A model generated the notes under the pieces. It had not been told where the DNA came from, did no database searches, and worked only from the letters and a program-made list of their open reading frames with translations. The position numbers were made by a program, and so were the translations under genes. Shown here piece by piece: positions 1 through 64,000 of a stretch of 64,000 nt of DNA (position 1 is the stretch's first letter; each line of letters starts with the position of its first letter). Origin of the DNA: Verrucomicrobiales bacterium (GTDB taxonomy: Bacteria > Verrucomicrobiota > Verrucomicrobiia > Verrucomicrobiales > DEV007); the NCBI GenBank assembly GCA_029213265.1, contig JARGNG010000001.1, positions 251,665 to 315,664 of the forward strand. Direction: 5' to 3'.

Positions 1-194
1 TGCAGGTAGGGCAGGCAAAATTCATAGGGGAAATAAGATCGGATAGGTCTCAAAATCTTCTCGAAAGATAACATGATTTGAGAAGGGTCACAGGATCTTA
101 CGCGCTGGGCTGAGTGTTTTTCGAGGAAAAAATATTGAAATACTTTTTCGCTGGCTAAGTAACCCGTTCGAGAGTGTATTTGGAGATCATTGCG

Positions 195-1769
195 ATGATG
201 GGGAGGAAACCATACGGGCAGCTCTTTGCTCTGGCCGCGGGAATCGTTCTCGTCCCCGGTTGCGCGCTTCAAATTAAGGTCGACGAGGACTGGAATCTCC
301 GCAAAAACCGCCCGATCCCGCTCGGGGAAGTTTCCGGTACCTGGCAGCAAATTCGGAACGGCGAGCTTCCCACGGACGAGCAACTTGCAACCTACAATAA
401 GTCGGTTCGCAGCTCGGTAGTCCAGATTGCAAAAAACTGGAGTAACGACAAAGCAACACTTTCGGAAATTGATACTACGGAAGGCACCGTTCAGATCGAT
501 GTGAATCCCGGTGCGATTCGCGAAGTGGATATGATCGACGAGGTCATTCCAGCTGATTTTGTCAGGGTGAAAAAGGGGTTTGATGAGTCGACTCATGTTG
601 ACGGGGTGGGTGCTCCCTTGATGGTGAGGAAGCGATGGTCGGAATCAGATCCCATGATCCCATCGACCGGGCTTTGGTATCCGGTCACGGGTATCCTGAA
701 TTTTGATCAGCCTCATCGTCCGATTCTCGAACTCTATGATCCTACGAGGCAGCCCCACCTTGTGTCGAACGGACGGAGTGTGCCTCTCTCCGTTGACTAT
801 ACCGCCACCTTTGCGAGAGATTTTCAGGATCGTCAGCGGCAGTTTGTTGATGTGGGGGGGCTCCTTCAGTTCGACAAGTTCGCGGATCGAATGGGCATGT
901 ACCGGATTTCCGCTTTTGATCCGGAAAAGCGGGTTTGCGTCCTCGTTCATGGAATTAATTCCACCCCGATGACCTGGCACGTATTTCTGAATCAAGCCTA
1001 CGATGATCCGGAAATTCGGCAGCGATACGAATTCTGGACCTTCGGTTATCCGACCGGGGCGCCAATTCCCTATCTCGCGGAAAAGCTCCGGAATTCGATT
1101 GAGAATATGCGTTCGTTCCGTGCGAAGAAAGGAGCCACCAACGAGGGATTTGTGCTCGTAGGTCACAGCATGGGAGGGCTTCTTTCAAAAGCGGCTACGC
1201 AACGCGGGGGGCAATCGGATTGGGATAAGTTGTTTAAAGTTTCGATCGAAGAGCTCGAGGTTTCCGAGAAAGACCGCGAGATTCTCAGAAACCTGGTCTA
1301 TTACGAGCCCGTTTCCGGCATCGAGAGGGTTGTGCTCTGTGCCGTTCCCCACCGGGGCAGTAAGTTGGCAGCCAAGCCCGGAGCGAGGTTGATAGGCGAT
1401 TTGATTCAGGTGCCGCAGCAACTGGCACAACTAACCAAGGATATCGTGAAGCAAAGTGGCTACGCGTTGACCCCGTTGGGGCTGGAACTGGCAGACAAGC
1501 CGAATTCGATTTCCCAACTCAATCCCAAGTCGCGGGTCCATTCGGAGTATCTCAACAAGCCTCTGAATCCGAATGTGGAGTTTTATTCCGTTCTTGGAAG
1601 GAAGAATCCATCCGATCCCCTGCACGAGTCCACTGACGGGGTGGTTCCCTACACCAGTGCGCATATCGAGGGTGTGGTTTCCGAAACCGTGATCGATGGA
1701 TCCCCTCATGGGGTTCACCGGACTGACGGGGGAATCCGGGAGATCCTCCGGATTCTCAAAATGCCGTAG
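195..1769 (+). CDS. Exported alpha/beta-hydrolase lipoprotein
   Basis: Predicted lipoprotein of the alpha/beta-hydrolase fold, acting outside the cytoplasmic membrane; substrate unknown, esterase or lipase chemistry likely. The first 23 residues form a signal peptide ending in a lipobox with Cys23 (VPGC). The nucleophile elbow GHSMGG lies at residues 323-328 (Ser325). A late Asp (TDGVVPY, about 481) and His (SPHGVH, about 505-508) can complete the triad. At 524 aa it is long for a plain hydrolase; residues 25-240 before the hydrolase domain match nothing I know. I chose the ATG at 195, not 174, because GGAG lies at a suitable distance upstream and the signal peptide then begins cleanly. It stands alone, 69 bp before a second lipoprotein gene on the same strand. 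Confidence 0.85.
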   Translation: MMGRKPYGQLFALAAGIVLVPGCALQIKVDEDWNLRKNRPIPLGEVSGTWQQIRNGELPTDEQLATYNKSVRSSVVQIAKNWSNDKATLSEIDTTEGTVQIDVNPGAIREVDMIDEVIPADFVRVKKGFDESTHVDGVGAPLMVRKRWSESDPMIPSTGLWYPVTGILNFDQPHRPILELYDPTRQPHLVSNGRSVPLSVDYTATFARDFQDRQRQFVDVGGLLQFDKFADRMGMYRISAFDPEKRVCVLVHGINSTPMTWHVFLNQAYDDPEIRQRYEFWTFGYPTGAPIPYLAEKLRNSIENMRSFRAKKGATNEGFVLVGHSMGGLLSKAATQRGGQSDWDKLFKVSIEELEVSEKDREILRNLVYYEPVSGIERVVLCAVPHRGSKLAAKPGARLIGDLIQVPQQLAQLTKDIVKQSGYALTPLGLELADKPNSISQLNPKSRVHSEYLNKPLNPNVEFYSVLGRKNPSDPLHESTDGVVPYTSAHIEGVVSETVIDGSPHGVHRTDGGIREILRILKMP

Positions 1770-1838
1770 AGAATTGTGCCGCCAAAAGGGCGCATTTCCG
1801 GATTTCCATTTCCGCTTCTGTTCGCTAGGCTTCGCGTC

Positions 1839-2879
1839 ATGAAGCAAATTTCGTTATGGATTTCACTGAGCGCAGCAGCGTGCGTCTTTCTTTTTCTGGT
1901 CGCTTGCGAGCAGAGTGCCTCTTCCGCAGCTCCCGACAAGCCTATCAGCGTCCTGCTGATTGACGGGCAAAACAATCATGCCTGGGTGGAGACTTCCCCA
2001 GTGCTGAAAGAGATTCTCGAAAGTTCAGGAAGGTTTGCCGTGACGGTTTCCACCTCCCCGCCGGCAGCTCCGAAACCTCCCCGTAAACCGAAGGAGAATT
2101 CCCCGCAGGCCAATGAGAAGTTCGCTTCCGATATGAAAGTCTGGGAAGGGAATGTTGCGGCCTTCAAAAAGGAGATTAGTCCGAAGTGGGCGGCGTGGCG
2201 CCCTGATTTTGCGGTCTACGATGTGGTTGTCTCCAACTACAACGGAGAACCCTGGCCTGAGCAGGTGAAGAAGGCGTTCGAGGAGTATGTCGGTGGCGGT
2301 GGTGGCTTTGTTGCGGTTCACGCGGCGAACAACTCGTTTCCCGAGTGGCCTGCCTATAATGAAATGATCGGTGTCGGAGGATGGGGAGGTCGCAGTGAAC
2401 TTTCCGGGCCTTATCTTCGTATGCGCGACGGTGCCTGGACCAACGATCCGACGGCTGGAAAAGGTGGTTCCCACGGAAAGCGTCATGAGTTTTTGGTCGA
2501 GACCCAGAACGCCCACCCTATCATCGATGGCCTTCCTTCCAAGTGGCTCCATGCCGAGGACGAGTTGTATGATCGCCTCCGCGGTCCTGCGAAAAACGTC
2601 ACTGTTCTCGCCGCCGCCCATTCAAAGGAAGACACAGGAGGATCCGGGGAGTGGGAGCCGATGCTGATGACAATCGGATTCGGAGAAGGGCGTGTCTTTC
2701 ACACCACTCTCGGGCACAACACGGTTTCCATGGGAGACGTCGGATTCGCGGAAACCCTGAAGCGCGGAACCGAGTGGGTTGCTACAGGAGAAGTTACCTT
2801 TCCCGCCGTCGGTGCCGATCAGATGGCTCCCGACGAAGTTGTGCTTCGCAAAGCGGCGGCTCCGGCTGCAGCCGAATAA
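1839..2879 (+). CDS. ThuA-domain lipoprotein
   Basis: 346-residue lipoprotein with a ThuA-like (type 1 glutamine amidotransferase-like) domain, a family common in Planctomycetes and Verrucomicrobia and usually linked to sugar or glycoside use; the exact reaction is unknown. Residues 1-22 are a signal peptide with lipobox LVAC. The domain starts at about residue 35 ([13 protein letters not shown]) and includes [13 protein letters not shown], the [18 protein letters not shown] turn, and a late HTTLGHNT segment typical of the family. A Pro/Lys-rich insert of some 50 residues follows the first strand. The start at 1839 was chosen because upstream in-frame codons would precede the signal peptide by 21 unlikely residues. 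A strong hairpin follows 23 bp after the stop. Confidence 0.85.
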
Positions 2880-2902
2880 GGAGATTTCGATATCGACGAC
2901 AC

Positions 2903-2933
2903 AACAGGGTTAGGTCGATGATCTAACCCTGTT
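2903..2933 (+). terminator. Hairpin of the AACAGGGTT repeat family, likely terminator
   Basis: An 11-bp perfect stem (AACAGGGTTAG with CTAACCCTGTT) around a 9-nt loop, followed by TGTTTTTG. It sits directly after the ThuA gene and can stop transcription on the + strand. The same stem sequence recurs elsewhere in the window (34149, 42972, 53715). Confidence 0.7.
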
Positions 2934-2989
2934 TGTTTTTGCGGCGCGCTACCTCACGGGAGGAGGTGGCAATGGGGAAGGTCTTTCCC

Positions 2990-3415
2990 CTACGCCATCA
3001 CGGGACCGGCATCTCCTTCTCCGGATTCGGCTTCCGTTTCCCGCTCACGGCGTTCGGCGCGCTCTTTGCGTTCACGGATCACTTCATCAGCGGCCCGCTT
3101 ACCGGCGTCAGAGCCTTCGCGAAATCCGTCGGTAATATTTTCCGGAGTGATTTCTTTGAGGAGCTCGGTTCCAAACGCGGTGGCGTAGGAAAGCGCATAG
3201 GCGAGATCGTGGACTCCTTTCGCGAAGTCCTCTTTCGCCTTGGGCATGGCTTTTTCAAATGCCTTTTTGGCGTCTTCTGCTCCGGTTCGAAACGCATCTT
3301 CGACGGACTTGGTGAAGTCTTTCGGCGTGCTTTCTGCCTCGGTGTGCGGAGTGGACTCCTCTGCCGGGATTTCGTCGGATGGGGGGGGCGTATCAGGATC
3401 GGTATTCATGGTCAT
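2990..3415 (-). CDS. Hypothetical charged helical protein
   Basis: About 141 residues, not recognised. The acidic, proline-rich first 30 residues lead into a helical stretch with regularly spaced charges (about 32-110: FTKSVEDAFRTGAEDAKKAF), a short alanine-rich segment (HDLAYALSYATAFGTELL) and a Glu/Arg-rich tail. No signal peptide or membrane segment. The open frame extends upstream to 3712, but that part is Arg/Pro-rich and antisense to the neighbouring receiver gene, so I start at the ATG at 3415 (or 3409). The gene follows the membrane-anchored receiver gene by about 90 bp on the same strand and may be cotranscribed. The helical segments could be apolipoprotein-like; this is weak inference. 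Confidence 0.65.
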   Translation of the reverse strand: MTMNTDPDTPPPSDEIPAEESTPHTEAESTPKDFTKSVEDAFRTGAEDAKKAFEKAMPKAKEDFAKGVHDLAYALSYATAFGTELLKEITPENITDGFREGSDAGKRAADEVIRERKERAERRERETEAESGEGDAGPVMA

Positions 3416-3506
3416 GTTTTCTTTCACGTTCCCACTTTCCCCGAAAATCTTCGAGTCATCGACTACAAAGGGGCGCTCTGATTGTAATGCCGGCCATTCT
3501 GCTGCG

Positions 3507-4394
3507 CTACAGGGGGCGGGCGCTGTTTTCGGCTTCCCCGCTGGAGAACGGTGGCGTCTCCTCCGGAGCAGGTGCCTCGGGTGCCACCTCTTCTGTGGGG
3601 GCTTGATCGCCCGCCGGTTTTGCTTCGTCAGCTGTTTTCGTGGAATCGTTCGCCGCCGCGGGCTTGAACATGGCGCTGATATCCGCCTTCGCATTTTCCC
3701 AGACGGGCTCAAGCTTTTTCAGCCATCCGAAATGGAGAGCCGCCCAGATCAAGCCGCCGATCGCGACCAGTATCCAGAAGTCCATGCGCCATCTTTTGCG
3801 AAGGGCATCGACCTTCTTCTCGATTTGGTCCAGCTTCTCGCCCTGCCTCTGCAGTTGCGACTGGACAGAGTCGGGTGCGGGCTCCACGGGGAGTCCACCT
3901 TCCGGGTCTGGATTGAGGGCGTCTGTTTCGAGCTCCCGTTTTGCCGCTTCGAGCTCTTCATGAGCTCGAAGGATAAGTGGCTCCAGCTTTTCAAATTCAA
4001 CAGGCTTGGAGAGAAAGTATTCGGTGAGGAGGCGTGACGAGGCAAAACTGTGAAACTCATCTTCCAACTCCTCAGAAGGATACCCGGTGATCATGGTGAC
4101 ACTGAGTGGGCGCGGTGTTGATTGGCTCAACTCCTCCATGACTTCAATTCCGTTCATTCCGGGCATCTGGTAGTCGAGCGTAACGAGTTCGATCGATTCT
4201 TCGGTTTCGATCAGCTCAAGTGCTTCCTGCCCGTTTCTGGCGGTAAATACTTCGGAAAAGCCGACGTATTCTCGCAGAAATGTTTTCAAGCCGAGCTGGA
4301 AAGCAGGGTCTTCATCGACGACAAGAATCGCCGCGCTACCGGGGGAAGGGGGAAACTCAAGGGGGCTGGCTTCGCTGGGCAGTCCGATGCTCAT
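3507..4394 (-). CDS. Membrane-anchored response-regulator receiver protein
   Basis: 295 residues. An N-terminal receiver domain (about 21-145) has the acidic pocket Asp27/Asp29, the phospho-acceptor Asp74 (VTLDYQMPG) and Lys130 (LSKPVE). There is no DNA-binding or enzymatic output. A predicted coiled coil (about 176-200, QLQRQGEKLDQIEKKVDAL) is followed by one membrane helix (about 204-222, FWILVAIGGLIWAALHFGW) and a Pro/Ala/Glu-rich tail of some 65 residues. The topology puts the receiver in the cytoplasm and the low-complexity tail outside. What it controls is unknown: phosphorylation might be relayed through the coiled coil to a membrane partner. It is divergent from the eboE-like gene. 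Confidence 0.85.
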   Translation of the reverse strand: MSIGLPSEASPLEFPPSPGSAAILVVDEDPAFQLGLKTFLREYVGFSEVFTARNGQEALELIETEESIELVTLDYQMPGMNGIEVMEELSQSTPRPLSVTMITGYPSEELEDEFHSFASSRLLTEYFLSKPVEFEKLEPLILRAHEELEAAKRELETDALNPDPEGGLPVEPAPDSVQSQLQRQGEKLDQIEKKVDALRKRWRMDFWILVAIGGLIWAALHFGWLKKLEPVWENAKADISAMFKPAAANDSTKTADEAKPAGDQAPTEEVAPEAPAPEETPPFSSGEAENSARPL

Positions 4395-4531
4395 GATTTT
4401 GTGGAGAAGGAGTGAATTTCTCAGTTTTGAGAAGTGCAGGGTCGAAGTCCAGCATTGTTTCAGAAATTGAGCATATTTCTACGTATCCTTTGTCTTGCGA
4501 CGGGCTTGTTCCGCGGTTTCTGTTTTGGCGT

Positions 4532-5719
4532 ATGCGTCTACTACATGACATTGATCTGGGTTATTGCACAAATATCCACCGGGGAGAAACCTGGGCGGAG
4601 ACATTTGCCGGCCTTCGGGATTACACGAATCAGGTTCGGCAGCGGGTCTGCCCGAATGATCGCTACGGGATCGGGCTGCGCCTGAGCGCCTTTGCGGCAA
4701 GGGAATTGGCGGACGATCGCTCGCAGTTGGACGATTTCCGTGCCTGGATGGATCGCAATGATTCCTACGTTTTCACGATCAATGGTTTTCCTTTCGGAAC
4801 TTTTCATGGCAGCCGGGTCAAGGAACAGGTCTATGTGCCTGACTGGACCACTCCGGAGCGCCTCGCCTACACGACTCAGCTTTTCGATCTTCTCGTAGAT
4901 CTGGCTCCGGATGAAAAATCACTCAGCGTGAGCACTCTTCCCGGTTCGTTTAAAGAGTTCATCCGCCCGGAAACAGAAGGGGAGCAACTTTCCGCGATGG
5001 TGAAAAATCTTCGCGCTTGTGTGGATCACATCGAGGCACTGCGGGAAAAAACAGGAAAAGATCTCCACCTGGGACTCGAGCCGGAGCCGTTGGGCCTTTT
5101 TGAAACGACCCCCGAAACCGTCGAGTTTTTCGGGCGAGTTTTGGAAGGATGCAGCGCAGATGAGTCGGAGCGGATTTCCCGCAATCTCGGCGTAAATTAC
5201 GATACCTGTCATCTTGCGATCGAATATGAAGAGCCCGCAGAGGCCATCGGACGCCTGCGGGACGCGGGAGTGCGGATCAGTAAGGTCCATCTGAGCTCCG
5301 CTCTCCGTTTGGAGCCGGGCGACGAGGCCGTCAAGCGTCTGGAGGCATTTCAGGACGAAATCTACCTTCACCAGGTCGTTGTCCGGAATGGAAGTGAGGT
5401 GACGGAGCGCTTTCGTGATTTATCGGACGCACTATCCTGGTATAAAGACAGCCCGGACGGGGCTGGCGATGAGTGGCGGGTGCATTTTCATGTGCCGATC
5501 CACGCGCAACCCGAAGCCTTGTTCGCCGATACGAGAGATCACATTTCGGGCCTCCTCGCCCTTTTGGGGAAAGATCCGGGATGGTGTTCCCATTTTGAAA
5601 TGGAAACCTATACCTGGGAAGTTCTTCCTGTGGAGATCCGAACAGGCGATGTGGTGGACCAGTTGGTGGCCGAGTATGACTGGTGCCTGGGCGAGTTTCG
5701 GACCAACCAGTTGGCTTGA
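4532..5719 (+). CDS. eboE: EboE-like sugar-phosphate isomerase/epimerase-fold protein
   Basis: 395 residues resembling EboE, a TIM-barrel protein of the xylose-isomerase/AP-endonuclease-like class encoded in the ebo cluster of cyanobacteria and other bacteria, where it takes part in metabolite trafficking to the periplasm (family knowledge). The start region DLGYCTNIHRGETW and the segments GFPFGTFHG, LGLEPEPLG, NYDTCHLAIEYE and the acidic/His positions of the barrel fit that family. I take the ATG at 4532 because the recognisable family sequence begins there; the frame is open back to 4412. None of the usual partners (EboA, EboB, the UbiA-like EboC, EboD, EboF) are next to it, so it is an orphan here. 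Confidence 0.75.
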   Translation: MRLLHDIDLGYCTNIHRGETWAETFAGLRDYTNQVRQRVCPNDRYGIGLRLSAFAARELADDRSQLDDFRAWMDRNDSYVFTINGFPFGTFHGSRVKEQVYVPDWTTPERLAYTTQLFDLLVDLAPDEKSLSVSTLPGSFKEFIRPETEGEQLSAMVKNLRACVDHIEALREKTGKDLHLGLEPEPLGLFETTPETVEFFGRVLEGCSADESERISRNLGVNYDTCHLAIEYEEPAEAIGRLRDAGVRISKVHLSSALRLEPGDEAVKRLEAFQDEIYLHQVVVRNGSEVTERFRDLSDALSWYKDSPDGAGDEWRVHFHVPIHAQPEALFADTRDHISGLLALLGKDPGWCSHFEMETYTWEVLPVEIRTGDVVDQLVAEYDWCLGEFRTNQLA

Positions 5720-5735
5720 GTCGCGATCCGTAAAC

Positions 5736-6323
5736 TTAGCGATTCAGACTTTGGGAATCGGGAGATGCGTCATCCCGATTCGGAAAGGCAAAGTCGACAT
5801 TGGGCGTAGCATTTCCAAAAGCGGAACCGTTCTCGGGATCTCCCGCGATCATTCGGTCGAAGTTGGGAAGAGAGACTTCAGAGGCAGTTGCCGATTCAGC
5901 CTCCATGGCAGCCTGCTTTTCAGCGTTGAATGCCTGTTGTTCAGAGTGGGAGCGGCTTTCGTTGAGCTGTTCTTCGATTGTTTGCAGGAGTTCTTTCAAC
6001 TGAAATGGTTTCGAAAGGATGATGCTTCGAATTCCCCCGGTGTCGGCGAGGCTCTGCGCTTCCCGTGCGATACCAGTCAAGAGAACGACCGGGATATATC
6101 GAAGGGAGAGGTCGGCTCGAAGGTCCGCAAGGACGCGTCCTCCGTCCCGCTCGGGCATCATCACATCGAGAAGAATGAGGTCAGGAAGATAATGTCGAGC
6201 CGTGTTGATCGCGAGAAGGGGATTATTCTCAACAACCGGCTCATAGCCGAACTTGGCGAGGGTCTTCGCAAGCAGGGTTGTCAGAGCGACGTTGTCGTCA
6301 ATAATCTGAATGTTGATTTTCAT
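5736..6323 (-). CDS. Single-domain response regulator with acidic tail
   Basis: 195 residues. A receiver domain (1-120) carries Asp9/Asp10, the acceptor Asp53 (LLDVMMPERDGG), a Thr at the switch position (LLTGIA) and the conserved Lys (LSKPFQ). A Glu/Gln/Ser-rich tail of about 70 residues without a known fold follows; no output domain is present. The start at 6323 (MKINIQIIDD) fits the family; codons back to 6338 are possible. Ends 16 bp from the convergent eboE-like gene. The AT-rich upstream region (6340-6400) lies between this gene and the azurin-like gene's terminator. Likely acts through protein contact or as a phosphate sink. Confidence 0.85.
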   Translation of the reverse strand: MKINIQIIDDNVALTTLLAKTLAKFGYEPVVENNPLLAINTARHYLPDLILLDVMMPERDGGRVLADLRADLSLRYIPVVLLTGIAREAQSLADTGGIRSIILSKPFQLKELLQTIEEQLNESRSHSEQQAFNAEKQAAMEAESATASEVSLPNFDRMIAGDPENGSAFGNATPNVDFAFPNRDDASPDSQSLNR

Positions 6324-6400
6324 TCGGCAGTTTGACACAGATATTAAATGAAAATTATGGTAATTACAATTATTTAATTTTAACTTTCTAAATAGATCAC

Positions 6401-6438
6401 AAAAAATCCCGCCTCAGAGAGATATTCTCCGGGGCGGG
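6401..6438 (-). terminator. Rho-independent terminator after the cupredoxin gene
   Basis: Read on the minus strand: a GC-rich stem (CCCGCCCCGGAGA with TCTCTGAGGCGGG, one wobble and one mismatch) followed by six T residues (6401-6406). It begins about 26 bp after the cupredoxin stop codon. Confidence 0.8.
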
Positions 6439-6464
6439 AAGTAAGAAAAAAAGGATCCTTGTGC

Positions 6465-6929
6465 CTACTTCACGACTTTCATCACACCATTCATAATGGC
6501 CCAATGCCCAGGGTAGGTGCAGATGTAAGGATAGTCTCCGGGCTCTTCAGGAGCAGTGAACTCGATCGTTTCCTCTTCACCGGGCTGGAGCAGCTTGGAG
6601 TGAAAAAGAATGTCCTCGGATTCCGGAATTGCATTCTTTTCGGTGAGGAAGGTGGGGTCGGCAAGGCCGGCGTTCGATGCCATACCCACGACATCTTTCT
6701 TGCCCGGCTTAACGATGAGGATGTTGTGCGGCTGTCGGTTTACGCTGTCAGCGGGATTGATCAGCGTCAATTTGACAGTCTGGCCGGGCTTTACGGTGAA
6801 TTCTTTCACATCGTAAAGGAACTGTGTTTTATCGGCCGTAATTTTCACTTCGGCGGCATCCTCGCCAATGGCAGGAAGAACCGGAGCAAGAAGGGCGATC
6901 GCGGTAATGGTCGTAAGAATTGTCTTCAT
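6465..6929 (-). CDS. Azurin/plastocyanin-like cupredoxin, exported
   Basis: 154 residues with a signal peptide (about 1-22, ending LPAIGE). The C-terminal half is a type 1 copper fold: His68 (RQPHNILI), Cys137, His142 and Met146 (CTYPGHWAIMNG), with azurin's Cys-5-His-4-Met spacing. It should bind one copper ion and carry electrons in the periplasm. The segment KITADKTQFLYDVKEFTVKP and the loop with FLTEKNAIPES also fit azurin-like proteins seen in Verrucomicrobia and Planctomycetes. Monocistronic, with its own terminator. The partner redox enzyme is not in this window. Confidence 0.9.
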   Translation of the reverse strand: MKTILTTITAIALLAPVLPAIGEDAAEVKITADKTQFLYDVKEFTVKPGQTVKLTLINPADSVNRQPHNILIVKPGKKDVVGMASNAGLADPTFLTEKNAIPESEDILFHSKLLQPGEEETIEFTAPEEPGDYPYICTYPGHWAIMNGVMKVVK

Positions 6930-7145
6930 GGGTGTCTTGTTTCAATAGTGGGATTGAAATGAATGGCGCGTAGCTTCCGATTAATCTGCCGTTTGGTCAA
7001 TGGGGATACGTCTCTTCTGTGGATTTAGGGACGAAAGAAATTTTTGGAAATAAATTATAAAAATAACTTGGAAAATATTCAATAAACGGTAAATTTATGG
7101 AAATTTGATATATCCCAGAAATTCTACCTTTCCCATTTAAATAGA

Positions 7146-7913
7146 ATGAATCGTGTTTTAATCGTAGCAGGTGAGCGCCAGAACGGCGAAAGATTTCAGC
7201 AGGCGCTGGGACAGGCAGGCTTTCAGACCGCCGTGGTATGGAATCCGATGCAGATGGTAGAGTTTTGCCGCCAGCACGAGCCTGATTTCCTAATCGCTGA
7301 TCTGGATCTGGCGGAATATGGGCTCTGGACGGCAGTTCAGGCGGTCAAGGGCATTGGCACTCTGGCCAACATCCCATTCTACGGGCTTTCTTCCACAGGA
7401 AATCCGCAGTTGCTTGAAAAGGCCCGTGCGGCCGGATTTTCCATCGTGTTTGCGACTCACGAAGGAACGAAGCCTGTCATCGAAGCCCTCGAAGCTCGTG
7501 TGAGTGGGCAGGAGGACAAATCGATTTCGGATGAGGAGCTTATCGCAGGGCGCGACCCGTCCCTCAACCGACTTCGTGAAATTACCCGCGATATCGTGAA
7601 TACGGCGATGGCTCTGAAACCCCGAATTAGTGAATACGGTGATGATGGGCCGGAGCTTTTCGGATACATCGAGACCTCCAGCGTCGCGATTCGCAAGAAG
7701 CTCAATGCGGTCGAAGATTTTTCCCTTCATGACAAGGAACTCCGTCACGACTTTCGCAACATGATCGGTTCCGTGACCGGCTTTGCGGAATTGATCATGA
7801 TGGAGCCAGGCATTTCCCCGGATTCGACGCAGGGTCTTGGTCGTCTTCGCGAACGCTCACGTGAATTTGTGAATGTTCTCGACGAGCAAAAGGCCGAAGC
7901 AACCAGTGCCTGA
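7146..7913 (+). CDS. Receiver-like domain fused to an H-box phosphotransfer segment
   Basis: 255 residues. The first 115 resemble a receiver domain, with Asp52 (LIADLDLAEYG) at the acceptor position, but the usual acidic pair near the N-terminus is reduced to one Glu (VAGE). After a linker, residues 130-245 form helices with an H-box: ELRHDFRNMIGSVTGFAEL, His201, very like the dimerisation/phosphoacceptor helix of histidine kinases. No N, G1 or G2 boxes follow and the protein ends 54 residues later, so there is no kinase ATPase domain. It may accept phosphate from another kinase and pass it on, or act as a dimerising adaptor. Start ATG at 7146 follows an AT-rich region. Confidence 0.75.
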   Translation: MNRVLIVAGERQNGERFQQALGQAGFQTAVVWNPMQMVEFCRQHEPDFLIADLDLAEYGLWTAVQAVKGIGTLANIPFYGLSSTGNPQLLEKARAAGFSIVFATHEGTKPVIEALEARVSGQEDKSISDEELIAGRDPSLNRLREITRDIVNTAMALKPRISEYGDDGPELFGYIETSSVAIRKKLNAVEDFSLHDKELRHDFRNMIGSVTGFAELIMMEPGISPDSTQGLGRLRERSREFVNVLDEQKAEATSA

Positions 7914-8021
7914 GCCGAGATTTCTCTCCGGATCCGGATTCCCCCGGGGAATCGCTTGGCAGACGGTTAGTTCCGTCCTACTTTCCGAGCTGTACTCCGA
8001 ATTGGGGGTCGCAGAAGGTGC

Positions 8022-8912
8022 ATGAAAATCGGAATTACGGGTGCGAGTGGCTTTCTCGGGTCAGCCATTACCAAAGAAGCGCAGAAGCGTGGCTGGGAGG
8101 TCGTCGCTTTTTCCCGCCGTGCGTATCGTGATATCGAGGGGGTTTCCGAAGTCCGTTCACTTTCCGATCGCGAATCGATCGATGTGAGCGGTCTCGATGC
8201 AATCATTCACCTGGCTGGTGAACCGATTGTCGGGTTTTGGTCCCGAGAAAAGAAGCGGCGAATTCGCGAAAGTCGTGTCGATCTTACCGAAGATCTCGTC
8301 GAAGCAATGAAACGGATCAGCAGGAGTCGCCGCCCCGCCGCGTTCGTGTCCGCTTCCGCCATCGGCTTTTATGGAAACCGGGGCGATGAGTGGCTCGATG
8401 AAGAGGCGGATGTCGGATTCGGATTTCTCGCCGAGGTCTGCCGGGACTGGGAGGCAACAGCGAGCGAGGCGACAAAGCTTGGTGTCCGTGTCGTAACGCC
8501 GCGGATAGGTCTGGTTCTGGGCGAAGGGGGATTTCTGAAACGCCTTCGACCTGTCTTTAAGTGCTGGCTGGGAGGTCGCCTCGGAAACGGACAGCAATGG
8601 ATGTCCTGGATTCATCTTGTCGACCTCGCGAAGATTTTTGCGGATTGTGTGGAGACTTCCGGAATTCGGGGCCGAGTCAATTGCGTCTCGCCGCATCCTC
8701 TCACCAATCGGGAATTCACGTCCACCTACGCGCGTGTTCTCCGGCGGAAGGCCTTTTTTCCGGTTCCCCGCTTTTTACTGAAACGTCTGCCCGGTGGAAT
8801 GGGGACACTTTTTCTCGATAGCCAGCGGGTCGACCCGGTCGTGATGAAGGCATTTCATTTCGATTGGACCTTTGACGAACTCGAGGCAGCGCTGGCCGAC
8901 GTTGAATCCTGA
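8022..8912 (+). CDS. TIGR01777-family NAD(P)-binding epimerase-like protein
   Basis: 296 residues, extended short-chain dehydrogenase fold of the TIGR01777 (YfcH/SulA-like) family. The nucleotide-binding motif GITGASGFLG is at 3-12; then HLAGEPI near residue 66, SRVDLTEDLVEAM, the family signature SASAIGFYGNRGDEWLDE (about 110-127), and VTPRIGLVLGEGG. The length is normal for the family. The in vivo substrate is not known for most members. A GAAGGTG ribosome-binding site precedes the ATG. The next gene, a HAD phosphatase, begins 54 bp downstream on the same strand and may be cotranscribed. Confidence 0.9.
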   Translation: MKIGITGASGFLGSAITKEAQKRGWEVVAFSRRAYRDIEGVSEVRSLSDRESIDVSGLDAIIHLAGEPIVGFWSREKKRRIRESRVDLTEDLVEAMKRISRSRRPAAFVSASAIGFYGNRGDEWLDEEADVGFGFLAEVCRDWEATASEATKLGVRVVTPRIGLVLGEGGFLKRLRPVFKCWLGGRLGNGQQWMSWIHLVDLAKIFADCVETSGIRGRVNCVSPHPLTNREFTSTYARVLRRKAFFPVPRFLLKRLPGGMGTLFLDSQRVDPVVMKAFHFDWTFDELEAALADVES

Positions 8913-8966
8913 GCGAAGTCCTAAGCGGGTGCGGGAGAAGGAAATTCGTGTTAACTTCGAACGCCT

Positions 8967-9845
8967 ATGGCTGCGCCGCAAAACATCATCGGGATCGTCT
9001 ACGACTACGACCAAACTCTGAGCCCTACCTACATGCAGGATGAGGTTCTCTTTCCCAAATTCGGGATCAATCCATCGGAATTCTGGAAACGGTGCAGGAC
9101 TCTTGTCGATGATGAGGGATACGAGAGCGAGCTCGCTTATCTGAAGGCGATGATCGACTACCTCGAAATGGACGGTCCCAGTAATGCGGACCTGGAGGAA
9201 TTGGGCAAGGGCCTGCAGTTCTTCCCCGGACTGCCGGAAATGTTCGAAGAGTTGGAGGGCCTACTTTCTGACGAGCACCGTGCGATGGGGGTGAAAATTG
9301 AGCATTACATTGTCAGCAGCGGAATCAAAGCGCTTCTCGATGGCAGTCGTCTGAAGCCCTTTGTGAAAGAGATCTTCGGCTGTGAGTTTGCGGAGAATTC
9401 ATCTGGAAGAATTTCTTTTCCCCGCCGGGTCATTTCTCATACGGCAAAAACCCAGTATCTGTTCCGGATCAACAAGGGCATGCTCGATCCGCACGAAGAT
9501 GTGAACGATCACATGACGGATGAACTGCGACCGATCCCGTTTCCAAATATGATCTACCTCGGAGATGGTCCTACCGATGTTCCCTGTTTCACCGTGATGA
9601 AACGATTCGGAGGGCATTCCATTGCAGTCTACAATCCCAACGATAATTCCCGGGTCAGTTTCCGGAAAGCCTTTCAACTCTCCGGTGTGGCCGGTCGGAT
9701 CAAGCACATCGCGCCGGCTGACTATCGTGCTGGTAGTCACTTGCGACTGATCCTCGAGGAAACCGTTCTCGATATCGCCGCAAGAATCGTCGAGGTGCGC
9801 AGGCAGGAATTAGTTGATGGAACGGTCTCTGCGCCGACTCACTAA
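8967..9845 (+). CDS. HAD-superfamily hydrolase
   Basis: 292 residues. HAD motif I is YDYDQTLSPTYMQ (Asp13, Asp15), motif II is the YIVSSG region near residue 113, and motif IV is IYLGDGPTDVPCF near 195, with Lys in between. This points to a Mg-dependent phosphatase acting on a small molecule or a phosphoserine-like substrate. A long helical cap (residues 30-110) lies between motifs I and II. Members of this subfamily occur widely in bacteria as haloacid-dehalogenase-like hydrolases without assigned substrate. It converges with aroD, 15 bp away. Confidence 0.85.
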   Translation: MAAPQNIIGIVYDYDQTLSPTYMQDEVLFPKFGINPSEFWKRCRTLVDDEGYESELAYLKAMIDYLEMDGPSNADLEELGKGLQFFPGLPEMFEELEGLLSDEHRAMGVKIEHYIVSSGIKALLDGSRLKPFVKEIFGCEFAENSSGRISFPRRVISHTAKTQYLFRINKGMLDPHEDVNDHMTDELRPIPFPNMIYLGDGPTDVPCFTVMKRFGGHSIAVYNPNDNSRVSFRKAFQLSGVAGRIKHIAPADYRAGSHLRLILEETVLDIAARIVEVRRQELVDGTVSAPTH

Positions 9846-9860
9846 TCCGACTGGCTAGCT

Positions 9861-10559
9861 TTACGACTCGTCCAGTTTGGAGAGTAGTTCGGTCAGCTCA
9901 CTTGCCGACCACTGACCGGGAGCGTTCGGAGTTTGCAAGTAGCCGTAGTTGAGGCACGAACCGGCCCGGGCGAGGACGAGACGGGAGAGTTTGCCCAGCG
10001 GGCCCATTCCCATTGCGGAAATGAGACGTCCCCGGGCGCATTGCGATTCGACGAGTTGAGCCAAGGAGAAAAGATCCGCCATCTCCTCAATCACGACAGC
10101 AACCTTGGCCACTTGGGCTCCGAATTCATAAGCGATCTCGACTTTCTGCCGGAGCAATTCGATGCCGGGAAAGCTCTCGAAATCATGAAAGGATGCGACA
10201 ACTCCGACGCCCGCAGAATTGCATTCCCCCATGAATCCGGAGAATGCTGCCGAATGCAACGACGCTATTTCTGTATCGATCCAATCGGCGTGAGACATTC
10301 CGGCCCGATAGATGCGAAGCCGTTCCCTGTCCGGGAGTGTTTGCGCGCCTCCTTCGTCGGGGCGGCGAACCGTGAGAAGTGAGGTTTTCTCCTGCGAATG
10401 CATGGCCAAGAAGGTTTCTTCGGCCATGACGTGAAGGTTATCGAGACGGTATTCCAGCACCTCACAACTGCATTCCCGGGTGGCTTGCAGAAAGGCGAGG
10501 TCATCCGCTTGCGTCACGGTTGCGACGACGCGGGGGCTGGAGAGGAAATCGATATTCAA
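9861..10559 (-). CDS. aroD: 3-dehydroquinate dehydratase, type I
   Basis: 232 residues. Dehydrates 3-dehydroquinate to 3-dehydroshikimate in the shikimate pathway, by a Schiff base on a lysine. Seen: EYRLDNL near residue 36 (substrate-binding Glu and Arg), SFHDFES (catalytic His, about residue 125), AKVAVVIEE with the Schiff-base Lys (about 147), and the late [12 protein letters not shown] loop that binds the carboxylate. Length is typical. A small membrane-protein gene lies 69 bp upstream on the same strand. A DAHP synthase from the same pathway is at 56.9 kb; the other pathway genes are not in the window. Confidence 0.9.
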
Positions 10560-10628
10560 AGCACCGGAAAAAACGACGGTTCCGGCCGGAAATCAATTGA
10601 TCAATTGGAGGGATTCCGGCGCGTCACC

Positions 10629-10763
10629 TCAATCGGGCGCTGTAGTTTCTTCGATCGCCGGTTTCGGTTTCTCTGTCGAAACTCCGGCCAGCGGTACCAG
10701 CCAAAGAAGTAGCAAAAGGATGAGACCGAGGCCGCAAAGAATCAGAATGGTTCGAACAGTCAT
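10629..10763 (-). CDS. Small single-span membrane protein
   Basis: 44 residues: MTVRTILI, then a very hydrophobic stretch of about 20 residues (ILCGLGLILLLLLWLVPLAG), then a polar Lys/Pro/Glu tail ending TTAPD. One transmembrane helix with a short tail. An AAGGG about 9 bp upstream favours the ATG at 10763; an in-frame ATG at 10772 is also possible. It lies just before aroD on the same strand. Small, but base usage and the start signal look like a real gene. Function unknown. Confidence 0.5.
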   Translation of the reverse strand: MTVRTILILCGLGLILLLLLWLVPLAGVSTEKPKPAIEETTAPD

Positions 10764-10830
10764 CGCATTCATGCCCTTGGTTTTACTGGAATTGTTTTAC
10801 ATTGTAAATACAAAAATGCATTAGGCACGA

Positions 10831-10866
10831 AAAAGCCCCGACCGAAGAAACTCCGGGCGGGGCTTT
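10831..10866 (-). terminator. Terminator after the Gfo/Idh/MocA gene
   Basis: On the minus strand AAAGCCCCGCCCGG pairs with CCGGTCGGGGCTTT, then TTTCG. The stem with its T run lies 50 bp beyond the oxidoreductase stop and separates it from the small membrane gene. Confidence 0.75.
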
Positions 10867-10915
10867 CGAAGGATGTTTCGGCAGTCGGGCTAGGCCTTAC
10901 GGCGAAACCCTACTG

Positions 10916-12268
10916 CTAGGCCTTCTGGTTGTCTTCGGGAAAGACCGTGTCCTGTGTTTCCGGCACGCCCGGAATCCGCAGCGGTCGGATTGGCAGTTCG
11001 CCGTTGATGTCAATATTGTCGGGAACGAGCTTCTGCTCGGCGTTCCACATATCTTCCCAGGTGATCCGCTTGCCGGAGTAGCAGGCCGTCCGACCGAGAA
11101 TCGCCATGGTCGTGGAGTGACCAATCCATTCTGCATCGTCCTTGCGTTCCCCGGCGCGAATCGCGGCAAAGAACTCTTCGTGCTCGAGGTCATACATGCT
11201 CTTCGGCGTCCGTGGCTTTCTCCAGTTCCAGGAATTCTCCCCGGTGATGGAAGCCGAACTCGTTCCGAACTTTGCGACTCCTTTCGTTCCGTAGATCGTG
11301 TCGCCGGTGAAGTTGTGGGAGTCGAGAAACTGGCGCCACTCGATGTGGGCGAGAGCGTTGTTCGGGTATTCGTAGGTGATGCTGAAGTGATCGTAAATGT
11401 TGCCCTGGTTGTTGGGGCGGGTACGACCACCGCTACCGAAGGCTGCAATCGGGTCAATATCCTGGAAAGCCCAGCCGATCCGGTCGACGTTGTGGCAGCC
11501 CTGCTCCACGATTCCATCACCGGCGAGCCAGGTAAAGTTGTACCAGTTCTTGATTTGCCACTCGGTATCGCTCATTCCGTCCGGACGGCTCGAAGCCTCC
11601 GGCATCGCCTTCACGGGGCCGGTGTAGTAGATGGAGTGGATGCTCTCGATATCACCGATGGCACCGTCGTGGATGCGCTCAAAGAGAGGGCGACCGTGCT
11701 GGCTGTAGCGGTAGCAGAAACCGCAGAGAACAGAGAGATTCTTTTCCGCGGCGCGCTTGCTCGTTTCGAGGAATTCCTTCACGCCGTGAATGTCGGTGGC
11801 GCAGGGCTTCTCGACGAAACAGTGAATACCGGCGTCAACTGCGGCCTTGAAGTGCTGGACTCGAAATCCGGGAGGAGTCGTCAATAGAATGATGTCGACG
11901 CCGGAATCGATCACCTTTTTGTAGGAGTCGATTCCGCTGAAAACACGACCATCGATGCTCTCGGAAACCTTGTCGCGAACGGAGGCGTATTTCCGGACCA
12001 TTTCCAGTTTCTTCTCCGCTTCCTCGAGGTAGAGATCGCCGATGGACCAGAGCTCGACATTGTCGTCGGCATTCATGGCATTCATCATGGCACCGCCACC
12101 GCGTCCGCCGGTTCCGACAACACCGATTTTCAGCTTCTTGTCGTTCGGCGCTCCGAAGGTCACCGATGGAAAGCTGATCGCAGTTCCGGCAGCCGCTACA
12201 GCACCGGTCTTTTTCACGAAGCTGCGCCGTGAAGTATCATTCTGGGAGGGTTTGGATTTCTCGCTCAT
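10916..12268 (-). CDS. Tat-exported Gfo/Idh/MocA-family oxidoreductase
   Basis: 450 residues. A twin-arginine signal (SRRSFVKKTGAVAAAG, residues 13-28) predicts export in folded form, presumably with bound NAD(P). The Rossmann motif GVVGTGGRGGGA begins near residue 49. The EKPCATD segment near 153 is the conserved Glu-Lys-Pro of the family, and GFCYRYSQHGRPLFERI and the C-terminal sheet region match Gfo/Idh/MocA oxidoreductases of Planctomycetes and Verrucomicrobia. Substrate is probably a sugar or inositol derivative; not determinable here. Single gene with its own terminator; no sugar cluster next to it. Confidence 0.9.
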   Translation of the reverse strand: MSEKSKPSQNDTSRRSFVKKTGAVAAAGTAISFPSVTFGAPNDKKLKIGVVGTGGRGGGAMMNAMNADDNVELWSIGDLYLEEAEKKLEMVRKYASVRDKVSESIDGRVFSGIDSYKKVIDSGVDIILLTTPPGFRVQHFKAAVDAGIHCFVEKPCATDIHGVKEFLETSKRAAEKNLSVLCGFCYRYSQHGRPLFERIHDGAIGDIESIHSIYYTGPVKAMPEASSRPDGMSDTEWQIKNWYNFTWLAGDGIVEQGCHNVDRIGWAFQDIDPIAAFGSGGRTRPNNQGNIYDHFSITYEYPNNALAHIEWRQFLDSHNFTGDTIYGTKGVAKFGTSSASITGENSWNWRKPRTPKSMYDLEHEEFFAAIRAGERKDDAEWIGHSTTMAILGRTACYSGKRITWEDMWNAEQKLVPDNIDINGELPIRPLRIPGVPETQDTVFPEDNQKA

Positions 12269-12424
12269 AAAAGGGTAGGTCGTGAGGTCGCTAGGTAAGA
12301 TCCGCCATGATTTTTGTCACGGTGGAGAATAGAAGGTCATGCCAAATCGGGATGGTGTCAAAAGCGCTTCTGTACGCGATTTTGTCGTGTAAGTTGCGAT
12401 TCTTTGTGTGTCTGAGAAAGCAAA

Positions 12425-13264
12425 ATGGATCCTGTGTTTGTGCTTAAAAAAATCGTCGCTCTTTTCCTGGGCCCCGTCGCGCTTGTCCTTGAGCTCATTC
12501 TGCTGGGGGGCTTTCTCTATCTCCTCTCCCGGATTCGGCCGTCCTCCCGGTTTGGAATTCGAAAACCGTCGCGTCGTCGATGCCTGCGGCGCACTGGGCT
12601 GACTCTCGTGATCTCAGGCTCTGCACTTCTTTATTTGGCCAGTACCGGGCCGGTCGCAGGAAAGTTGACCTATTTTCTGGAATCCAGGTTCGTTGACTCG
12701 ATCGATGAGAACGGGGAATACGCTCTCGAGCAGAAGCCGAAATTCATCGTTGTCCTCGCCGGGGGAACCCGAACGATTGCGGGAAAGCCCGTCCTGTCGA
12801 GGCTGACACCTCATGGGATGGCCCGTGTGGTCGGTGCTGCGGATCTTTGGAATCAGTATCCGGAAGCCACGCTTGTCCTGACCGGGCGCCCTGATGAAAC
12901 AGGACCCATGAGCAAGGTGGCGATGCGTCTGGGAGTTCCCTCGGGACAAATCATCAAAGAGACAGAATCCCGCGACACGAAAGACCACCCGAGGTATGTG
13001 AAAAAGATGATCGGTGAGGCCCCGCTTGCACTGGTGACCTCGGCCATGCACATGCCGCGGGCAGCAGGCCTGTTCCGCAAACAGGGTTTGAGGCCGGAAC
13101 TCGCGCCAGTCGATTTTGTGGTCTGGCCGAAAACCGGAGATTTTGATCCTGAACACCCTGATTCGCTAATTCCCAAGGCTTCGAACCTGTATTTGACCAC
13201 AAGGGCAATTCACGAAATCCTGGGACTTCGATGGGCGGCGATGCGGGGGCAGCTGGAAGAGTAG
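12425..13264 (+). CDS. DUF218 (YdcF/ElyC-like) membrane protein
   Basis: 279 residues. Two N-terminal membrane helices (about 9-34, then about 60-76) are followed by a DUF218 domain (about 98-265). Seen: FIVVLAGGTR, the LVLTGRPDETGPMSKVAM segment, and LVTSAMHMPRAAGLF, the three conserved pieces of the family. ElyC of E. coli, with the same layout, affects peptidoglycan precursor supply; the same role here is inference. The stop codon falls inside an inverted repeat that flanks a G-rich tract. It converges with the broken BamE-like gene. Confidence 0.85.
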   Translation: MDPVFVLKKIVALFLGPVALVLELILLGGFLYLLSRIRPSSRFGIRKPSRRRCLRRTGLTLVISGSALLYLASTGPVAGKLTYFLESRFVDSIDENGEYALEQKPKFIVVLAGGTRTIAGKPVLSRLTPHGMARVVGAADLWNQYPEATLVLTGRPDETGPMSKVAMRLGVPSGQIIKETESRDTKDHPRYVKKMIGEAPLALVTSAMHMPRAAGLFRKQGLRPELAPVDFVVWPKTGDFDPEHPDSLIPKASNLYLTTRAIHEILGLRWAAMRGQLEE

Positions 13265-13293
13265 CGGGGGAGGGGAGGGGCCGGGACGCTACT
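13260..13293. other. Inverted repeat enclosing a G-quadruplex-type tract
   Basis: AGTAGCG (13260-13266) and CGCTACT (13287-13293) are inverted. The last G of the first arm and the loop form GGGGGAGGGGAGGGGCCGGG (13266-13285), four runs of at least three G with loops of one or two bases. It lies between two convergent genes and includes the DUF218 stop codon. Confidence 0.6.
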
Positions 13294-13687
13294 TCTCGCA
13301 ATTGCTCAGCGCAATTTCCTGGCCGTTGATATTCAACTTTCCTCCGTGAGTATTGATACTCTTTTTCTGCACGTCGACCACCTTCCCGGCGTCGAGGACG
13401 ACAAAGGTGATGGCAGCACGGTCTCCGTTCTGCTGAGCAAAGGTCCAAAGATCGAGGACAGGACCTGTCCCCATCGAAAGACGGCCTCAATTCGGCCTCG
13501 GAATGGTCGATTTCGCAACAGGCTGTCCCATTTGCTCGACCAGTTGACTGGCGCTTCCGTCCATCAGCTTCGGCCCGGAAAACTGACCCTTCGCCATGTA
13601 TCCGACTCCGACGATGGCGATCAAAACAAGAAAGTCACCAAAGGAAAATCCTTTTTGCCGCGAGTTGCAGCTGCGATTGTGCCTCAT
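13289..13687 (-). pseudogene. BamE/SmpA-like small protein gene interrupted by in-frame TGA
   Basis: One reading frame with a TGA at 13489-13487. The first part (66 aa) has a basic start, a membrane helix (GFSFGDFLVLIAIVGVGYMAKG) and the beginning of a BamE-like fold (ASQLVEQMGQPVAKSTI). The second part (after the stop) continues the same fold: GPVLDLWTFAQQNG, ITFVVLDAGKVVDVQKKSI. In BamE/OmlA-like domains the G-x-P turn is followed by W-x-Y/F and a VVF-x-x-GKV strand, so the two pieces look like one domain. Either the gene is broken, the base is a sequencing error, or only the 5' part is made. A re-start at ATG 13474 has no good ribosome-binding site. Confidence 0.6.
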
Positions 13688-13814
13688 GTAAAAATATAAT
13701 TACCATATTTATAAGAAGCAAGAAGAATCGGAAGGAGGGATGGATTCTTTGTTTCTGGTAGGCGCGAGTCGCCATTCCGAACTCTTTCCAACGCATTCTT
13801 TCCGGCCATGCGAA

Positions 13815-14417
13815 TCAACCATCCCAATGCGCCGAAAGGCGGGAGAGAAAGTCTTCGTGATCGTTCGGCGTATAGTGAACGGTGAGCCAACCGGCCTCAC
13901 GACCAGCCTCACAGTTTTCCTCTACATCATCGATGTAGACAGTTTTCGACGGTGTCAGGCCCAGCGTTTCCTCTGCAATCCGATAGATCCCGGGGTCGGG
14001 TTTCATGCGGCCGACCTCGTGGGAATAGATCCGGCCCCGGAAGCGGGAGAAAACAGGATAGGTCTTCTCGAAGAAAGGAACGTGGATGCCGTTCGTGTTC
14101 GAAAGAAGATAGAGCGGCATCCCCGCTTCCTCGAGTTGCTCAATCAGATCGACGACCGGTTCATTCAGTTCAAAAATATCCTCGAAGGATTCCCGGAACT
14201 GGGTGGGGGTGCCCCGATAGCCGATTCTATCAGATGCGTCGGCGATGAACTCCTCCGGGGTGATCTTTCCCAACTCCAGTTCCGGCGCGAGGGCCGTGAC
14301 CGCAGTGAACGCATCTCCTGCACCCATGTCGCAATGCGGCTCGATTCGATCTGCCGCTTTCTGGAAATCGAAGGAAATGATGACGTTGCCGATGTCGAAA
14401 AGAAAAGCTTCAGGCAT
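13815..14417 (-). CDS. HAD-superfamily phosphatase, YihX-like
   Basis: 200 residues. Motif I FDIGNVIISFD (Asp8), motif II YLLSNTNGIH near 103, the Lys in GRMKPDPGIY near 139, and motif IV VYIDDVEENCEAG near 161. This is the class IA arrangement with a small helical cap (20-85), like YihX, an alpha-glucose-1-phosphate phosphatase, and related epoxide-hydrolase-type HADs. Substrate unproven. It is divergent from the hsp20 pair, whose candidate sigma-54 control region occupies the gap. Confidence 0.88.
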   Translation of the reverse strand: MPEAFLFDIGNVIISFDFQKAADRIEPHCDMGAGDAFTAVTALAPELELGKITPEEFIADASDRIGYRGTPTQFRESFEDIFELNEPVVDLIEQLEEAGMPLYLLSNTNGIHVPFFEKTYPVFSRFRGRIYSHEVGRMKPDPGIYRIAEETLGLTPSKTVYIDDVEENCEAGREAGWLTVHYTPNDHEDFLSRLSAHWDG

Positions 14418-14481
14418 CTTGCTCTCTAGCCTTTGGATCGTGGAAACTCAAACGGTGATTCTCATACGGCTGGTGCTCGAG

Positions 14482-14558
14482 GTGAGCCCATATGGTGCCA
14501 GTTTGACGCATCCCGTGTGACGCGCACGTCGCGGATAGTGAGCCATAATGGCGCAGTT
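14482..14558. promoter_or_regulatory. Paired imperfect repeats, candidate enhancer sites
   Basis: Two similar blocks: GTGAGCCCATATGGTGCC followed by AGTT (14482-14503) and GTGAGCCATAATGGCGC followed by AGTT (14538-14558), starts 56 bp apart. Each has a small palindrome (CCATATGG; GCCATAATGGC). TGACGC occurs twice between them (14504, 14518). They lie about 75-150 bp upstream of the sigma-54 element, where an enhancer-binding protein would sit. Their role is inference from position. Confidence 0.45.
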
Positions 14559-14631
14559 ATAGGTAGTTGAATCGACCGTATGGAATTGTAACCAATTGAT
14601 TATAAGTTATAAAGGGGATGTGGGGGCGGGG

Positions 14632-14648
14632 TTGGCACAAAGGTTGCA
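14632..14648 (+). promoter_or_regulatory. Sigma-54 (-24/-12) promoter for the hsp20 pair
   Basis: TTGGCACAAAGGTTGCA matches the sigma-54 consensus TGGCAC-N5-TTGCA, with the GG and GC dinucleotides exactly ten bases apart. Transcription would begin near 14659, leaving a leader of about 40 nt before the ATG at 14700. No equally good sigma-70 element was seen nearer. Confidence 0.8.
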
Positions 14649-14699
14649 TGGAAATAGGGCCGAATTCTAAATTCCAGCCCTATAAACCCAATTCCAACT

Positions 14700-15131
14700 A
14701 TGAAAATGATACGATACAACGATCCAGGCAGCGCTTACTCAGAGTGGGAGTCCTTTTTTGCGGATCCCTTTCGTGCGTTTGCGCCATTCTTCCGCTCCAC
14801 CTTGTCTTCCGCATACGAGCGGCCACATCAGCCCGCCGAATGGTATGAAGACGACGATCACTACTACGCCCGGGTCGAACTTCCGGGAGTGAAGCGGAGC
14901 GATCTCTCGGTAGACGCCGAAGACGGACTCGTGCGGTTCAGCTACGAACTTCGCGACTACCGCTCCGGCGAAGACTCAGAGTCTTCCCCCAGCGAGCGAT
15001 TTGAGCAGGTTCTGCGAAGCCCCGAGGGAGTCAATCTCGCCGGTATCAGTGCGAAGCTGGCCGACGGAATTCTCGAACTGACTCTTCCAAAGGCGCCGGA
15101 AAAGAAGGCCGTGCGGGTCGAAATCAAGTAA
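14700..15131 (+). CDS. Hsp20/alpha-crystallin family small heat-shock protein
   Basis: 143 residues. An ATP-independent holdase that binds unfolding proteins in the cytoplasm. Residues 1-40 are an aromatic-rich arm (SEWESFFADPFRAFAPFF), then an alpha-crystallin domain (about 43-143): EWYEDDDHYYARVELPGVKRSDLSVD and the closing A-DGILELTLPK. The C-terminal I-x-I/V tail motif is short (VRVEIK). The gene is 40 bp upstream of a second hsp20. Its expression probably depends on sigma-54 (see promoter), unusual for a heat-shock gene. Confidence 0.93.
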   Translation: MKMIRYNDPGSAYSEWESFFADPFRAFAPFFRSTLSSAYERPHQPAEWYEDDDHYYARVELPGVKRSDLSVDAEDGLVRFSYELRDYRSGEDSESSPSERFEQVLRSPEGVNLAGISAKLADGILELTLPKAPEKKAVRVEIK

Positions 15132-15171
15132 TCAAAGATCAATCCTCAAACCCTTGAACGAAAGAAATATC

Positions 15172-15567
15172 ATGATCGAAAAAAACGAAGTATCCTGTGA
15201 AACCGAAAACTGCGGCACCTCCGCCCTCTCGGTTCGTTCGGGACCTGTCTACAAACCGCGTTACCATTCTCACTACAGCGAAGAAGCGTGGGAGGTGAAG
15301 GTGAGTTTGCCGGGAGTGCAGAAAGAGCAACTGGACGTCATGGTCGAGAACGAGATCATGGAGATCAAAGCGGCGCGGCTTTTCGATACGCCGGAAGCGT
15401 GGCGTCCGCTTGCGGATTATCCCCCGGAGAAAAACTATCGGCTCCGGCTCGATGTCGGACCCGAGGTCGACCCGGAAGGTGTCACCGCCGAATTAAAAGA
15501 CGGCATTCTCGTTCTCCGGCTCCCGCTTCGCGAAGAGGTGAAGCCGAGAACGATCGAAGTGAAATAG
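15172..15567 (+). CDS. Second Hsp20/alpha-crystallin protein
   Basis: 131 residues. Alpha-crystallin domain about 33-131: YSEEAWEVKVSLPGVQKEQLDVMVENE and LKDGILVLRLPLREEVKPR, ending in TIEVK, a terminal I-x-V oligomerisation motif. The N-terminal arm is short and contains two Cys (SCETENCG). I start at ATG 15172; an in-frame TTG at 15154 is the alternative. It is distinct from its neighbour, so an old duplication; the pair may form mixed oligomers, as tandem Hsp20s do in other bacteria. A hairpin terminator follows 32 bp after the stop. Confidence 0.9.
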   Translation: MIEKNEVSCETENCGTSALSVRSGPVYKPRYHSHYSEEAWEVKVSLPGVQKEQLDVMVENEIMEIKAARLFDTPEAWRPLADYPPEKNYRLRLDVGPEVDPEGVTAELKDGILVLRLPLREEVKPRTIEVK

Positions 15568-15598
15568 CCGGATCCTCACAACCCCTCCAACCGCAGGT

Positions 15599-15629
15599 CG
15601 GTCGCCTCTGAAAAGGGGCGGCCGGTTTT
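15599..15629 (+). terminator. Terminator of the hsp20 operon
   Basis: A ten-pair stem (CGGTCGCCTC with GGGGCGGCCG, two G-T wobbles), loop TGAAAA, then GTTTTG. It closes the transcript that starts at the sigma-54 promoter. Confidence 0.75.
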
Positions 15630-15808
15630 GCCTGTTGCCCCCGGAATGGCCCCGTCGGCAACGGCTCCGCGCGTGGAATCGCCGTATAGAAAATTGAAAG
15701 TTTTTCTCCGCAGAAGGTGTCGCTTGAACTGCGTCTCGAATCACCGATTGCCCCCAGGCAGTCCTTCCAAAACCGGCGCGGCAAGCCGGTTGCAGATCGG
15801 GCCGGATT

Positions 15809-17338
15809 TTGATACGCTTGCGAATCGTGCGCGGAGAAAACCACAGGAACGGATTCAGGAAGCGGCCATGGGCGGTCGGCTTGCTTACGGTTTTGTTGTG
15901 TCTGAGCCTTCTTTCCGTTCGAGCTCAGGAAGAAACGCCGCCGTCTACCAGCGTCGGGGAGACAGAATCCCGCTCCAGGCTGGTCGAGATCAAGGCTTCC
16001 CAATGGGGAGAAGATTATCAAATTCGGGTCGAAGGTGGAAATCCGCGGGCACGGGTCCTTTTCAAAATTTTTGCCAATGAACTGCGGGATGATTTTCGCT
16101 GGGCCATCTATAAATACCGTCCGGGGGAAAAGACCGACCGGACCTTTTGGACAATGCCAATCCTCATCGAGCTGTGGGGGGATGTGACGGATGTCTATCG
16201 GGATCGAGACACGAGGCTTGAGGTGAAGCTGAAGCCCGACAATCGATTTCATATTGACCTTGCGGTCAGGATTCATGATGGATTCGAAGAGGAATCGTTC
16301 CGGTTGGAAATGATTCGCGCTCTCGTGATTGAGCAGATGCTGATGCCGGCCGCGACGAATCCGGGGGCCTTTTCGGGGGATGAACTCAAACCGCCCCCCT
16401 GGATTGTGCATGGTTTTGACCAGCTGATAGAGCATCGCCGGGCAGGTCGACCGAGCTCCTTTTATGATGGCGCTCTTCGAAGCGGTCAGATTCTTGATCC
16501 GGATGAGCTTTTCGAAACCGAAAGTCCGGAAAATCTCGATCCCCTGAGTTACGCGATTTTTCGTGCGTCTGCGGCTGCCATGATCGAGGCCCTGCTGGAT
16601 CAGCCCGATGGTGATGTCGGGATTCGGGAGATACTCGCTGATGCGGGAATGAAGCCCGATGTTTCCGTTGCCTCCCTGATGCGTCAGCATTTTCCTGCCT
16701 TTCGGGAAATGGAGCAGGGAATGGAAAAATGGTGGGTTCTCCAGGTGGCGTCCCTGGGACAGCAGCAGAGTTTTGAATTTATGGACCGGGAGGAAACCGA
16801 GCGCTGGTTGACCGAAGCGCTCACAGTTCGATTCGATGGTAACGAGCTGTCGCAACTTCCCGGAAAGAAGAAAACGGGATTCTTTCAAAAGCTGATGCCG
16901 AAGAAGGAGAATCCGATCGACAGGGAGCCGTTCGCCGGGTCCATCGACCAGTACGAGGAGTTTATGGCTCGAACCAATGCGGAGGAGAAACTGGGACAAT
17001 GTTTTTCCGAGTTGCAGCGACTTAAGCAGGCCGGTTTTCCCCTGTATCGTCCCGTTTTTGAAGGCTATGAACTCGTTATCGAGCGACTGATGCGGAGGAG
17101 GATGAAAGAGATCGATGCTCAACTCGCTGCTCTCGCCGAAATGCGGGCGACGATCTATGACACGCTCGTTCGCACGGAAGACTACATGAATTACTACGAA
17201 GCGACCCGGGCTCCTCAGCGTAGCAAGGCCTTCGATGACTATCTCAAAATGCGCAAAGAACTCGATTCGGCCCCTCCGCCAAGGCGAAATGATCGTATTT
17301 CCCGCTATTTGGACGCCCTGGAGTTGGAATTTCCCTAG
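15809..17338 (+). CDS. Secreted hypothetical protein, possible degenerate peptidase-MA-like
   Basis: About 509 residues from the first possible start (TTG 15809; a GTG at 15827 also fits). A basic N-terminus leads into a signal peptide (about 22-39, AVGLLTVLLCLSLLSVRAQ). The region about 165-215 (MIRALVIEQMLMP, then PPPWIVHGFDQLIEHR) resembles the HExxH...WxxEG arrangement of peptidase-MA gluzincins, but the zinc-binding His/Glu are missing, so no protease activity is expected. The C-terminal 150 residues are helical and charged. It precedes the GAF-HlyD gene by 115 bp on the same strand and may be part of that system. Family not known to me. Confidence 0.7.
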   Translation: MIRLRIVRGENHRNGFRKRPWAVGLLTVLLCLSLLSVRAQEETPPSTSVGETESRSRLVEIKASQWGEDYQIRVEGGNPRARVLFKIFANELRDDFRWAIYKYRPGEKTDRTFWTMPILIELWGDVTDVYRDRDTRLEVKLKPDNRFHIDLAVRIHDGFEEESFRLEMIRALVIEQMLMPAATNPGAFSGDELKPPPWIVHGFDQLIEHRRAGRPSSFYDGALRSGQILDPDELFETESPENLDPLSYAIFRASAAAMIEALLDQPDGDVGIREILADAGMKPDVSVASLMRQHFPAFREMEQGMEKWWVLQVASLGQQQSFEFMDREETERWLTEALTVRFDGNELSQLPGKKKTGFFQKLMPKKENPIDREPFAGSIDQYEEFMARTNAEEKLGQCFSELQRLKQAGFPLYRPVFEGYELVIERLMRRRMKEIDAQLAALAEMRATIYDTLVRTEDYMNYYEATRAPQRSKAFDDYLKMRKELDSAPPPRRNDRISRYLDALELEFP

Positions 17339-17453
17339 ATCGGCAGCCAAGCCTTGGTGATCGACTCTGATTTCCTGCATTGTCAGGCGGCCGGAATCGA
17401 AGTATCCTTCCCCCCGGCTCTTTTTCGTTCTTCGTGAGAGCTGAATCGATACG

Positions 17454-19358
17454 ATGTCAGGAGATCTGGTTAATGAATTACGGGAGTCGGCCGGTTTGCC
17501 GGTGGGAAAGGCGCGTCCGGCTGCCAAGACCGCGTCCGAAGTTCGTGCCCTGCGGCCTCAGGATTGTCTTCATCCGCTGGCGGAGTTGTTCGGTCGATCT
17601 TCGAATCGCGCGGAATTCCTGCAGATCCTGTCTGACTACATTCGTCTGCTGATCGGGGCGGAGCTTGTGGCTCTTCATGAGAAGGGCGAGGACGGGTTGC
17701 GGCTGGCGGGGTTCGCCTCGGCAGCCGAAGGAGGCGCGGCGGTCAGGAAGAGCTGGCTTCCTTCTTCCGAAATTCTGGAGAAATCGTGGGCGGACCGGCG
17801 TAGCAGCCAGGCCCATGTCCTGATCGATAACCGGCAGCATGCCCGGCTCATGGTCCCGTTTTTTGTCCAGGACAAGCCACCGGTTTGCATCACCGCTTTT
17901 CTTCCCCCGGAGCGAATTGCTTTCTCCGACCCCTGTTTCTCGATGCTGCATCTGACAACGCAGTTCATTGTGCAGCGTGAATTGCTCGCGGATTCCCACG
18001 AGAAAGAGCTCGCGTTTGTGCAGGCGACGATGTTGGTGGAGATGTTTTCGCGGACTGCGGACGGTGACACCTTCAAGCGTTCGCTCTTTTCGCTGGTCAC
18101 CGAGCTGGAGAAATTTTTCGGCTGCCAGCGTGTCGCCATTGGAACCGGTTCCAGTCGGTCCTGCAAAGTTCACGCGGTCTCGGGAATGAGCAGTGAGGAA
18201 AAGCGAACGCTGGGACTCTCCCAGCTTGGGGCTGCGATGCGGGAGGCGATCGCTCTCGATGAGATCATGGTCTGGCCGGGGCAGAAAGAGATGGTCCGTG
18301 AAGTGGTAGTGTCTGCGAATCACGATGACCTGCTTCATTCTTTTAAATCGGGGCGAATTGTCGTGGCTCCTTTGCGTCACGAGGTGACCGGCGTTACCGG
18401 GGCAATTGCCTTGCTCTGGCCTGCGGGATCGCCTGAGGTTGCCAAGCGCACCTATCGCCTGCTGGATGCCTGTCAGCCTCATCTGGCGTCGTTGGTCGGA
18501 TTTTTGAAGCGATCGAAGCATGGTGAATTCCGGGGCGGCCTGTCGAAATTCTGGCGTCAGAGTAAACTCAAGCGGGTAGCCCTGGTCAGTGGGATCGTCG
18601 CACTGATCACGGCGATGCTCTTTCCGGTCACCTATCGGGTCAGTGCCCAATGTGTGATCCAGCCCGTCCTGCGACGGACAATCGCGGCACCCTTTGAGAA
18701 TCGTCTCTACCGGACCTATGCCAAACCCGGAGACGAAGTGGAGGCCGGACAGATTCTCGCCGAGCTCGATGGGCGGGAAATTCGTGTGGCCCTCGCCGAG
18801 TCCATTGCCGCCCGAAGCGCCGCGGTGAAGAGGAGGGACAATGCCATGGTTCTGGAAGATCCCGCGGAATTGCAGATGAGTCAGCTGGAAGCAGATCGTC
18901 TTTCGCTCGAAGTGGAACGTTTGCAGTTTCGAAATGACAACCTCCTGATCCGTTCACCGATCGATGGCGTTGTCTTGACCGGAAATCTGGAACGGTCGGA
19001 GGGCGTTCCCGTTTCCACCGGGCAGAAGCTTTTTGAGGTGGCACCGCTCGACAAGATGCTGATGGAGATCGCGATTACCGAGACTGAAATCCGCCATGTT
19101 GAGAAAGAGCAGGAAGTTGTTCTCCGGATTGAGTCTGACAGTGCCAAAAAGCGGAAGTCGACGCTGGAAACCCTCCATCCGATCTCAGAGATTCAAAGCG
19201 GGCAAAACGTATTCGTAGCCGAGGCCGTTCTCGAAAATGAGGACGGATTACTTCGTCCCGGAATGAAAGGGAGTGTCCGGATTCTCTCTGAAAAGAAATC
19301 GGTGGGGTGGATCCTTTTTCATCGTCTCTGGGAATACCTCCGACTCAAGCTGTGGTAG
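17454..19358 (+). CDS. GAF-domain / HlyD-type membrane fusion protein
   Basis: 634 residues. The cytoplasmic part has two GAF-like regions (about 40-180 and 205-345). A membrane helix follows (about 374-392, VALVSGIVALITAMLFPVTY), then a periplasmic adaptor of the HlyD/biotinyl-lipoyl class (about 395-620): AAPFENRLYRTYAKPGDEVEAGQILAELDG, a coiled-coil hairpin (450-495), IRSPIDGVVL, and the beta-barrel domain. It therefore links cytoplasmic sensing to a periplasmic export adaptor. The stop codon is 3 bp from the start of the M50-HlyD gene, so translation is very likely coupled. Substrate unknown; no ABC or RND pump or TolC-like gene is next to it. Confidence 0.85.
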   Translation: MSGDLVNELRESAGLPVGKARPAAKTASEVRALRPQDCLHPLAELFGRSSNRAEFLQILSDYIRLLIGAELVALHEKGEDGLRLAGFASAAEGGAAVRKSWLPSSEILEKSWADRRSSQAHVLIDNRQHARLMVPFFVQDKPPVCITAFLPPERIAFSDPCFSMLHLTTQFIVQRELLADSHEKELAFVQATMLVEMFSRTADGDTFKRSLFSLVTELEKFFGCQRVAIGTGSSRSCKVHAVSGMSSEEKRTLGLSQLGAAMREAIALDEIMVWPGQKEMVREVVVSANHDDLLHSFKSGRIVVAPLRHEVTGVTGAIALLWPAGSPEVAKRTYRLLDACQPHLASLVGFLKRSKHGEFRGGLSKFWRQSKLKRVALVSGIVALITAMLFPVTYRVSAQCVIQPVLRRTIAAPFENRLYRTYAKPGDEVEAGQILAELDGREIRVALAESIAARSAAVKRRDNAMVLEDPAELQMSQLEADRLSLEVERLQFRNDNLLIRSPIDGVVLTGNLERSEGVPVSTGQKLFEVAPLDKMLMEIAITETEIRHVEKEQEVVLRIESDSAKKRKSTLETLHPISEIQSGQNVFVAEAVLENEDGLLRPGMKGSVRILSEKKSVGWILFHRLWEYLRLKLW

Positions 19359-19361
19359 GAA

Positions 19362-21623
19362 ATGGCAGTCGATCACAGGGTCAGCGAGATTTCGAGTTCC
19401 CGTCCGCGACTGCGGCGGGACGTGCGGACGCATTACCAGGAGTATCGAGGCGAGCCGAGTTACATCATTGAAGACACTTCCAAGGGACGTTTCTTTCACG
19501 TCGGTTTTCCCGAGCATCAGTTTATCCAGAGTTTCGACGGCCGAACCACGATCTCGGAAGCGTTGGCGCGAAATGCAGCTACGCAGGGGGAGGACGCCCT
19601 CACCGAGGCGCAGGGCGATCAGTTGCTGCGGTGGTTAATCGACAACGATCTTCTCGAATCGGAAACCAGTGGGCAGGGCGAACGTCGTCGTGATCGTCAG
19701 ACAAAGAACCGCGAACGGCAGGAAAAAGCGAAGAATCCTGTCGCCAAGGTGATGTTTTTTAAAATCCCTCTCGGGTGTCCGGATCGATTGCTGAGTCGAG
19801 TCGAGCCATGGGTCGGTTGGGTCTTCGGCGTCCCCGGCCTCCTCCTCTGGCTCATGCTGGTAGCCTACACTCTCGTGCAATTCGCACCGGAATGGGATCG
19901 CTTTACTGCAGCAACAGGGCAGGTGATTGCTTCGGGCAGCTGGATTCGAATTGCTCTGATTTATACCGTTCTGAAGGTTCTCCACGAGTTCGGACACGGG
20001 CTTGCCACGAAAAAGTTCGGCGGAACGGTTCCGGACTGGGGGGTGCAATTGCTGGCCTTCATCACCCCGCTGGCTTTTGTCGATGCCTCAGCGAGTTGGA
20101 AATTTCCCTCCAAATGGCGAAGGATCATTGTTTCGGCAGCCGGAATGTATGTCGAAATCGCGATTGCATGCGTCTGCCTGTTGGGATGGTTGCATACGGA
20201 TTCCGGCGTTCTAAATACCTCGCTTCACAGCGCCGTTGTTGCCGCCACCTTCGTCACTTTGCTATTCAATGCGAATCCGTTGATGCGGTTTGACGGCTAC
20301 TATATTCTCCTGGACTACCTCGGGATTCCCAACCTGGGAACGAAGGGGCAGCAGTTTCTCAAGTGGGCCGGAAAACGGGTCTTTCTCGGGATGAGTGATT
20401 TGCCGATGCCTCCGTCCGTCCGGCAGCATCCCGTTGCGGTTCCATTGTACGGGGTCCTCGCCGCTCTTTGGAAGATCGTAATCTGGATCGGTATCATGGT
20501 TCTCGTCAGCCTCCTTTTCAAAGGGGCTGGACTGGTCATCGCGATCGCATCGGTCGGGGTGATGTTGGTCACTTCCGTGGTGAAATTTTTCAACTTTCTT
20601 TTCAAATCGGGAAGTGGTCCCTCTTTGTCAAAAGCCCTGCCCCGAATCGCTGTGTTTCTTCTCGCTCTGGGCGCGATTCTCTTTCTCATCCCCATCAACC
20701 CTACAGGAAAAGCCGTCGCCGTAGTCGAGTACGCGGACAGGGAAAGAATGAGGGCCTCGGTCCGGGGACTCGTCACTGAGGTCCTTGTCGAAGAGGGGCA
20801 GGAGATAAAGAAAGGCGACCTTCTCGTTGAAATGTCGAATCCGGATGAGCAGTCCGAGTACGACAAGATGCTGCTCGAATTGCGGACCGCGCGGATTCGG
20901 GCGCGGAGCTATTATCAGGTGGAGAATCTTCCTGCTTACCAGGCGGAAATCGAAACAATACTGGGTCTTGAGCGAAAGGTGGCCGAGAGCAAAGCGATTC
21001 TTTCGGGATTGAAGATAGTTGCGCCAGTAGATGGGCAGGTTGTCGGGCGGGATCTTGAATCCCTGCCCGGAAAATGGGTTGGAATCGGTGATGAAATTCT
21101 CTCGGTGGTTCCCAATGAAAAAATGGACCTCCTTATTTCCTTCCGCCAGGATGACATTGACGATCTTGCCGGGCAAAAGGACCGCGATATCCGCGTCCGG
21201 CTTCGCGGGCGAACCCGCGATTTGGAAGGCGTGATTGATCGGATTGAGAGTCGCGCCACGCGTGCTCTGCCTCATGAAGTAATGGCCTCGCCCAACGGAG
21301 GACCGCTCGCCTTGCGAACGTCGAGCGATCCGGTGGCCGAAAGGGATCGGGAAATCGCCGGTGGGGGCGGGGCATACGATCTCGACCTGGATTACTTTTC
21401 CGGGCTGGGACAGCAGGGGCAATCCCGGGAACTGGCACGCGCAAGATTCGCCGGAAGGGCAATTATTACATCGGAGGGAGTGCGGGAACTGCGCGAAGGG
21501 GAGTGGGGGTATGTAAGCTTTGCCAACGCGGAGAAAGAAGTGCTTGGAAAATGGCTTTTCCAGGAAGTCTCGGGATACGTTCGGGACAAAATTGAACAGG
21601 CCCGCGCCGCTTCGGCGAGTTGA
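19362..21623 (+). CDS. PqqD-like / M50 site-2 protease / HlyD fusion protein
   Basis: 753 residues in three parts. Residues about 19-100 resemble PqqD-type peptide-binding domains (FHVGFPEHQFIQSFDGRTTI, then LLRWLIDNDLLES). Residues about 145-455 are a multi-pass M50 metalloprotease with the zinc motif HEFGH (208-212) and the third ligand in NPLMRFDGYY (Asp311), so catalytically intact. Residues about 465-750 form a HlyD-like adaptor (VRGLVTEVLVEEGQEIKKGDLL, IVAPVDGQVVGRDLE). Known relatives (COG1994 with COG0845) occur beside peptide modification or export genes. Here it is coupled to GAF-HlyD. Likely job: bind, cut in the membrane and help export a peptide or protein; the substrate is not visible. 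Confidence 0.85.
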   Translation: MAVDHRVSEISSSRPRLRRDVRTHYQEYRGEPSYIIEDTSKGRFFHVGFPEHQFIQSFDGRTTISEALARNAATQGEDALTEAQGDQLLRWLIDNDLLESETSGQGERRRDRQTKNRERQEKAKNPVAKVMFFKIPLGCPDRLLSRVEPWVGWVFGVPGLLLWLMLVAYTLVQFAPEWDRFTAATGQVIASGSWIRIALIYTVLKVLHEFGHGLATKKFGGTVPDWGVQLLAFITPLAFVDASASWKFPSKWRRIIVSAAGMYVEIAIACVCLLGWLHTDSGVLNTSLHSAVVAATFVTLLFNANPLMRFDGYYILLDYLGIPNLGTKGQQFLKWAGKRVFLGMSDLPMPPSVRQHPVAVPLYGVLAALWKIVIWIGIMVLVSLLFKGAGLVIAIASVGVMLVTSVVKFFNFLFKSGSGPSLSKALPRIAVFLLALGAILFLIPINPTGKAVAVVEYADRERMRASVRGLVTEVLVEEGQEIKKGDLLVEMSNPDEQSEYDKMLLELRTARIRARSYYQVENLPAYQAEIETILGLERKVAESKAILSGLKIVAPVDGQVVGRDLESLPGKWVGIGDEILSVVPNEKMDLLISFRQDDIDDLAGQKDRDIRVRLRGRTRDLEGVIDRIESRATRALPHEVMASPNGGPLALRTSSDPVAERDREIAGGGGAYDLDLDYFSGLGQQGQSRELARARFAGRAIITSEGVRELREGEWGYVSFANAEKEVLGKWLFQEVSGYVRDKIEQARAASAS

Positions 21624-21644
21624 GTCCGGGCTCCCGGAAGAAGC

Positions 21645-22331
21645 CTAAGCCGTCAGCAGATGGCCGATCAATCCCAGGAGAAATCCGATGGCAGCTCCAA
21701 GCGCGGGGATCCATCGATTCTTCAGTTGAGCCTGCGGGGCAATGTCCTGAAAAATGATGTAAAGGATTCCCCCTCCGGCGATCAGCATGAGGCACTGCAC
21801 GGTCATCGAAAAACCGGAGAGAAAGGTGAATCCAAACCAGGTGGCGGCAGATCCCAGAAGAGCGATCAACATGAAAACGAAAAGCACGCGGTTCGCAGGG
21901 AGAGTTTGATTCATCTCCCGAAAGGAATTAAATCCCTCCGGGAGATTCTGGAGAGCGATGAGAAAGGCCAGCAACATTCCTGAATCGCCGTTGGCAACGA
22001 AAGCGCCAAGAGCGAGCGCCTCGGGAATATAGTCGGAAAGCATTGCAACCAGTTGCGATGCCGGACTTTTCGAGCGGGCGATCAACAGGTCGATACCGAG
22101 GAAAATCAGACCGCCGCCACCGAAACAAAGCGCGACCAGCCAGATGGGCATGTTTTTGGCACCTTCCGGCACGAGCACCAGTGCCACTGCCGAGAGAAGC
22201 GCTCCGCCTCCAAAGGCAATTATGAAGTGTCGGAACTCATTTTCAAGCCAGCGCGGCCCGAAGGATTCAATTCGCGCAAGCCAACCGCCGACTGGAATGG
22301 CCGCTCCCGCGAGAAGACCGAGGAGCAGAAT
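21645..22331 (-). CDS. ZIP-family metal transporter with in-frame TAG at codon 6
   Basis: ZIP (zinc/iron-regulated transporter-like) permease. Seen: first helix LLLGLLAGAAIPVGGWLA, then FRHFIIAFGGGALLSAVALVLVPEG, the metal-site helix SDYIPEALALGAF (His replaced by Asp), and LIALQNLPEGFNSFREM, the conserved N-x-P-E-G. The natural start is probably ATG 22349, which overlaps the rarA stop as ATGA, but the sixth codon is TAG (22334-22332). The open frame resumes at 22331 with ATT-CTG and runs to 21645. Either a rare start (ATT/CTG) is used, a GTG at 22187 gives a shortened protein lacking the first helices, or the gene has lost function. Coordinates given are the stop-free part. Confidence 0.75.
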   Translation of the reverse strand: MLLLGLLAGAAIPVGGWLARIESFGPRWLENEFRHFIIAFGGGALLSAVALVLVPEGAKNMPIWLVALCFGGGGLIFLGIDLLIARSKSPASQLVAMLSDYIPEALALGAFVANGDSGMLLAFLIALQNLPEGFNSFREMNQTLPANRVLFVFMLIALLGSAATWFGFTFLSGFSMTVQCLMLIAGGGILYIIFQDIAPQAQLKNRWIPALGAAIGFLLGLIGHLLTA

Positions 22332-22345
22332 CTAGAGCAGGAGGC

Positions 22346-23803
22346 TCATGAGGAAGAGGACGACTCGGAAGGGTGCCCGCCTGTAGCACCTCCGGAATTC
22401 GCGTTGTTGCTCTCAAACTGTTTTCGCCAATGATCGAGGCGTTCTCCAACGCGCTGCTCGAGGCCATTCGAGGAAGGCTCGTAGTAGACTCGTCCCTCAG
22501 GGAGATAGGCCTGGGGGACATAGCCTTCTTCGTAGTCATGCCCGTAGAGATAAGCGGTTTCACCTTCTGCTATGGCACCGCCCTCGGTTCCAAGTTTCTT
22601 TCTCGATTTGGTTCGGAGATGAGGAGGCACCGCCAAAGTTCTTCCGTTTTTGACGTCGTCGAGCGCGGCATTGATACCGGCGTAGGTTCGATTACTTTTC
22701 GGGGCGGTTGCCATGTAGACCGCAGCGTGTGCCAAAGGGACCCGGGCCTCAGGCATCCCGATAAACTCCACCGCTTGTTGCGCGGCCACGGCGACCCGCA
22801 GGGCATTGGAGTCCGCCATTCCAATGTCTTCGCTGGCTGCGATCACGATGCGTCTCGCAATAAAGCGGATATCTTCACCCGCGTAGAGCATTTTTGCGAG
22901 CCAGTAGAGAGTGGCGTCGGGGTCACATCCCCGCATCGATTTGATAAAGGCACTGATCGTGTCGTAGTGCGCATCTCCATCTGCATCGTAAACCACCGTT
23001 TTGCGTTGAATCGAGTCTTCCGCCACCGCCAGATCGACGCGAATATCGCCTGATTCCGGATCGGGTTCCGTAGTCAGTACGGCGAGTTCAAAGGAGGTCA
23101 GCAGCTTTCGCGCGTCGCCATCGCACATCCGAACGAGGTGAGAGGCTGCGTCTTCGTTCAGAGTGAGCGGCTTCTTGCCGAATCCGCGTTCAGGATCCTT
23201 CACGGCTGCCTGCAGCAGGGTGGCGAGGTCTTCTTCGGTCAAGGGCTCCAATTGAAAGACCTGGGAGCGGGATACGAGAGGGCTGTTCACATAGAAGTAG
23301 GGATTGTGAGTTGTCGCTCCGATGAAGCGAACCGTTCCGCGCTCTATGTGGGGGAGCAGGACATCCTGCTGGGATTTGTTGAACCGGTGAATCTCGTCGA
23401 CAAAGAGCGTTGTGATTTCATTTCTCGTTCGCTGAAACTGCCGCGCGGCCTCGACTGCCCTTCGGATTTCCGCAACATTACTCTCGACTCCGGACAGATT
23501 GATAAATCTGGAGTCTGTTCGTTGCGCAATCAATTCGGCCAGGCTGGTTTTGCCCACTCCCGGAGGACCGTAAAAGATCAATGAGGTAAACCGGTCCGCT
23601 TCGATCGCTCGCCTGAGGAGTTTACCTTCGGCGAGAATATGAGACTGGCCCACATATTCATCAAGGTTCCGGGGACGCATCCGTGCTGCGAGCGGCATAG
23701 TCGGATCCGGGGGACGGTTGGCGGCCTCGCTCAACGACGCTGCCGAAGCGCCGAGCATCCCGGATTCGCCTGCTTCCGCATCTTCTTCGAAAAAGTCGTC
23801 CAT
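22346..23803 (-). CDS. rarA: Replication-associated recombination protein A (RarA/MgsA)
   Basis: 485 residues. AAA+ ATPase that acts at stalled replication forks. Walker A GPPGVGKTSLAE near residue 81, Walker B TLFVDEIHRFNKSQQD near 134, sensor GATTHNPYF near 160, followed by the helical tetramerisation domain with RRIVIAASEDIGMADSNAL and YMATAPKSNRTYAGI. The first 40 residues are an acidic extension; the C-terminus ends in a run of Ser. The start at 23803 gives the full N-terminal extension. The stop TGA overlaps the ATG of the ZIP reading frame. Confidence 0.95.
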   Translation of the reverse strand: MDDFFEEDAEAGESGMLGASAASLSEAANRPPDPTMPLAARMRPRNLDEYVGQSHILAEGKLLRRAIEADRFTSLIFYGPPGVGKTSLAELIAQRTDSRFINLSGVESNVAEIRRAVEAARQFQRTRNEITTLFVDEIHRFNKSQQDVLLPHIERGTVRFIGATTHNPYFYVNSPLVSRSQVFQLEPLTEEDLATLLQAAVKDPERGFGKKPLTLNEDAASHLVRMCDGDARKLLTSFELAVLTTEPDPESGDIRVDLAVAEDSIQRKTVVYDADGDAHYDTISAFIKSMRGCDPDATLYWLAKMLYAGEDIRFIARRIVIAASEDIGMADSNALRVAVAAQQAVEFIGMPEARVPLAHAAVYMATAPKSNRTYAGINAALDDVKNGRTLAVPPHLRTKSRKKLGTEGGAIAEGETAYLYGHDYEEGYVPQAYLPEGRVYYEPSSNGLEQRVGERLDHWRKQFESNNANSGGATGGHPSESSSSS

Positions 23804-24070
23804 ATGCTATGCCAGCTTTCGGAGCGGTTTAGAAACGCACTCGTAGGTGGAGAGTCGCATTCGAAGGAATGGGGGTCAATGGGCACCTTGAAAGCGGCGG
23901 TGAACAGCAAAATCACGGATTTTTTCAAAATTATTGGGGTATAACTGAAATATTTACAATAATTATAATAAATTGTTTGATAAACCGTATTAATTTGGTA
24001 ATATTACAAAATACTTAATCCATATTAACTACCTGCCGCGCCCCGGCGCCTTATCCATCCCACCCTCACC

Positions 24071-24559
24071 ATGAATACCCTCATCCCTGATCTGGCTCAG
24101 TTTCAACTGGAAGAGCTTGGACAAACGCCCGCAGTTGACAATCCGAATGCGGAAGTCAGTTTCAAAGTTGATGTCGAGCCAAGTCGTGTGACGCGCCGTC
24201 TAGTCGTCGGAATTCTCGATGAAAGCCGGAAACGCGGGATTTCGATCGCAATCTATCCCGCAACCGGCGAAGTCTGTGACCTTACGAATGGCGGCGGAGT
24301 GATTGGATACCTTTCCAAAGTTCCCATGAATCCGGGTGTTCCGATTCCCTGTGACCTTACTTTGTATCGGTTCGGAAAAAACTTCGTATGCAGCGTGCGC
24401 GTGCATGGAGAAATTTTCCTTTACCCTGCCTTTTCCATGGACGGAGCGGCCAAGCTTAAGGCCTTCGTTGGACAAGAGCAGGGAGAAGGCGGAGGGGACT
24501 CGACCTTGAACTGGTCCCGTCTTCGTCTCGACGTTCTCGAGCAGCCGGTCGCTGCCTGA
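24071..24559 (+). CDS. Hypothetical protein
   Basis: 162 residues, not recognised. No signal peptide or membrane helix. Alternating hydrophobic strands (RLVVGILDESRKRGISIAIYP, DLTLYRFGKNFVCSVRVHGEIFLYP) suggest a beta-sandwich, perhaps concanavalin- or SPRY-like. The glycine-rich turn NGGGVIGYL and the repeated Pro-rich loop PMNPGVPIPCD are distinctive. Preceded by an AT-rich stretch (23939-24035) likely to hold its promoter, and followed by a strong terminator, so it is monocistronic. Confidence 0.75.
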   Translation: MNTLIPDLAQFQLEELGQTPAVDNPNAEVSFKVDVEPSRVTRRLVVGILDESRKRGISIAIYPATGEVCDLTNGGGVIGYLSKVPMNPGVPIPCDLTLYRFGKNFVCSVRVHGEIFLYPAFSMDGAAKLKAFVGQEQGEGGGDSTLNWSRLRLDVLEQPVAA

Positions 24560-24585
24560 TCCTATTTTCCAGTAGTCGTTGGTTT

Positions 24586-24625
24586 GACCGGCGTGGCTTT
24601 CCCAAGCCGCGCCGGTCTTCTTTTT
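24586..24625 (+). terminator. Terminator after the 162-residue hypothetical gene
   Basis: A 14-pair stem (GACCGGCGTGGCTT with AAGCCGCGCCGGTC, one wobble), loop TCCC region, then TTCTTTTT. Confidence 0.88.
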
Positions 24626-24652
24626 GGGAGATGCCAATTCCGGAAGAGCACA

Positions 24653-24679
24653 AAAAAACCGGACGTTTCCGCCCGGCTT
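24653..24679 (-). terminator. Terminator of fusA
   Basis: On the minus strand AAGCCGGGCG, tetraloop GAAA, CGTCCGGTTT, then more T residues; ten pairs with two wobbles. It begins about 28 bp after the fusA stop. Confidence 0.85.
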
Positions 24680-24706
24680 TTCTCTGTTAAATTGAATCGA
24701 AGAAAC

Positions 24707-26794
<2,088 letters not shown>

Positions 26795-26934
26795 GTCCCT
26801 GGGGTGATTTTAGTTAAACCGTTTTTGTGAAGCGTATAGTTGTTCAAAGCGGCCTGATGGCAACCTAGAATTCCTATTTTCAGGTATTTATTCTCGACAG
26901 AGTAGGGGAATATCGCTAACCCACGGGTTTTTTG

Positions 26935-28014
26935 TCAAAAAAGCTCCCTTTGTCCAGGCATCGGTCTGCGGAAACAGGCCGTGGAAAGCGATTTCCGGGG
27001 ATTCTCCATTCCGGCGCGGCGTTTTGAGACGGTAATCCATTGCTGAATCTGGTTTGCGAGTGGCCCTGTGCCGGTCATTCGGGTGCCAAAGTCGCTTTCG
27101 TTGAGCTTTCCGCCTCTCAGATCACGGATCCGCCCGAGCACGAGTTCCTTTCGATCAGGGAAAAAACGATCGAGCCAGGAAGCAAAAATGTCCTTCACTC
27201 CGAAGGGCAGCCGAATCACCGTCCCGGAGGCGAATGTTGCCCCGTGATCGGCGGCTGCCTGCATGATTTCCGGAATCTCGTGATCATTCAAGCCGGGAAT
27301 GATCGGGGCGATGGAAACTCCCACAGGAATGCCGGCTTCGCTCAGCATCCGGATTGCCTCAAGACGTGCGTCCGGGCGTGATGCCCTGGGTTCCAGCTGG
27401 CCCGAAAGATCCGGATCGAGGGAGGTGAGGGAAAGGACGACAACGGAGGCATCAAAAGAGGCCAGTTCGGCCAAATGATCGATATCGCGGGTAACGAGAG
27501 CGTTTTTGGTGATAATCCCGACTGGATTTCGAGCATTGGTGAGGACCTCGAGACAGCGGCGGGTGATCTGAAGTGACTTTTCAACGGGCTGATAGCAATC
27601 GGTCACCCCGCTGCAGGCCAGGGACACCGGCTTCCAGGAAGCTTTGGCGAGTTGTTGTTCCAGAAGTTCGGGGGCCCGTTCTTTGGCAATGATTTTGGTT
27701 TCGAAGTCGAGTCCTGCGTTGTAACCCAGAAATTCGTGGTAGGGCCTCGCGTAGCAGTAGGCGCAGCCGTGTTCACAGCCTCGATACGGGTTGAGGCTGT
27801 GGGAAAATCCAATGTCCGGACTTTGATTGGTCGTGATGATAGACTGGCTGTCATCCGAAAGAATCTCCGTCTGCGGGCGGGCGGGCTCGAAATCGTCTTC
27901 TCTGGCGGCGATTTCCTCCCAGGCACCATCGCCTGTCTCCGTCGAGAATTTTTCGAAACGATTCGGCGGTGAGTCGGTTGTCCCCCGTCCCCGGGGGGAA
28001 ATATGAAACGGCAT
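26935..28014 (-). CDS. PA0069-family radical SAM protein
   Basis: 359 residues. The [4Fe-4S] motif is RGCEHGCAYCYARPYHE (C-x3-C-x2-C, about residue 80), in a radical-SAM barrel continuing with ACSGVTDCYQPVEKSLQITRRCLEVL, VGIITKNALVTRD and SIAPIIPGLNDHEIP. This layout is that of the PA0069/SplB-like family, whose substrate is unknown for most members. The first 60 residues are polar and variable. Single gene; the 175-bp upstream gap holds one copy of the CTGCGAGCG repeat. Confidence 0.88.
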   Translation of the reverse strand: MPFHISPRGRGTTDSPPNRFEKFSTETGDGAWEEIAAREDDFEPARPQTEILSDDSQSIITTNQSPDIGFSHSLNPYRGCEHGCAYCYARPYHEFLGYNAGLDFETKIIAKERAPELLEQQLAKASWKPVSLACSGVTDCYQPVEKSLQITRRCLEVLTNARNPVGIITKNALVTRDIDHLAELASFDASVVVLSLTSLDPDLSGQLEPRASRPDARLEAIRMLSEAGIPVGVSIAPIIPGLNDHEIPEIMQAAADHGATFASGTVIRLPFGVKDIFASWLDRFFPDRKELVLGRIRDLRGGKLNESDFGTRMTGTGPLANQIQQWITVSKRRAGMENPRKSLSTACFRRPMPGQRELF

Positions 28015-28124
28015 AATGTGTTATTATGAACACTTGTCGGGATCTGTCAATCGACGCGACCGATTCTCTGCGGCTGAGAAGGGAAAGCATGGTCCACCTC
28101 TTCGGATTGGGGCAAAAGAAGTCC

Positions 28125-28145
28125 CTGCGAGCGTGAGCGAGACAG
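28125..28145 (+). repeat. Dispersed CTGCGAGCG repeat, copy 1
   Basis: CTGCGAGCGTGAGCGAG followed by ACAG. It lies between the radical SAM start and the hybrid kinase stop. Differs from copies at 50988, 59067 and 59165 by one base near its end. Confidence 0.7.
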
Positions 28146-28189
28146 GTGTATATGAATTGCGAAAGCCGACCGGGGATCGCCTCGTTACC

Positions 28190-31100
28190 TTATTTCCCCC
28201 GCACCTGGAGCTTCGCATTGATATTGGAAACGAGATCGCTGGCGGCGTGCCGGCCCTTTTTTAATACGGTTGTGACTCGATCATGCAGGTATTCCTGCTC
28301 TGCCTCCGACGGATCTTTTCCGGATAGAACGATCACAGGAATAGTTTTGAGCTGGTCATCCTGTTCCAGATGATGGAGAAATTCAAATCCGTCCATGGCC
28401 GGCATCAGGAGGTCGAGAATGATCGCGGCAGGGCGCGTTTTCGAAAGCATTTCCAGAGCTTCGGCGCCATCATGCGCAATGATCGTTTGCCAGCCGGCCT
28501 CTTCGAGGATTCGGCTCATCGCCTCGAGAGAATCCGCATCGTCGTCTACCAGGAGAAGATTGCGCTGAGGGAATTGTCCGGTGGCGCGAAGGATGACGCG
28601 GCTGAGTCGGTCTACGTCGATGGGTTTCACTAGGTAGTCCTCCACATCGAGGGCGAGCCCCTGCTCCTGCTCGGCCATAACCGATACCATGACGACTGGA
28701 ATCGATTGAGTTCTCTCGGAGTCTTTGAGTTCGCGAAGGACCTCCCAGCCATCTTTGCCGCCGGGCATCACCACATCCAGCGTAATGGCATCAGGCAGAT
28801 GCTGGCTTGCCATTTCCAGCCCCTGGTTACCGTCTTCCGCAACCATGACTTGATAGCCCTCGGATTCCAGCATGCGACGGAGTAACTCTCGGACTTTCAG
28901 ATCGTCATCGATCACCAGAATCGTAGCGTCGCGGGGCTCGATCAGGGAATCTTCCTCCGCGGAATCGAAATTTTTCACAGGAAGCATTTCATCCTGGGTT
29001 GCCTCGTAGTGTTCGGAAGTCGGAATGAGCGGAAGGAACACACTGAAGTGGGTTCCTTTCTCCAACTCGCTGACAAAACCGATTCGTCCGCCCAGTTGTC
29101 CGACCAGTTCTTTGCAAATGGAAAGGCCGAGCCCACTTCCGCCGGGATTGTCTTTCTTGTTCGAAACAAAGGGGATAAAGGCCTTCGACTGTTCCTCCGG
29201 GCTCATCCCGCGACCTGTATCGGTCACCGTAAATTCAACCCAGGGGGTGTTGTCGATCTCCCGGGTTCTGGCCTCCAGGGTGACAGATCCCTCTTTCGTG
29301 AATTTGCAGGCATTGCCGATCAGATTTCCGAGGACCTGTCGGACACGTCGATCATCGGCGACGAGCGTTGGCAAACTTTCATCGTGGCTGGTTTCGAAAG
29401 TGACCTCTTTGCCATCGAGGGATGGGTGGAAAGCCTCAGCCAGATCATCGAGAAGTCCCGGGATCGAAATCTCATTCTTGGTCAGCGTTTCCGCGCCCAT
29501 GATGATTTTCTGATATTCGAGAATGTCGTTTACGAGGTTTAATTCCCTGGCAGCATGGGCGTGAATTCGCTCGACGTCGTTCTTCTGGCCGTCATCGAGG
29601 TCGGAAAGTTTGAGAGCTTCTACCTGGAGAAAAATAGCGTTGAGCGGCTGACGCAGATCGTGGCTGACCTTTGCAACGAAGGCGTCTTTCTCGTGGCTCA
29701 GGCTCATGAGCTTGTCGTTCGCCTTTTCCAGGTCGGTGTTGGCCCGGCGCAGTTCGCGAGTCCGGTCGCTCACTCGCTGTTCAAGCTGTTCGTGAAAGGC
29801 GACCAGTTCCTCAAAAAGCCGTTTCGAGGCCCGGGCGATATCCCCGACTTCGTCCCGGCGTTTGATGTCGAGTCGGCGGGCAAGACCGGCAACCTGCGTA
29901 TAGAGGTTTTCGGGGTGTGTCTCTGTGATCGTCTGCGCCGTTTTCGTCATTTCCTTGAGCGGACGGATGAAGTGCATCGCAAAGAGAAAGCCGATGATTC
30001 CGAAAACGCCTGCGACGAGGAAAGCGACATTCTGCACCGAAAGCATTTCGTATTCGATTGACGATGCGAGTTCGTCGTCGAGAACCGCGTAGTGCAGCAA
30101 ATACTCCCGGGCATTCTCGCCATTTCCGATCGTAAGTTTGACCGCCCAGGAGTGAATTTCGTCGCACTCGACCACATTCCGCCAATCGATCGTTTCAAAG
30201 CTGTCCGCGAAATTGTGCTCCAACGCGCTGGTTACAATCGCCCGAAGTTGCGCCAGGTCCTCGCGGGATCGGGCCAGCATTCGGACTTCTTTCACCCCGG
30301 CTTGCAGGCCGCCGACTCGGCCGATGGGATCAATCTCGATCTGGAGATGCTGAAGGAAGTCATCCATCTCCTCATCGCTCTTATTTTCAAAAGCCAGCCG
30401 AAGCCGGGCGTTGGGAATGCCTTCCTGAAAATAGTAGTTTCCCGCCAACTTCACATACTCCGCCCGGGAGAGCCGGTCGACCTTGGGATGTGCGATTTCC
30501 TCTTCCGTTGTTTCGGTCTCCTCTTCACGCTCCTTCAAGGCCTTGAGAAAATCGGGATGTTTGGAGAGAGAAAGAAAGACGCTGTCGTTTCCCCGCTCCA
30601 GCGGATCCGCTTCGTCATGTCGAACGAGCTGTGCGCCTTCGCTGTTTTCTAGTACGAAAAGATGTCTCGGGGACGGCTCGTCGTGAAGCGTCATCCCGAT
30701 GCGGATGTAGGTGGGTTTGACCCCTGCCTTTTGGCCAAACTGATCGAGAGGTGCCACGGCCCAAATCATCGGTTCGAACCGCGCAACTTCTTCGCGACCG
30801 GGAATGTTCGTGCGCACAACGTGGAGGCGCTGAATTGGCGAAAGATGAAGTCTCGCCCCGGCCCGTTCGTCTGATCCCGGAAACCAGAGATCCTCCTCCT
30901 TGAATTTGCCTTTCTCGGCGATCAAAGTGGTCTTCTTCTCTCCGTCCTCAAATGTGACTAGGTCGACTCTCAGGTGTTCATCCCAGTTCCTGCGACAAAG
31001 GCCGCGCGCCATCGAGAGCAACTCTTCGCGGGGTTTTTCTTCGGAGACATCCTCCTGAAAGGTCGGGCTGAAGGCAACATTGATGAGGTCTTCCCGAAGA

Positions 31101-31285
31101 CCCTCGATTTGATCCATTAACACCCAGCCGCGCAACGACGCTTCATCACCAAGGTCGACGAGTTCATGTTCGCGCAGGACCGCTGTGGCACGGTAGGTCA
31201 GCACCTTGGCCACGAGAAGGGCGGAGGCGGCGGTCGCCAGTATGATCAATAGCGCGACTTTTCCCCGGATTCCAAAATACATCAA
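28190..31285 (-). CDS. Hybrid sensor histidine kinase with two receiver domains
   Basis: 1031 residues. Membrane helix (8-28), a large periplasmic sensor region (30-415) of no known class, second helix (about 419-440), HAMP linker (440-495), coiled coil (495-535), HisKA with KVSHDLRQPLNAIFLQ (phospho-His about 542), HATPase with N box NLIGNACKF (about 657) and GSGLGLSI (about 717). Receiver 1 (790-905) has acceptor Asp in TLDVVMPGGKDG; receiver 2 (908-1025) in ILDLLMPAMDG. No DNA-binding output, so the signal must pass to another protein; the stand-alone receivers or the H-box protein in the first 8 kb are possible partners, which is inference only. Confidence 0.93.
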   Translation of the reverse strand: MMYFGIRGKVALLIILATAASALLVAKVLTYRATAVLREHELVDLGDEASLRGWVLMDQIEGLREDLINVAFSPTFQEDVSEEKPREELLSMARGLCRRNWDEHLRVDLVTFEDGEKKTTLIAEKGKFKEEDLWFPGSDERAGARLHLSPIQRLHVVRTNIPGREEVARFEPMIWAVAPLDQFGQKAGVKPTYIRIGMTLHDEPSPRHLFVLENSEGAQLVRHDEADPLERGNDSVFLSLSKHPDFLKALKEREEETETTEEEIAHPKVDRLSRAEYVKLAGNYYFQEGIPNARLRLAFENKSDEEMDDFLQHLQIEIDPIGRVGGLQAGVKEVRMLARSREDLAQLRAIVTSALEHNFADSFETIDWRNVVECDEIHSWAVKLTIGNGENAREYLLHYAVLDDELASSIEYEMLSVQNVAFLVAGVFGIIGFLFAMHFIRPLKEMTKTAQTITETHPENLYTQVAGLARRLDIKRRDEVGDIARASKRLFEELVAFHEQLEQRVSDRTRELRRANTDLEKANDKLMSLSHEKDAFVAKVSHDLRQPLNAIFLQVEALKLSDLDDGQKNDVERIHAHAARELNLVNDILEYQKIIMGAETLTKNEISIPGLLDDLAEAFHPSLDGKEVTFETSHDESLPTLVADDRRVRQVLGNLIGNACKFTKEGSVTLEARTREIDNTPWVEFTVTDTGRGMSPEEQSKAFIPFVSNKKDNPGGSGLGLSICKELVGQLGGRIGFVSELEKGTHFSVFLPLIPTSEHYEATQDEMLPVKNFDSAEEDSLIEPRDATILVIDDDLKVRELLRRMLESEGYQVMVAEDGNQGLEMASQHLPDAITLDVVMPGGKDGWEVLRELKDSERTQSIPVVMVSVMAEQEQGLALDVEDYLVKPIDVDRLSRVILRATGQFPQRNLLLVDDDADSLEAMSRILEEAGWQTIIAHDGAEALEMLSKTRPAAIILDLLMPAMDGFEFLHHLEQDDQLKTIPVIVLSGKDPSEAEQEYLHDRVTTVLKKGRHAASDLVSNINAKLQVRGK

Positions 31286-31394
31286 TGAAGTGAAGGTGAG
31301 ACGAAGTCAGTCTCTCACTGATTCAGATAATTCGAAAGCGCAAAGGAACGGCGGGGAACATGCTGCAACTCTGAGGTTCCCGGCGAACTTGCAG

Positions 31395-31886
31395 CTATTT
31401 GGCAGCAACGGATGCCAGCGGCCTTCCGGTTTTCAGTTTCACGCCGAAAAAGTCCCGGAAAACCCTCTTAAAAACAGGTCTTTTGAATTTGGGAACTCCG
31501 TTCAAATCAAATTCTTCGGGATAGATCCACTTGTAATCGGAAAACTCGCGGACATGGGCATCGAGGCGGATGCCGTTTTTCTTTCCGTGGTAGTCACAAA
31601 GAAAATAGGTCTGCACCTGCCCGCAATACTGTCCCTTCTTGAGACGGCCTCCGGGGAACTTGTAGCGATAGTCCGTGCGGCAGGCAATGAGGTCGTATTT
31701 GTCCTGCGAAACTCCGATTTCCTCTTCGACTTCACGGTAAAGGGCAGTGATGAGGTCCTCCCCTTTGTCGACACCGCCTTGAGGAAACTGCCAGCTTCCT
31801 TTGTGTTGAAGGCGCTCGGCGACAAGAATCTTTCCACTCTTCGGCTTTCGCAAAATGGCGGCAACGTTGGGTCGATAGGTGGCCAT
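31395..31886 (-). CDS. rppH: RNA pyrophosphohydrolase-like Nudix hydrolase
   Basis: 163 residues. Nudix box GGVDKGEDLITALYREVEEE IG is complete (about 38-60 by eye), and the flanking segments MATYRPNVAAILRKPKSGKILVAER and GSWQFPQGG match RppH, which removes pyrophosphate from mRNA 5' ends before decay. I start at MATYRPNV (31886) because the family begins there; the frame is open back to 32087, but that part is polar, antisense to the next gene and unlike any leader. It ends 109 bp upstream of the hybrid kinase start on the same strand. Confidence 0.88.
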   Translation of the reverse strand: MATYRPNVAAILRKPKSGKILVAERLQHKGSWQFPQGGVDKGEDLITALYREVEEEIGVSQDKYDLIACRTDYRYKFPGGRLKKGQYCGQVQTYFLCDYHGKKNGIRLDAHVREFSDYKWIYPEEFDLNGVPKFKRPVFKRVFRDFFGVKLKTGRPLASVAAK

Positions 31887-31970
31887 GAATAGAGGAACGG
31901 TCGTAGAGCTGCGCGAATTCAATTGCGAACCCGTTTTACAAGACGCCCGCAATTTGGGAAGATAACCCGC

Positions 31971-32546
31971 GTGAAGATTTCGCAACGCAAAAGGTTTCAT
32001 CGATTTCGACAGCGTGGGAGCGCCCGAATCATTGTCATTTCCTCTGTCGCCGCCGTCCTGCTCCTTGTTGGATTGGTCGCCTGGCAATCCCGTCCCTCCC
32101 GCATGGTCGAGAAAAAGCAGGCTTCGTTGATTGAGGGGATCGAGCGCCGCAGTCCGGCCCGGATCGAGCGTCTCGTCGCGGAAGAGTATTCCGATGACTG
32201 GGGTTTCAGCCGGGAGGACGCCGTCGAAGCGGTCGTCGATGTTGGAAGTCAGTTTCTGGTGCTCGTCGTCACGGAAGAGGACAAAGCCACTGTTCTCGGC
32301 GAAGGCGAAGCGAAGGTGTCCGCGAAGTTGATTTTCGGCGGGAAGCCGGTTGGTCCGGCCGCCAACGAAGTGATGCGTCGACTCAACGGCCTGAAGGAGC
32401 CATTCGTATTTACCTGGAAAAAAGAGAGCTTTCTACCTGCCAGTTGGCGGCTTGTCCAAATGGAAAATGCTTCGTTGCCGGACGATCTCTGGGGTTACGA
32501 GCCGGGGGATATTCGCCGGGCGATGCAGGGAGATGGCGATTTTTGA
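31971..32546 (+). CDS. Membrane-anchored NTF2-like hypothetical protein
   Basis: About 191 residues from GTG 31971, which has GGGAAG at good spacing; the frame is open from 31923. A basic N-terminus, one membrane helix (about 20-38, IIVISSVAAVLLLVGLVAW), and a domain starting ASLIEGIERRSPARIERLVAEEYSDDWGF and ending FTWKKESFLPASWRLVQMEN, a pattern typical of NTF2/SnoaL-like cone folds. Ligand unknown. Divergent from rppH. Followed after 12 bp by the RidA-repeat gene, probably one operon. Confidence 0.7.
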   Translation: MKISQRKRFHRFRQRGSARIIVISSVAAVLLLVGLVAWQSRPSRMVEKKQASLIEGIERRSPARIERLVAEEYSDDWGFSREDAVEAVVDVGSQFLVLVVTEEDKATVLGEGEAKVSAKLIFGGKPVGPAANEVMRRLNGLKEPFVFTWKKESFLPASWRLVQMENASLPDDLWGYEPGDIRRAMQGDGDF

Positions 32547-32558
32547 AGAAGTGAAAAA

Positions 32559-33659
32559 ATGAACGCTCGATGGATTCTCCTTTGCCTGATCCTGTTGACT
32601 ATCGGATCAGCCGATGCGGAACCGCTGGCCAAAAAGGCGGGCCGCGGTGCCCTCGTTTTTACCGAACAGATTCTTCCGACGGATGACTCCGGTGCCATCG
32701 TCTCGCCGGGAAGTGCGACCGGGCAGATGGCGCATCTCGTTTCGAAAGTCAGCCTTCTTCTCGAAGAAAACGGTTCCGGATGGGAGGAGTCGGTTCGATT
32801 GCATTTCTACGTGGCGTCCCCCGAAGTGGAGACGGAGGTGCGCAGGCTCACGGGCACGATGTTTCCCAATGTGCCGGCGACCTGGGTGATTACTCCGCTT
32901 TCCCATGCGGCCGCGCTGGTTGCTTTGGATGTAGTTGCGACAACGACTTCCCAAAGCGCGGGCAGGGCAGGGGCCTCGATCCTTCCCCCGGGCGTTCGCT
33001 ACTTTGTTTCCGGTCAGGCGGCACGAGACAAGGATCTCGCTGTCGCAACGCGCGGGACGATGGAGCAGCTTCAGGCAACTCTGCAGCAGTATGGGCGGAC
33101 GCTCGCGGATTCAGTCCAGATCAAATCGTTCGTCCAACCCATGAGTGATGTCGCGACAGCCCGCCGTGAGATTGAATCGTTTTTTGAAGAGGGCGAAACG
33201 CCTCCCCTGGTTTTTGTGGAGTGGGAATCCACCCTTCCGATCGAAATCGAGCTGGTTGCCTTCGGTGGAAGTGCGAAAGAAAATGCGGAGCCAATCGAAT
33301 TTCTCACTCCGGAAGGAATGAAGGCTTCGCCCGTTTTCTGCCGGGTCGTAAGGACCAATGACGCCCCGCTGGTATTTGTATCCGGAATCAACGGGGATCC
33401 GGCGAAGGCTCCCGCCGATCAGGTGAAATCGATTTTTGCCGAAATGAAAACGGGGCTGGAGGAGAAAGGAAGCGATCTCCGCCATCTCGCCAAAGCGACC
33501 TACTACGTGGCGAACCCGGAAGTAAGCCGGGCCCTCAATGAATTGCGGCCCGACTACTATGATCCCGAACGACCTCCCGCGGCCTCCAAAGCAATGGTCG
33601 CCGGAGGCGGGCAGGGGAGTGCCATCACGATAGATATGATTGCGGTGGGAGGCAGGTGA
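32559..33659 (+). CDS. Exported protein with three RidA (YjgF/UK114) domains
   Basis: 366 residues. Signal peptide 1-20 (WILLCLILLTIGSADA). Three tandem RidA-type domains follow: about 22-130, 132-235, and 250-365, each with the pattern of G-x-A / V-x-S G-x-x / S-V-x-x-x-x-x-V / ARxxI or similar. Cytosolic RidA proteins deaminate reactive enamines or imines; they are trimers of single domains, so this chain may fold as an intramolecular trimer. The usual catalytic Arg is not clear in any of the three, so it may be structural or ligand-binding. Export to the periplasm is unusual for this fold. Coupled with the NTF2-like gene upstream and the MEKHLA gene 18 bp downstream. Confidence 0.8.
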   Translation: MNARWILLCLILLTIGSADAEPLAKKAGRGALVFTEQILPTDDSGAIVSPGSATGQMAHLVSKVSLLLEENGSGWEESVRLHFYVASPEVETEVRRLTGTMFPNVPATWVITPLSHAAALVALDVVATTTSQSAGRAGASILPPGVRYFVSGQAARDKDLAVATRGTMEQLQATLQQYGRTLADSVQIKSFVQPMSDVATARREIESFFEEGETPPLVFVEWESTLPIEIELVAFGGSAKENAEPIEFLTPEGMKASPVFCRVVRTNDAPLVFVSGINGDPAKAPADQVKSIFAEMKTGLEEKGSDLRHLAKATYYVANPEVSRALNELRPDYYDPERPPAASKAMVAGGGQGSAITIDMIAVGGR

Positions 33660-33677
33660 AGCAAAGGTGGCGGCTGA

Positions 33678-34145
33678 ATGGATTTCCCCGCCCCGCAAAA
33701 CCGGTTCCTTGTGGACCACGCCCGATTGCTCTTGTCGAGTTATGAGACCCTCACCGGCAGACAATTGATCTCTGCCTGCGATGAAGAGGACATGGCACGC
33801 GAGCTTTTTTACGCTCCCTTCTTTGTTGCTTCCCACAGTCTGGATTCCGATCCCGTCCTGACCTATGGAAACGAAACGGCTTTGCAGTTGTTCGAATTGC
33901 CGTGGGAAAAATTTACGGGAACGCCTTCCCGCTTTACGGCAGAGGCTCCGGAGAGAGAAGAGCGGGAACGGCTCCTCGATACCGTTGCCCGACAGGGATA
34001 CATCGATGACTACTCGGGCATTCGAATCTCCAGTAGAGGTCGTCGTTTTGAAATTCGAAACGCTACCGTCTGGAATTTGATCGATGACGTGGGAGTGAAA
34101 ATCGGGCAGGCCGCGACGTTCTCGGAGTGGGGGTTTTTGAAGTAA
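33678..34145 (+). CDS. MEKHLA-domain protein
   Basis: 155 residues. A PAS-like MEKHLA domain over nearly the whole chain: ARLLLSSYETLTGRQL, the FVASHSLDSDPVLTYGNETALQLFEL core, FTGTPSRFTAE, RQGYIDDYSGIRISSRGRRFEIRNATVWNL and a closing WGFL. The family is found in plants and bacteria; ligand and role in bacteria are unknown. It follows the RidA-repeat gene by 18 bp. The next feature is a copy of the AACAGGG hairpin. Confidence 0.85.
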   Translation: MDFPAPQNRFLVDHARLLLSSYETLTGRQLISACDEEDMARELFYAPFFVASHSLDSDPVLTYGNETALQLFELPWEKFTGTPSRFTAEAPEREERERLLDTVARQGYIDDYSGIRISSRGRRFEIRNATVWNLIDDVGVKIGQAATFSEWGFLK

Positions 34146-34148
34146 TCA

Positions 34149-34179
34149 AACAGGGGTGCGTCAGTGACCTGACCCTGTT
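34149..34179. repeat. AACAGGG hairpin repeat, copy 2
   Basis: AACAGGG and CCCTGTT form the outer stem, with GTCAGTGAC, itself nearly palindromic, inside the loop. It separates the MEKHLA gene from the convergent DUF1501 gene and could end both transcripts. Confidence 0.6.
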
Positions 34180-34199
34180 GGGCAGATTGGCGGTGGCGC

Positions 34200-35660
34200 T
34201 TACCCCAGAAGCTCTTTCACCACTCTGCGATCTTCCACCCCGGTGAGTCTCGAATCGAGACCCTGGTGCTTCACGCTGAAGCGCTCGTGGTCGATGCCGA
34301 GGTTGTGGAGGACGGTTGCATTGAAGTCATTGATGTGAACAGGGTCCTTCACAATGTTCCAGGCGTAGTCGTCCGTTTCCCCGTAGTCCATGCCGCCCTG
34401 AAAGCCACCTCCGGCGACCCAGGTGGAAAAGCAGCGGCCATGGTGATCGCGGCCGTGATTGTCTTTCGTCAGCTTGCCCTGGCTGTAAATCGTTCTGCCG
34501 AATTCGCCTCCGAACACGACCATGGTATCTTCGAGCATTCCGCGTTCTTCAAGATCGTTGACGAGAGCAGCGGCAGGTTGGTCGACGCTTTCGCAGTTGT
34601 GAGAGAGATCCTTGGGCAGGTTGCCGTGCTGATCCCAACCACGATGGAAAAGCTGAATGAAGCGGACTCCGCGCTCCGCCATCCGACGGGCGAGAATGCA
34701 GTTTGCCGCGAAGGTTCCTTTTTCCTTCGACCGGGGGCCGTATTGTTCAAAGACGCGCTCCGGCTCGCCGTCCGTATCCATCAGGTCCGGAACGGAGGAC
34801 TGCATGCGGAACGCCATCTCGTATTGAGAAATGCGGGCTTCGATTTCGGGATCCTGCACCGTTTGAAAACGCTGGCGATTCAAGTTGCCGAGTCCGTCGA
34901 GCATACTCCGCCGGAGTTCGCGATCGATGCCGTCCGGGTCATTGAGGTAGAGAACGGCATCCTTGCCGCTGCGAAACTGAACGCCCTGATACTGTGAGGG
35001 GAGAAATCCACTTCCCCAGAGACGGGCATAGAGAGCCTGCCCCGGCTTTTTCCCGACCGAAATCATCGTGACGTAGGCCGGGAGGTTGTCACTCAGGGAG
35101 CCGAGTCCGTAGGCCAGCCAGGCGCCCATGCTGGGGTGTCCGAATTGCTGGGTGCCGGTGTTGATGTAGGTGATCGCCGGATCGTGATTGATCGCCTCGG
35201 TATTCATCGTCCGGATGATTGAGATCTTGTCGGCGATCGAAGCAGTGTGGGGAAGGATGTCCGTGTTCATCCAGGTACCCCGTTCGCCGACACGCTCGAA
35301 ATTGAACATCGGAGCGACGCAGGTGAACTCCTTCTGACCGCTTGTCATTCCGGTGATTCGCTGCCCGCCGCGAATGGAATCCGGCAGTTCGGTTCCGTGC
35401 AGCTCTTTCATCTTCGGCTTGTAGTCGAAGAGGTCAATGTGGGACGGGCCCCCGGCCATGAACAGGTAGATGACCCGTTTCGCCTTCGGCGCAAAATGGG
35501 GAAGATCCGGGATCGGTATGCCGCCGGCAGCGTTTGCTGATCGGGGCAGGCCGAGGCTGGAAAGGGCAGCTCCGCCAAGAAGGCTGCAGGAACGGCCGAG
35601 AAAATTTCGGCGGCTTTCTTGCGTTTGCCAACGTTCGAGTTGCGGGTGGATTTCGTTCAT
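34200..35660 (-). CDS. DUF1501 protein with Tat signal
   Basis: 486 residues. Twin-arginine signal [15 protein letters not shown] (about 17-31). DUF1501 (sulfatase-like fold) over the rest: [37 protein letters not shown] region, [51 protein letters not shown] and [15 protein letters not shown]. The family is near-universal in Planctomycetes and Verrucomicrobia and is almost always paired with a DUF1549/DUF1553 gene, as here (60 bp upstream on the same strand). Together they are thought to act on sulfated or complex polysaccharides, but no reaction is proven. Confidence 0.93.
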
Positions 35661-35720
35661 GGGTTAACCGGGTGTAAAGATTGCCTTTTCGGGTGAAGGG
35701 AAATGTTCTTTCGTTGGCCG

Positions 35721-38700
35721 TTAATTGCGCGTCATCACTTCATCCAGATTCAGCAGGAGGCTCGCGACGACGGTCCAGGCGGCGTGCTGGTCTGCGGGTA
35801 GCGATTCGTCGCGTTCAGAGTCGCCGGTGCCGAGAAGGGTGCCGGCCTTCTCCTGATCAGCGCCGAATTTTTTCAATCCGGCTTGGTAGACGTCGAGCAG
35901 TTCGACGAGCTCTCCGCTCTCCGGCCTTCTCGCGGTAGCCAACTCGAAGGCCCAGCTCGCTCTGGCTTCTTCGTTTTCTCCACCTTCCTTCAGAACTCGC
36001 TCCGCGAGATGGCGGGACGCCTCGATCATCTGGACGTCATTCATTGCGGCCAGAGCCTGAAGCGGCGTATTCGTGATGGGGCGCTGAACGACGCAGGTCT
36101 CGCGATTCGGAGCGTCAAAGATGACCATGGCGGGCGGCGGGGAAGAACGTTTCCAGTAGGTGTAGAGGGTGCGGCGGAAGAGCTTGTCCCCTTTGTCCTG
36201 CGCGAACTTGGGATTTCCCCCGAGGGAAACTTCGGCCCAGAGTCCGGGTGGCTGATAGGGCTTCACTCCGGGGCCGCCGGCGGTCTTGACAAGAAGTCCG
36301 CTCAGGGCCAGCGCGTTGTCGCGGATCATTTCGGCGGCGAGGCGGGGCCGGGAGGCGCGGGCGAAAAAGCGGTTTTCCGGATCGTGCTCGAGATCCTGCG
36401 GCCCGAGATTGGAGGACTGGCGATAGGTGCGGGAAAGAACGATCTGCCGAATCATGCGTTTGGTCTCCCATCCGCTTTCGCGAAAATCCACGGCAAGCCA
36501 GTCGAGAAGTTCGGGGTGAGTCGGGAATTCTCCCTGGGCACCGAAGTCGGAGGGGGTCCGGACAATTCCGTGGCCGAAGAACAGTTGCCAGAGCTGGTTC
36601 ACGGCAACGCGGGAGGTGAGGGGGTGGTCATCCGAGAAAAGCCATTGCGCCAGCCCCAGTCGGTTTTTCGGGGCCTCTTCAGGCTGGGGGGGGAGAATTG
36701 CCGGTGTCCCGACGGGGATCGCTTCCTCCTCGCGGGGGGAGTCATACTGCCCGCGGTCGAGAATGTAGGTCATTCTCATTTTGTCCTCCGGGTTGTCTTT
36801 CATGACCATGGAGGTGGTTTTGCCGGTGAGGATCTCTCTTTTTTCCGCCTCGAACTGAAGTGCTGCGGAGCGAGCGGTGAGGTAGGCGGCGGATTGGTTG
36901 AGAAGTGCGTTTTCGGCAATGCGTTTCTGCGTGGCGTGTCGTTTTGCAGCGAGAGTGGCGGTTGCACCGGCGACGAGGTCTTTCTGCGCCCAGGTAATTT
37001 CTTCGGCCTTGAGCTCGCGATTGTAAATGTGGATGTCGTCGACCTCGCCGGGGAAATTGGCTCCCGGGGTGCGACCTCCAATTCGGAAGGGAACGTCGTT
37101 CTTGATCGTGCCGGTCAGGTTCTTGTCGCCGGTTTCGGCGTTGTGCCCGGTCAGGGCGCCGTCGATGTAAATCTTGATGCTGTCCTTCGTTCCGGCACCG
37201 TTGTAGGTGATGGCGACGTGGTGCCACTTTCCGGGCTCGAGCTTTTTCGCGGCGACTACCTTGACGGCATTATTGGGCCAGCTGTTGATGATGTGAATGC
37301 CCGGCGCGCCGCCCTGCATCCAGAAGTCGTAGCCACGGTGGGATTTGGAGACATCCATTTTGGAAAACACCGCTCCCCCCGCGTTTTGATCTTTGATTTT
37401 GATCCAGGCTGCGAGCGTGAATTTGCTCTTGTTGTCGAATTCGGTGATTCCCTCTGCTTCGAAGACATGTCCTTCGAGCTTGATTCCCCGACCGTGTTTG
37501 GCCTCGGTCGCGGGAACGAGAGTTTTTTCTCCGACTGCGTCCTTTCCGCGCACCGGCTCAAGGAGGGCCCGCCCGACGGCGTCATCAAGTGGAAAGAAAT
37601 GGAGCAGGTCCTTGACGCGATTCGCCAGGTCGGCCTCCGGTTCTTTGGACCCTTTGGCGACACCGGGTTGGAGCGCTTCGGCTCTGGCTTTCGCTGTTTT
37701 GGCGGCGGAGTCGGCGATTTTCGTTTCGACTTCACTGAGTTTGTCTTCCTCGACTTTGGTCACAACCTCCACAAACGGAGCCTGGTTTCCCTTCCGTGTC
37801 TGCATGCCAGGGTCGGTCGTGTTGTTGAAGTAGGCGTAGAACTGGTAGTATTCCCTTTGCGAAATGGGATCGTATTTGTGGTCGTGGCATTGCACGCACT
37901 CCATCGAGAGGCCGAGCCAGACATTGGAGGTTGTTTTGACCCGGTCGGCGACGTAGCTGACTCGCAGCTCCTCCGGAATGGCCCCGCCTTCGTCCGAGCT
38001 CGGGTGATTGCGATTGAAACCCGAGGCGATGAGCTGGGCGTTGGTGGGTTCCGGCAAAAGATCTCCGGCGAGTTGTTCGATCGAAAACTGGTCGTAGGGC
38101 TGGTTGGTGTTGTACGCGTTGACGACCCAGTCCCGCCAGGGCCACATGTCGCGAGGTCCGTCGGCATGCATCACCGAGGTGTCGCCATAGCGGGCCGCGT
38201 CCAACCACATCAGGGCCATGCGCTCGCCGAAATGCGGCGAGGCGAGGAGTCGGTCGACAACGGTCTCGTAGGCGTTTTCTGATTTGTCTTGGAGAAAGGC
38301 GTTCCGTTCTTCCGGAGTCGGGGGAAGGCCGGTGAGATCAAAGGTAATCCGGCGGAGCAGGGTGCGGCGGTCCGCCTCGGGGGAGGGAGCTACGTTTTCC
38401 CCGGTCAGTTCCGAGAGAACGAACCGGTCGATCGGATTCTGAATTTCTTTTTCCCATTCCGGCTTCACCGATGGCGGTTTCAGTTTTCCAGGGGCGGTGA
38501 ACGACCAGTGTTCGGTCCATTCGGCCCCGCCTTCGATCCATTTCCGAATTAGCTCGACTTCCTTTTTCGAGAGCGGTTTCTTCACCTTGGGCGGAGGCAT
38601 CACTTCGTCAGGATCGTCTGAAATGATACGATGCCAGGATTCGCTTTTCTCGATGCTCCCCGCAACGAAGGCCGTGAAGCCGTCCTTGTCGGCGAAGGCA

Positions 38701-38885
38701 TCCGATTTGAGATCGAGGCGGAGCTTGGCCTTTCGATGCTCTTCATCGGGACCATGGCAAAAGAAGCACTTGTCGGAAAGGATGGGGCGAATATCGCGCG
38801 CGAAATCGACTTCCTCTCCCAAAAGAGGAGAGGCCGGGAGAATCGCGATGGATGCGAGGAAAAGGAGGTGCAGGAATTTTCCCAT
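35721..38885 (-). CDS. Planctomycete-type cytochrome / LamG / DUF1553 protein
   Basis: 1054 residues. Signal peptide (1-23), a cytochrome-C-like domain with heme motif CFFCHGPDE (about 40-48, PSCyt1), PSCyt2/DUF1549 (about 150-360, with MALMWLDAARYGDT and YDQFSIEQLAGDLLP), a LamG/concanavalin-like domain (about 440-640, FTLAAWIKIKDQNAGG, GKWHHVAITYNGAG), and PSD1/DUF1553 (about 770-1030, SRVAVNQLWQLFFGHGIV, SRTYRQSS, FDAPNRETCVVQRPI). Likely periplasmic and heme-binding. It is 60 bp upstream of DUF1501 and shares its strand; an operon is expected. The LamG part suggests glycan binding. Substrate unknown. Confidence 0.93.
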   Translation of the reverse strand: MGKFLHLLFLASIAILPASPLLGEEVDFARDIRPILSDKCFFCHGPDEEHRKAKLRLDLKSDAFADKDGFTAFVAGSIEKSESWHRIISDDPDEVMPPPKVKKPLSKKEVELIRKWIEGGAEWTEHWSFTAPGKLKPPSVKPEWEKEIQNPIDRFVLSELTGENVAPSPEADRRTLLRRITFDLTGLPPTPEERNAFLQDKSENAYETVVDRLLASPHFGERMALMWLDAARYGDTSVMHADGPRDMWPWRDWVVNAYNTNQPYDQFSIEQLAGDLLPEPTNAQLIASGFNRNHPSSDEGGAIPEELRVSYVADRVKTTSNVWLGLSMECVQCHDHKYDPISQREYYQFYAYFNNTTDPGMQTRKGNQAPFVEVVTKVEEDKLSEVETKIADSAAKTAKARAEALQPGVAKGSKEPEADLANRVKDLLHFFPLDDAVGRALLEPVRGKDAVGEKTLVPATEAKHGRGIKLEGHVFEAEGITEFDNKSKFTLAAWIKIKDQNAGGAVFSKMDVSKSHRGYDFWMQGGAPGIHIINSWPNNAVKVVAAKKLEPGKWHHVAITYNGAGTKDSIKIYIDGALTGHNAETGDKNLTGTIKNDVPFRIGGRTPGANFPGEVDDIHIYNRELKAEEITWAQKDLVAGATATLAAKRHATQKRIAENALLNQSAAYLTARSAALQFEAEKREILTGKTTSMVMKDNPEDKMRMTYILDRGQYDSPREEEAIPVGTPAILPPQPEEAPKNRLGLAQWLFSDDHPLTSRVAVNQLWQLFFGHGIVRTPSDFGAQGEFPTHPELLDWLAVDFRESGWETKRMIRQIVLSRTYRQSSNLGPQDLEHDPENRFFARASRPRLAAEMIRDNALALSGLLVKTAGGPGVKPYQPPGLWAEVSLGGNPKFAQDKGDKLFRRTLYTYWKRSSPPPAMVIFDAPNRETCVVQRPITNTPLQALAAMNDVQMIEASRHLAERVLKEGGENEEARASWAFELATARRPESGELVELLDVYQAGLKKFGADQEKAGTLLGTGDSERDESLPADQHAAWTVVASLLLNLDEVMTRN

Positions 38886-39027
38886 AGGGATTCACTGTAT
38901 CAGCAATCATCGAAGCGGGAATGGTACGTGATTGCAGGCGGAATTGTTGCGTAAGATTAGCATTTCATGAAGAGAAGTCCCTTTCGCGCGGTGGACAGTT
39001 TCCATGCTTTGCGATACGCTTTTCGTC

Positions 39028-39561
39028 ATGAGAACTCTAATTCCTCTTTTTCTTATCGCAGTAGCCTTGCCGCTTTCCTCCACCCGGGCTCAAGACGTTA
39101 CTCCTGATGGAGCGCAGCCGGGGATTCATGGATACTGGGAGGTCATTACAGCGAGTGGTCGCTGGGTCGCCCGGATTGATCAGATCGCTTCCGTCAGCGA
39201 GCACGAATATGTGATTGATAATGCGGTCCGGGTTTATGAGTGCACCATCGATACGGACGGAAGCCAGGTCGCTCGTTTTTACTACATCGAGCCGGTCACC
39301 GACAGCTCCTCGATCACGACAGGAAGCGCGACGATCAGCCGTCTGAAGGACATGGCCAATCGGGCTTCGGACAAACTGGGGACGGGCGATATTGATAACC
39401 TTGTCACCAAGCACTATCCCGATACGACCCACGCCAAGACCTCCGAATACCGCATGAAAAACAAAGCGACGATCGGACAAATTTACGATCATGTCCGCAA
39501 AGTCTGGGCTGAGGAAAAAGGTCGCGGCGGGCAGAACCAGTTGATCATCCGGGGCGGCTAG
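39028..39561 (+). CDS. Secreted hypothetical protein
   Basis: 177 residues from ATG 39028. Signal peptide 1-21 (LIPLFLIAVALPLSSTRA). The mature part begins GIHGYWEVITASGRWVARIDQIASVSEHEYVID, a lipocalin-like or DUF-type beta pattern, and ends in a helical Lys/Arg-rich stretch (QIYDHVRKVWAEEKGRGG). Not recognised. The upstream in-frame ATG at 39004 would put eight polar residues before the signal. Divergent from the DUF1553 gene. Confidence 0.7.
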   Translation: MRTLIPLFLIAVALPLSSTRAQDVTPDGAQPGIHGYWEVITASGRWVARIDQIASVSEHEYVIDNAVRVYECTIDTDGSQVARFYYIEPVTDSSSITTGSATISRLKDMANRASDKLGTGDIDNLVTKHYPDTTHAKTSEYRMKNKATIGQIYDHVRKVWAEEKGRGGQNQLIIRGG

Positions 39562-39706
39562 ATTATCACCGTGAATTTTCACGAATGGGCCGCAGATCGA
39601 ACGGTAAGCAGCTTGTGCAATTTTGTTGTCATTCGTGAGAGCGAAGCGAATTCCTTTTTGCCACTGACCTGACTTTTTTGGGAGCAGCCCATTCTACTTC
39701 ACCGAT

Positions 39707-40744
39707 ATGAAATACCGAGAAATTCCGCAAACCGATCTCAATGTCAGTCTCATCGGCCTCGGCACGATGACCTGGGGCGAGCAAAATACCGAGACTGAGG
39801 GGCATGAGCAGATGGACTACGCCGTTGAGCGCGGCGTCAATTTTTTCGACACCGCGGAGATGTATCCGGTTCCTCCGATGGCAGAGACAGCGAATGAAAC
39901 GGAGCGCATCATCGGCACCTGGTTCGCGGATCGGAAAAATCGGGATCAGGTCATTCTTGCGACGAAGGTCGCTGGACCGGGGCCTCACATCACTCATATT
40001 CGCGGAGGCTCGCGCCTCAACCGGGAGCACATCACGCAGGCGGTAGAGGGCAGCCTGAAGCGGCTCCAGACCGACTATATCGATCTGTATCAGCTCCACT
40101 GGCCCGACCGGCCGGTGCCCCTTTTCGGAACGCGGGACTATTCGCCGCCGAAGGAGTCCGATCCCGTTCCGATTGAGGAAACACTGCGAGTTCTGGCCGA
40201 TCTGATCGCAGAAGGGAAAATTCGTCACATCGGCCTTTCGAATGAAACTCCGTGGGGAGCGATGAAATTTCTTCAAGTCGCAGAGTCGCAGGGATTACCG
40301 CGGATGGTGACGATCCAGAACTCCTACAGTCTCCTCAATCGCACTTTTGACAGTGGGCTGTCCGAGGTGTGTGAAGAGGAGGGCATGCGTTCGCTGCCCT
40401 ATTCGCCGCTCGCCTTCGGTCGTCTTTCAGGAAAATACCGGAACGGAGCGAAGCCGGAAGGTGCCCGCATTACCCTGTGGGAACGGTTCGCCCGCTACAA
40501 CGGTCCCAGCAGTGATGCGGCCATCGAGGAGTATTTCCGGATCGCTGATGAGGCGGGGCTGGATCTTGCCCAGATGAGTCTGGCCTGGATCAATCAGCGC
40601 CATCACGTCGCGAGCAATTTAATTGGAGCAACGACGATGGAGCAGCTCAAAGCGAACATCGACAGTGTCGATATCGAGTTACCGGGGGAGGTGCGAAAAG
40701 CGATCGATACGGTGCATCACCGCTACCCGAATCCGTGTCCGTAG
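39707..40744 (+). CDS. Aldo/keto reductase, Tas-like
   Basis: 345 residues. NADPH-dependent reductase of the AKR superfamily. Seen: the catalytic Asp/Tyr region NFFDTAEMYPVPPMAE (about residue 46-61), a Lys in ILATKVAGPG (about 86), QTDYIDLYQLHWPDRPVPLFG (His, about 127-147), and the C-terminal cofactor-binding IGATTMEQLKANID. The length and the long loop after TAEMYP match Tas, which can complement tyrosine auxotrophy in E. coli. Single gene; the 145-bp upstream gap contains a 9-bp inverted pair (TCACGAATG at 39579 and 39630). Confidence 0.92.
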   Translation: MKYREIPQTDLNVSLIGLGTMTWGEQNTETEGHEQMDYAVERGVNFFDTAEMYPVPPMAETANETERIIGTWFADRKNRDQVILATKVAGPGPHITHIRGGSRLNREHITQAVEGSLKRLQTDYIDLYQLHWPDRPVPLFGTRDYSPPKESDPVPIEETLRVLADLIAEGKIRHIGLSNETPWGAMKFLQVAESQGLPRMVTIQNSYSLLNRTFDSGLSEVCEEEGMRSLPYSPLAFGRLSGKYRNGAKPEGARITLWERFARYNGPSSDAAIEEYFRIADEAGLDLAQMSLAWINQRHHVASNLIGATTMEQLKANIDSVDIELPGEVRKAIDTVHHRYPNPCP

Positions 40745-40888
40745 GGTGCTTGGATTGCGACTCTAATTTGCGAAAGAGGAGGTCAAAAAGCTCGATCGGG
40801 CCATGTTTTTCTACGCATTTCTCTGATGCCGATACGTCAGAGATGGGGTATCTTAATTCGGTCCCACTCGGGAATTTGTGAACCTGCC

Positions 40889-41659
40889 ATGTTCCGCCTC
40901 CTAGCCATATATTTTGTGATTTTTCCCGCCCTGCTGCTTTGCGCTCAGGATGGTGGGGAATTCCATGAATTCACGGATAAAAAGGGATCCAAGATCTACG
41001 CGATGCTTCTCGGAGTTTCCGAAGACAACAGGATGATGAAGATCCGACGCGAAGATGGACAGGAGTTCGAATCCGAGATCAACGTGCTTTGTCTCGACGA
41101 TCAACAGTTCATCAAGGCCTGGATGAAAAAGAAACCGATGCTGACGGCTGGCGATTATCGCATTGAGCTGTCGATTGCGAAAAAGGCGGGGGAAACGGAA
41201 CGTCGCAAGGGAAACGGTTCCTCCTACTCTTACGTGCAACGATTCTCCAGTTTTGAAGTTACGGTGCAGAATTTGTCCCGGGAAACCCTTCCTTCGACAC
41301 GACTGGAGTATGTCATTCTCTGGGATGACCAGTTGGTCATTTACCAGGCATCGGATGGTGACTGGACCTACCGGGCTGCGGATGAAGAAGACGAAACGAT
41401 CGTAAAAGTGAAGGGGGAAATCCCTCTGCCGGCGATTCCGTTCAACCGTGAAGAAATTGTCACCACCTCAGAATTCGAAATCAACCAGTTGCTTCTCTCC
41501 GGCGATGTCTACCGCGAAGATGAGCCTTTCGGCATCTACGCCCGTGTCGTAACCGATTCGGGAGTCGTTCTTGCGGAAGCCCGGGTCGGCACGTCCGAAG
41601 TCGACAAGGTCGGGTGGGAGGATGCCATCGCCTTCAATGATCCTGAAAAGCGCGATTGA
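40889..41659 (+). CDS. Secreted protein with SHD1-like N-terminal domain
   Basis: 256 residues. Signal peptide about 1-20 (LAIYFVIFPALLLCAQ). The mature N-terminus EFHEFTDKKGSKIYAMLLGVSEDNRMMKIRREDGQEFESEINVL resembles the SLA1-homology (SHD1) unit common in secreted planctomycete and verrucomicrobial proteins: a short beta module with F/W-TDxxG. The rest (about 75-250) is beta-rich (RFSSFEVTVQNLSRE, LEYVILWDDQLVIYQ) and not recognised. I start at ATG 40889; the open frame from 40826 would precede the signal. No operon partner is evident; leuB begins 50 bp downstream. Confidence 0.7.
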   Translation: MFRLLAIYFVIFPALLLCAQDGGEFHEFTDKKGSKIYAMLLGVSEDNRMMKIRREDGQEFESEINVLCLDDQQFIKAWMKKKPMLTAGDYRIELSIAKKAGETERRKGNGSSYSYVQRFSSFEVTVQNLSRETLPSTRLEYVILWDDQLVIYQASDGDWTYRAADEEDETIVKVKGEIPLPAIPFNREEIVTTSEFEINQLLLSGDVYREDEPFGIYARVVTDSGVVLAEARVGTSEVDKVGWEDAIAFNDPEKRD

Positions 41660-41682
41660 TATACTTTTTCGGCTTGCGATGA

Positions 41683-42816
<1,134 letters not shown>

Positions 42817-42971
42817 CCCGTGATTTTCTACCCGGGCAAAAGCTGTGGCTTCCGATCGTCATTCGCATTCATCTTATGCGGCGCAAGCGGCCCTGTTTCC
42901 GTTTCGATTGGCGGCTGGAAGCCACTGCTTCTGCCTCCCCGGCAGGCCTGAAATCTGATGCTTCATGACAT

Positions 42972-43002
42972 AACAGGGTTGACTCAGGGACCGAACCCTG
43001 TT
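42972..43002. repeat. AACAGGGTT hairpin repeat, copy 3
   Basis: AACAGGGTT (42972-42980) and AACCCTGTT (42994-43002) form a perfect 9-pair stem with a 13-base loop. Its 3' arm ends 12 bp before the pyrF ATG, so it is in the transcript leader of pyrF and between leuB and pyrF. Confidence 0.65.
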
Positions 43003-43014
43003 GAGTCGTGAGAG

Positions 43015-43797
43015 ATGACATACGCCGCGACATTGCAGCAACGAATTGACGAAACCGGCAGCGCACTGTGCGTCGGGATCGACCCCCGGCCGGATCTTCA
43101 CGACTCCGTAGCCGCGATCGAGTCTTTTTGCGAAAAAGTAATCGGGGAAACCGCGGAGTTTGCGGCCGTTTTCAAACCGAATATTGCCTACTTCGAAGCG
43201 CTCGGGGTGGAAGGGTATGCAATGATGGATCGCCTCATCGGGAAAATGAAGCAATCCGGCGTCCCCATTGTTCTCGACGCCAAGCGCGGCGACATCGGGA
43301 CGACCCAGGAGCACTATGCGAAGGGATATTTTGAAAACTGGGATGTCGATGCCGTGACGCTCAGCCCCTACATGGGCTTTGACTCGGTGGAGCCATTTCT
43401 CCAATACCCCGGTAAGGGTGTCTATCTGCTTGGTGTGACCTCCAACGCAGGAGCTGCGGATCTGGAAACGCACGATCTGGCAGATGGGCGGAAAGTCTTC
43501 GAACTCGTCGGTGATATGGCCGGTCGGGCTGCGGATTCTCCGGCAGGAGAGGGGAGCATCGGGCTGGTCCTCGGACTGACGAATGTTTCCGATGACGTCC
43601 TTGCCCGAATGCCGGATGTCCCGCTCCTGATTCCCGGGCTCGGAGCGCAGGGAGGCGATCTGGAGACGCTGCGAGGTGCCAATCGTTCGGCCCCCAGTGT
43701 CATCAACGTATCCCGCGGAATTCTCTACGCCGACGACCACCTCACCTTTACTGAAAAAGCCAAAGACTATGCGAATCGAATTGCCAGCATCGCCTGA
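43015..43797 (+). CDS. pyrF: Orotidine-5'-phosphate decarboxylase, type 2
   Basis: 260 residues. Final step to UMP. The catalytic Asp-Lys cluster is in VLDAKRGDIGTTQEHYAKGYF (about 85-105). The length and the ALCVGIDPRPDLHD start put it in the longer bacterial/mycobacterial class of OMP decarboxylases. GVYLLGVTSNAGAADLE and PGLGAQGGDLETL, the phosphate-binding loop, are intact. It overlaps pyrE by 29 bp, so the two are cotranscribed and probably translationally coupled. A repeat hairpin sits just upstream of the GAGAG ribosome-binding site. Confidence 0.95.
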   Translation: MTYAATLQQRIDETGSALCVGIDPRPDLHDSVAAIESFCEKVIGETAEFAAVFKPNIAYFEALGVEGYAMMDRLIGKMKQSGVPIVLDAKRGDIGTTQEHYAKGYFENWDVDAVTLSPYMGFDSVEPFLQYPGKGVYLLGVTSNAGAADLETHDLADGRKVFELVGDMAGRAADSPAGEGSIGLVLGLTNVSDDVLARMPDVPLLIPGLGAQGGDLETLRGANRSAPSVINVSRGILYADDHLTFTEKAKDYANRIASIA

Positions 43798-44371
43798 AGA
43801 AACCATCGAACTGCTCAAAGACTACGGAGCGGTGGAGCAGGGCCACTTTATTCTCGCGAGCGGAAATCACTCCGCCTACTACGTGAAAAAGGGCAAGTTG
43901 GTGCAGCATCCCTTTGAGCTGCAGAAAATGATTGAGCAGCGCATCGATGCGATGAAGGCCCTCGGGCCAATTGATGTCGTCCTCAGCCCGGCGATGGGTG
44001 GCGTTCCCGTGGGCCAGCAAGTCGGGTTGGCGGTTCACGCCCGGACGATCTATGCGGAGCGGAATGCGGAAACGAACGAGCTGGAGCTCAAACGGGGATT
44101 TGAAATCAATCCGGGAGAACGTCTTCTCCTTGTTGAGGATGTGATTACGACAGGAGGAACGCTCCTCGAATTGACCGATTTTATCACCTCCCGGGGCGGC
44201 GAAGTCGCGGGTGTGTTTGTGGTCGTAAATCGTTCCGGTAAAGACAAGGTCGGCGATTTCCCCGTTGTTTCCTGCATGGAGATCCAGTTCCCGGTCTACG
44301 CGCCGAATGAAATTCCCGAAGATCTTGCGGCAATCCCTGCGGTAAGACCAGGAACGAAGCGCGTCGAGTGA
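43769..44371 (+). CDS. pyrE: Orotate phosphoribosyltransferase
   Basis: 200 residues. Joins orotate and PRPP to make OMP, the substrate of pyrF upstream. Seen: HFILASGNHSAYYVKKGKL (about 22-40), PAMGGVPVGQQVG, ARTIYAERNAE, and the PRPP-binding loop LLVEDVITTGGTLLE (about 121-135). Starts at ATG 43769 inside the last codons of pyrF in another frame. The order pyrF-pyrE gives the last two steps of UMP synthesis from one transcript. It converges with the beta-helix gene. Confidence 0.95.
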   Translation: MRIELPASPEETIELLKDYGAVEQGHFILASGNHSAYYVKKGKLVQHPFELQKMIEQRIDAMKALGPIDVVLSPAMGGVPVGQQVGLAVHARTIYAERNAETNELELKRGFEINPGERLLLVEDVITTGGTLLELTDFITSRGGEVAGVFVVVNRSGKDKVGDFPVVSCMEIQFPVYAPNEIPEDLAAIPAVRPGTKRVE

Positions 44372-44402
44372 CGAAGCGGGGTTGACTCCGATCTGGACCG
44401 CT

Positions 44403-46742
44403 CTAGCGCTTTTGTGTTTTCACTGCGGCGAGAGCCTGATCGGATTCTGACGGCTCATTTTCGGACGTTCCCCGAACCCGGAAGGTGCGGCGCTTCTTCC
44501 GTCCATCGACGCGTCGGGATACTTTGATACGCAGGCGGTAAAGCTGATCCTCTGCGGAGTCGAGGTCGGCGATTTCCCCTCCGCTCAGAATCAAACTGGT
44601 CGCATTTCCGGGAGTGGTTCCCCCGATTCGGTCATAGCGGGGAGTGAAGAATCGGTTTTTCCCGGTTCCGATCAGACGGATCTGATCCGTTTCCGCTCCC
44701 GCATTCTCCGCCCGGAAATAGACGAGCCCGGTGCGTCGCTTGATGCGGTAAGAGAGTTTCTGGCCCGCGGCCCGATCGTAGATTGCCTTTCCAGTGGGAG
44801 TGGAAGCCGCCTTGCCCACCTGGAGGTCGGGAAGGAAATCGGGGGCCAATCCTTCCCCGGCGATCGCGAAGAAAAAACGGTCGCTTCCGGAGAAGCGCCC
44901 ATGCATAGATGCTTCCGCCATTTTCGCTCCGCCGCTTGTGGGGGAAAAGGTAATCGTAAGAAGGCGCGACTCTCCGGCAGGAATGGAGGCAAAGGTTCCG
45001 GAGAGTAAAAACGGATTCCCGACTTGAGAAAGGGAGAAGTCGACCGGTCGAAACGGAGCTGTGCCCGAATTGGTGAGTAAAAAATCGCGTTCTACCGGGA
45101 CACCGTCCTTCCAAACCACCTCTCCGGAATCCGTGCCGTCGAGCAGGTCAGGAGTGCTGTCTCCATTGACGATCGCCTGCCCCAGTCCCGTCGCGTCGAC
45201 GACGGCGCCATGATTGCCGGCCCGATATTCGATCGCTCCGATATCAACTCGTCCCTCCTCGACGCGGTTCGTTCCGAAAAAATCCTCTTCGCCGCTTCCC
45301 GTGGGGTGGGCTGGATTTCCCGCGTTTCGCGCCGGAGAACTGGAGGAAAGACGGAAGTCCTGATTTGCCGCATCGGAAAGCAGCGGATTTGCGAGAAGGC
45401 TTCCGGCGTCATTTCCCGAGGCCGATTGGTAGGTGCTGAAGTTCGTGTAGAAAGTTCTTTTCCACTGCCATTCCTGCGCGCTGTTCGGAGCGAAGAAGAG
45501 ATTGTGATTGAGGGCGTTGTTTGCGTTTTCCGTGTATGGATTCCCGATCAAGAGGCCCTGGTCGTTTGCGACGAGGAGATTGTTTCGAAATTCACAATCT
45601 TCGACGTCGAACTGAAGATAGATTTCCCCGTTTCCGTCCCGCCTCGTGTCGTTTTGGTAGAAGGTGTTGTTGAGCACGAAGCAGTCCCGCGTCATTCCCC
45701 GCCGGCGATCATATCCTCCGAGAAAAAGGCCCCCGATGTCATTGTGATAGACAAGGTTGTTTCTCACCGTGATCTCACTGGTGGAGCGCCCCGCATGTTC
45801 ACTGGCCAGTTCGATCCCGATATTGCAGTGATGAACCACATTCTGCTCCACGAGAATCCGGGTGCCACCGTCCACATAGATGCCGCCCGCGCTGGTATCT
45901 CCGCCTCCTTTCGAAAAACTGCCGCCATAGGCTGGATTGAAAGCGGAATTGATGTTGAAAACCAGATTGCCCCGACAGACCCCGTCGCGGGCCTGATCGA
46001 GCGCCGGAGTGGGGCCGTTCCCTTCAAAACCAATGAAGTCGATCCCGATATTGTTGCAATCGCGCACGACGTTGTTGCTGACCTCGAAATTCCGGACATT
46101 TCCGTTCAGGACAAGCGCCTCGCTGGAGCCCAGCTTCAGGTCATAGAGTTCGTTTCCTGCAATCACGATGTCTTCGAGCGGATTCGTGTTGTAGCCGAAG
46201 ACCCCGATCCCATGGGCATCTCCGCCGTCGAGACCGTTGAAGAGGGTTTCGATATCATGAATCCGATTGTTCAGGATTTCGATGTGGCTTCCCTTGCCTT
46301 CGACCAGGATTCCGACCGGGACGAGATAGCGTGTTGCGGTGCGAAGATTTCTCAGTTCGAGACCTTTGATGCGAAGGTAGCTTTGCTCGTAAATGGTAAT
46401 CAGGGCATTTGAGTTGTTGGCATCAAAAGAAAGATTACTTCCGTCGATGACGGCTTTTTCCCCGGATGCCGGTTGAAACGTGATGAATCCACCGCCCATG
46501 CTTCCGGATACATTGATTTCGACCTTTTCCTCATAGATTCCCTCCCGGAGGTAGACGTTCGAACCGGCCGGCACCGTATCGGCGGCTTTCTGGACGGTCT
46601 TCCAGGGCGAGGCCATGGACCCCGGGTTTCCATCGTCGCCGGAGGGACTGACATAGAAATCCGCGGCGCTTCCGAAAGGGACCAAAGCAGCGATCCAAAT
46701 CACGAAAAGTAAATGGAGTCCCGTTCCGGGAATCTGAATCAT
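44403..46742 (-). CDS. Secreted right-handed beta-helix protein with anchor-type domain
   Basis: 779 residues. Signal peptide (about 6-26), then DUF1565-type start DFYVSPSGDDGNPGSMASPWKTVQKAADTVPAGSNVYLREGIYEEKV and a right-handed parallel beta-helix (about 60-480) with Asn/Gly-rich coils (LVEQNVVHHCNIGIE, EITVRNNLVYHNDIGG). The C-terminal third has a choice-of-anchor-D-like Ig domain (about 570-650, FLLTNSGTAPFRPVDF, LTITFSPTSGG) and a last beta domain with a basic KRRTFRVRG tail. Such proteins bind or cleave extracellular polysaccharides; no catalytic site can be assigned. Single gene, opposite strand to pyrE and guaB. Confidence 0.88.
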   Translation of the reverse strand: MIQIPGTGLHLLFVIWIAALVPFGSAADFYVSPSGDDGNPGSMASPWKTVQKAADTVPAGSNVYLREGIYEEKVEINVSGSMGGGFITFQPASGEKAVIDGSNLSFDANNSNALITIYEQSYLRIKGLELRNLRTATRYLVPVGILVEGKGSHIEILNNRIHDIETLFNGLDGGDAHGIGVFGYNTNPLEDIVIAGNELYDLKLGSSEALVLNGNVRNFEVSNNVVRDCNNIGIDFIGFEGNGPTPALDQARDGVCRGNLVFNINSAFNPAYGGSFSKGGGDTSAGGIYVDGGTRILVEQNVVHHCNIGIELASEHAGRSTSEITVRNNLVYHNDIGGLFLGGYDRRRGMTRDCFVLNNTFYQNDTRRDGNGEIYLQFDVEDCEFRNNLLVANDQGLLIGNPYTENANNALNHNLFFAPNSAQEWQWKRTFYTNFSTYQSASGNDAGSLLANPLLSDAANQDFRLSSSSPARNAGNPAHPTGSGEEDFFGTNRVEEGRVDIGAIEYRAGNHGAVVDATGLGQAIVNGDSTPDLLDGTDSGEVVWKDGVPVERDFLLTNSGTAPFRPVDFSLSQVGNPFLLSGTFASIPAGESRLLTITFSPTSGGAKMAEASMHGRFSGSDRFFFAIAGEGLAPDFLPDLQVGKAASTPTGKAIYDRAAGQKLSYRIKRRTGLVYFRAENAGAETDQIRLIGTGKNRFFTPRYDRIGGTTPGNATSLILSGGEIADLDSAEDQLYRLRIKVSRRVDGRKKRRTFRVRGTSENEPSESDQALAAVKTQKR

Positions 46743-46851
46743 AGAGAAAGTGTAGTGGCTATTGCAACGGGCACCATAAAAAGAGTAGAGGTTTTGCGTC
46801 TCAACCCAAACTTTCGCTTGAACCTCCCCAAGTCCCTCCTAAATATTATCC

Positions 46852-48306
46852 ATGGGTGATCTAACTCTCGGTCTCAGCTTCGACGATGTCCTTCTTGTCC
46901 CGCAACGCAGCGGGGTTCTTCCTGCGGGGGTGGATGTCTCCACTCACCTCACGGCGGACATTCCTTTGAATATACCAATCATCTCTTCGGCGATGGATAC
47001 GGTAACCGAAGATGAGCTCGCGATCGCTCTAGCCCGCGAAGGTGGTATCGGAGTGATTCACCGGAACATGCCGATTGAAGAGCAGGCCGATATGGTGGCC
47101 AAGGTGAAGCGATCCGAGAATACGGTCATCACCGATCCATTCACCGTTTCCGCCGACATTTCTCTCGCGGATCTTCATCGTGTCATGGAGGAAAAGGGAG
47201 TCAACGGGTTCCCGGTCGTGGATGAGAACCGGGTTCTCATCGGCATGGTCACGAGCCGTGATATCTGGTTTGTCGAAAACGAGACTGCTCCGGTATCCGA
47301 GGTCATGACACCGAAGGAGCGTCTCATCATGGCTCCGAAAGCCACCGGGTTGGAAGAGGCTCGAAGAATTCTTCAGCACAATCGAATCGAGAAATTGCCC
47401 CTCGTTGATGAGGAGGGAAAACTGGCAGGGCTCATTACCGCGCAGGATATCGAGAAGCGGGACATGTTTTTGAATTCCGCAAAAGACAATCTCGGTCGCC
47501 TTCGCGTCGGGGCCGCCATTGGCGTCGGGGAGGATTGCTTCGATCGCGCTGCCGCGATGATCGAAGCGGGAGCGGATGCGGTCTTCATCGATGCGGCAAC
47601 CGGTCATACCGAGCGGGTGCTTTCGGTCATTGAAAAGCTCAACAGTGAACACGGCAAACCCGTCGTTGCCGGCAACGTTGTCACGGGCGACGGAGCTGCA
47701 GACCTGATTTCTGCGGGTGCCGCAGCGGTAAAAGTCGGGGTCGGGCCTGGTTCGATTTGCACGACCCGTGTCATTGCCGGGGTGGGAACACCCCAGTTCA
47801 CCGCGATTCAAAATGTTTCCTCCGTTTGTCGTGACAAGGGCGTTCCGCTGATTGCAGATGGGGGAATTCGTTATTCCGGCGACCTCGTTAAAGCCATGGC
47901 GGCAGGAGCGGATCTTGTCATGTTGGGCTCCCTGCTCGCCGGTTGTCGCGAGTCTCCCGGGGAAATGGTGAACTTCCAGGGCCGCACCTGGAAAGAATAT
48001 CGGGGAATGGGCTCACTCAAAGCAATGCGCAAAGGGTCCGGTGATCGCTATGGCCAGAACTCTTCCGGCAAACTGGTGGCCGAGGGCGTCGAAGCCCGCG
48101 TTCCCTATCGCGGACATCTTGCTGACACGGTATTCCAACTGTTGGGTGGATTGAGAAGTGGAATGGGCTATGTCGGGGCGGAGAATCTCCAATACCTCCG
48201 GGAGCGCGCCAAGTTCGTGCGCATCACATCCGGCGGCTTGAAAGAAAGCCACGCTCACGATATTACGATCACCGAGGAGCCAATCAACTACCAGCCTGCG
48301 AGCTAA
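46852..48306 (+). CDS. guaB: Inosine-5'-monophosphate dehydrogenase
   Basis: 484 residues. IMP to XMP, committed step to GMP. TIM barrel with [16 protein letters not shown] start ([17 protein letters not shown]), two CBS domains (about 95-210), and the active loop [17 protein letters not shown] with catalytic Cys about residue 303. [34 protein letters not shown], the flap with [18 protein letters not shown], and the C-terminal region are complete. guaA follows 42 bp downstream on the same strand; the two enzymes act in sequence. Confidence 0.97.
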
Positions 48307-48348
48307 TTCAGTCGCTTCAAACCTTCTTCCTTCCCTTCGAATTTTCCT

Positions 48349-49869
48349 ATGGATCATCCTATCGCCGTCATTGATTTCGGTTCCCAATACACTCAGCTCA
48401 TCGTTCGTCGCATTCGCGAGCTGGGCTATTTCTCCCGCCTTTACCAGGCTTCTGAACTTCGCGAAACGGGCACCCCCGCCGCTGTGATTCTCTCCGGCGG
48501 CCCCCGTTCCACGCTCGAAGAGGATGCTCCCGATATCGACTTCGAATATCTCGTCGAAATGGGAGTTCCCGTTCTTGGGGTCTGTTACGGGATGCAACTT
48601 CTCAATACCAAGTTCGGCGGTTCGGTTGCTCCCGGGAATACGCGGGAGTATGGGCCGGCCACGTTGATGCCGGAGGACGATGTCGACGGCATTTTCAAGG
48701 ATCTCAAAGGCCATTCCCAGATCTGGATGAGTCACTCGGATACGGTGAAGGAACTGCCCGAAGGATGCGAGGTGATGGGGCGGAATCTCGACGGGGTTCC
48801 GGTCGCCCTGCGTTGGAATGAGAGATTCTTCGGAATCCAGTTTCACCCCGAAGTTTCCCACACGGATGAGGGAACGGAGATCCTGAGAAACTTTCTCAAC
48901 CGGGCCACCGATTTACCTGCATTTCAGATTTCGTCTTTTAAGGACGAACTTGTCGACCGTGTCCGGGCGGATGTCGCCGGACGCAAAGTTGTCTGTGGAG
49001 TTTCCGGTGGAGTCGACTCATCGGTTCTCGCGGCACTTCTTCACGAAGCGCAGGTCGATACACGGAACATCTTTGTCGATACCGGCTTGCTTCGGAAGAA
49101 CGAATCGGAAGAGGTGGCGAGCCTGTTTGGCGAAGTCGGGATCGCAATCGAAAGGATTGATGCTTCGGAACTTTTTCTCAATGCCCTTGCCGGCGTAACA
49201 GACCCGGAAGAGAAGCGCCGTATTATTGGTCGGCTTTTTGTTCAGGTTTTCTTCGACGCCGTCGGGGATGATGTCGAATTACTCGCCCAGGGCACGCTGT
49301 ATCCGGATGTCATTGAGAGCGCGACGAGCGGGTCGATTGCTTCCACAATCAAAACGCACCACAACCGGGTCGACAAGATCATGGAGCTTAAGGAGGCCGG
49401 TCGGGTGATCGAGCCGCTGGATGAGCTTTTCAAAGACGAGGTTCGTGAACTGGGCCGAGTCCTCGGATTGCCTGAGCGCGTCGTCGGACGTCATCCCTTT
49501 CCCGGACCGGGGCTGGCGGTGCGTTGTCCCGGGGAAGTGACCCAGGAGAAACTGAAAATCATTCGCGAGGCCGATGATATCTTCATCGGGCTGCTACGGG
49601 AGAAGCATTTCTACGACTCCGTCTGGCAGGCCTACGCTGCGGTGATTCCCACGAAGACAGTGGGGGTGAAGGGTGACGAGCGCAGTTATGAATACGCATT
49701 GAGCCTGCGAGCTGTGACCAGTGAAGATGCCATGACGGCAGAGTGGGTGCACCTCCCCTACGAGTTGCTCGGTGAAATTTCGAACCGGATTCTGAACGAA
49801 GTTCCCGGGGTCAATCGTGTCCTATACGACATTTCGACGAAGCCACCTGCGAGTATCGAGTGGGAGTGA
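48349..49869 (+). CDS. guaA: GMP synthase (glutamine-hydrolysing)
   Basis: 506 residues. XMP to GMP. Class I amidotransferase domain (1-190): GGPRSTLEED, catalytic Cys in GVCYGMQLL, His/Glu in GIQFHPEVSHT. ATP-pyrophosphatase domain with P-loop CGVSGGVDSSVLAALL (about 219-234), then LAQGTLYPDVIES, SHHNR-type KTHHNRVDKI and the dimerisation domain ending PASIEWE. Length is normal. Operon with guaB. Confidence 0.97.
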   Translation: MDHPIAVIDFGSQYTQLIVRRIRELGYFSRLYQASELRETGTPAAVILSGGPRSTLEEDAPDIDFEYLVEMGVPVLGVCYGMQLLNTKFGGSVAPGNTREYGPATLMPEDDVDGIFKDLKGHSQIWMSHSDTVKELPEGCEVMGRNLDGVPVALRWNERFFGIQFHPEVSHTDEGTEILRNFLNRATDLPAFQISSFKDELVDRVRADVAGRKVVCGVSGGVDSSVLAALLHEAQVDTRNIFVDTGLLRKNESEEVASLFGEVGIAIERIDASELFLNALAGVTDPEEKRRIIGRLFVQVFFDAVGDDVELLAQGTLYPDVIESATSGSIASTIKTHHNRVDKIMELKEAGRVIEPLDELFKDEVRELGRVLGLPERVVGRHPFPGPGLAVRCPGEVTQEKLKIIREADDIFIGLLREKHFYDSVWQAYAAVIPTKTVGVKGDERSYEYALSLRAVTSEDAMTAEWVHLPYELLGEISNRILNEVPGVNRVLYDISTKPPASIEWE

Positions 49870-49894
49870 TCCGGATCGAAGCCAGGCGGGTAGG

Positions 49895-49914
49895 CTGCGA
49901 GTGTGAGCGAAGCC
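49895..49914 (+). repeat. Dispersed CTGCGAGCG repeat, degenerate copy
   Basis: CTGCGAGTGTGAGCGAAGCC, similar to the other copies for the first 16 bases with one change. It lies 25 bp after guaA. Confidence 0.5.
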
Positions 49915-50008
49915 CACGCCGGCAGTCAACCGGGTTGGACACAGCAAACGAGCCAAAGCGGCAACGATGCTCCTTGGTTCCTGCGGTGGAATCTGGCACA
50001 ATGTCTTC

Positions 50009-50611
50009 ATGATCTTTCGATCCATCGCGCTCTGTCTGTTTTTGACGGGAGTCTCCTTCCACGCCGGCGCGCAGGGGAAGTCCGGTAAAGAGGTCTTTGT
50101 GCTGCGTCCGGCAGGCGAGACCCTCCCGCTTTCCAAAAAGGAAAATCAATCGGGCGACCTCAGTGGGGGTGAAATTTCCCGGGATACCTTTCGCGAGGTG
50201 ACCCTGGCTCAGGGAACCGGTGAGGGCGGCTTCAATTTGCTGCGAATTTTTCGGGGAGGAGAGGTGGTTTGTGTTCATGGAACGAAGAAAGGAAAGCGCA
50301 AGACGTGGAAGAGCACGATTCCGTTGTCGCTCGTGGAGGGCCTTATCCAGGCCTTGAACGAAGATCGGGTTTCAGAAATTGAGGGACTCTATTCCGCGGC
50401 CCTGCCGCAGGGAACTCAGGGGTTTGTGGAAATCAGTATGACGTACGGGCGGGCCTATGCCTGGCTCGACAATTACTTTGAGCCTCTCGAAAAATCCTTC
50501 GAATACTGCAATCAGGAAATCTGGCCGGCCGTCTTGAAAAAGAAGCCCGTCTTCGGCGGAGAAATGGCCGACGGAAAAGACGACTACCGGCGAATTTTTC
50601 AGCCGGAGTAA
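50009..50611 (+). CDS. Secreted hypothetical protein
   Basis: 200 residues from ATG 50009. Signal peptide 1-21 (IFRSIALCLFLTGVSFHAGA). Mature part basic, with FREVTLAQGTGEGGFNLLRIFRGGEVVCVHG and a helical segment STIPLSLVEGLIQALNEDRVSEIEGLYSAALPQG. Two Cys in the mature chain (VVCVH, YCNQ). Not recognised. The frame is open from 49967, but that part precedes the signal peptide. It follows guaA after a degenerate repeat. Confidence 0.65.
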   Translation: MIFRSIALCLFLTGVSFHAGAQGKSGKEVFVLRPAGETLPLSKKENQSGDLSGGEISRDTFREVTLAQGTGEGGFNLLRIFRGGEVVCVHGTKKGKRKTWKSTIPLSLVEGLIQALNEDRVSEIEGLYSAALPQGTQGFVEISMTYGRAYAWLDNYFEPLEKSFEYCNQEIWPAVLKKKPVFGGEMADGKDDYRRIFQPE

Positions 50612-50699
50612 AACGGTCGCATTGGTTGCGCTGCTCGTGCGTCAAAATTGAAAGCCGGGATTTCTTGCCCGGTCTCCGGCTTCTTCATATGGTTTTGTT

Positions 50700-50987
50700 A
50701 TGCGCTTTTCTCTGCTGCTTTGTTTCGCCTTCGTTTTCAACGGATTCCATTTTGCGAGGGGGCAGGATCATCTCGCCAGGCGAATGGAAGATGCCATAGC
50801 GCTTCTGCGATCCTCCGGGCAGGCCGAGCCCGGTTCAATTGCGATGATGCCGGCATCCGCTGCTGAGGGATACATTCGGAAAGGGGGCTTCGAAACAGCC
50901 CTCGCGCGAGTCGAGGAATCATTGGTTCTCAGCCGCAAGCATGATCTCGATCCCCACGCTCTGCCCCTCCGTGAAAAACAGGAGTAG
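50700..50987 (+). CDS. Small secreted hypothetical protein
   Basis: 95 residues. Signal peptide 1-20 (FSLLLCFAFVFNGFHFARG). Mature part is helical: HLARRMEDAIALLRSSG, GYIRKGGFETALARVEESLVLSRKHDLDP, the second like a single TPR-type helix pair. Not recognised. Stop codon falls inside the flank of a CTGCGAGCG repeat copy. It converges with secDF. Confidence 0.55.
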   Translation: MRFSLLLCFAFVFNGFHFARGQDHLARRMEDAIALLRSSGQAEPGSIAMMPASAAEGYIRKGGFETALARVEESLVLSRKHDLDPHALPLREKQE

Positions 50988-51008
50988 CTGCGAGCGTGAG
51001 CGAGTCAG
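50984..51008 (+). repeat. Dispersed CTGCGAGCG repeat, copy 2
   Basis: GTAG then CTGCGAGCGTGAGCGAGTCA. It overlaps the end of the small secreted-protein gene and lies just before the secDF stop. Confidence 0.7.
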
Positions 51009-51022
51009 GCAACGTGGAAGGC

Positions 51023-53680
51023 TTACGCCTGCGCACCACCCATGGCATCGATCTTGGACTGCTCCGTATCGAGAACTTCGCGGCGGAGGTTGGTTCCGGA
51101 TTTCCGGGCCCACCAGAGAACGATCGGCGCAGCGATGAAGATCGAGGAATACGTTCCGACGATCACACCGATGATCAGTGTCTCGGCGAAGTTTCGCAGG
51201 CCGGGACCACCGAAGATGTAGAGAACCGTGACGGTGATCAAGGTCGTAACCGAGGTGAGCAAGGTCCGCGCAAGAGTCTTATTCAGCGCGTAGTTCATGA
51301 TGTCTTTCACATCACCTCGCTTCGTGGCGAGGCCTTCCCGGACGCGGTCAAACACAACAATGGTATCGTTGATCGAGTAACCGGCGATGGTCAGGAATGC
51401 ACCGACCGTGATGAGAGTTACTTCCTGACCGAGGAGCGTTGTCAGGCCAACCACGACGATCAGGTCGTGGAAGAGCGCCGCAATCGCTCCAAGGGCAAAG
51501 GCAAACTCGAATCGAAGCGTTACGTAGATCAAAATTGCACCGATTCCGATCAGCAGCGCGAGTCCGGAGGAGACCAGCATCGATTTGCCAACTGCGGATC
51601 CAACCGAACTGACGGTTGTGTCAGTCAGCTCGACGTTGAGGTCTTTTTCCAATTCGGCTTCGATTTTCGAGGCAGTGTTGTCAGGGGAGCGGATCAGGAA
51701 GAACTCTCCCGGCGCCCCAACAGGCTTCTGAACCTGGACAATCGGTTCTCCACCGATATCCAGATCAGAGAGCGATTCTTTCACATTTTCCTTCGTCAGT
51801 CCTTCCGTGGACCGAATTGTGATCGAGTCTCCACCTTTCAACTCCACTCCGCGGGGGTCCATCGTCGGAACGATGATGAGGGAAAGAACAATCAGGATAA
51901 TAGATCCGATCGCGCAGACCTTTCGCTTCCCGAGGAAGTCGATTGTCTTGTCAGGAACCAGATTCATGAAACTGAGCTTTTTCACAAGCCCGGTTTCGGT
52001 TCCCCAGTTGAAACAAACGCGGGTCACAAGGAGAGACGAGAAGAGGGTTGCGAAGATACCGATAATCAGTGTGATCGCAAAACCCTTCACCGTTCCTGCG
52101 GCGACGGCGTAGAGAATGATCGCTGTGATGAGCGTCGTGATGTTCGCATCAATGATTGCGGAAAATGCCTTTTCGTATGCGGTATCGATCGCCGGCTTGA
52201 GTGATTTCCCGGCAGCCAATTCCTCGCGCAGTCGTTCGTAGATCAGGACATTGGCATCGATCGCAACACCAATGGTCAGAATGATTCCCGCGATTCCCGG
52301 AAGGGTCAGCGTGAACTTGAACAGAGCCATCGTTCCGAAGATGATCGCAATGCTGATGCAGAGACCAATCAAAGCGAGGATTCCGGCGAAGCGATAGTAG
52401 ATGAGAATGAAAAGAAGCGTGAGAGCGAGACCGGAAACACCGGCAAGAATTCCCTGTTTCACCGTTGCCTCACCCATGGTTGGGGTGATGAAGTTGGAGT
52501 AGGCGATGTCGATGGGATTTTTGAGAGGGTTCTCAAGAGCGGAAGCAAGAGCAAGCGCCTCTTCCTGACTGAAATCACCGGTGATCGAACATCCGGTGGA
52601 GAAAGGTTCACGAATGACGGGAGACGAGAGGATCTCGTCGTCCATGATGATCGCGAGCGGCTGATCCACATTCTCGAAGGTCAAAGGCCCCATGATTTTG
52701 GAGCCGGCGCCGGTGAAGTCGACGCTGATGGAGTGTCCGTCCTGGCCATAGAAGTAACCGGCTTTGGAAACATTTTCCCCTTCCATGTCCCGCTTGATTT
52801 TCACCAGGCCATAGCGCGTCGGAAGTTCGTTTCCGTCATCGTCATAGGAAGGCTTGTAGGGGAGTGCTTCGTAACCGGGCACGACATCACCGCCTGCGGC
52901 GACTGCCTGGGCGCGATACGAACTCTCCGGATGAAGAATGGAGAACTCAAGACGGGCCACTTTTTCCAAAGCTTCCGTTATTTCAGCCAGTTTCTCTTCG
53001 CCGACTCCGGGCATCTGGAGGAAAATTCCGTCTTCGCCGGAGGGCGCGAGAATCACTTCGCCGGTTCCGAGGGCATTGAGGCGGCTTTCGAGGACGGTAA
53101 TTGCCTGTTGCTGGGCGCCTTCACCGATGTTCTCGCCTTCATTCGGGACAATCTTGATTTCCATCGAAACTCCCCCCTGGAGCTCGATTCCTTTTTCCAT
53201 GCCGAGAGAGCTGTAGAGCCAGACGCAGAGTCCAGTAATCGCGACAGCAAGAACCGCTCCGACGATGCGCTTCATCCGGGCTTTTTCTGCGGCAAAGTAG
53301 TAGATGAAAAGGGCGAGAAGTCCCATCCCCATCAAAAACACCATCTGGGAGCTCACTCCGATTGCGGTGGCGTCGGCGGCGGCATCGACCGCTTTCTGAG
53401 CGATTTCAGCGGTACTCGTTGCCGTTGTGTCGGCTCCTTCCGCAGCGGCATTCACAGCATTCAGCACATCTGAAACGGCGTCGGCGGCCTCCTTGGAAAC
53501 TTCGGGCGTTGCGACATCCTGAATCACCGGGGCAGCATCTGTTGACGCGGCATCCGGCTGGACTACGCCGGAGGCGGAATCGGATGCGGTCGCTTCTACC
53601 GGGGCCGGACTCTCGGAGGCTGGGGTATCGAGTGTCGAGCTTTCGTTCGCTTTGGCTGCTTTGTCGTCTTGCGCTTGCAT
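51023..53680 (-). CDS. secDF: Fused SecD-SecF preprotein translocase subunit with N-terminal extension
   Basis: 885 residues. SecD part about 140-560: membrane helix, periplasmic P1 region with ESRLNALGTGEVIL, and helices with VGAIDANVLIYERLREEL-type motif (VAIDANVLIYERLREELAAGKSL). SecF part about 600-870: GGDSITIRSTEG, and the paired motif YSINDTIVVFDRVREGL. Uses the proton gradient to finish protein export. Unusual: the first 112 residues are Ala/Thr/Ser/Glu-rich and an extra hydrophobic helix (113-131, MVFLMGMGLLALFIYYFAA) precedes the normal first helix (139-157). The order tgt-yajC-secDF is standard; yajC is 127 bp upstream. Confidence 0.94.
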   Translation of the reverse strand: MQAQDDKAAKANESSTLDTPASESPAPVEATASDSASGVVQPDAASTDAAPVIQDVATPEVSKEAADAVSDVLNAVNAAAEGADTTATSTAEIAQKAVDAAADATAIGVSSQMVFLMGMGLLALFIYYFAAEKARMKRIVGAVLAVAITGLCVWLYSSLGMEKGIELQGGVSMEIKIVPNEGENIGEGAQQQAITVLESRLNALGTGEVILAPSGEDGIFLQMPGVGEEKLAEITEALEKVARLEFSILHPESSYRAQAVAAGGDVVPGYEALPYKPSYDDDGNELPTRYGLVKIKRDMEGENVSKAGYFYGQDGHSISVDFTGAGSKIMGPLTFENVDQPLAIIMDDEILSSPVIREPFSTGCSITGDFSQEEALALASALENPLKNPIDIAYSNFITPTMGEATVKQGILAGVSGLALTLLFILIYYRFAGILALIGLCISIAIIFGTMALFKFTLTLPGIAGIILTIGVAIDANVLIYERLREELAAGKSLKPAIDTAYEKAFSAIIDANITTLITAIILYAVAAGTVKGFAITLIIGIFATLFSSLLVTRVCFNWGTETGLVKKLSFMNLVPDKTIDFLGKRKVCAIGSIILIVLSLIIVPTMDPRGVELKGGDSITIRSTEGLTKENVKESLSDLDIGGEPIVQVQKPVGAPGEFFLIRSPDNTASKIEAELEKDLNVELTDTTVSSVGSAVGKSMLVSSGLALLIGIGAILIYVTLRFEFAFALGAIAALFHDLIVVVGLTTLLGQEVTLITVGAFLTIAGYSINDTIVVFDRVREGLATKRGDVKDIMNYALNKTLARTLLTSVTTLITVTVLYIFGGPGLRNFAETLIIGVIVGTYSSIFIAAPIVLWWARKSGTNLRREVLDTEQSKIDAMGGAQA

Positions 53681-53714
53681 AGGAAAATGGGGAAACCGGG
53701 TGGGCCACCCACTA

Positions 53715-53769
53715 AACAGGGTTCGGCCGAAGAATCAACAGGGTTGAGTCAGTGATGAAATAGGGTTGG
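53715..53769. repeat. Direct AACAGGGTT repeats, copies 4-6
   Basis: AACAGGGTT at 53715 and 53737, and ATAGGGTT at about 53760, in the same direction about 22-24 bp apart, with GAGTCAGTGA after the second. This is the repeat unit of the hairpins at 2903, 34149 and 42972 in tandem form. It lies between secDF and yajC. Confidence 0.6.
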
Positions 53770-53807
53770 GAGGCGCTGGAATCCATTGTCCGGCGCAGAA
53801 TCCGCGG

Positions 53808-54185
53808 TCAAGATTCACTTTCGACCTTGGAATCGTCAGCATCTGCTTCTTCTTCGCTGCTGTCGCCGTCGTCCTTGCTTTTGCCCTTGCCCTCGATGGT
53901 GGCAATGGCGCTACGGTCAAATTTGATGCTGAGCCCGTCTGCGACTTTTACGGAAACAGTCCGGTCGGTCATTCCCGTTACGAGGCCGTGAATTCCGCCG
54001 ATGGAAACGACCTTGTCGCCTTTGCCAATGTTCTTTCTCATCTCTTCCTGAGCTTTCTGCTGCTTTCGCTGCGGGCGGATGAGGATGAAGTAGAACATTA
54101 CCATGATAAGGATCATGGGAACGAACATGCCGAGGCCACCGCCTGTTGAGGCACCTTCTGCGGCGAGTAGGGGAAGAAAAGTCAT
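53808..54185 (-). CDS. yajC: Preprotein translocase subunit YajC
   Basis: 125 residues. Small Sec-associated membrane protein. One helix near the N-terminus (about 19-38, MFVPMILIMVMFYFILIRPQ), then RPQRKQQKAQEEM, GDKVVSIGGIHGLVTGM and the DGLSIKFDRSAIATIEG strand region, all family features. The last 25 residues are acidic and variable. Lies between tgt and secDF on the same strand, as in most bacteria. Confidence 0.93.
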   Translation of the reverse strand: MTFLPLLAAEGASTGGGLGMFVPMILIMVMFYFILIRPQRKQQKAQEEMRKNIGKGDKVVSIGGIHGLVTGMTDRTVSVKVADGLSIKFDRSAIATIEGKGKSKDDGDSSEEEADADDSKVESES

Positions 54186-54212
54186 GATATTTAGTTGGAT
54201 CGAGCTGTTTGT

Positions 54213-54241
54213 GAAAAAAAGACGCCTGACGTTCAGGCGTC
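54213..54241 (-). terminator. Hairpin at the end of tgt
   Basis: GACGCCTGA and TCAGGCGTC form a perfect 9-pair stem; on the minus strand it is followed by TTTTTTT. The stem includes the tgt stop codon (TGA in GCCTGA). It would reduce read-through from tgt into yajC-secDF. Confidence 0.8.
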
Positions 54242-55366
54242 GATTTTTTCCTTCCGATAGCGGCGGATAAAATCTGCCTTAAAATCGGCAAACGTGCCGG
54301 CGTCTATAGCACGACGGGTCTGTTTCATCAAGTGGAGATAAAAGGTCACGTTATGAAGAGTCAGGAGCCGCAATCCGAGGATTTCGTCGTTTTTGATCAA
54401 ATGACGGATGTATCCGAGCGAAAATCCCTCACAAAGCGGGTGAGTTTCTCCGGGAGGAGCGAGAGGAAGTTTCGATTTTTCCCATTTTGCGTTCCTCAAA
54501 TTGATGGTGCCATCGGCGGTGTAGGCGGTGCCGTTTCGGGCGATACGGGTAGGTAAAACACAGTCAAACATGTCAATTCCGCGGCTGATCAGTTCCAGCA
54601 ACTGATCCGGCTGTCCCAGTCCCATCGCGTAGCGTGGTTTGTCAGCCGGGAGGATGGGGGCGGCGACATCGGCTGCTTTCATCATTTCCGGCACCGGCTC
54701 TCCCACGGAAAGACCTCCGATCGCGTAGCCGTCAAAATCGAGATCAACGAGATCGCGGGCGGCTTTTTCCCGGAGCTCCGGATAACACCCGCCCTGAACA
54801 ATGCCGAAATATCGCTGCCCATCAGGTCGGTGTTTTTCTATCCAGTCCCGGGCGCGCTCCGCCCAGCGTTGTGTCAGGGCGAGAGAATTCGCGGCATAGT
54901 CCCGCTCGCAGGGAAAGGGCGGGCACTCATCGAGGATCATGCAAATGTCGCTGCCGATGGAACGCTGGATTTCGAGAACGGATTCCGGCGTTAGATGAAG
55001 AGGGCTGCCGTCGATGTGGCTTTGAAAACGGACTCCGTCGTCTGAGATTTTACGCAGCTTGGAAAGGGAGAAAACCTGGTATCCACCCGAATCGGTCAGA
55101 ATGGGGCGGTCCCACTGCATGAAATTGTGCAGTCCTCCGAATTCATCAAGCACATCCGTTCCGGGGCGGAGGTAGAGGTGGTAGGTGTTTCCGAGGATGA
55201 TCCGGCAGTCGAGGGCCGGGTCCGTCAGCTCGCTGGGATGGACCGACTTCACGGTGCCTCTCGTTCCCACCGGCATGAAAGTTGGCGTTTCCACTTCCCC
55301 GTGGGCGAGGGTCATCCGACCGCGTCGGGCCGCAGTTGCAGTATCGGTCTTGAGAAGGGTGAACAT
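54233..55366 (-). CDS. tgt: tRNA-guanine transglycosylase
   Basis: 377 residues. Exchanges the wobble guanine of tRNA-Asp/Asn/His/Tyr for preQ1 on the way to queuosine. Seen: TDSGGYQVFSLSKLRKIS with the active-site Asp, GYAIGGLSVGEP, and DMFDCVLPTR with the nucleophile Asp. The zinc site is unusual: the standard C-x-C-x2-C before YLRHL is here E-T-H-P-L-C before YIRHL, leaving one Cys, one His and the downstream His in LHN. The overall fold is intact. First gene of tgt-yajC-secDF; no queC/D/E/F in the window. Confidence 0.93.
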   Translation of the reverse strand: MFTLLKTDTATAARRGRMTLAHGEVETPTFMPVGTRGTVKSVHPSELTDPALDCRIILGNTYHLYLRPGTDVLDEFGGLHNFMQWDRPILTDSGGYQVFSLSKLRKISDDGVRFQSHIDGSPLHLTPESVLEIQRSIGSDICMILDECPPFPCERDYAANSLALTQRWAERARDWIEKHRPDGQRYFGIVQGGCYPELREKAARDLVDLDFDGYAIGGLSVGEPVPEMMKAADVAAPILPADKPRYAMGLGQPDQLLELISRGIDMFDCVLPTRIARNGTAYTADGTINLRNAKWEKSKLPLAPPGETHPLCEGFSLGYIRHLIKNDEILGLRLLTLHNVTFYLHLMKQTRRAIDAGTFADFKADFIRRYRKEKIDA

Positions 55367-55709
55367 GAATTTCCGGCACAGATAGCATAACCCGCAGCGG
55401 AAAACGCAAGTTTTTCGAGCGTATCAGAGCGGAATTCTCCCAAATCCCTCCCCGGACAAACCGGGTCGCCATCCTTTTCTGGATAATGTTTTCGTGTCGG
55501 GAGTTGTTTCCGCCGTCATCTATTAAGCGCTGACTCTGACGAAAGCTTTCGTGTCGGTTCTGGCGATTCATCTGCAAGCTGCTCACGACAGGGCGGGGGA
55601 GGCCGAGGAAGCAGAGGGGGCCGGGAGCTAGACGGCAATCGGGAAGCAAGAGAGGAATCTTTGCGGATCCGCATTGACACAATGCGGGCAACGTCCTTTG
55701 CTTTTCCTC
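55367..55709. other. Divergent tgt / moeA intergenic region
   Basis: 343 bp without a convincing gene. A perfect 14-base palindrome ACGAAAGCTTTCGT (55539-55552) and a second copy of TTTCGTGTCGG (55490 and 55547) suggest an operator. A small hairpin (CCGCATT, loop GACAC, AATGCGG, 55669-55687) lies just upstream of moeA. A G-rich purine stretch fills 55585-55650. I looked for a signal recognition particle RNA here because of GGAAGCAG but the rest does not fit. Confidence 0.4.
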
Positions 55710-56894
55710 ATGCTGGAAGAGTCGGAAGCTTTGCGTCGAATTCTGGAAACGGTCACTCCGGGGCCGGTGACTTGGGTGCCGTTGGAGTTGAGTCTCGATC
55801 AAATTCTTGCCCAGGATATGATCGGACTGGTCGATTCGCCGCCCTTTGATAATTCAAGCATGGATGGCTATGCGGTTAGGTCCTCGGAGGCGCAATCTGG
55901 TTCTACCATCCGGGTTTCTGCGGAGGAACAGGCCGCTGGAGCTGACCTTGGACTTACCTTACGGCAGGGCGAGGCGATTCGAATTTTCACGGGCGCCTCG
56001 ATTCCGGAAGGTGCTGACGCCGTAATCATGCAGGAGGATGTCAAGCGAACCGGTGAAACCATTATCATTACGGAGGGAGTGGAGATCGGAGAAAACATTC
56101 GCCGCCGGGGTGGTGATGTGTGTGCCGGGCAAAAATTGCTTTGGCGTGGGGATTTGATGACTCCAACCCGGATCGGATTACTCGCTTCCCAGGGGATTGC
56201 CGAGGTACCCGTTCATACGCGACCACTTGTGCAGATCGTCACGACAGGGGACGAACTGGTCGATCCGGGCGTTCCGCTGCTGCCGGGGGAAATCTACAAC
56301 AGCAACGCGCCGATGCTGCAGACCTGCGTAACACGGGCTGGGGGGACGGGTGCCGCCTCGCACGCCTTCGACGATCCGAAGGAACTGTCCGATGTGCTCA
56401 GTGCTGCTTTTGCAGTTTCTGATCTCGTTGTCATTGCCGGGGGCGTTTCGGTCGGCGAGCGGGACTATGTTAAGGAAGTCCTGAACGATCTCGGAGTGAA
56501 AACCGGTTTCTGGCGGATCTGCCTGAAACCGGGAAAGCCCTTTCTCTATGGCCGGCATCCGGAGGGAACCGCCATTTTCGGGCTGCCCGGAAATCCGGTA
56601 TCCGCTTTTGTCACCTTTTCGGTGTTTGTGCGACCTGTGATTCGGAGGTTGTTAGGTTTTACGGAAGGGGAGACTGGATTGGAAGAGGTGAGGGGCGCGG
56701 CCGGTGAGGAACTGAGAAACAAAGGGGATCGCCCGCACTATCTTCGCGGTGTCCTCGAGAACGGAGTGGTCCGTCTGTCCGGAACGCAACAGTCCCACGC
56801 GATTTTTGGATTGAGCAAAGCCAACTGCCTCGTCCGGCTTGATCCGGAGCAGGTCATTGCGGAAGGCGATTCCGTCCCCTGTTTCCTCTTTTGA
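55710..56894 (+). CDS. moeA: Molybdopterin molybdenumtransferase MoeA
   Basis: 394 residues. Inserts molybdate into adenylated molybdopterin. Seen: PPFDNSSMDGYAVRSSE (about 48-64), IFTGASIPEGADAVIMQEDV, GENIRRRGGDV, VQIVTTGDELVDPG, VIAGGVSVGERDYVKEVL and IFGLPGNPVSAFVTF, all conserved. The start at 55710 (MLEESEALRRIL) fits family length; TTG 55674 is an alternative. DAHP synthase follows 45 bp downstream on the same strand but is functionally unrelated. Confidence 0.95.
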   Translation: MLEESEALRRILETVTPGPVTWVPLELSLDQILAQDMIGLVDSPPFDNSSMDGYAVRSSEAQSGSTIRVSAEEQAAGADLGLTLRQGEAIRIFTGASIPEGADAVIMQEDVKRTGETIIITEGVEIGENIRRRGGDVCAGQKLLWRGDLMTPTRIGLLASQGIAEVPVHTRPLVQIVTTGDELVDPGVPLLPGEIYNSNAPMLQTCVTRAGGTGAASHAFDDPKELSDVLSAAFAVSDLVVIAGGVSVGERDYVKEVLNDLGVKTGFWRICLKPGKPFLYGRHPEGTAIFGLPGNPVSAFVTFSVFVRPVIRRLLGFTEGETGLEEVRGAAGEELRNKGDRPHYLRGVLENGVVRLSGTQQSHAIFGLSKANCLVRLDPEQVIAEGDSVPCFLF

Positions 56895-56939
56895 AGCGGC
56901 CTTGACAGGGTGGGCGGGACCGTCGAAGCGTTGAGCATC

Positions 56940-57983
56940 ATGACTCAGCAAGTTTCCGACCTTCATGTCGTCTCCAACGTGCCATTGCCTGCGCCTGCCT
57001 TCCTCGCGCATGAGCAACCTCGTACCGAGGCACAGGCCAAAACGGTAATCGATGCGAGGCACCGCATCGAAGACATTCTCCACGGCAGGTCGGATCGGTT
57101 TCTTGTGATCGTCGGCCCGTGCTCGATTCACAGTCCGGAGCAGGGGATTGCCTATGCGGAAAAGCTGGCGGAATTGAAAGAGGAACTCAAAGACCGGCTG
57201 GAGATTGTGATGCGGGTCTATTTTGAAAAACCACGAACTTCAGTGGGCTGGAAAGGTCTCATCATGGATCCCGATCTCGACGGAACTGCGAATCTGGCGG
57301 AAGGCCTTCGCATCGCCCGGAAACTACTCTGCGATGTTCTCGATCTCGGGGTTCCCACAGCGACAGAATTTCTCGATCCAATCACGCCGCAGTACATTGC
57401 CGATCTGATCTGCTGGGCTGCCATCGGAGCACGAACTGTCGAATCGCAGACGCACCGCCAGATGGCATCGGGTCTTTCCATGCCGGTCGGGTTTAAGAAT
57501 GCGACTTTCGGGGGAATGGGAGTGGTTGTGAACGCATTGAAGGCTGCGATCGCTGAACAGACCTTTTTTGGAATCAGTCCGGAGGGAGTTGCCTCCATGG
57601 TGAGCACGAGTGGAAATCCAAATTGTCATACCGTGCTTCGCGGAGGTGATGAGGGTCCCAATTTCGATGCCGATTCCATCGCTTCTGCTGTGAGTGCATT
57701 GCAGAATGGCGGGGTCACCGAGGCCATCGTCGTTGATGCGAGCCACGCCAATTGTTCAAAAGACTACGAAAAAATGCCCGGTGTTTTTGAAGACGTCGTT
57801 GCCCAGCGCGTGGCCGGAAATTCCCGGATCGTTGGCGCGATGCTGGAGAGCAATTTGAAAGAGGGAAATCAAAGGATTCTCGAAGATCAATCCGCCATGG
57901 AATGGGGCCAGTCGGTCACGGATCCATGCATCAGTTGGGACGTGACGGAAAAAGTCCTGCGGGAAGCGGCTGAGAAGCTGTAG
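56940..57983 (+). CDS. aroF: 3-deoxy-7-phosphoheptulonate synthase (DAHP synthase, class I)
   Basis: 347 residues. Condenses PEP and erythrose-4-phosphate, first step of the shikimate pathway. Seen: IVGPCSIHSPEQGIAYAEKL (Cys and His metal ligands), MRVYFEKPRTSVGWKGLIMDPD, PTATEFLDPITPQYIADL, IGARTVESQTHRQMASGLSMPVGFKN, DASHANCSKDYEKMP. This is the AroFGH type, probably feedback-regulated by an aromatic amino acid; which one cannot be said. The start ATG 56940 fits; an open frame begins at 56910. The aroD gene of the same pathway is 46 kb away. Confidence 0.94.
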   Translation: MTQQVSDLHVVSNVPLPAPAFLAHEQPRTEAQAKTVIDARHRIEDILHGRSDRFLVIVGPCSIHSPEQGIAYAEKLAELKEELKDRLEIVMRVYFEKPRTSVGWKGLIMDPDLDGTANLAEGLRIARKLLCDVLDLGVPTATEFLDPITPQYIADLICWAAIGARTVESQTHRQMASGLSMPVGFKNATFGGMGVVVNALKAAIAEQTFFGISPEGVASMVSTSGNPNCHTVLRGGDEGPNFDADSIASAVSALQNGGVTEAIVVDASHANCSKDYEKMPGVFEDVVAQRVAGNSRIVGAMLESNLKEGNQRILEDQSAMEWGQSVTDPCISWDVTEKVLREAAEKL

Positions 57984-58084
57984 CCGCGCTTGCAAAAGCG
58001 TGGCCGGTGCCTTTCCGGACCACCTTCTTGCGAAGGCGGCTACCGACACTGGCGAATCTGACGGGATCGGTCTACACTCCCGCC

Positions 58085-59020
58085 ATGTTTCCCCACGACG
58101 ACCTACTCCGCTCTGTTTCGCGGTCGTTCTACCTGAGTATGCGGTTTCTCCCTCCGGCTATGAGGGAGCCTGTCTCATTGGGGTATTTGTTAGCACGGCT
58201 CACAGATACGATTGCCGACGCTCCGGGCGTGCCTCTGGAGGATCGTCTGGAAGCGCTCGAAGCAATTCGCAAAGCGATTCAAAATCGAAGTAGTGAGCTG
58301 ACCTCGGTTTTCCCCGACCTCCCTGCCGATCATCCACATGCGGGAGAGCGGGCCCTACTCGAAATGTCCGGTCGGTTGTTCCCCTGGTTGCAGTCACTCG
58401 ATGCGGGAAATCGGAGTCATGTAGAGGAGGTGATCCTGACGATTATCCACGGGCAGAAGTGGGATCTTAGCGCCTTCCCCGGGGGGAAGGTGACTGCCTG
58501 CGAAACGGGTGACGACCTCCTTCGATACACGTATTGGGTCGCAGGTTGTGTGGGTGAATTCTGGACCAAGGTGGGATTCACGAATCTGGGGACCCGCTTT
58601 GCGGATCCTGACAAAGCCTCCTCGCTTCTCGTGAAAGGACGGAAATTGGGACAGGCACTTCAGTTGATCAACATTTTGCGTGATCTGCACGAGGATCTCC
58701 CCGCAGGTCGTTGCTACCTCCCGGGCGACGAACTTCGAGAAGCCGGATGGGATGGGGAATCGCGTCCGACGGAGATTGAAATACATCGGGCGTTTGGTCA
58801 ATGGCTCGCCACCTGTGAATCGTATTTGGAGTATACGCCCGACTACGTAGGGCCGATCCGGGATTTTCGAACCCGGTTTTGCACCCGTTTGCCGATGATC
58901 CTGGCATCAAGAACCGCGTCTGCTCTTCGCGAGGCCGGTGTCGAACGCGTCCTGCAGGAAAAGATTAAAATCCCCCGCAGCGAGGTGTGGAAGTCGATGG
59001 CACAAGCGGTGTTTTGTTAG
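58085..59020 (+). CDS. Squalene/phytoene synthase family protein
   Basis: 311 residues. Head-to-head prenyl transferase of trans-isoprenyl diphosphate synthase fold. Seen: VSRSFYLSMRFLPPAMREPVSLGYLLARLTDTIAD with the first Asp cluster DTIAD (about 41-45), YTYWVAGCVGEFWTKVG, and the second Asp cluster NILRDLHEDLPAGRCYLP (about 198-215). The fit is to squalene synthase more than to phytoene synthase, but the substrates (FPP or GGPP) are not settled by sequence. No hpnC/E or shc hopene-cyclase gene is in the window. ATG at 58085. Confidence 0.88.
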   Translation: MFPHDDLLRSVSRSFYLSMRFLPPAMREPVSLGYLLARLTDTIADAPGVPLEDRLEALEAIRKAIQNRSSELTSVFPDLPADHPHAGERALLEMSGRLFPWLQSLDAGNRSHVEEVILTIIHGQKWDLSAFPGGKVTACETGDDLLRYTYWVAGCVGEFWTKVGFTNLGTRFADPDKASSLLVKGRKLGQALQLINILRDLHEDLPAGRCYLPGDELREAGWDGESRPTEIEIHRAFGQWLATCESYLEYTPDYVGPIRDFRTRFCTRLPMILASRTASALREAGVERVLQEKIKIPRSEVWKSMAQAVFC

Positions 59021-59050
59021 ATGATGGATTCACACGGGGATGGGAAGAAA

Positions 59051-59095
59051 GGACGCTTCCAGGTAGCTGCGAGCGTGAGCGAGTCAGTCCGCGGA
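59051..59095 (+). repeat. 45-bp direct repeat, first unit
   Basis: Begins GGACGCTTCCAGGTAG, continues with the CTGCGAGCG core (59067-59087) and ends TCCGCGGA. The second unit (59151-59195) differs at one base. Both lie between the convergent squalene synthase and rtcB genes. Confidence 0.85.
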
Positions 59096-59150
59096 AGGCC
59101 TGTTTTCACCGGGGCGGGCATTGCGGAGAAGGCCCCTCCCGTTCCGGAAT

Positions 59151-59195
59151 GGACGCTTTCAGGTAGCTGCGAGCGTGAGCGAGTCAGTCCGCGGA
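59151..59195 (+). repeat. 45-bp direct repeat, second unit
   Basis: GGACGCTTTCAGGTAG, then the same core and TCCGCGGA; exactly 100 bp from the first unit. The 55 bp between them are not repeated. Confidence 0.85.
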
Positions 59196-59234
59196 CACGT
59201 TGGCCTGCTCAGATTTCATCCTGCCGACCGGCCA

Positions 59235-60827
59235 TCAATCCTCGTCCAGTTCCTCCCAGTTCCGCACTGACTGCCTCGTCTTGCGCCGCTCCGCCCGGTG
59301 CTCGATCTGACGTTTCTGCTTCGGAGTGAGATGATCTTTTCTCTCCCAGGGGCGTGGACCGGAATCCCCCGCCATAATGCATCCTAAGGGAGTCACCTCA
59401 GCCACCACATCGGCGAGATCGAAATGCTCAATTTGAGACCGAACTTGATCGGCCGGCTTGTACCCCATCGGGCTTTCGCTGAGGTCCCCCTTTCCGTAGT
59501 ACCAGCGGATATCGAGACCCCGCGTTGCCTCGTCGATGGCATTCTGAACAGACTGGTCGTCGATATCGCCATTCGCTTTTCGAAAGGCACGCATCGTGGC
59601 CGTCCTCGACTGATTGCGCCCCGCTCCGTGAGGAGCAAAGCTGAGGAATTGTTCGTTGTCCCGTCCCAGGGTTACGAGAATCGGCGCGGCCATATTCAAG
59701 GGGATCAAACCGAGAAGAGGTCGTCCCTGCGTATCTTTCCAGGCAGGGGTTGCCCCCTTTCCGTGGAGGAAGGTTCCGTCCTTTTCCCAGACGAAATTGT
59801 GTTCGTTTCCGAATTCGGTGACCCGCTCCGCTCCGCTTCGTTCGAGGAAACGCTCGTGGATAGACTGGTGGTTCGCCTTGGTCCATCGGCCGATGTATTG
59901 GAGAGCCTCCCAGTATTCCTGTCCTATTTCCGTGGTGGTGTCGAGCCATGCCGCTGCTTTCGGAATGTCCCGTGCCATCCGCGCGGTTTCCCGGATCGCG
60001 GCTTTGTGTCCTCGCTTGTAAAGATGGGCACCCAGACCTCTCGAACCGTGGTGAGTGACGAGGGTATAAAAGGTGGCTCCGTCGGCGTCATCGAGTCGAC
60101 CCGCGGCGCGGTCATGCAACTGGCGGGCGATTTGATCGTGGCCGGCTTCGGTCAAGGAATCGACGAAAGCGCGGGTCACACGGATTTTTCCAATGTAGGC
60201 AAAATGGTTCCCATCCCCCTGATCGGCCAGATGCATCGAGGCGTATTCTTCGAGGCCCTGCAGGAATTTGTTCGACCAGACAGGCTCATCGAGGACGGAA
60301 TGCGCGACGCGGTCCTCCGGTTTGCGACCTCCGAATCCAAACCGTGTTGATTCAGTCAGTGAGTCGATCATAGACGCGGTGCTTTCTCCGCACTCGAAAA
60401 TTGAAGCATACATGGAGCAGCAAATGTCGGCGCTGTGCGCTGCGGGAAGGATTGCGTTTTTCACGGAGATCGCTCCCCCGACGGGAATGTTCGCTTCCGC
60501 GCCTCCGGCAGGGCAGGCGTCGGGCATGACTGCTCCCGCCTCGATCACCGGCGTCCGGAGGAGTTGGTTCATGAATTTTCGGACGCCGTCGATATTTTTT
60601 TCATCCAGTTCACAGGTGGCTTCGATGGCTTCGGCAAAGGGGATAGGGGCGTCCCTCATGGAGGGCCTGGGATCAGCCTTTTCAAAATCCCGCTCCAGAA
60701 GTTTCAGGATGTAGGATGGATCATGGATGCCTTTCTCTTCAAATGTACGCACCGCCGCCAACAGTTCCGGGAACTGAGGTCCCGGCTGCCATCCCGCTTC
60801 GATCAGGTCATTTCCATTGAGAGACAT
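59235..60827 (-). CDS. rtcB: RtcB-family RNA ligase
   Basis: 530 residues. Joins RNA 2',3'-cyclic phosphate and 5'-OH ends using GTP. Active-site positions by comparison with known RtcB: DICC (Asp134, Cys137), GDGNHF (Asn207, His208), HHGSRGLG (His259), FLHGKGATP (His355), and the guanylylated His in APHGAGR (His400). The early motif reads MPDACPAGG where typical RtcB has PDxHxG. About 530 aa is longer than E. coli RtcB (408) and the C-terminus is a basic tail (PKQKRQIEHRAERRKTRQ). No rtcA or rtcR is adjacent. Role: RNA repair or tRNA splicing-type joining. Confidence 0.9.
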   Translation of the reverse strand: MSLNGNDLIEAGWQPGPQFPELLAAVRTFEEKGIHDPSYILKLLERDFEKADPRPSMRDAPIPFAEAIEATCELDEKNIDGVRKFMNQLLRTPVIEAGAVMPDACPAGGAEANIPVGGAISVKNAILPAAHSADICCSMYASIFECGESTASMIDSLTESTRFGFGGRKPEDRVAHSVLDEPVWSNKFLQGLEEYASMHLADQGDGNHFAYIGKIRVTRAFVDSLTEAGHDQIARQLHDRAAGRLDDADGATFYTLVTHHGSRGLGAHLYKRGHKAAIRETARMARDIPKAAAWLDTTTEIGQEYWEALQYIGRWTKANHQSIHERFLERSGAERVTEFGNEHNFVWEKDGTFLHGKGATPAWKDTQGRPLLGLIPLNMAAPILVTLGRDNEQFLSFAPHGAGRNQSRTATMRAFRKANGDIDDQSVQNAIDEATRGLDIRWYYGKGDLSESPMGYKPADQVRSQIEHFDLADVVAEVTPLGCIMAGDSGPRPWERKDHLTPKQKRQIEHRAERRKTRQSVRNWEELDED

Positions 60828-60888
60828 GCTTTTTCTCTAGGTAGTCGCCTCGTCTCGCCTGTGTGACAGGAAACGGGAAAAGAGTGGG

Positions 60889-63318
60889 TTAGACCCGGGC
60901 TGCAATTGCCGTCGTCACGATGGAACTGATTGGCATCAGGACTGCAGCGAGAAGCGGATTCATGAGTCCGGTGAGGCAAAGTCCCACGGCGATTACGTTG
61001 TAGAGAATTGCCGTAGCAAAGATCGTCTTCACGAGTGTAGATCGACGCCGGGCTCCCTCGAGCAGGAGACCGATCGCATGAAAGCCGCGGCCGGTGAAAA
61101 CAAAGTCCGCCTGACCTTCGATCGCACGAATACCGGTGGCCGGAGACCCGGTGGCCCCGGCTGCCTGAAAGGCAAGGCTGTCGTTGCCTCCGTCGCCGAC
61201 AAAGAGCGTCGTCCCGGCCGGATGTTCCTGAATCAGATTTGCCTTTTCCTCCGGAGAAAGGTTGGAGTATACCGCGCCCTCTTTCAGTCCCAGCTTTTCG
61301 GCGGTTTCGAGGACCCTGCCGCGATCAGGATCGCCGCTGAGAATCGACAGTTCGTAACCGAGGGAGCGAAGGCTGCGGAGTTGTTCGACGGCTCCGTCGC
61401 GGATTGACTCATCGAGGTGAAAGGTGGCGACTGCCTCGCCATCACAGGACAGGGTTGTGCCTTCGACGGAACCCCGTTCCGAATTCCCTCCGCAGGCCCA
61501 GTCGGAGCGACCGAGGCGCCAGATCTTTTCATCGAGTTCGGCGGAGACTCCCGAGCCGGGTGTTTCTGTGATAGTGAATTCCAGCTCCTTCGTTGGAAGA
61601 CCGAATCTCGCGGTCGCCGCTTCGTGGAGGGCCTTCCCGACCGGGTGGTGATTTGTCAGGGTCAGAATGCGGAGCGCTGTTCTCGCTTCTCCGGAAAGGG
61701 CTTCGAGACTCTCCGCATTCCGAAGGCGTTTGACTGGCTCGGTGAGCGTGCCGGTTTTGTCGAAGGCGAGCGTGGTGATGTATTTGAGGCGCGGCCAAAG
61801 GGAATGTCTTCGAATGAAAATTCCCTGCTGCTTCAACTTGGACAAAAGCATCTCGTCGAGAAGTGGGAGAGCCAGGCCCAGCGCGCAGGGGCAGGAAACT
61901 ACCAACACGGAAACAAAAACCTGGAGGGAGTGGGCGATTCCTTTTCCGGAACCAATCCACCAGGCCGCTCCGGCGATCGCGACAGTGATCACGGTGATGA
62001 GATAGTATCGCAAAACGGGGTGCCCGGACGATGACTCCGAATCTCCCGGTATCTCATCAGACGGGGCGCTGTCCTTTCCGATGAGCTGTTCGAGGAAGGA
62101 GCCGGCGAAGCCCTCCCGCGCGATAGCTTTCAAGGCGCTTCCCGATCCGTTGCGCGCTCCCGCCGGGACAATCTGACCGGGGGCGAAAGGAACCGGTTCG
62201 GGCTCGCCATTGATCCAGTCGAGGTGAAATCTTGCGCCGATGTCTTCCAGCTGTGATTCGACGGGTACCATGCCGCCGGCAGGAATTTCGAGACAGTCTC
62301 CGGCTTCCACTTTTCGAAGAGGAATCCGCTCTCTGTTTCCGTCGGCGGAGAGCCGAAAGGTGGCCGAGAGATCCCGCTCCCGAGCCCAGAGCTGACGCCT
62401 GTTTCTTTCGAGGAGGCGAAGATGAAGCCATCGTCCGCCCAGCATCAGAAAGGCAAAGGTGGCGACAAAATCGAAGTAGAGCATTTCCTCGATTTGAAAG
62501 AGCAGGCCGGCGAGTGATCCAAGGTAGGCGGCGATCAGGCCCAGCGAAATGGGGACGTCCATGTGGAGCGACTTTGCCTTCCAGGCTGTGATTGCGCGTT
62601 GGAAGAAATAGGAGCCTCCCACGGCGAGGGCGAGGCTCGCCGACGCGAACGCTACCAGAGTGAAGAGCCGCGCCAGGTCATCGGAAGTTTCCATCCCGAG
62701 ATAGCTGGGCAGGGTGAAGGCCATGGTGTTCATGGCGAGACCGCCGGTAACTCCAAGGCGGGTGAGCAGAGCCTGGCTCTCGGCTGGGCCGCCATCGTCC
62801 AGCTCATTGACGAGGCTGGCGGGATAGCCGTAGCGGTGGAGATCGGAGATAAAGGCGAGTGCGTCGAACTCACCGGGATTCCACCACATCGTGAGAACGG
62901 ATCGTGCCGTGTCGGACGTGACTTTGAGCGCTCCTTCGTGTTGTCTGAAAAGGTGGTCGATCAGCCAGACGCAGGCGGTGCAGGACAAATTGCCGATTCG
63001 CAGCTTGAGATGAGCCGGCGACGAATTGGAGGCCCGGTTTTCTTCAGCGTCGGTGACCGCCTCCTGCAATTCTTCGAGCTGATCGGAAGCCGGGTCCCCG
63101 TTTTCGGCTGGCTGCAGGGTGCGTCGGCCGAGGAGTTCGTAGAAGGAGGCAAACCCGCCCGATTGAATGAGATCATGCACGACGCGACAGCCGGAGCAGC
63201 AAAAGTGCTCTTCTTCGAATCGGGGTTGGAAGGAGTTTCCGCAGTGGTCGCACCGCCGTTTTTCCTCCACTTGCAGAGTGGTTGCCATGGATGAGGCGGA
63301 AGATGCCTCGGAAATCAT
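60889..63318 (-). CDS. Heavy-metal P-type ATPase, FixI/CcoI-like copper pump
   Basis: 809 residues. N-terminal Cys-rich domain RRCDHCGNSFQPRFEEEHFCCSGCRVVHDLI (about 21-52), the CcoI-type metal-binding region; HMA domain with SCTACVWL (about 112-119); eight helices; SCPCALGLALP (CPC, about 480); phosphorylation site DKTGTLT (about 518); GDGGNDSLAFQAA near the end. Relatives deliver copper to cbb3 cytochrome oxidase. The ATG at 63318 overlaps the stop of the TauE-like gene as ATGA, so the two are translationally coupled. ccoNOP and ccoS are not visible. Confidence 0.93.
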   Translation of the reverse strand: MISEASSASSMATTLQVEEKRRCDHCGNSFQPRFEEEHFCCSGCRVVHDLIQSGGFASFYELLGRRTLQPAENGDPASDQLEELQEAVTDAEENRASNSSPAHLKLRIGNLSCTACVWLIDHLFRQHEGALKVTSDTARSVLTMWWNPGEFDALAFISDLHRYGYPASLVNELDDGGPAESQALLTRLGVTGGLAMNTMAFTLPSYLGMETSDDLARLFTLVAFASASLALAVGGSYFFQRAITAWKAKSLHMDVPISLGLIAAYLGSLAGLLFQIEEMLYFDFVATFAFLMLGGRWLHLRLLERNRRQLWARERDLSATFRLSADGNRERIPLRKVEAGDCLEIPAGGMVPVESQLEDIGARFHLDWINGEPEPVPFAPGQIVPAGARNGSGSALKAIAREGFAGSFLEQLIGKDSAPSDEIPGDSESSSGHPVLRYYLITVITVAIAGAAWWIGSGKGIAHSLQVFVSVLVVSCPCALGLALPLLDEMLLSKLKQQGIFIRRHSLWPRLKYITTLAFDKTGTLTEPVKRLRNAESLEALSGEARTALRILTLTNHHPVGKALHEAATARFGLPTKELEFTITETPGSGVSAELDEKIWRLGRSDWACGGNSERGSVEGTTLSCDGEAVATFHLDESIRDGAVEQLRSLRSLGYELSILSGDPDRGRVLETAEKLGLKEGAVYSNLSPEEKANLIQEHPAGTTLFVGDGGNDSLAFQAAGATGSPATGIRAIEGQADFVFTGRGFHAIGLLLEGARRRSTLVKTIFATAILYNVIAVGLCLTGLMNPLLAAVLMPISSIVTTAIAARV

Positions 63319-64000
63319 TCCGTCTCAAGGTCACAACGGCACGTCGTTCCGTCAGATGATTCTCCTGCAGTGGTTGCGCCGATGTAGGAAAAATGCCACA
63401 TCAGGGACAGGGCGGCCGTGGCGGCGAGAGTTCGTTTTGCGACGAGAAAGCCTTTCGCACCCAGTTTCTGATTCACCCAGCTGGACCCGATTTGGACGGC
63501 CCAGATGGCAGGAAGAGCGCCGAATCCGAATGCGAGCATGATTTCCGACCCGCGCACGGCTGATCCACTCGCAAGGGCAAGGGCGAGAATGGCGTAGAGC
63601 GGACCACAGGGCAGCATGGGAGTGGCCAGACCGATAATCGCGGCGCGAACGGGGGTCGCCATATTCAAGGTTCTCATTCGAATCTGCATGACCACTTTTC
63701 CGAGTCCGGGAATCGCGCCGAGTTTCTTATCGAGCCCGAATGTGATCGCTACCAAAAAGAGAATGAGCATCAGGGGAAGCCAAGGGACTCCCGACAGGGT
63801 GAATTCAAGTCCCAGTCTGCTCCCGAGGAAACCAAACAAGGCGCCGGCAGTGGCATATCCGACCAGTCGGCAAAAATGATAGATTCCCACGGAAGCGAGT
63901 GCGGGTCCCCGTCCGGCGATGCCGAGGCCGCAGGTCAGAAGTCCACACATTCCCGCGCAATGCAGGCTCGTGGCGAGTCCGGCAACAAACAGCCCTCCCA
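63315..64000 (-). CDS. Sulfite exporter TauE/SafE-like membrane protein (5' end beyond window)
   Basis: At least 228 residues; the N-terminus is cut by the window edge. Readable start FVAGLATSLHCAGMCGLLTCGLG is the conserved helix with the MCGG-type motif (H-C-x2-M-C-G). Further helices carry IYHFCRLVGYATAGALFGFLG, IGLATPMLPCGPLYAILALALASGS and IMLAFGFGALPAIWAVQIG. In many bacteria this protein stands beside ccoI and takes part in copper supply to cbb3 oxidase. ATGA overlap with the ATPase confirms the pair. Confidence 0.88.
   Translation of the reverse strand, partial: GGLFVAGLATSLHCAGMCGLLTCGLGIAGRGPALASVGIYHFCRLVGYATAGALFGFLGSRLGLEFTLSGVPWLPLMLILFLVAITFGLDKKLGAIPGLGKVVMQIRMRTLNMATPVRAAIIGLATPMLPCGPLYAILALALASGSAVRGSEIMLAFGFGALPAIWAVQIGSSWVNQKLGAKGFLVAKRTLAATAALSLMWHFSYIGATTAGESSDGTTCRCDLETE

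What the first reader, a model, noticed from the sequence alone, without database searches (positions are those of the whole stretch)
15809..21623. GAF-HlyD and PqqD/M50/HlyD pair with a secreted partner: candidate peptide processing and export system
Seen: the two adaptor genes are 3 bp apart, so production is coupled. One protein has cytoplasmic GAF-like domains, one membrane helix and a periplasmic HlyD adaptor. The other has a PqqD-like domain, an intact M50 zinc site (HEFGH and Asp in NPLMRFDGYY) and a second HlyD adaptor. The secreted 509-residue protein before them looks like an inactivated peptidase-MA. Known: PqqD-like domains bind ribosomal peptides, and M50-HlyD proteins occur beside peptide modification genes. 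Inference: the block senses a small ligand through the GAF part and exports or releases a peptide after intramembrane cleavage. No pump, outer-membrane channel or precursor peptide is in view, so how it works is open.
Basis: partly seen in the sequence, partly recalled or inferred. Interest (0 to 1): 0.7.

Follow-up and report, generated by a model that had tools for sequence, protein, structure and literature searches.

The report
Export machine for giant surface proteins
Two adjoining genes encode adaptor parts of a bacterial cell-envelope machine that likely exports giant surface proteins, some predicted to exceed 20,000 amino acids, which gives a testable cargo for a secretion module whose role was called unknown.

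Summary
The pair is real. 17454-19358 is GAF / one membrane helix / HlyD; 19362-21623 is PqqD(RRE)-like / intact M50 zinc site / HlyD; the gap is 3 bp. The 509-residue gene before them is not a partner: it is in 33 of 36 genomes, also pair-less ones, mostly away from the pair. The pair belongs to a module described in 2015 (GAF-HlyD, M50-HlyD, HlyD, secondary SecA, sometimes TolC; role 'completely unknown').
New here is a likely cargo: giant LEPR-XLL proteins (ORFs up to 20,466 aa). In 288 Verrucomicrobiota, 22 of 25 genomes with the accessory SecA have LEPR-XLL, against 5 of 263 without. In Pseudomonadota, M50-HlyD is in 47 of 48 LEPR genomes, and 35 of 59 LEPR ORFs of 1000 aa or more lie within 10 kb of it (1.9 expected). 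Two loci hold GAF-HlyD, M50-HlyD, giant gene, TolC, SecA and HlyD in one row. The window's genome has each part, on three contigs. LEPR N-termini are basic, and 50 of 51 lack a hydrophobic signal-peptide stretch. Proposed, untested: the RRE-like domain binds this leader, SecA drives export, M50 clips it.

The parts
17454..19358 (+). GAF-HlyD protein (634 aa): GAF region (predicted cytoplasmic), one membrane helix, membrane-fusion (adaptor) domain predicted to be periplasmic
   Evidence: directly upstream of M50-HlyD in 57 of 80 named loci
18093..18482 (+). GAF_3 match, residues 214-343
   Evidence: E 1.6e-4, below the curated cut-off
18567..18641 (+). single predicted membrane helix, residues 372-396
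   Evidence: hydropathy
18678..19265 (+). HlyD_D23 membrane-fusion domain, residues 409-604
   Evidence: E 2.7e-18
19362..21623 (+). RRE/PqqD-like + M50 + HlyD protein (753 aa), the proposed core of the export machine
19404..19649 (+). PqqD/RRE-like domain, residues about 15-96 (three strands, three helices)
19983..19997 (+). zinc motif HEFGH, residues 208-212
   Evidence: H208, E209, H212 invariant in 42 rows
20274..20303 (+). second metal motif NPLMRFDGYY (Asp311), residues 305-314
20694..21563 (+). second membrane-fusion domain, residues 445-734
15809..17338 (+). 509-aa protein with a hydrophobic N-terminus; NOT part of the system (neighbour by descent)
   Evidence: in 33 of 36 genomes, mostly away from the pair

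Best explanation
The pair encodes two of the three HlyD-type adaptors of a two-membrane export machine that likely secretes giant LEPR-XLL surface proteins. Shown by calls: the domains; the recurring neighbourhood with a third HlyD, an accessory SecA without a wing/scaffold match and a TolC-like gene; the co-occurrence and adjacency with LEPR-XLL giants; the basic LEPR N-terminus, in 50 of 51 without a signal-peptide-like stretch; and each part present in the window's own genome. Inferred: the LEPR segment is an export leader; the RRE-like domain of M50-HlyD captures it as RREs capture peptide leaders; the accessory SecA (or, in SecA-less loci, perhaps the housekeeping SecA) pushes the unfolded chain; the HlyD domains join the inner-membrane parts to the TolC-like channel; the M50 site removes the leader during or after passage; the GAF part gates or regulates assembly.
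For: Co-occurrence. Verrucomicrobiota, 288 genomes: accessory SecA in 25, LEPR-XLL in 27, both in 22 (Fisher p 3.5e-25); the 5 LEPR hits without SecA are ORFs of 138-636 aa with E 9.6e-4 or weaker. M50-HlyD in 25 of 25 accessory-SecA genomes and 3 of 35 others tested. All five genera that hold both SecA states (g22, g26, g29, g48, g64) switch LEPR with it. Pseudomonadota, 397 genomes: accessory SecA 30, LEPR 48, both 28; M50-HlyD in 30 of 30 SecA+, 19 of 20 LEPR+SecA-, 6 of 30 with neither. Of 26 named module genomes of other groups, 21 have LEPR hits at E<=0.1, 17 at E<=0.01 (1 of 14 control genomes also rings at E<=0.1). Adjacency: 35 of 59 LEPR ORFs >=1000 aa within 10 kb of M50-HlyD, 1.9 expected, maximum 9 in 200,000 simulations; 11 of 38 in Verrucomicrobiota. 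Single-row loci: G005:C44 and G012:C14. Own genome: one LEPR ORF of 10,269 codons cut by a contig end, OMF-SecA-HlyD operon. N-termini: 1 of 51 LEPR proteins has a stretch with hydropathy >=2, against 30 of 36 OMFs and 0 of 48 SecAs. RRE fold, M50 fold, invariant zinc residues.
Against: No experiment shows export. Accessory SecA was not found in 20 of 48 LEPR genomes in Pseudomonadota; at least one has a diverged SecA-like gene in place (G714), but other SecA-less loci look complete, so SecA is probably not strictly needed. Some M50-HlyD trios have no giant gene in view (e.g. L316, L317, L326-L329). G026 has five LEPR hits but neither M50-HlyD nor accessory SecA (83% complete, 670 contigs). 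G002, G006 and G016 have the machine but no LEPR hit, likewise G295, G218, G117 and G418, G375. In genera g7 and g65 weak LEPR hits come and go without SecA. In the window's genome the parts lie on three contigs. Only 19 of 80 named loci show a LEPR start within the stretch held, and 4 of 80 hold an ORF with ABC-ATPase motifs somewhere in it (L093, L094, L098, L106). The 2015 authors found only the GAF gene of the Methylobacterium operon clearly expressed. RRE matches tie with similar folds in unrelated enzymes.
Confidence: 0.62

Rival explanations
1. One reading: a small ribosomal peptide is bound by the PqqD-like domain, cut by M50 and exported or released, with the 509-aa secreted protein as partner.
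For: M50-HlyD matches the daptide metalloprotease NF041824 over residues 16-406 (157 bits) and YydH/LiaK NF058609 (42.5 bits); the RRE-like fold.
Against: Scores far below the cut-offs of 300 and 225; the proposed partner is not linked; no 20-120 aa ORF family near M50-HlyD reaches more than 7 of 101 loci, while giant ORFs recur beside the pair.
Confidence: 0.08
2. The module exports something else (small molecules, lipids or other proteins), and LEPR giants are carried along because both belong to large, surface-active environmental genomes.
For: Some M50-HlyD trios lie beside no giant gene; HlyD/TolC parts serve many cargoes (general knowledge).
Against: Adjacency 35 of 59 against 1.9 expected; switching together within five genera; single-row loci with the giant gene between module genes.
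Confidence: 0.15
3. The giants leave by housekeeping Sec or a classical type I system, and the RRE-M50-HlyD / GAF-HlyD pair is a processing or surveillance device that clips or senses stalled giant proteins.
For: Intact protease site, GAF region, SecA-less loci that keep the HlyD trio.
Against: 50 of 51 LEPR N-termini lack a signal-peptide-like stretch; no ORF with both ABC motifs in 17 loci of LEPR genomes counted SecA-less; adaptors plus a TolC-like gene in a row look like a conduit.
Confidence: 0.15

Closest known systems
Secondary SecA_DEAD / type-I-related module (Kamneva, Poudel & Ward 2015, PMC4452313; abstract, part of Methods and of the first Results section, and sections 16-18 read)
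   Same: GAF-HlyD, M50-HlyD, HlyD/biotin-lipoyl, secondary SecA, sometimes OEP, no ABC found; parts sometimes scattered in a genome; Planctomycetes, Verrucomicrobia, Proteobacteria, Nitrospirae, Chlorobi
   Different: [quoted passage not shown] here a cargo family, an RRE-like domain, conserved catalytic residues and SecA-less forms are added
Type I secretion system (HlyB-HlyD-TolC)
   Same: HlyD-type adaptors and a TolC-like channel; very large repeat-rich cargo
   Different: No ABC transporter recognised in the core; three adaptors, one fused to M50 and one to GAF; cargo signal seems N-terminal
Daptide / epipeptide M50 proteases (NF041824, NF058609; EpeP in PMC10885120, passages read)
   Same: M50 metalloprotease domain, similarity over residues 16-406, leader handling; EpeP is thought to cleave and export
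   Different: HlyD domain added; the associated protein is giant, not a small peptide; below the curated cut-offs
RRE / PqqD leader-binding proteins (TbiB1, lasso B1, PqqD)

Membership tests
Secondary SecA_DEAD / type-I-related module (Kamneva 2015) | M50-HlyD protein | tested here: met
   window 19362-21623
Secondary SecA_DEAD / type-I-related module (Kamneva 2015) | GAF-HlyD protein | tested here: met
   window 17454-19358, (GAF_3 below its cut-off; local profile of relatives matches)
Secondary SecA_DEAD / type-I-related module (Kamneva 2015) | secondary SecA_DEAD protein in the genome | tested here: met
   G000:C165, 653 aa, PF07517 1.3e-88, PF01043 and PF21090, on another contig than the pair; none of 6 accessory SecAs scanned matches the wing/scaffold PF07516, the one housekeeping SecA scanned does
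Secondary SecA_DEAD / type-I-related module (Kamneva 2015) | third HlyD/biotin-lipoyl protein | tested here: met
   L165:8249-9145
Classical type I secretion system | ABC transporter as energiser | tested here: not met
   no ORF with both ABC motifs in the window or in 17 loci of LEPR genomes counted SecA-less; 4 of 80 named loci hold such an ORF somewhere; the rest of the genome was not searched for ABC exporters
Classical type I secretion system | C-terminal secretion signal in the cargo | not tested
   many giant ORFs are cut by contig or locus ends
M50 / site-2 protease | HExxH and distal Asp in NPxxxxDG | tested here: met
   invariant in 42 rows; fold matches RseP over 189-321; Pfam score 22.1 is below the cut-off 27.2
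M50 / site-2 protease | proteolytic activity | not testable with these tools
   -
Daptide intramembrane metalloprotease (NF041824) | score of at least 300 bits | tested here: not met
   157.1 bits
PqqD / RRE domain | sequence or fold match | tested here: met
   [not shown]
PqqD / RRE domain | binding of a leader peptide | not testable with these tools
   -

The most novel reading that the evidence does not exclude
The LEPR-XLL segment is a peptide-leader-like tag on proteins of thousands of residues: an RRE domain on the M50-HlyD protein captures it, a wing-less SecA (or housekeeping SecA) threads the chain through an M50-adaptor-TolC conduit with no ABC transporter, and the intramembrane protease clips the tag. 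This would be a distinct class of secretion system, shared by Verrucomicrobiota, Planctomycetota, Pseudomonadota, Nitrospirota and Desulfobacterota, that took over the leader-recognition logic of ribosomal peptide pathways to export some of the largest bacterial proteins.
Probability: 0.35. Interest if true: 0.9.

Novelty: new variant of a known kind. Interest (0 to 1): 0.72.

Why it matters
Giant genes of environmental bacteria are known (passages in PMC12057145 and PMC6461901), but how such chains leave the cell is, to my knowledge, seldom addressed; the SecA/HlyD/M50 module was described in 2015 as machinery without a known role. Joining the two makes both testable in one experiment and suggests a two-membrane exporter energised by a SecA-type motor rather than an ABC transporter, with a short N-terminal tag that could direct very large proteins to the surface.

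Tried and rejected
Rejected: the 509-aa gene as partner. Not borne out: peptidase-MA for it (no Pfam match at E<=0.1; no other test was made). Rejected: a small precursor peptide (4577 ORFs of 20-120 aa within 5 kb before and 3 kb after M50-HlyD in 101 loci, some of them copies of one genome; largest family in 7 loci, and several families lie antisense inside other genes; ORFs overlapping module genes were left out). Rejected: tailoring enzymes as a general part: a tryptophan halogenase sits before the giant gene in the own genome, a radical SAM and two 2OG-Fe(II) oxygenases lie between M50-HlyD and the giant gene in G012, SapC occurs in four Pseudomonadota genomes, but a search of the ORFs of all loci held found each in few places. 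Considered: M50 as a mere pore (2015 proposal); the invariant zinc residues speak for catalysis but do not exclude a pore. Fold searches of the whole M50-HlyD model list mostly adaptor domains, so the RRE part was folded alone.

Literature: searches; I saw no listed paper that joins LEPR-XLL proteins to the module, judging by titles, abstracts and the passages read; bioRxiv and most subscription papers are not held. Of the two LEPR-XLL papers, PMC10868602 was read at one passage and PMC9611531 only as a listing; PMC6461901, PMC12057145, PMC10885120 and PMC8277102 by passages.

Limits of counts: NF012209 is a 24-position model, so LEPR counts depend on the cut-off (E<=0.01, 0.1), and it missed one of four giant proteins scanned (L049, MEQRLLLTA). 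Three genomes counted LEPR-negative have LEPR-like giants beside M50-HlyD (G364, G040, G130), three more have giant ORFs cut by contig ends (G343, G218, G375), and G343, counted SecA-negative, has a SecA-like gene beside M50-HlyD; none was moved in the counts. Fisher values are not corrected for ancestry. Negative genomes were not random draws: the 30 came from the listings, and of the 35 five had weak LEPR hits and 30 were picked by hand. In one search ORF extents were estimated from motif position and open-frame length, LEPR ORFs under 1000 aa were dropped, and M50 rows below about 327 bits were not entered, so adjacency is a lower bound. Locus counts use profiles built from Verrucomicrobiota loci on contigs that are often cut, hence lower bounds. 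The 51 N-termini come from NF012209 loci filtered by a motif pattern, so the motif is conserved partly by choice; their start was taken as the most upstream Met within 90 residues, and the scan ran to 30 residues past the motif start, against the first 90 residues in the controls.

Full report

THE 509-RESIDUE NEIGHBOUR. It is found in 33 of 36 genomes (own included; not in G003, G013, G022), also in genomes with no pair, and with one match in each positive genome of the genus. It adjoins the pair only in the window's genome and G004, G006 and G007, where Hsp20 genes upstream are kept too. In the other pair-bearing genomes of the genus the two are on different contigs, except that in G002 a contig holds this gene and, 244 bp on, only the last 35 residues of M50-HlyD with a stop, like the scar of a lost pair. 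It is a neighbour by descent, not a partner.

NEIGHBOURHOODS. The pair recurs through the genus and beyond: 28 of 36 genomes have a match to M50-HlyD at E<=0.001, 22 of them of 190 bits or more. Around it, in many relatives, lie a TolC-like protein (PF02321), a short SecA (SecA_DEAD, preprotein cross-linking and P-loop domains) and a third small HlyD. In two places in the genus the genes stand in one row on one strand: GAF-HlyD, M50-HlyD, giant gene, OMF, SecA, HlyD (G005:C44, loci L042/L178; G012:C14, loci L038/L177). The giant genes begin with a basic stretch and a motif such as FEALEPRVLFSA; three of four scanned match the NCBIfam LEPR-XLL domain NF012209. The window's own genome has one LEPR hit, in an open frame of 10,269 codons cut by its contig end (C174), one accessory SecA in an OMF-SecA-HlyD operon (C165), and the pair on C80. 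None of six accessory SecAs scanned matches the wing/scaffold domain PF07516, which the one housekeeping SecA scanned does. In 80 named loci with M50-HlyD, the stretch held shows GAF-HlyD in 64, a further HlyD in 59, SecA in 35, OMF in 24 and a LEPR start in 19 (lower bounds).

KNOWN MODULE. Kamneva, Poudel and Ward (2015, PMC4452313; abstract, part of Methods and of the first Results section, and sections 16-18 read) described this set of genes around secondary SecA_DEAD proteins, found no ABC transporter in the loci, proposed SecA as ATPase, M50 as pore and GAF as regulator, and called the broader role 'completely unknown'. The words LEPR, giant and PqqD do not occur in its main text. So the machine is not new; the cargo and the leader-handling reading are what this work adds.

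CARGO TEST 1, VERRUCOMICROBIOTA. In 288 genomes of 152 genera the accessory SecA (645-1008 bits; housekeeping at most 427) is in 25 and LEPR-XLL in 27, both in 22 (Fisher p 3.5e-25). The five LEPR hits without SecA are short ORFs (138-636 aa; E 9.6e-4 or weaker); G295, G218 and G117 have SecA without a LEPR hit. M50-HlyD is in 25 of 25 SecA genomes and in 3 of 35 others tested. Five genera hold both SecA states (g22, g26, g29, g48, g64), and in all five LEPR switches with SecA, which speaks against mere shared ancestry; in g7 and g65, without SecA, weak LEPR hits vary. In the window's own genus (23 genomes G000-G022) SecA is in 16, 13 of them with LEPR; none of the 7 without SecA has LEPR. In the whole set of 36, SecA is in 18 genomes, LEPR (E<=0.1) in 18, both in 15; G026, G032 and G033 have LEPR without SecA, and G002, G006 and G016 SecA without LEPR.

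CARGO TEST 2, PSEUDOMONADOTA. In 397 genomes the accessory SecA (match reaching the model's end, 588 bits or more) is in 30, LEPR in 48, both in 28 (p 9e-28). M50-HlyD is in 30 of 30 SecA genomes, 19 of 20 LEPR genomes without SecA (the miss, G567, is a 64-aa ORF) and 6 of 30 with neither. Together 47 of 48 LEPR genomes carry the window's M50-HlyD family, against 8 of 32 LEPR-negative ones tested (p 1.4e-12). Of 59 LEPR ORFs of 1000 aa or more, 35 lie within 10 kb of an M50-HlyD gene; 1.9 are expected by chance and the maximum of 200,000 simulations was 9. In Verrucomicrobiota the figure is 11 of 38 (no simulation made).

OTHER GROUPS. Of 26 named genomes with the module from outside Verrucomicrobiota (26 of the 80 loci, picked by hand), 21 have LEPR hits at E<=0.1 and 17 at E<=0.01, among them Bradyrhizobium sp. 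DOA9 (9838 aa), Aquabacter cavernae (8687 aa), a Desulforapulum MAG (17,246 aa) and Marinobacter sp. F3R11 (1727 aa); 1 of 14 control genomes rings at E<=0.1. The longest LEPR ORF seen is 20,466 aa (G049).

WITHOUT SecA. In 17 loci around M50-HlyD from LEPR genomes counted as lacking accessory SecA, several show a TolC-like gene, two HlyD genes and M50-HlyD in a row next to the giant gene (e.g. G529, locus L294: OMF 596 aa, HlyD 266 aa, HlyD 452 aa, M50-HlyD); no ORF with both ABC motifs was seen, and G714 has a diverged SecA-like gene in the usual place. So the M50-HlyD and HlyD trio, rather than SecA, looks like the constant part.

LEADER. In 51 LEPR N-termini the motif starts at a median of 45 residues, with median net charge +5 before it; only 1 has a hydrophobic stretch of signal-peptide strength, against 30 of 36 OMFs and 0 of 48 SecAs from the loci. 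Cargo domains found are those of surface repeat proteins: cadherin-like and Big_9 (Marinobacter), DUF11 (G005), VCBS (G015), PATR and Calx-beta (own genome; the first 2166 residues of the own giant have no Pfam match at E<=1e-5).

MECHANISM (inferred). RRE-type domains bind the N-terminal leaders of small ribosomal peptides (general knowledge; leader-bound structures), and the M50 protease EpeP is thought to cut and export its peptide (PMC10885120, passages). The window's protein joins such a domain and an intact protease to an HlyD adaptor, and its usual companion is a protein with a short conserved N-terminal motif. The simplest reading is leader capture by the RRE-like part, threading by a SecA-type motor, passage through adaptors and channel, and clipping by M50. 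Export, binding and clipping are all untested.

AGAINST. No functional data; SecA-less forms; M50-HlyD trios with no giant gene in view; G026 with LEPR but no M50-HlyD (incomplete genome); RRE matches that tie with similar folds of unrelated enzymes; ABC-motif ORFs somewhere in 4 of 80 named loci; only the GAF gene of the Methylobacterium operon clearly expressed in the 2015 reanalysis. A further look at M50-positive, LEPR-negative genomes found LEPR-like giants beside the gene in three (G364, G040, G130) and giant ORFs cut by contig ends in three more (G343, G218, G375), so some of the exceptions are limits of the 24-position model.

Noticed in passing
window 15809-17338: A protein with a hydrophobic N-terminus, present in 33 of 36 genomes of the order searched and without Pfam or NCBIfam match at E<=0.1: an uncharacterised conserved family.
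   Followed up: partly
G002:C77:1-1581: The relative of the 509-aa gene is followed by only the last 35 residues of M50-HlyD with an internal stop, which looks like the scar of a lost pair.
   Followed up: no
L162:1843-3420 (G000:C174): A tryptophan halogenase (PF04820) lies directly before the giant LEPR gene of the own genome, after a sulfatase.
   Followed up: partly
L035:5711-8453 (G012:C19): Two 2OG-Fe(II) oxygenases and a radical SAM protein lie between M50-HlyD and a 9770-aa LEPR gene, as if the giant protein were chemically modified.
   Followed up: partly
G007:C80:13802-96288: Four LEPR starts on one strand (ORFs of 4674 to 8949 aa) on the contig that also carries the pair, which lies about 15 kb beyond the last start.
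   Followed up: no
L308:11725-12579 and L274, L309, L111: A SapC-domain gene (PF07277) sits among or beside the module genes in Bradyrhizobium DOA9, Aquabacter and two unnamed Pseudomonadota genomes.
   Followed up: partly
L036:6709-7083, L035:12521-12892, L102:1740-2132, L091:7816-8121, L072:6151-6477: A small DUF3467 protein lies directly upstream of GAF-HlyD in all five loci where it was found; role unknown.
   Followed up: partly
L316, L317, L326, L327, L328, L329: A subgroup of HlyD/HlyD/M50-HlyD trios (in L329 only two of the three) in Pseudomonadota has no giant gene in view and may carry another cargo.
   Followed up: partly
window 14700-15567: Two adjacent Hsp20 genes upstream of the pair; Hsp20 genes also precede the pair in G004, G006 and G007.
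   Followed up: partly
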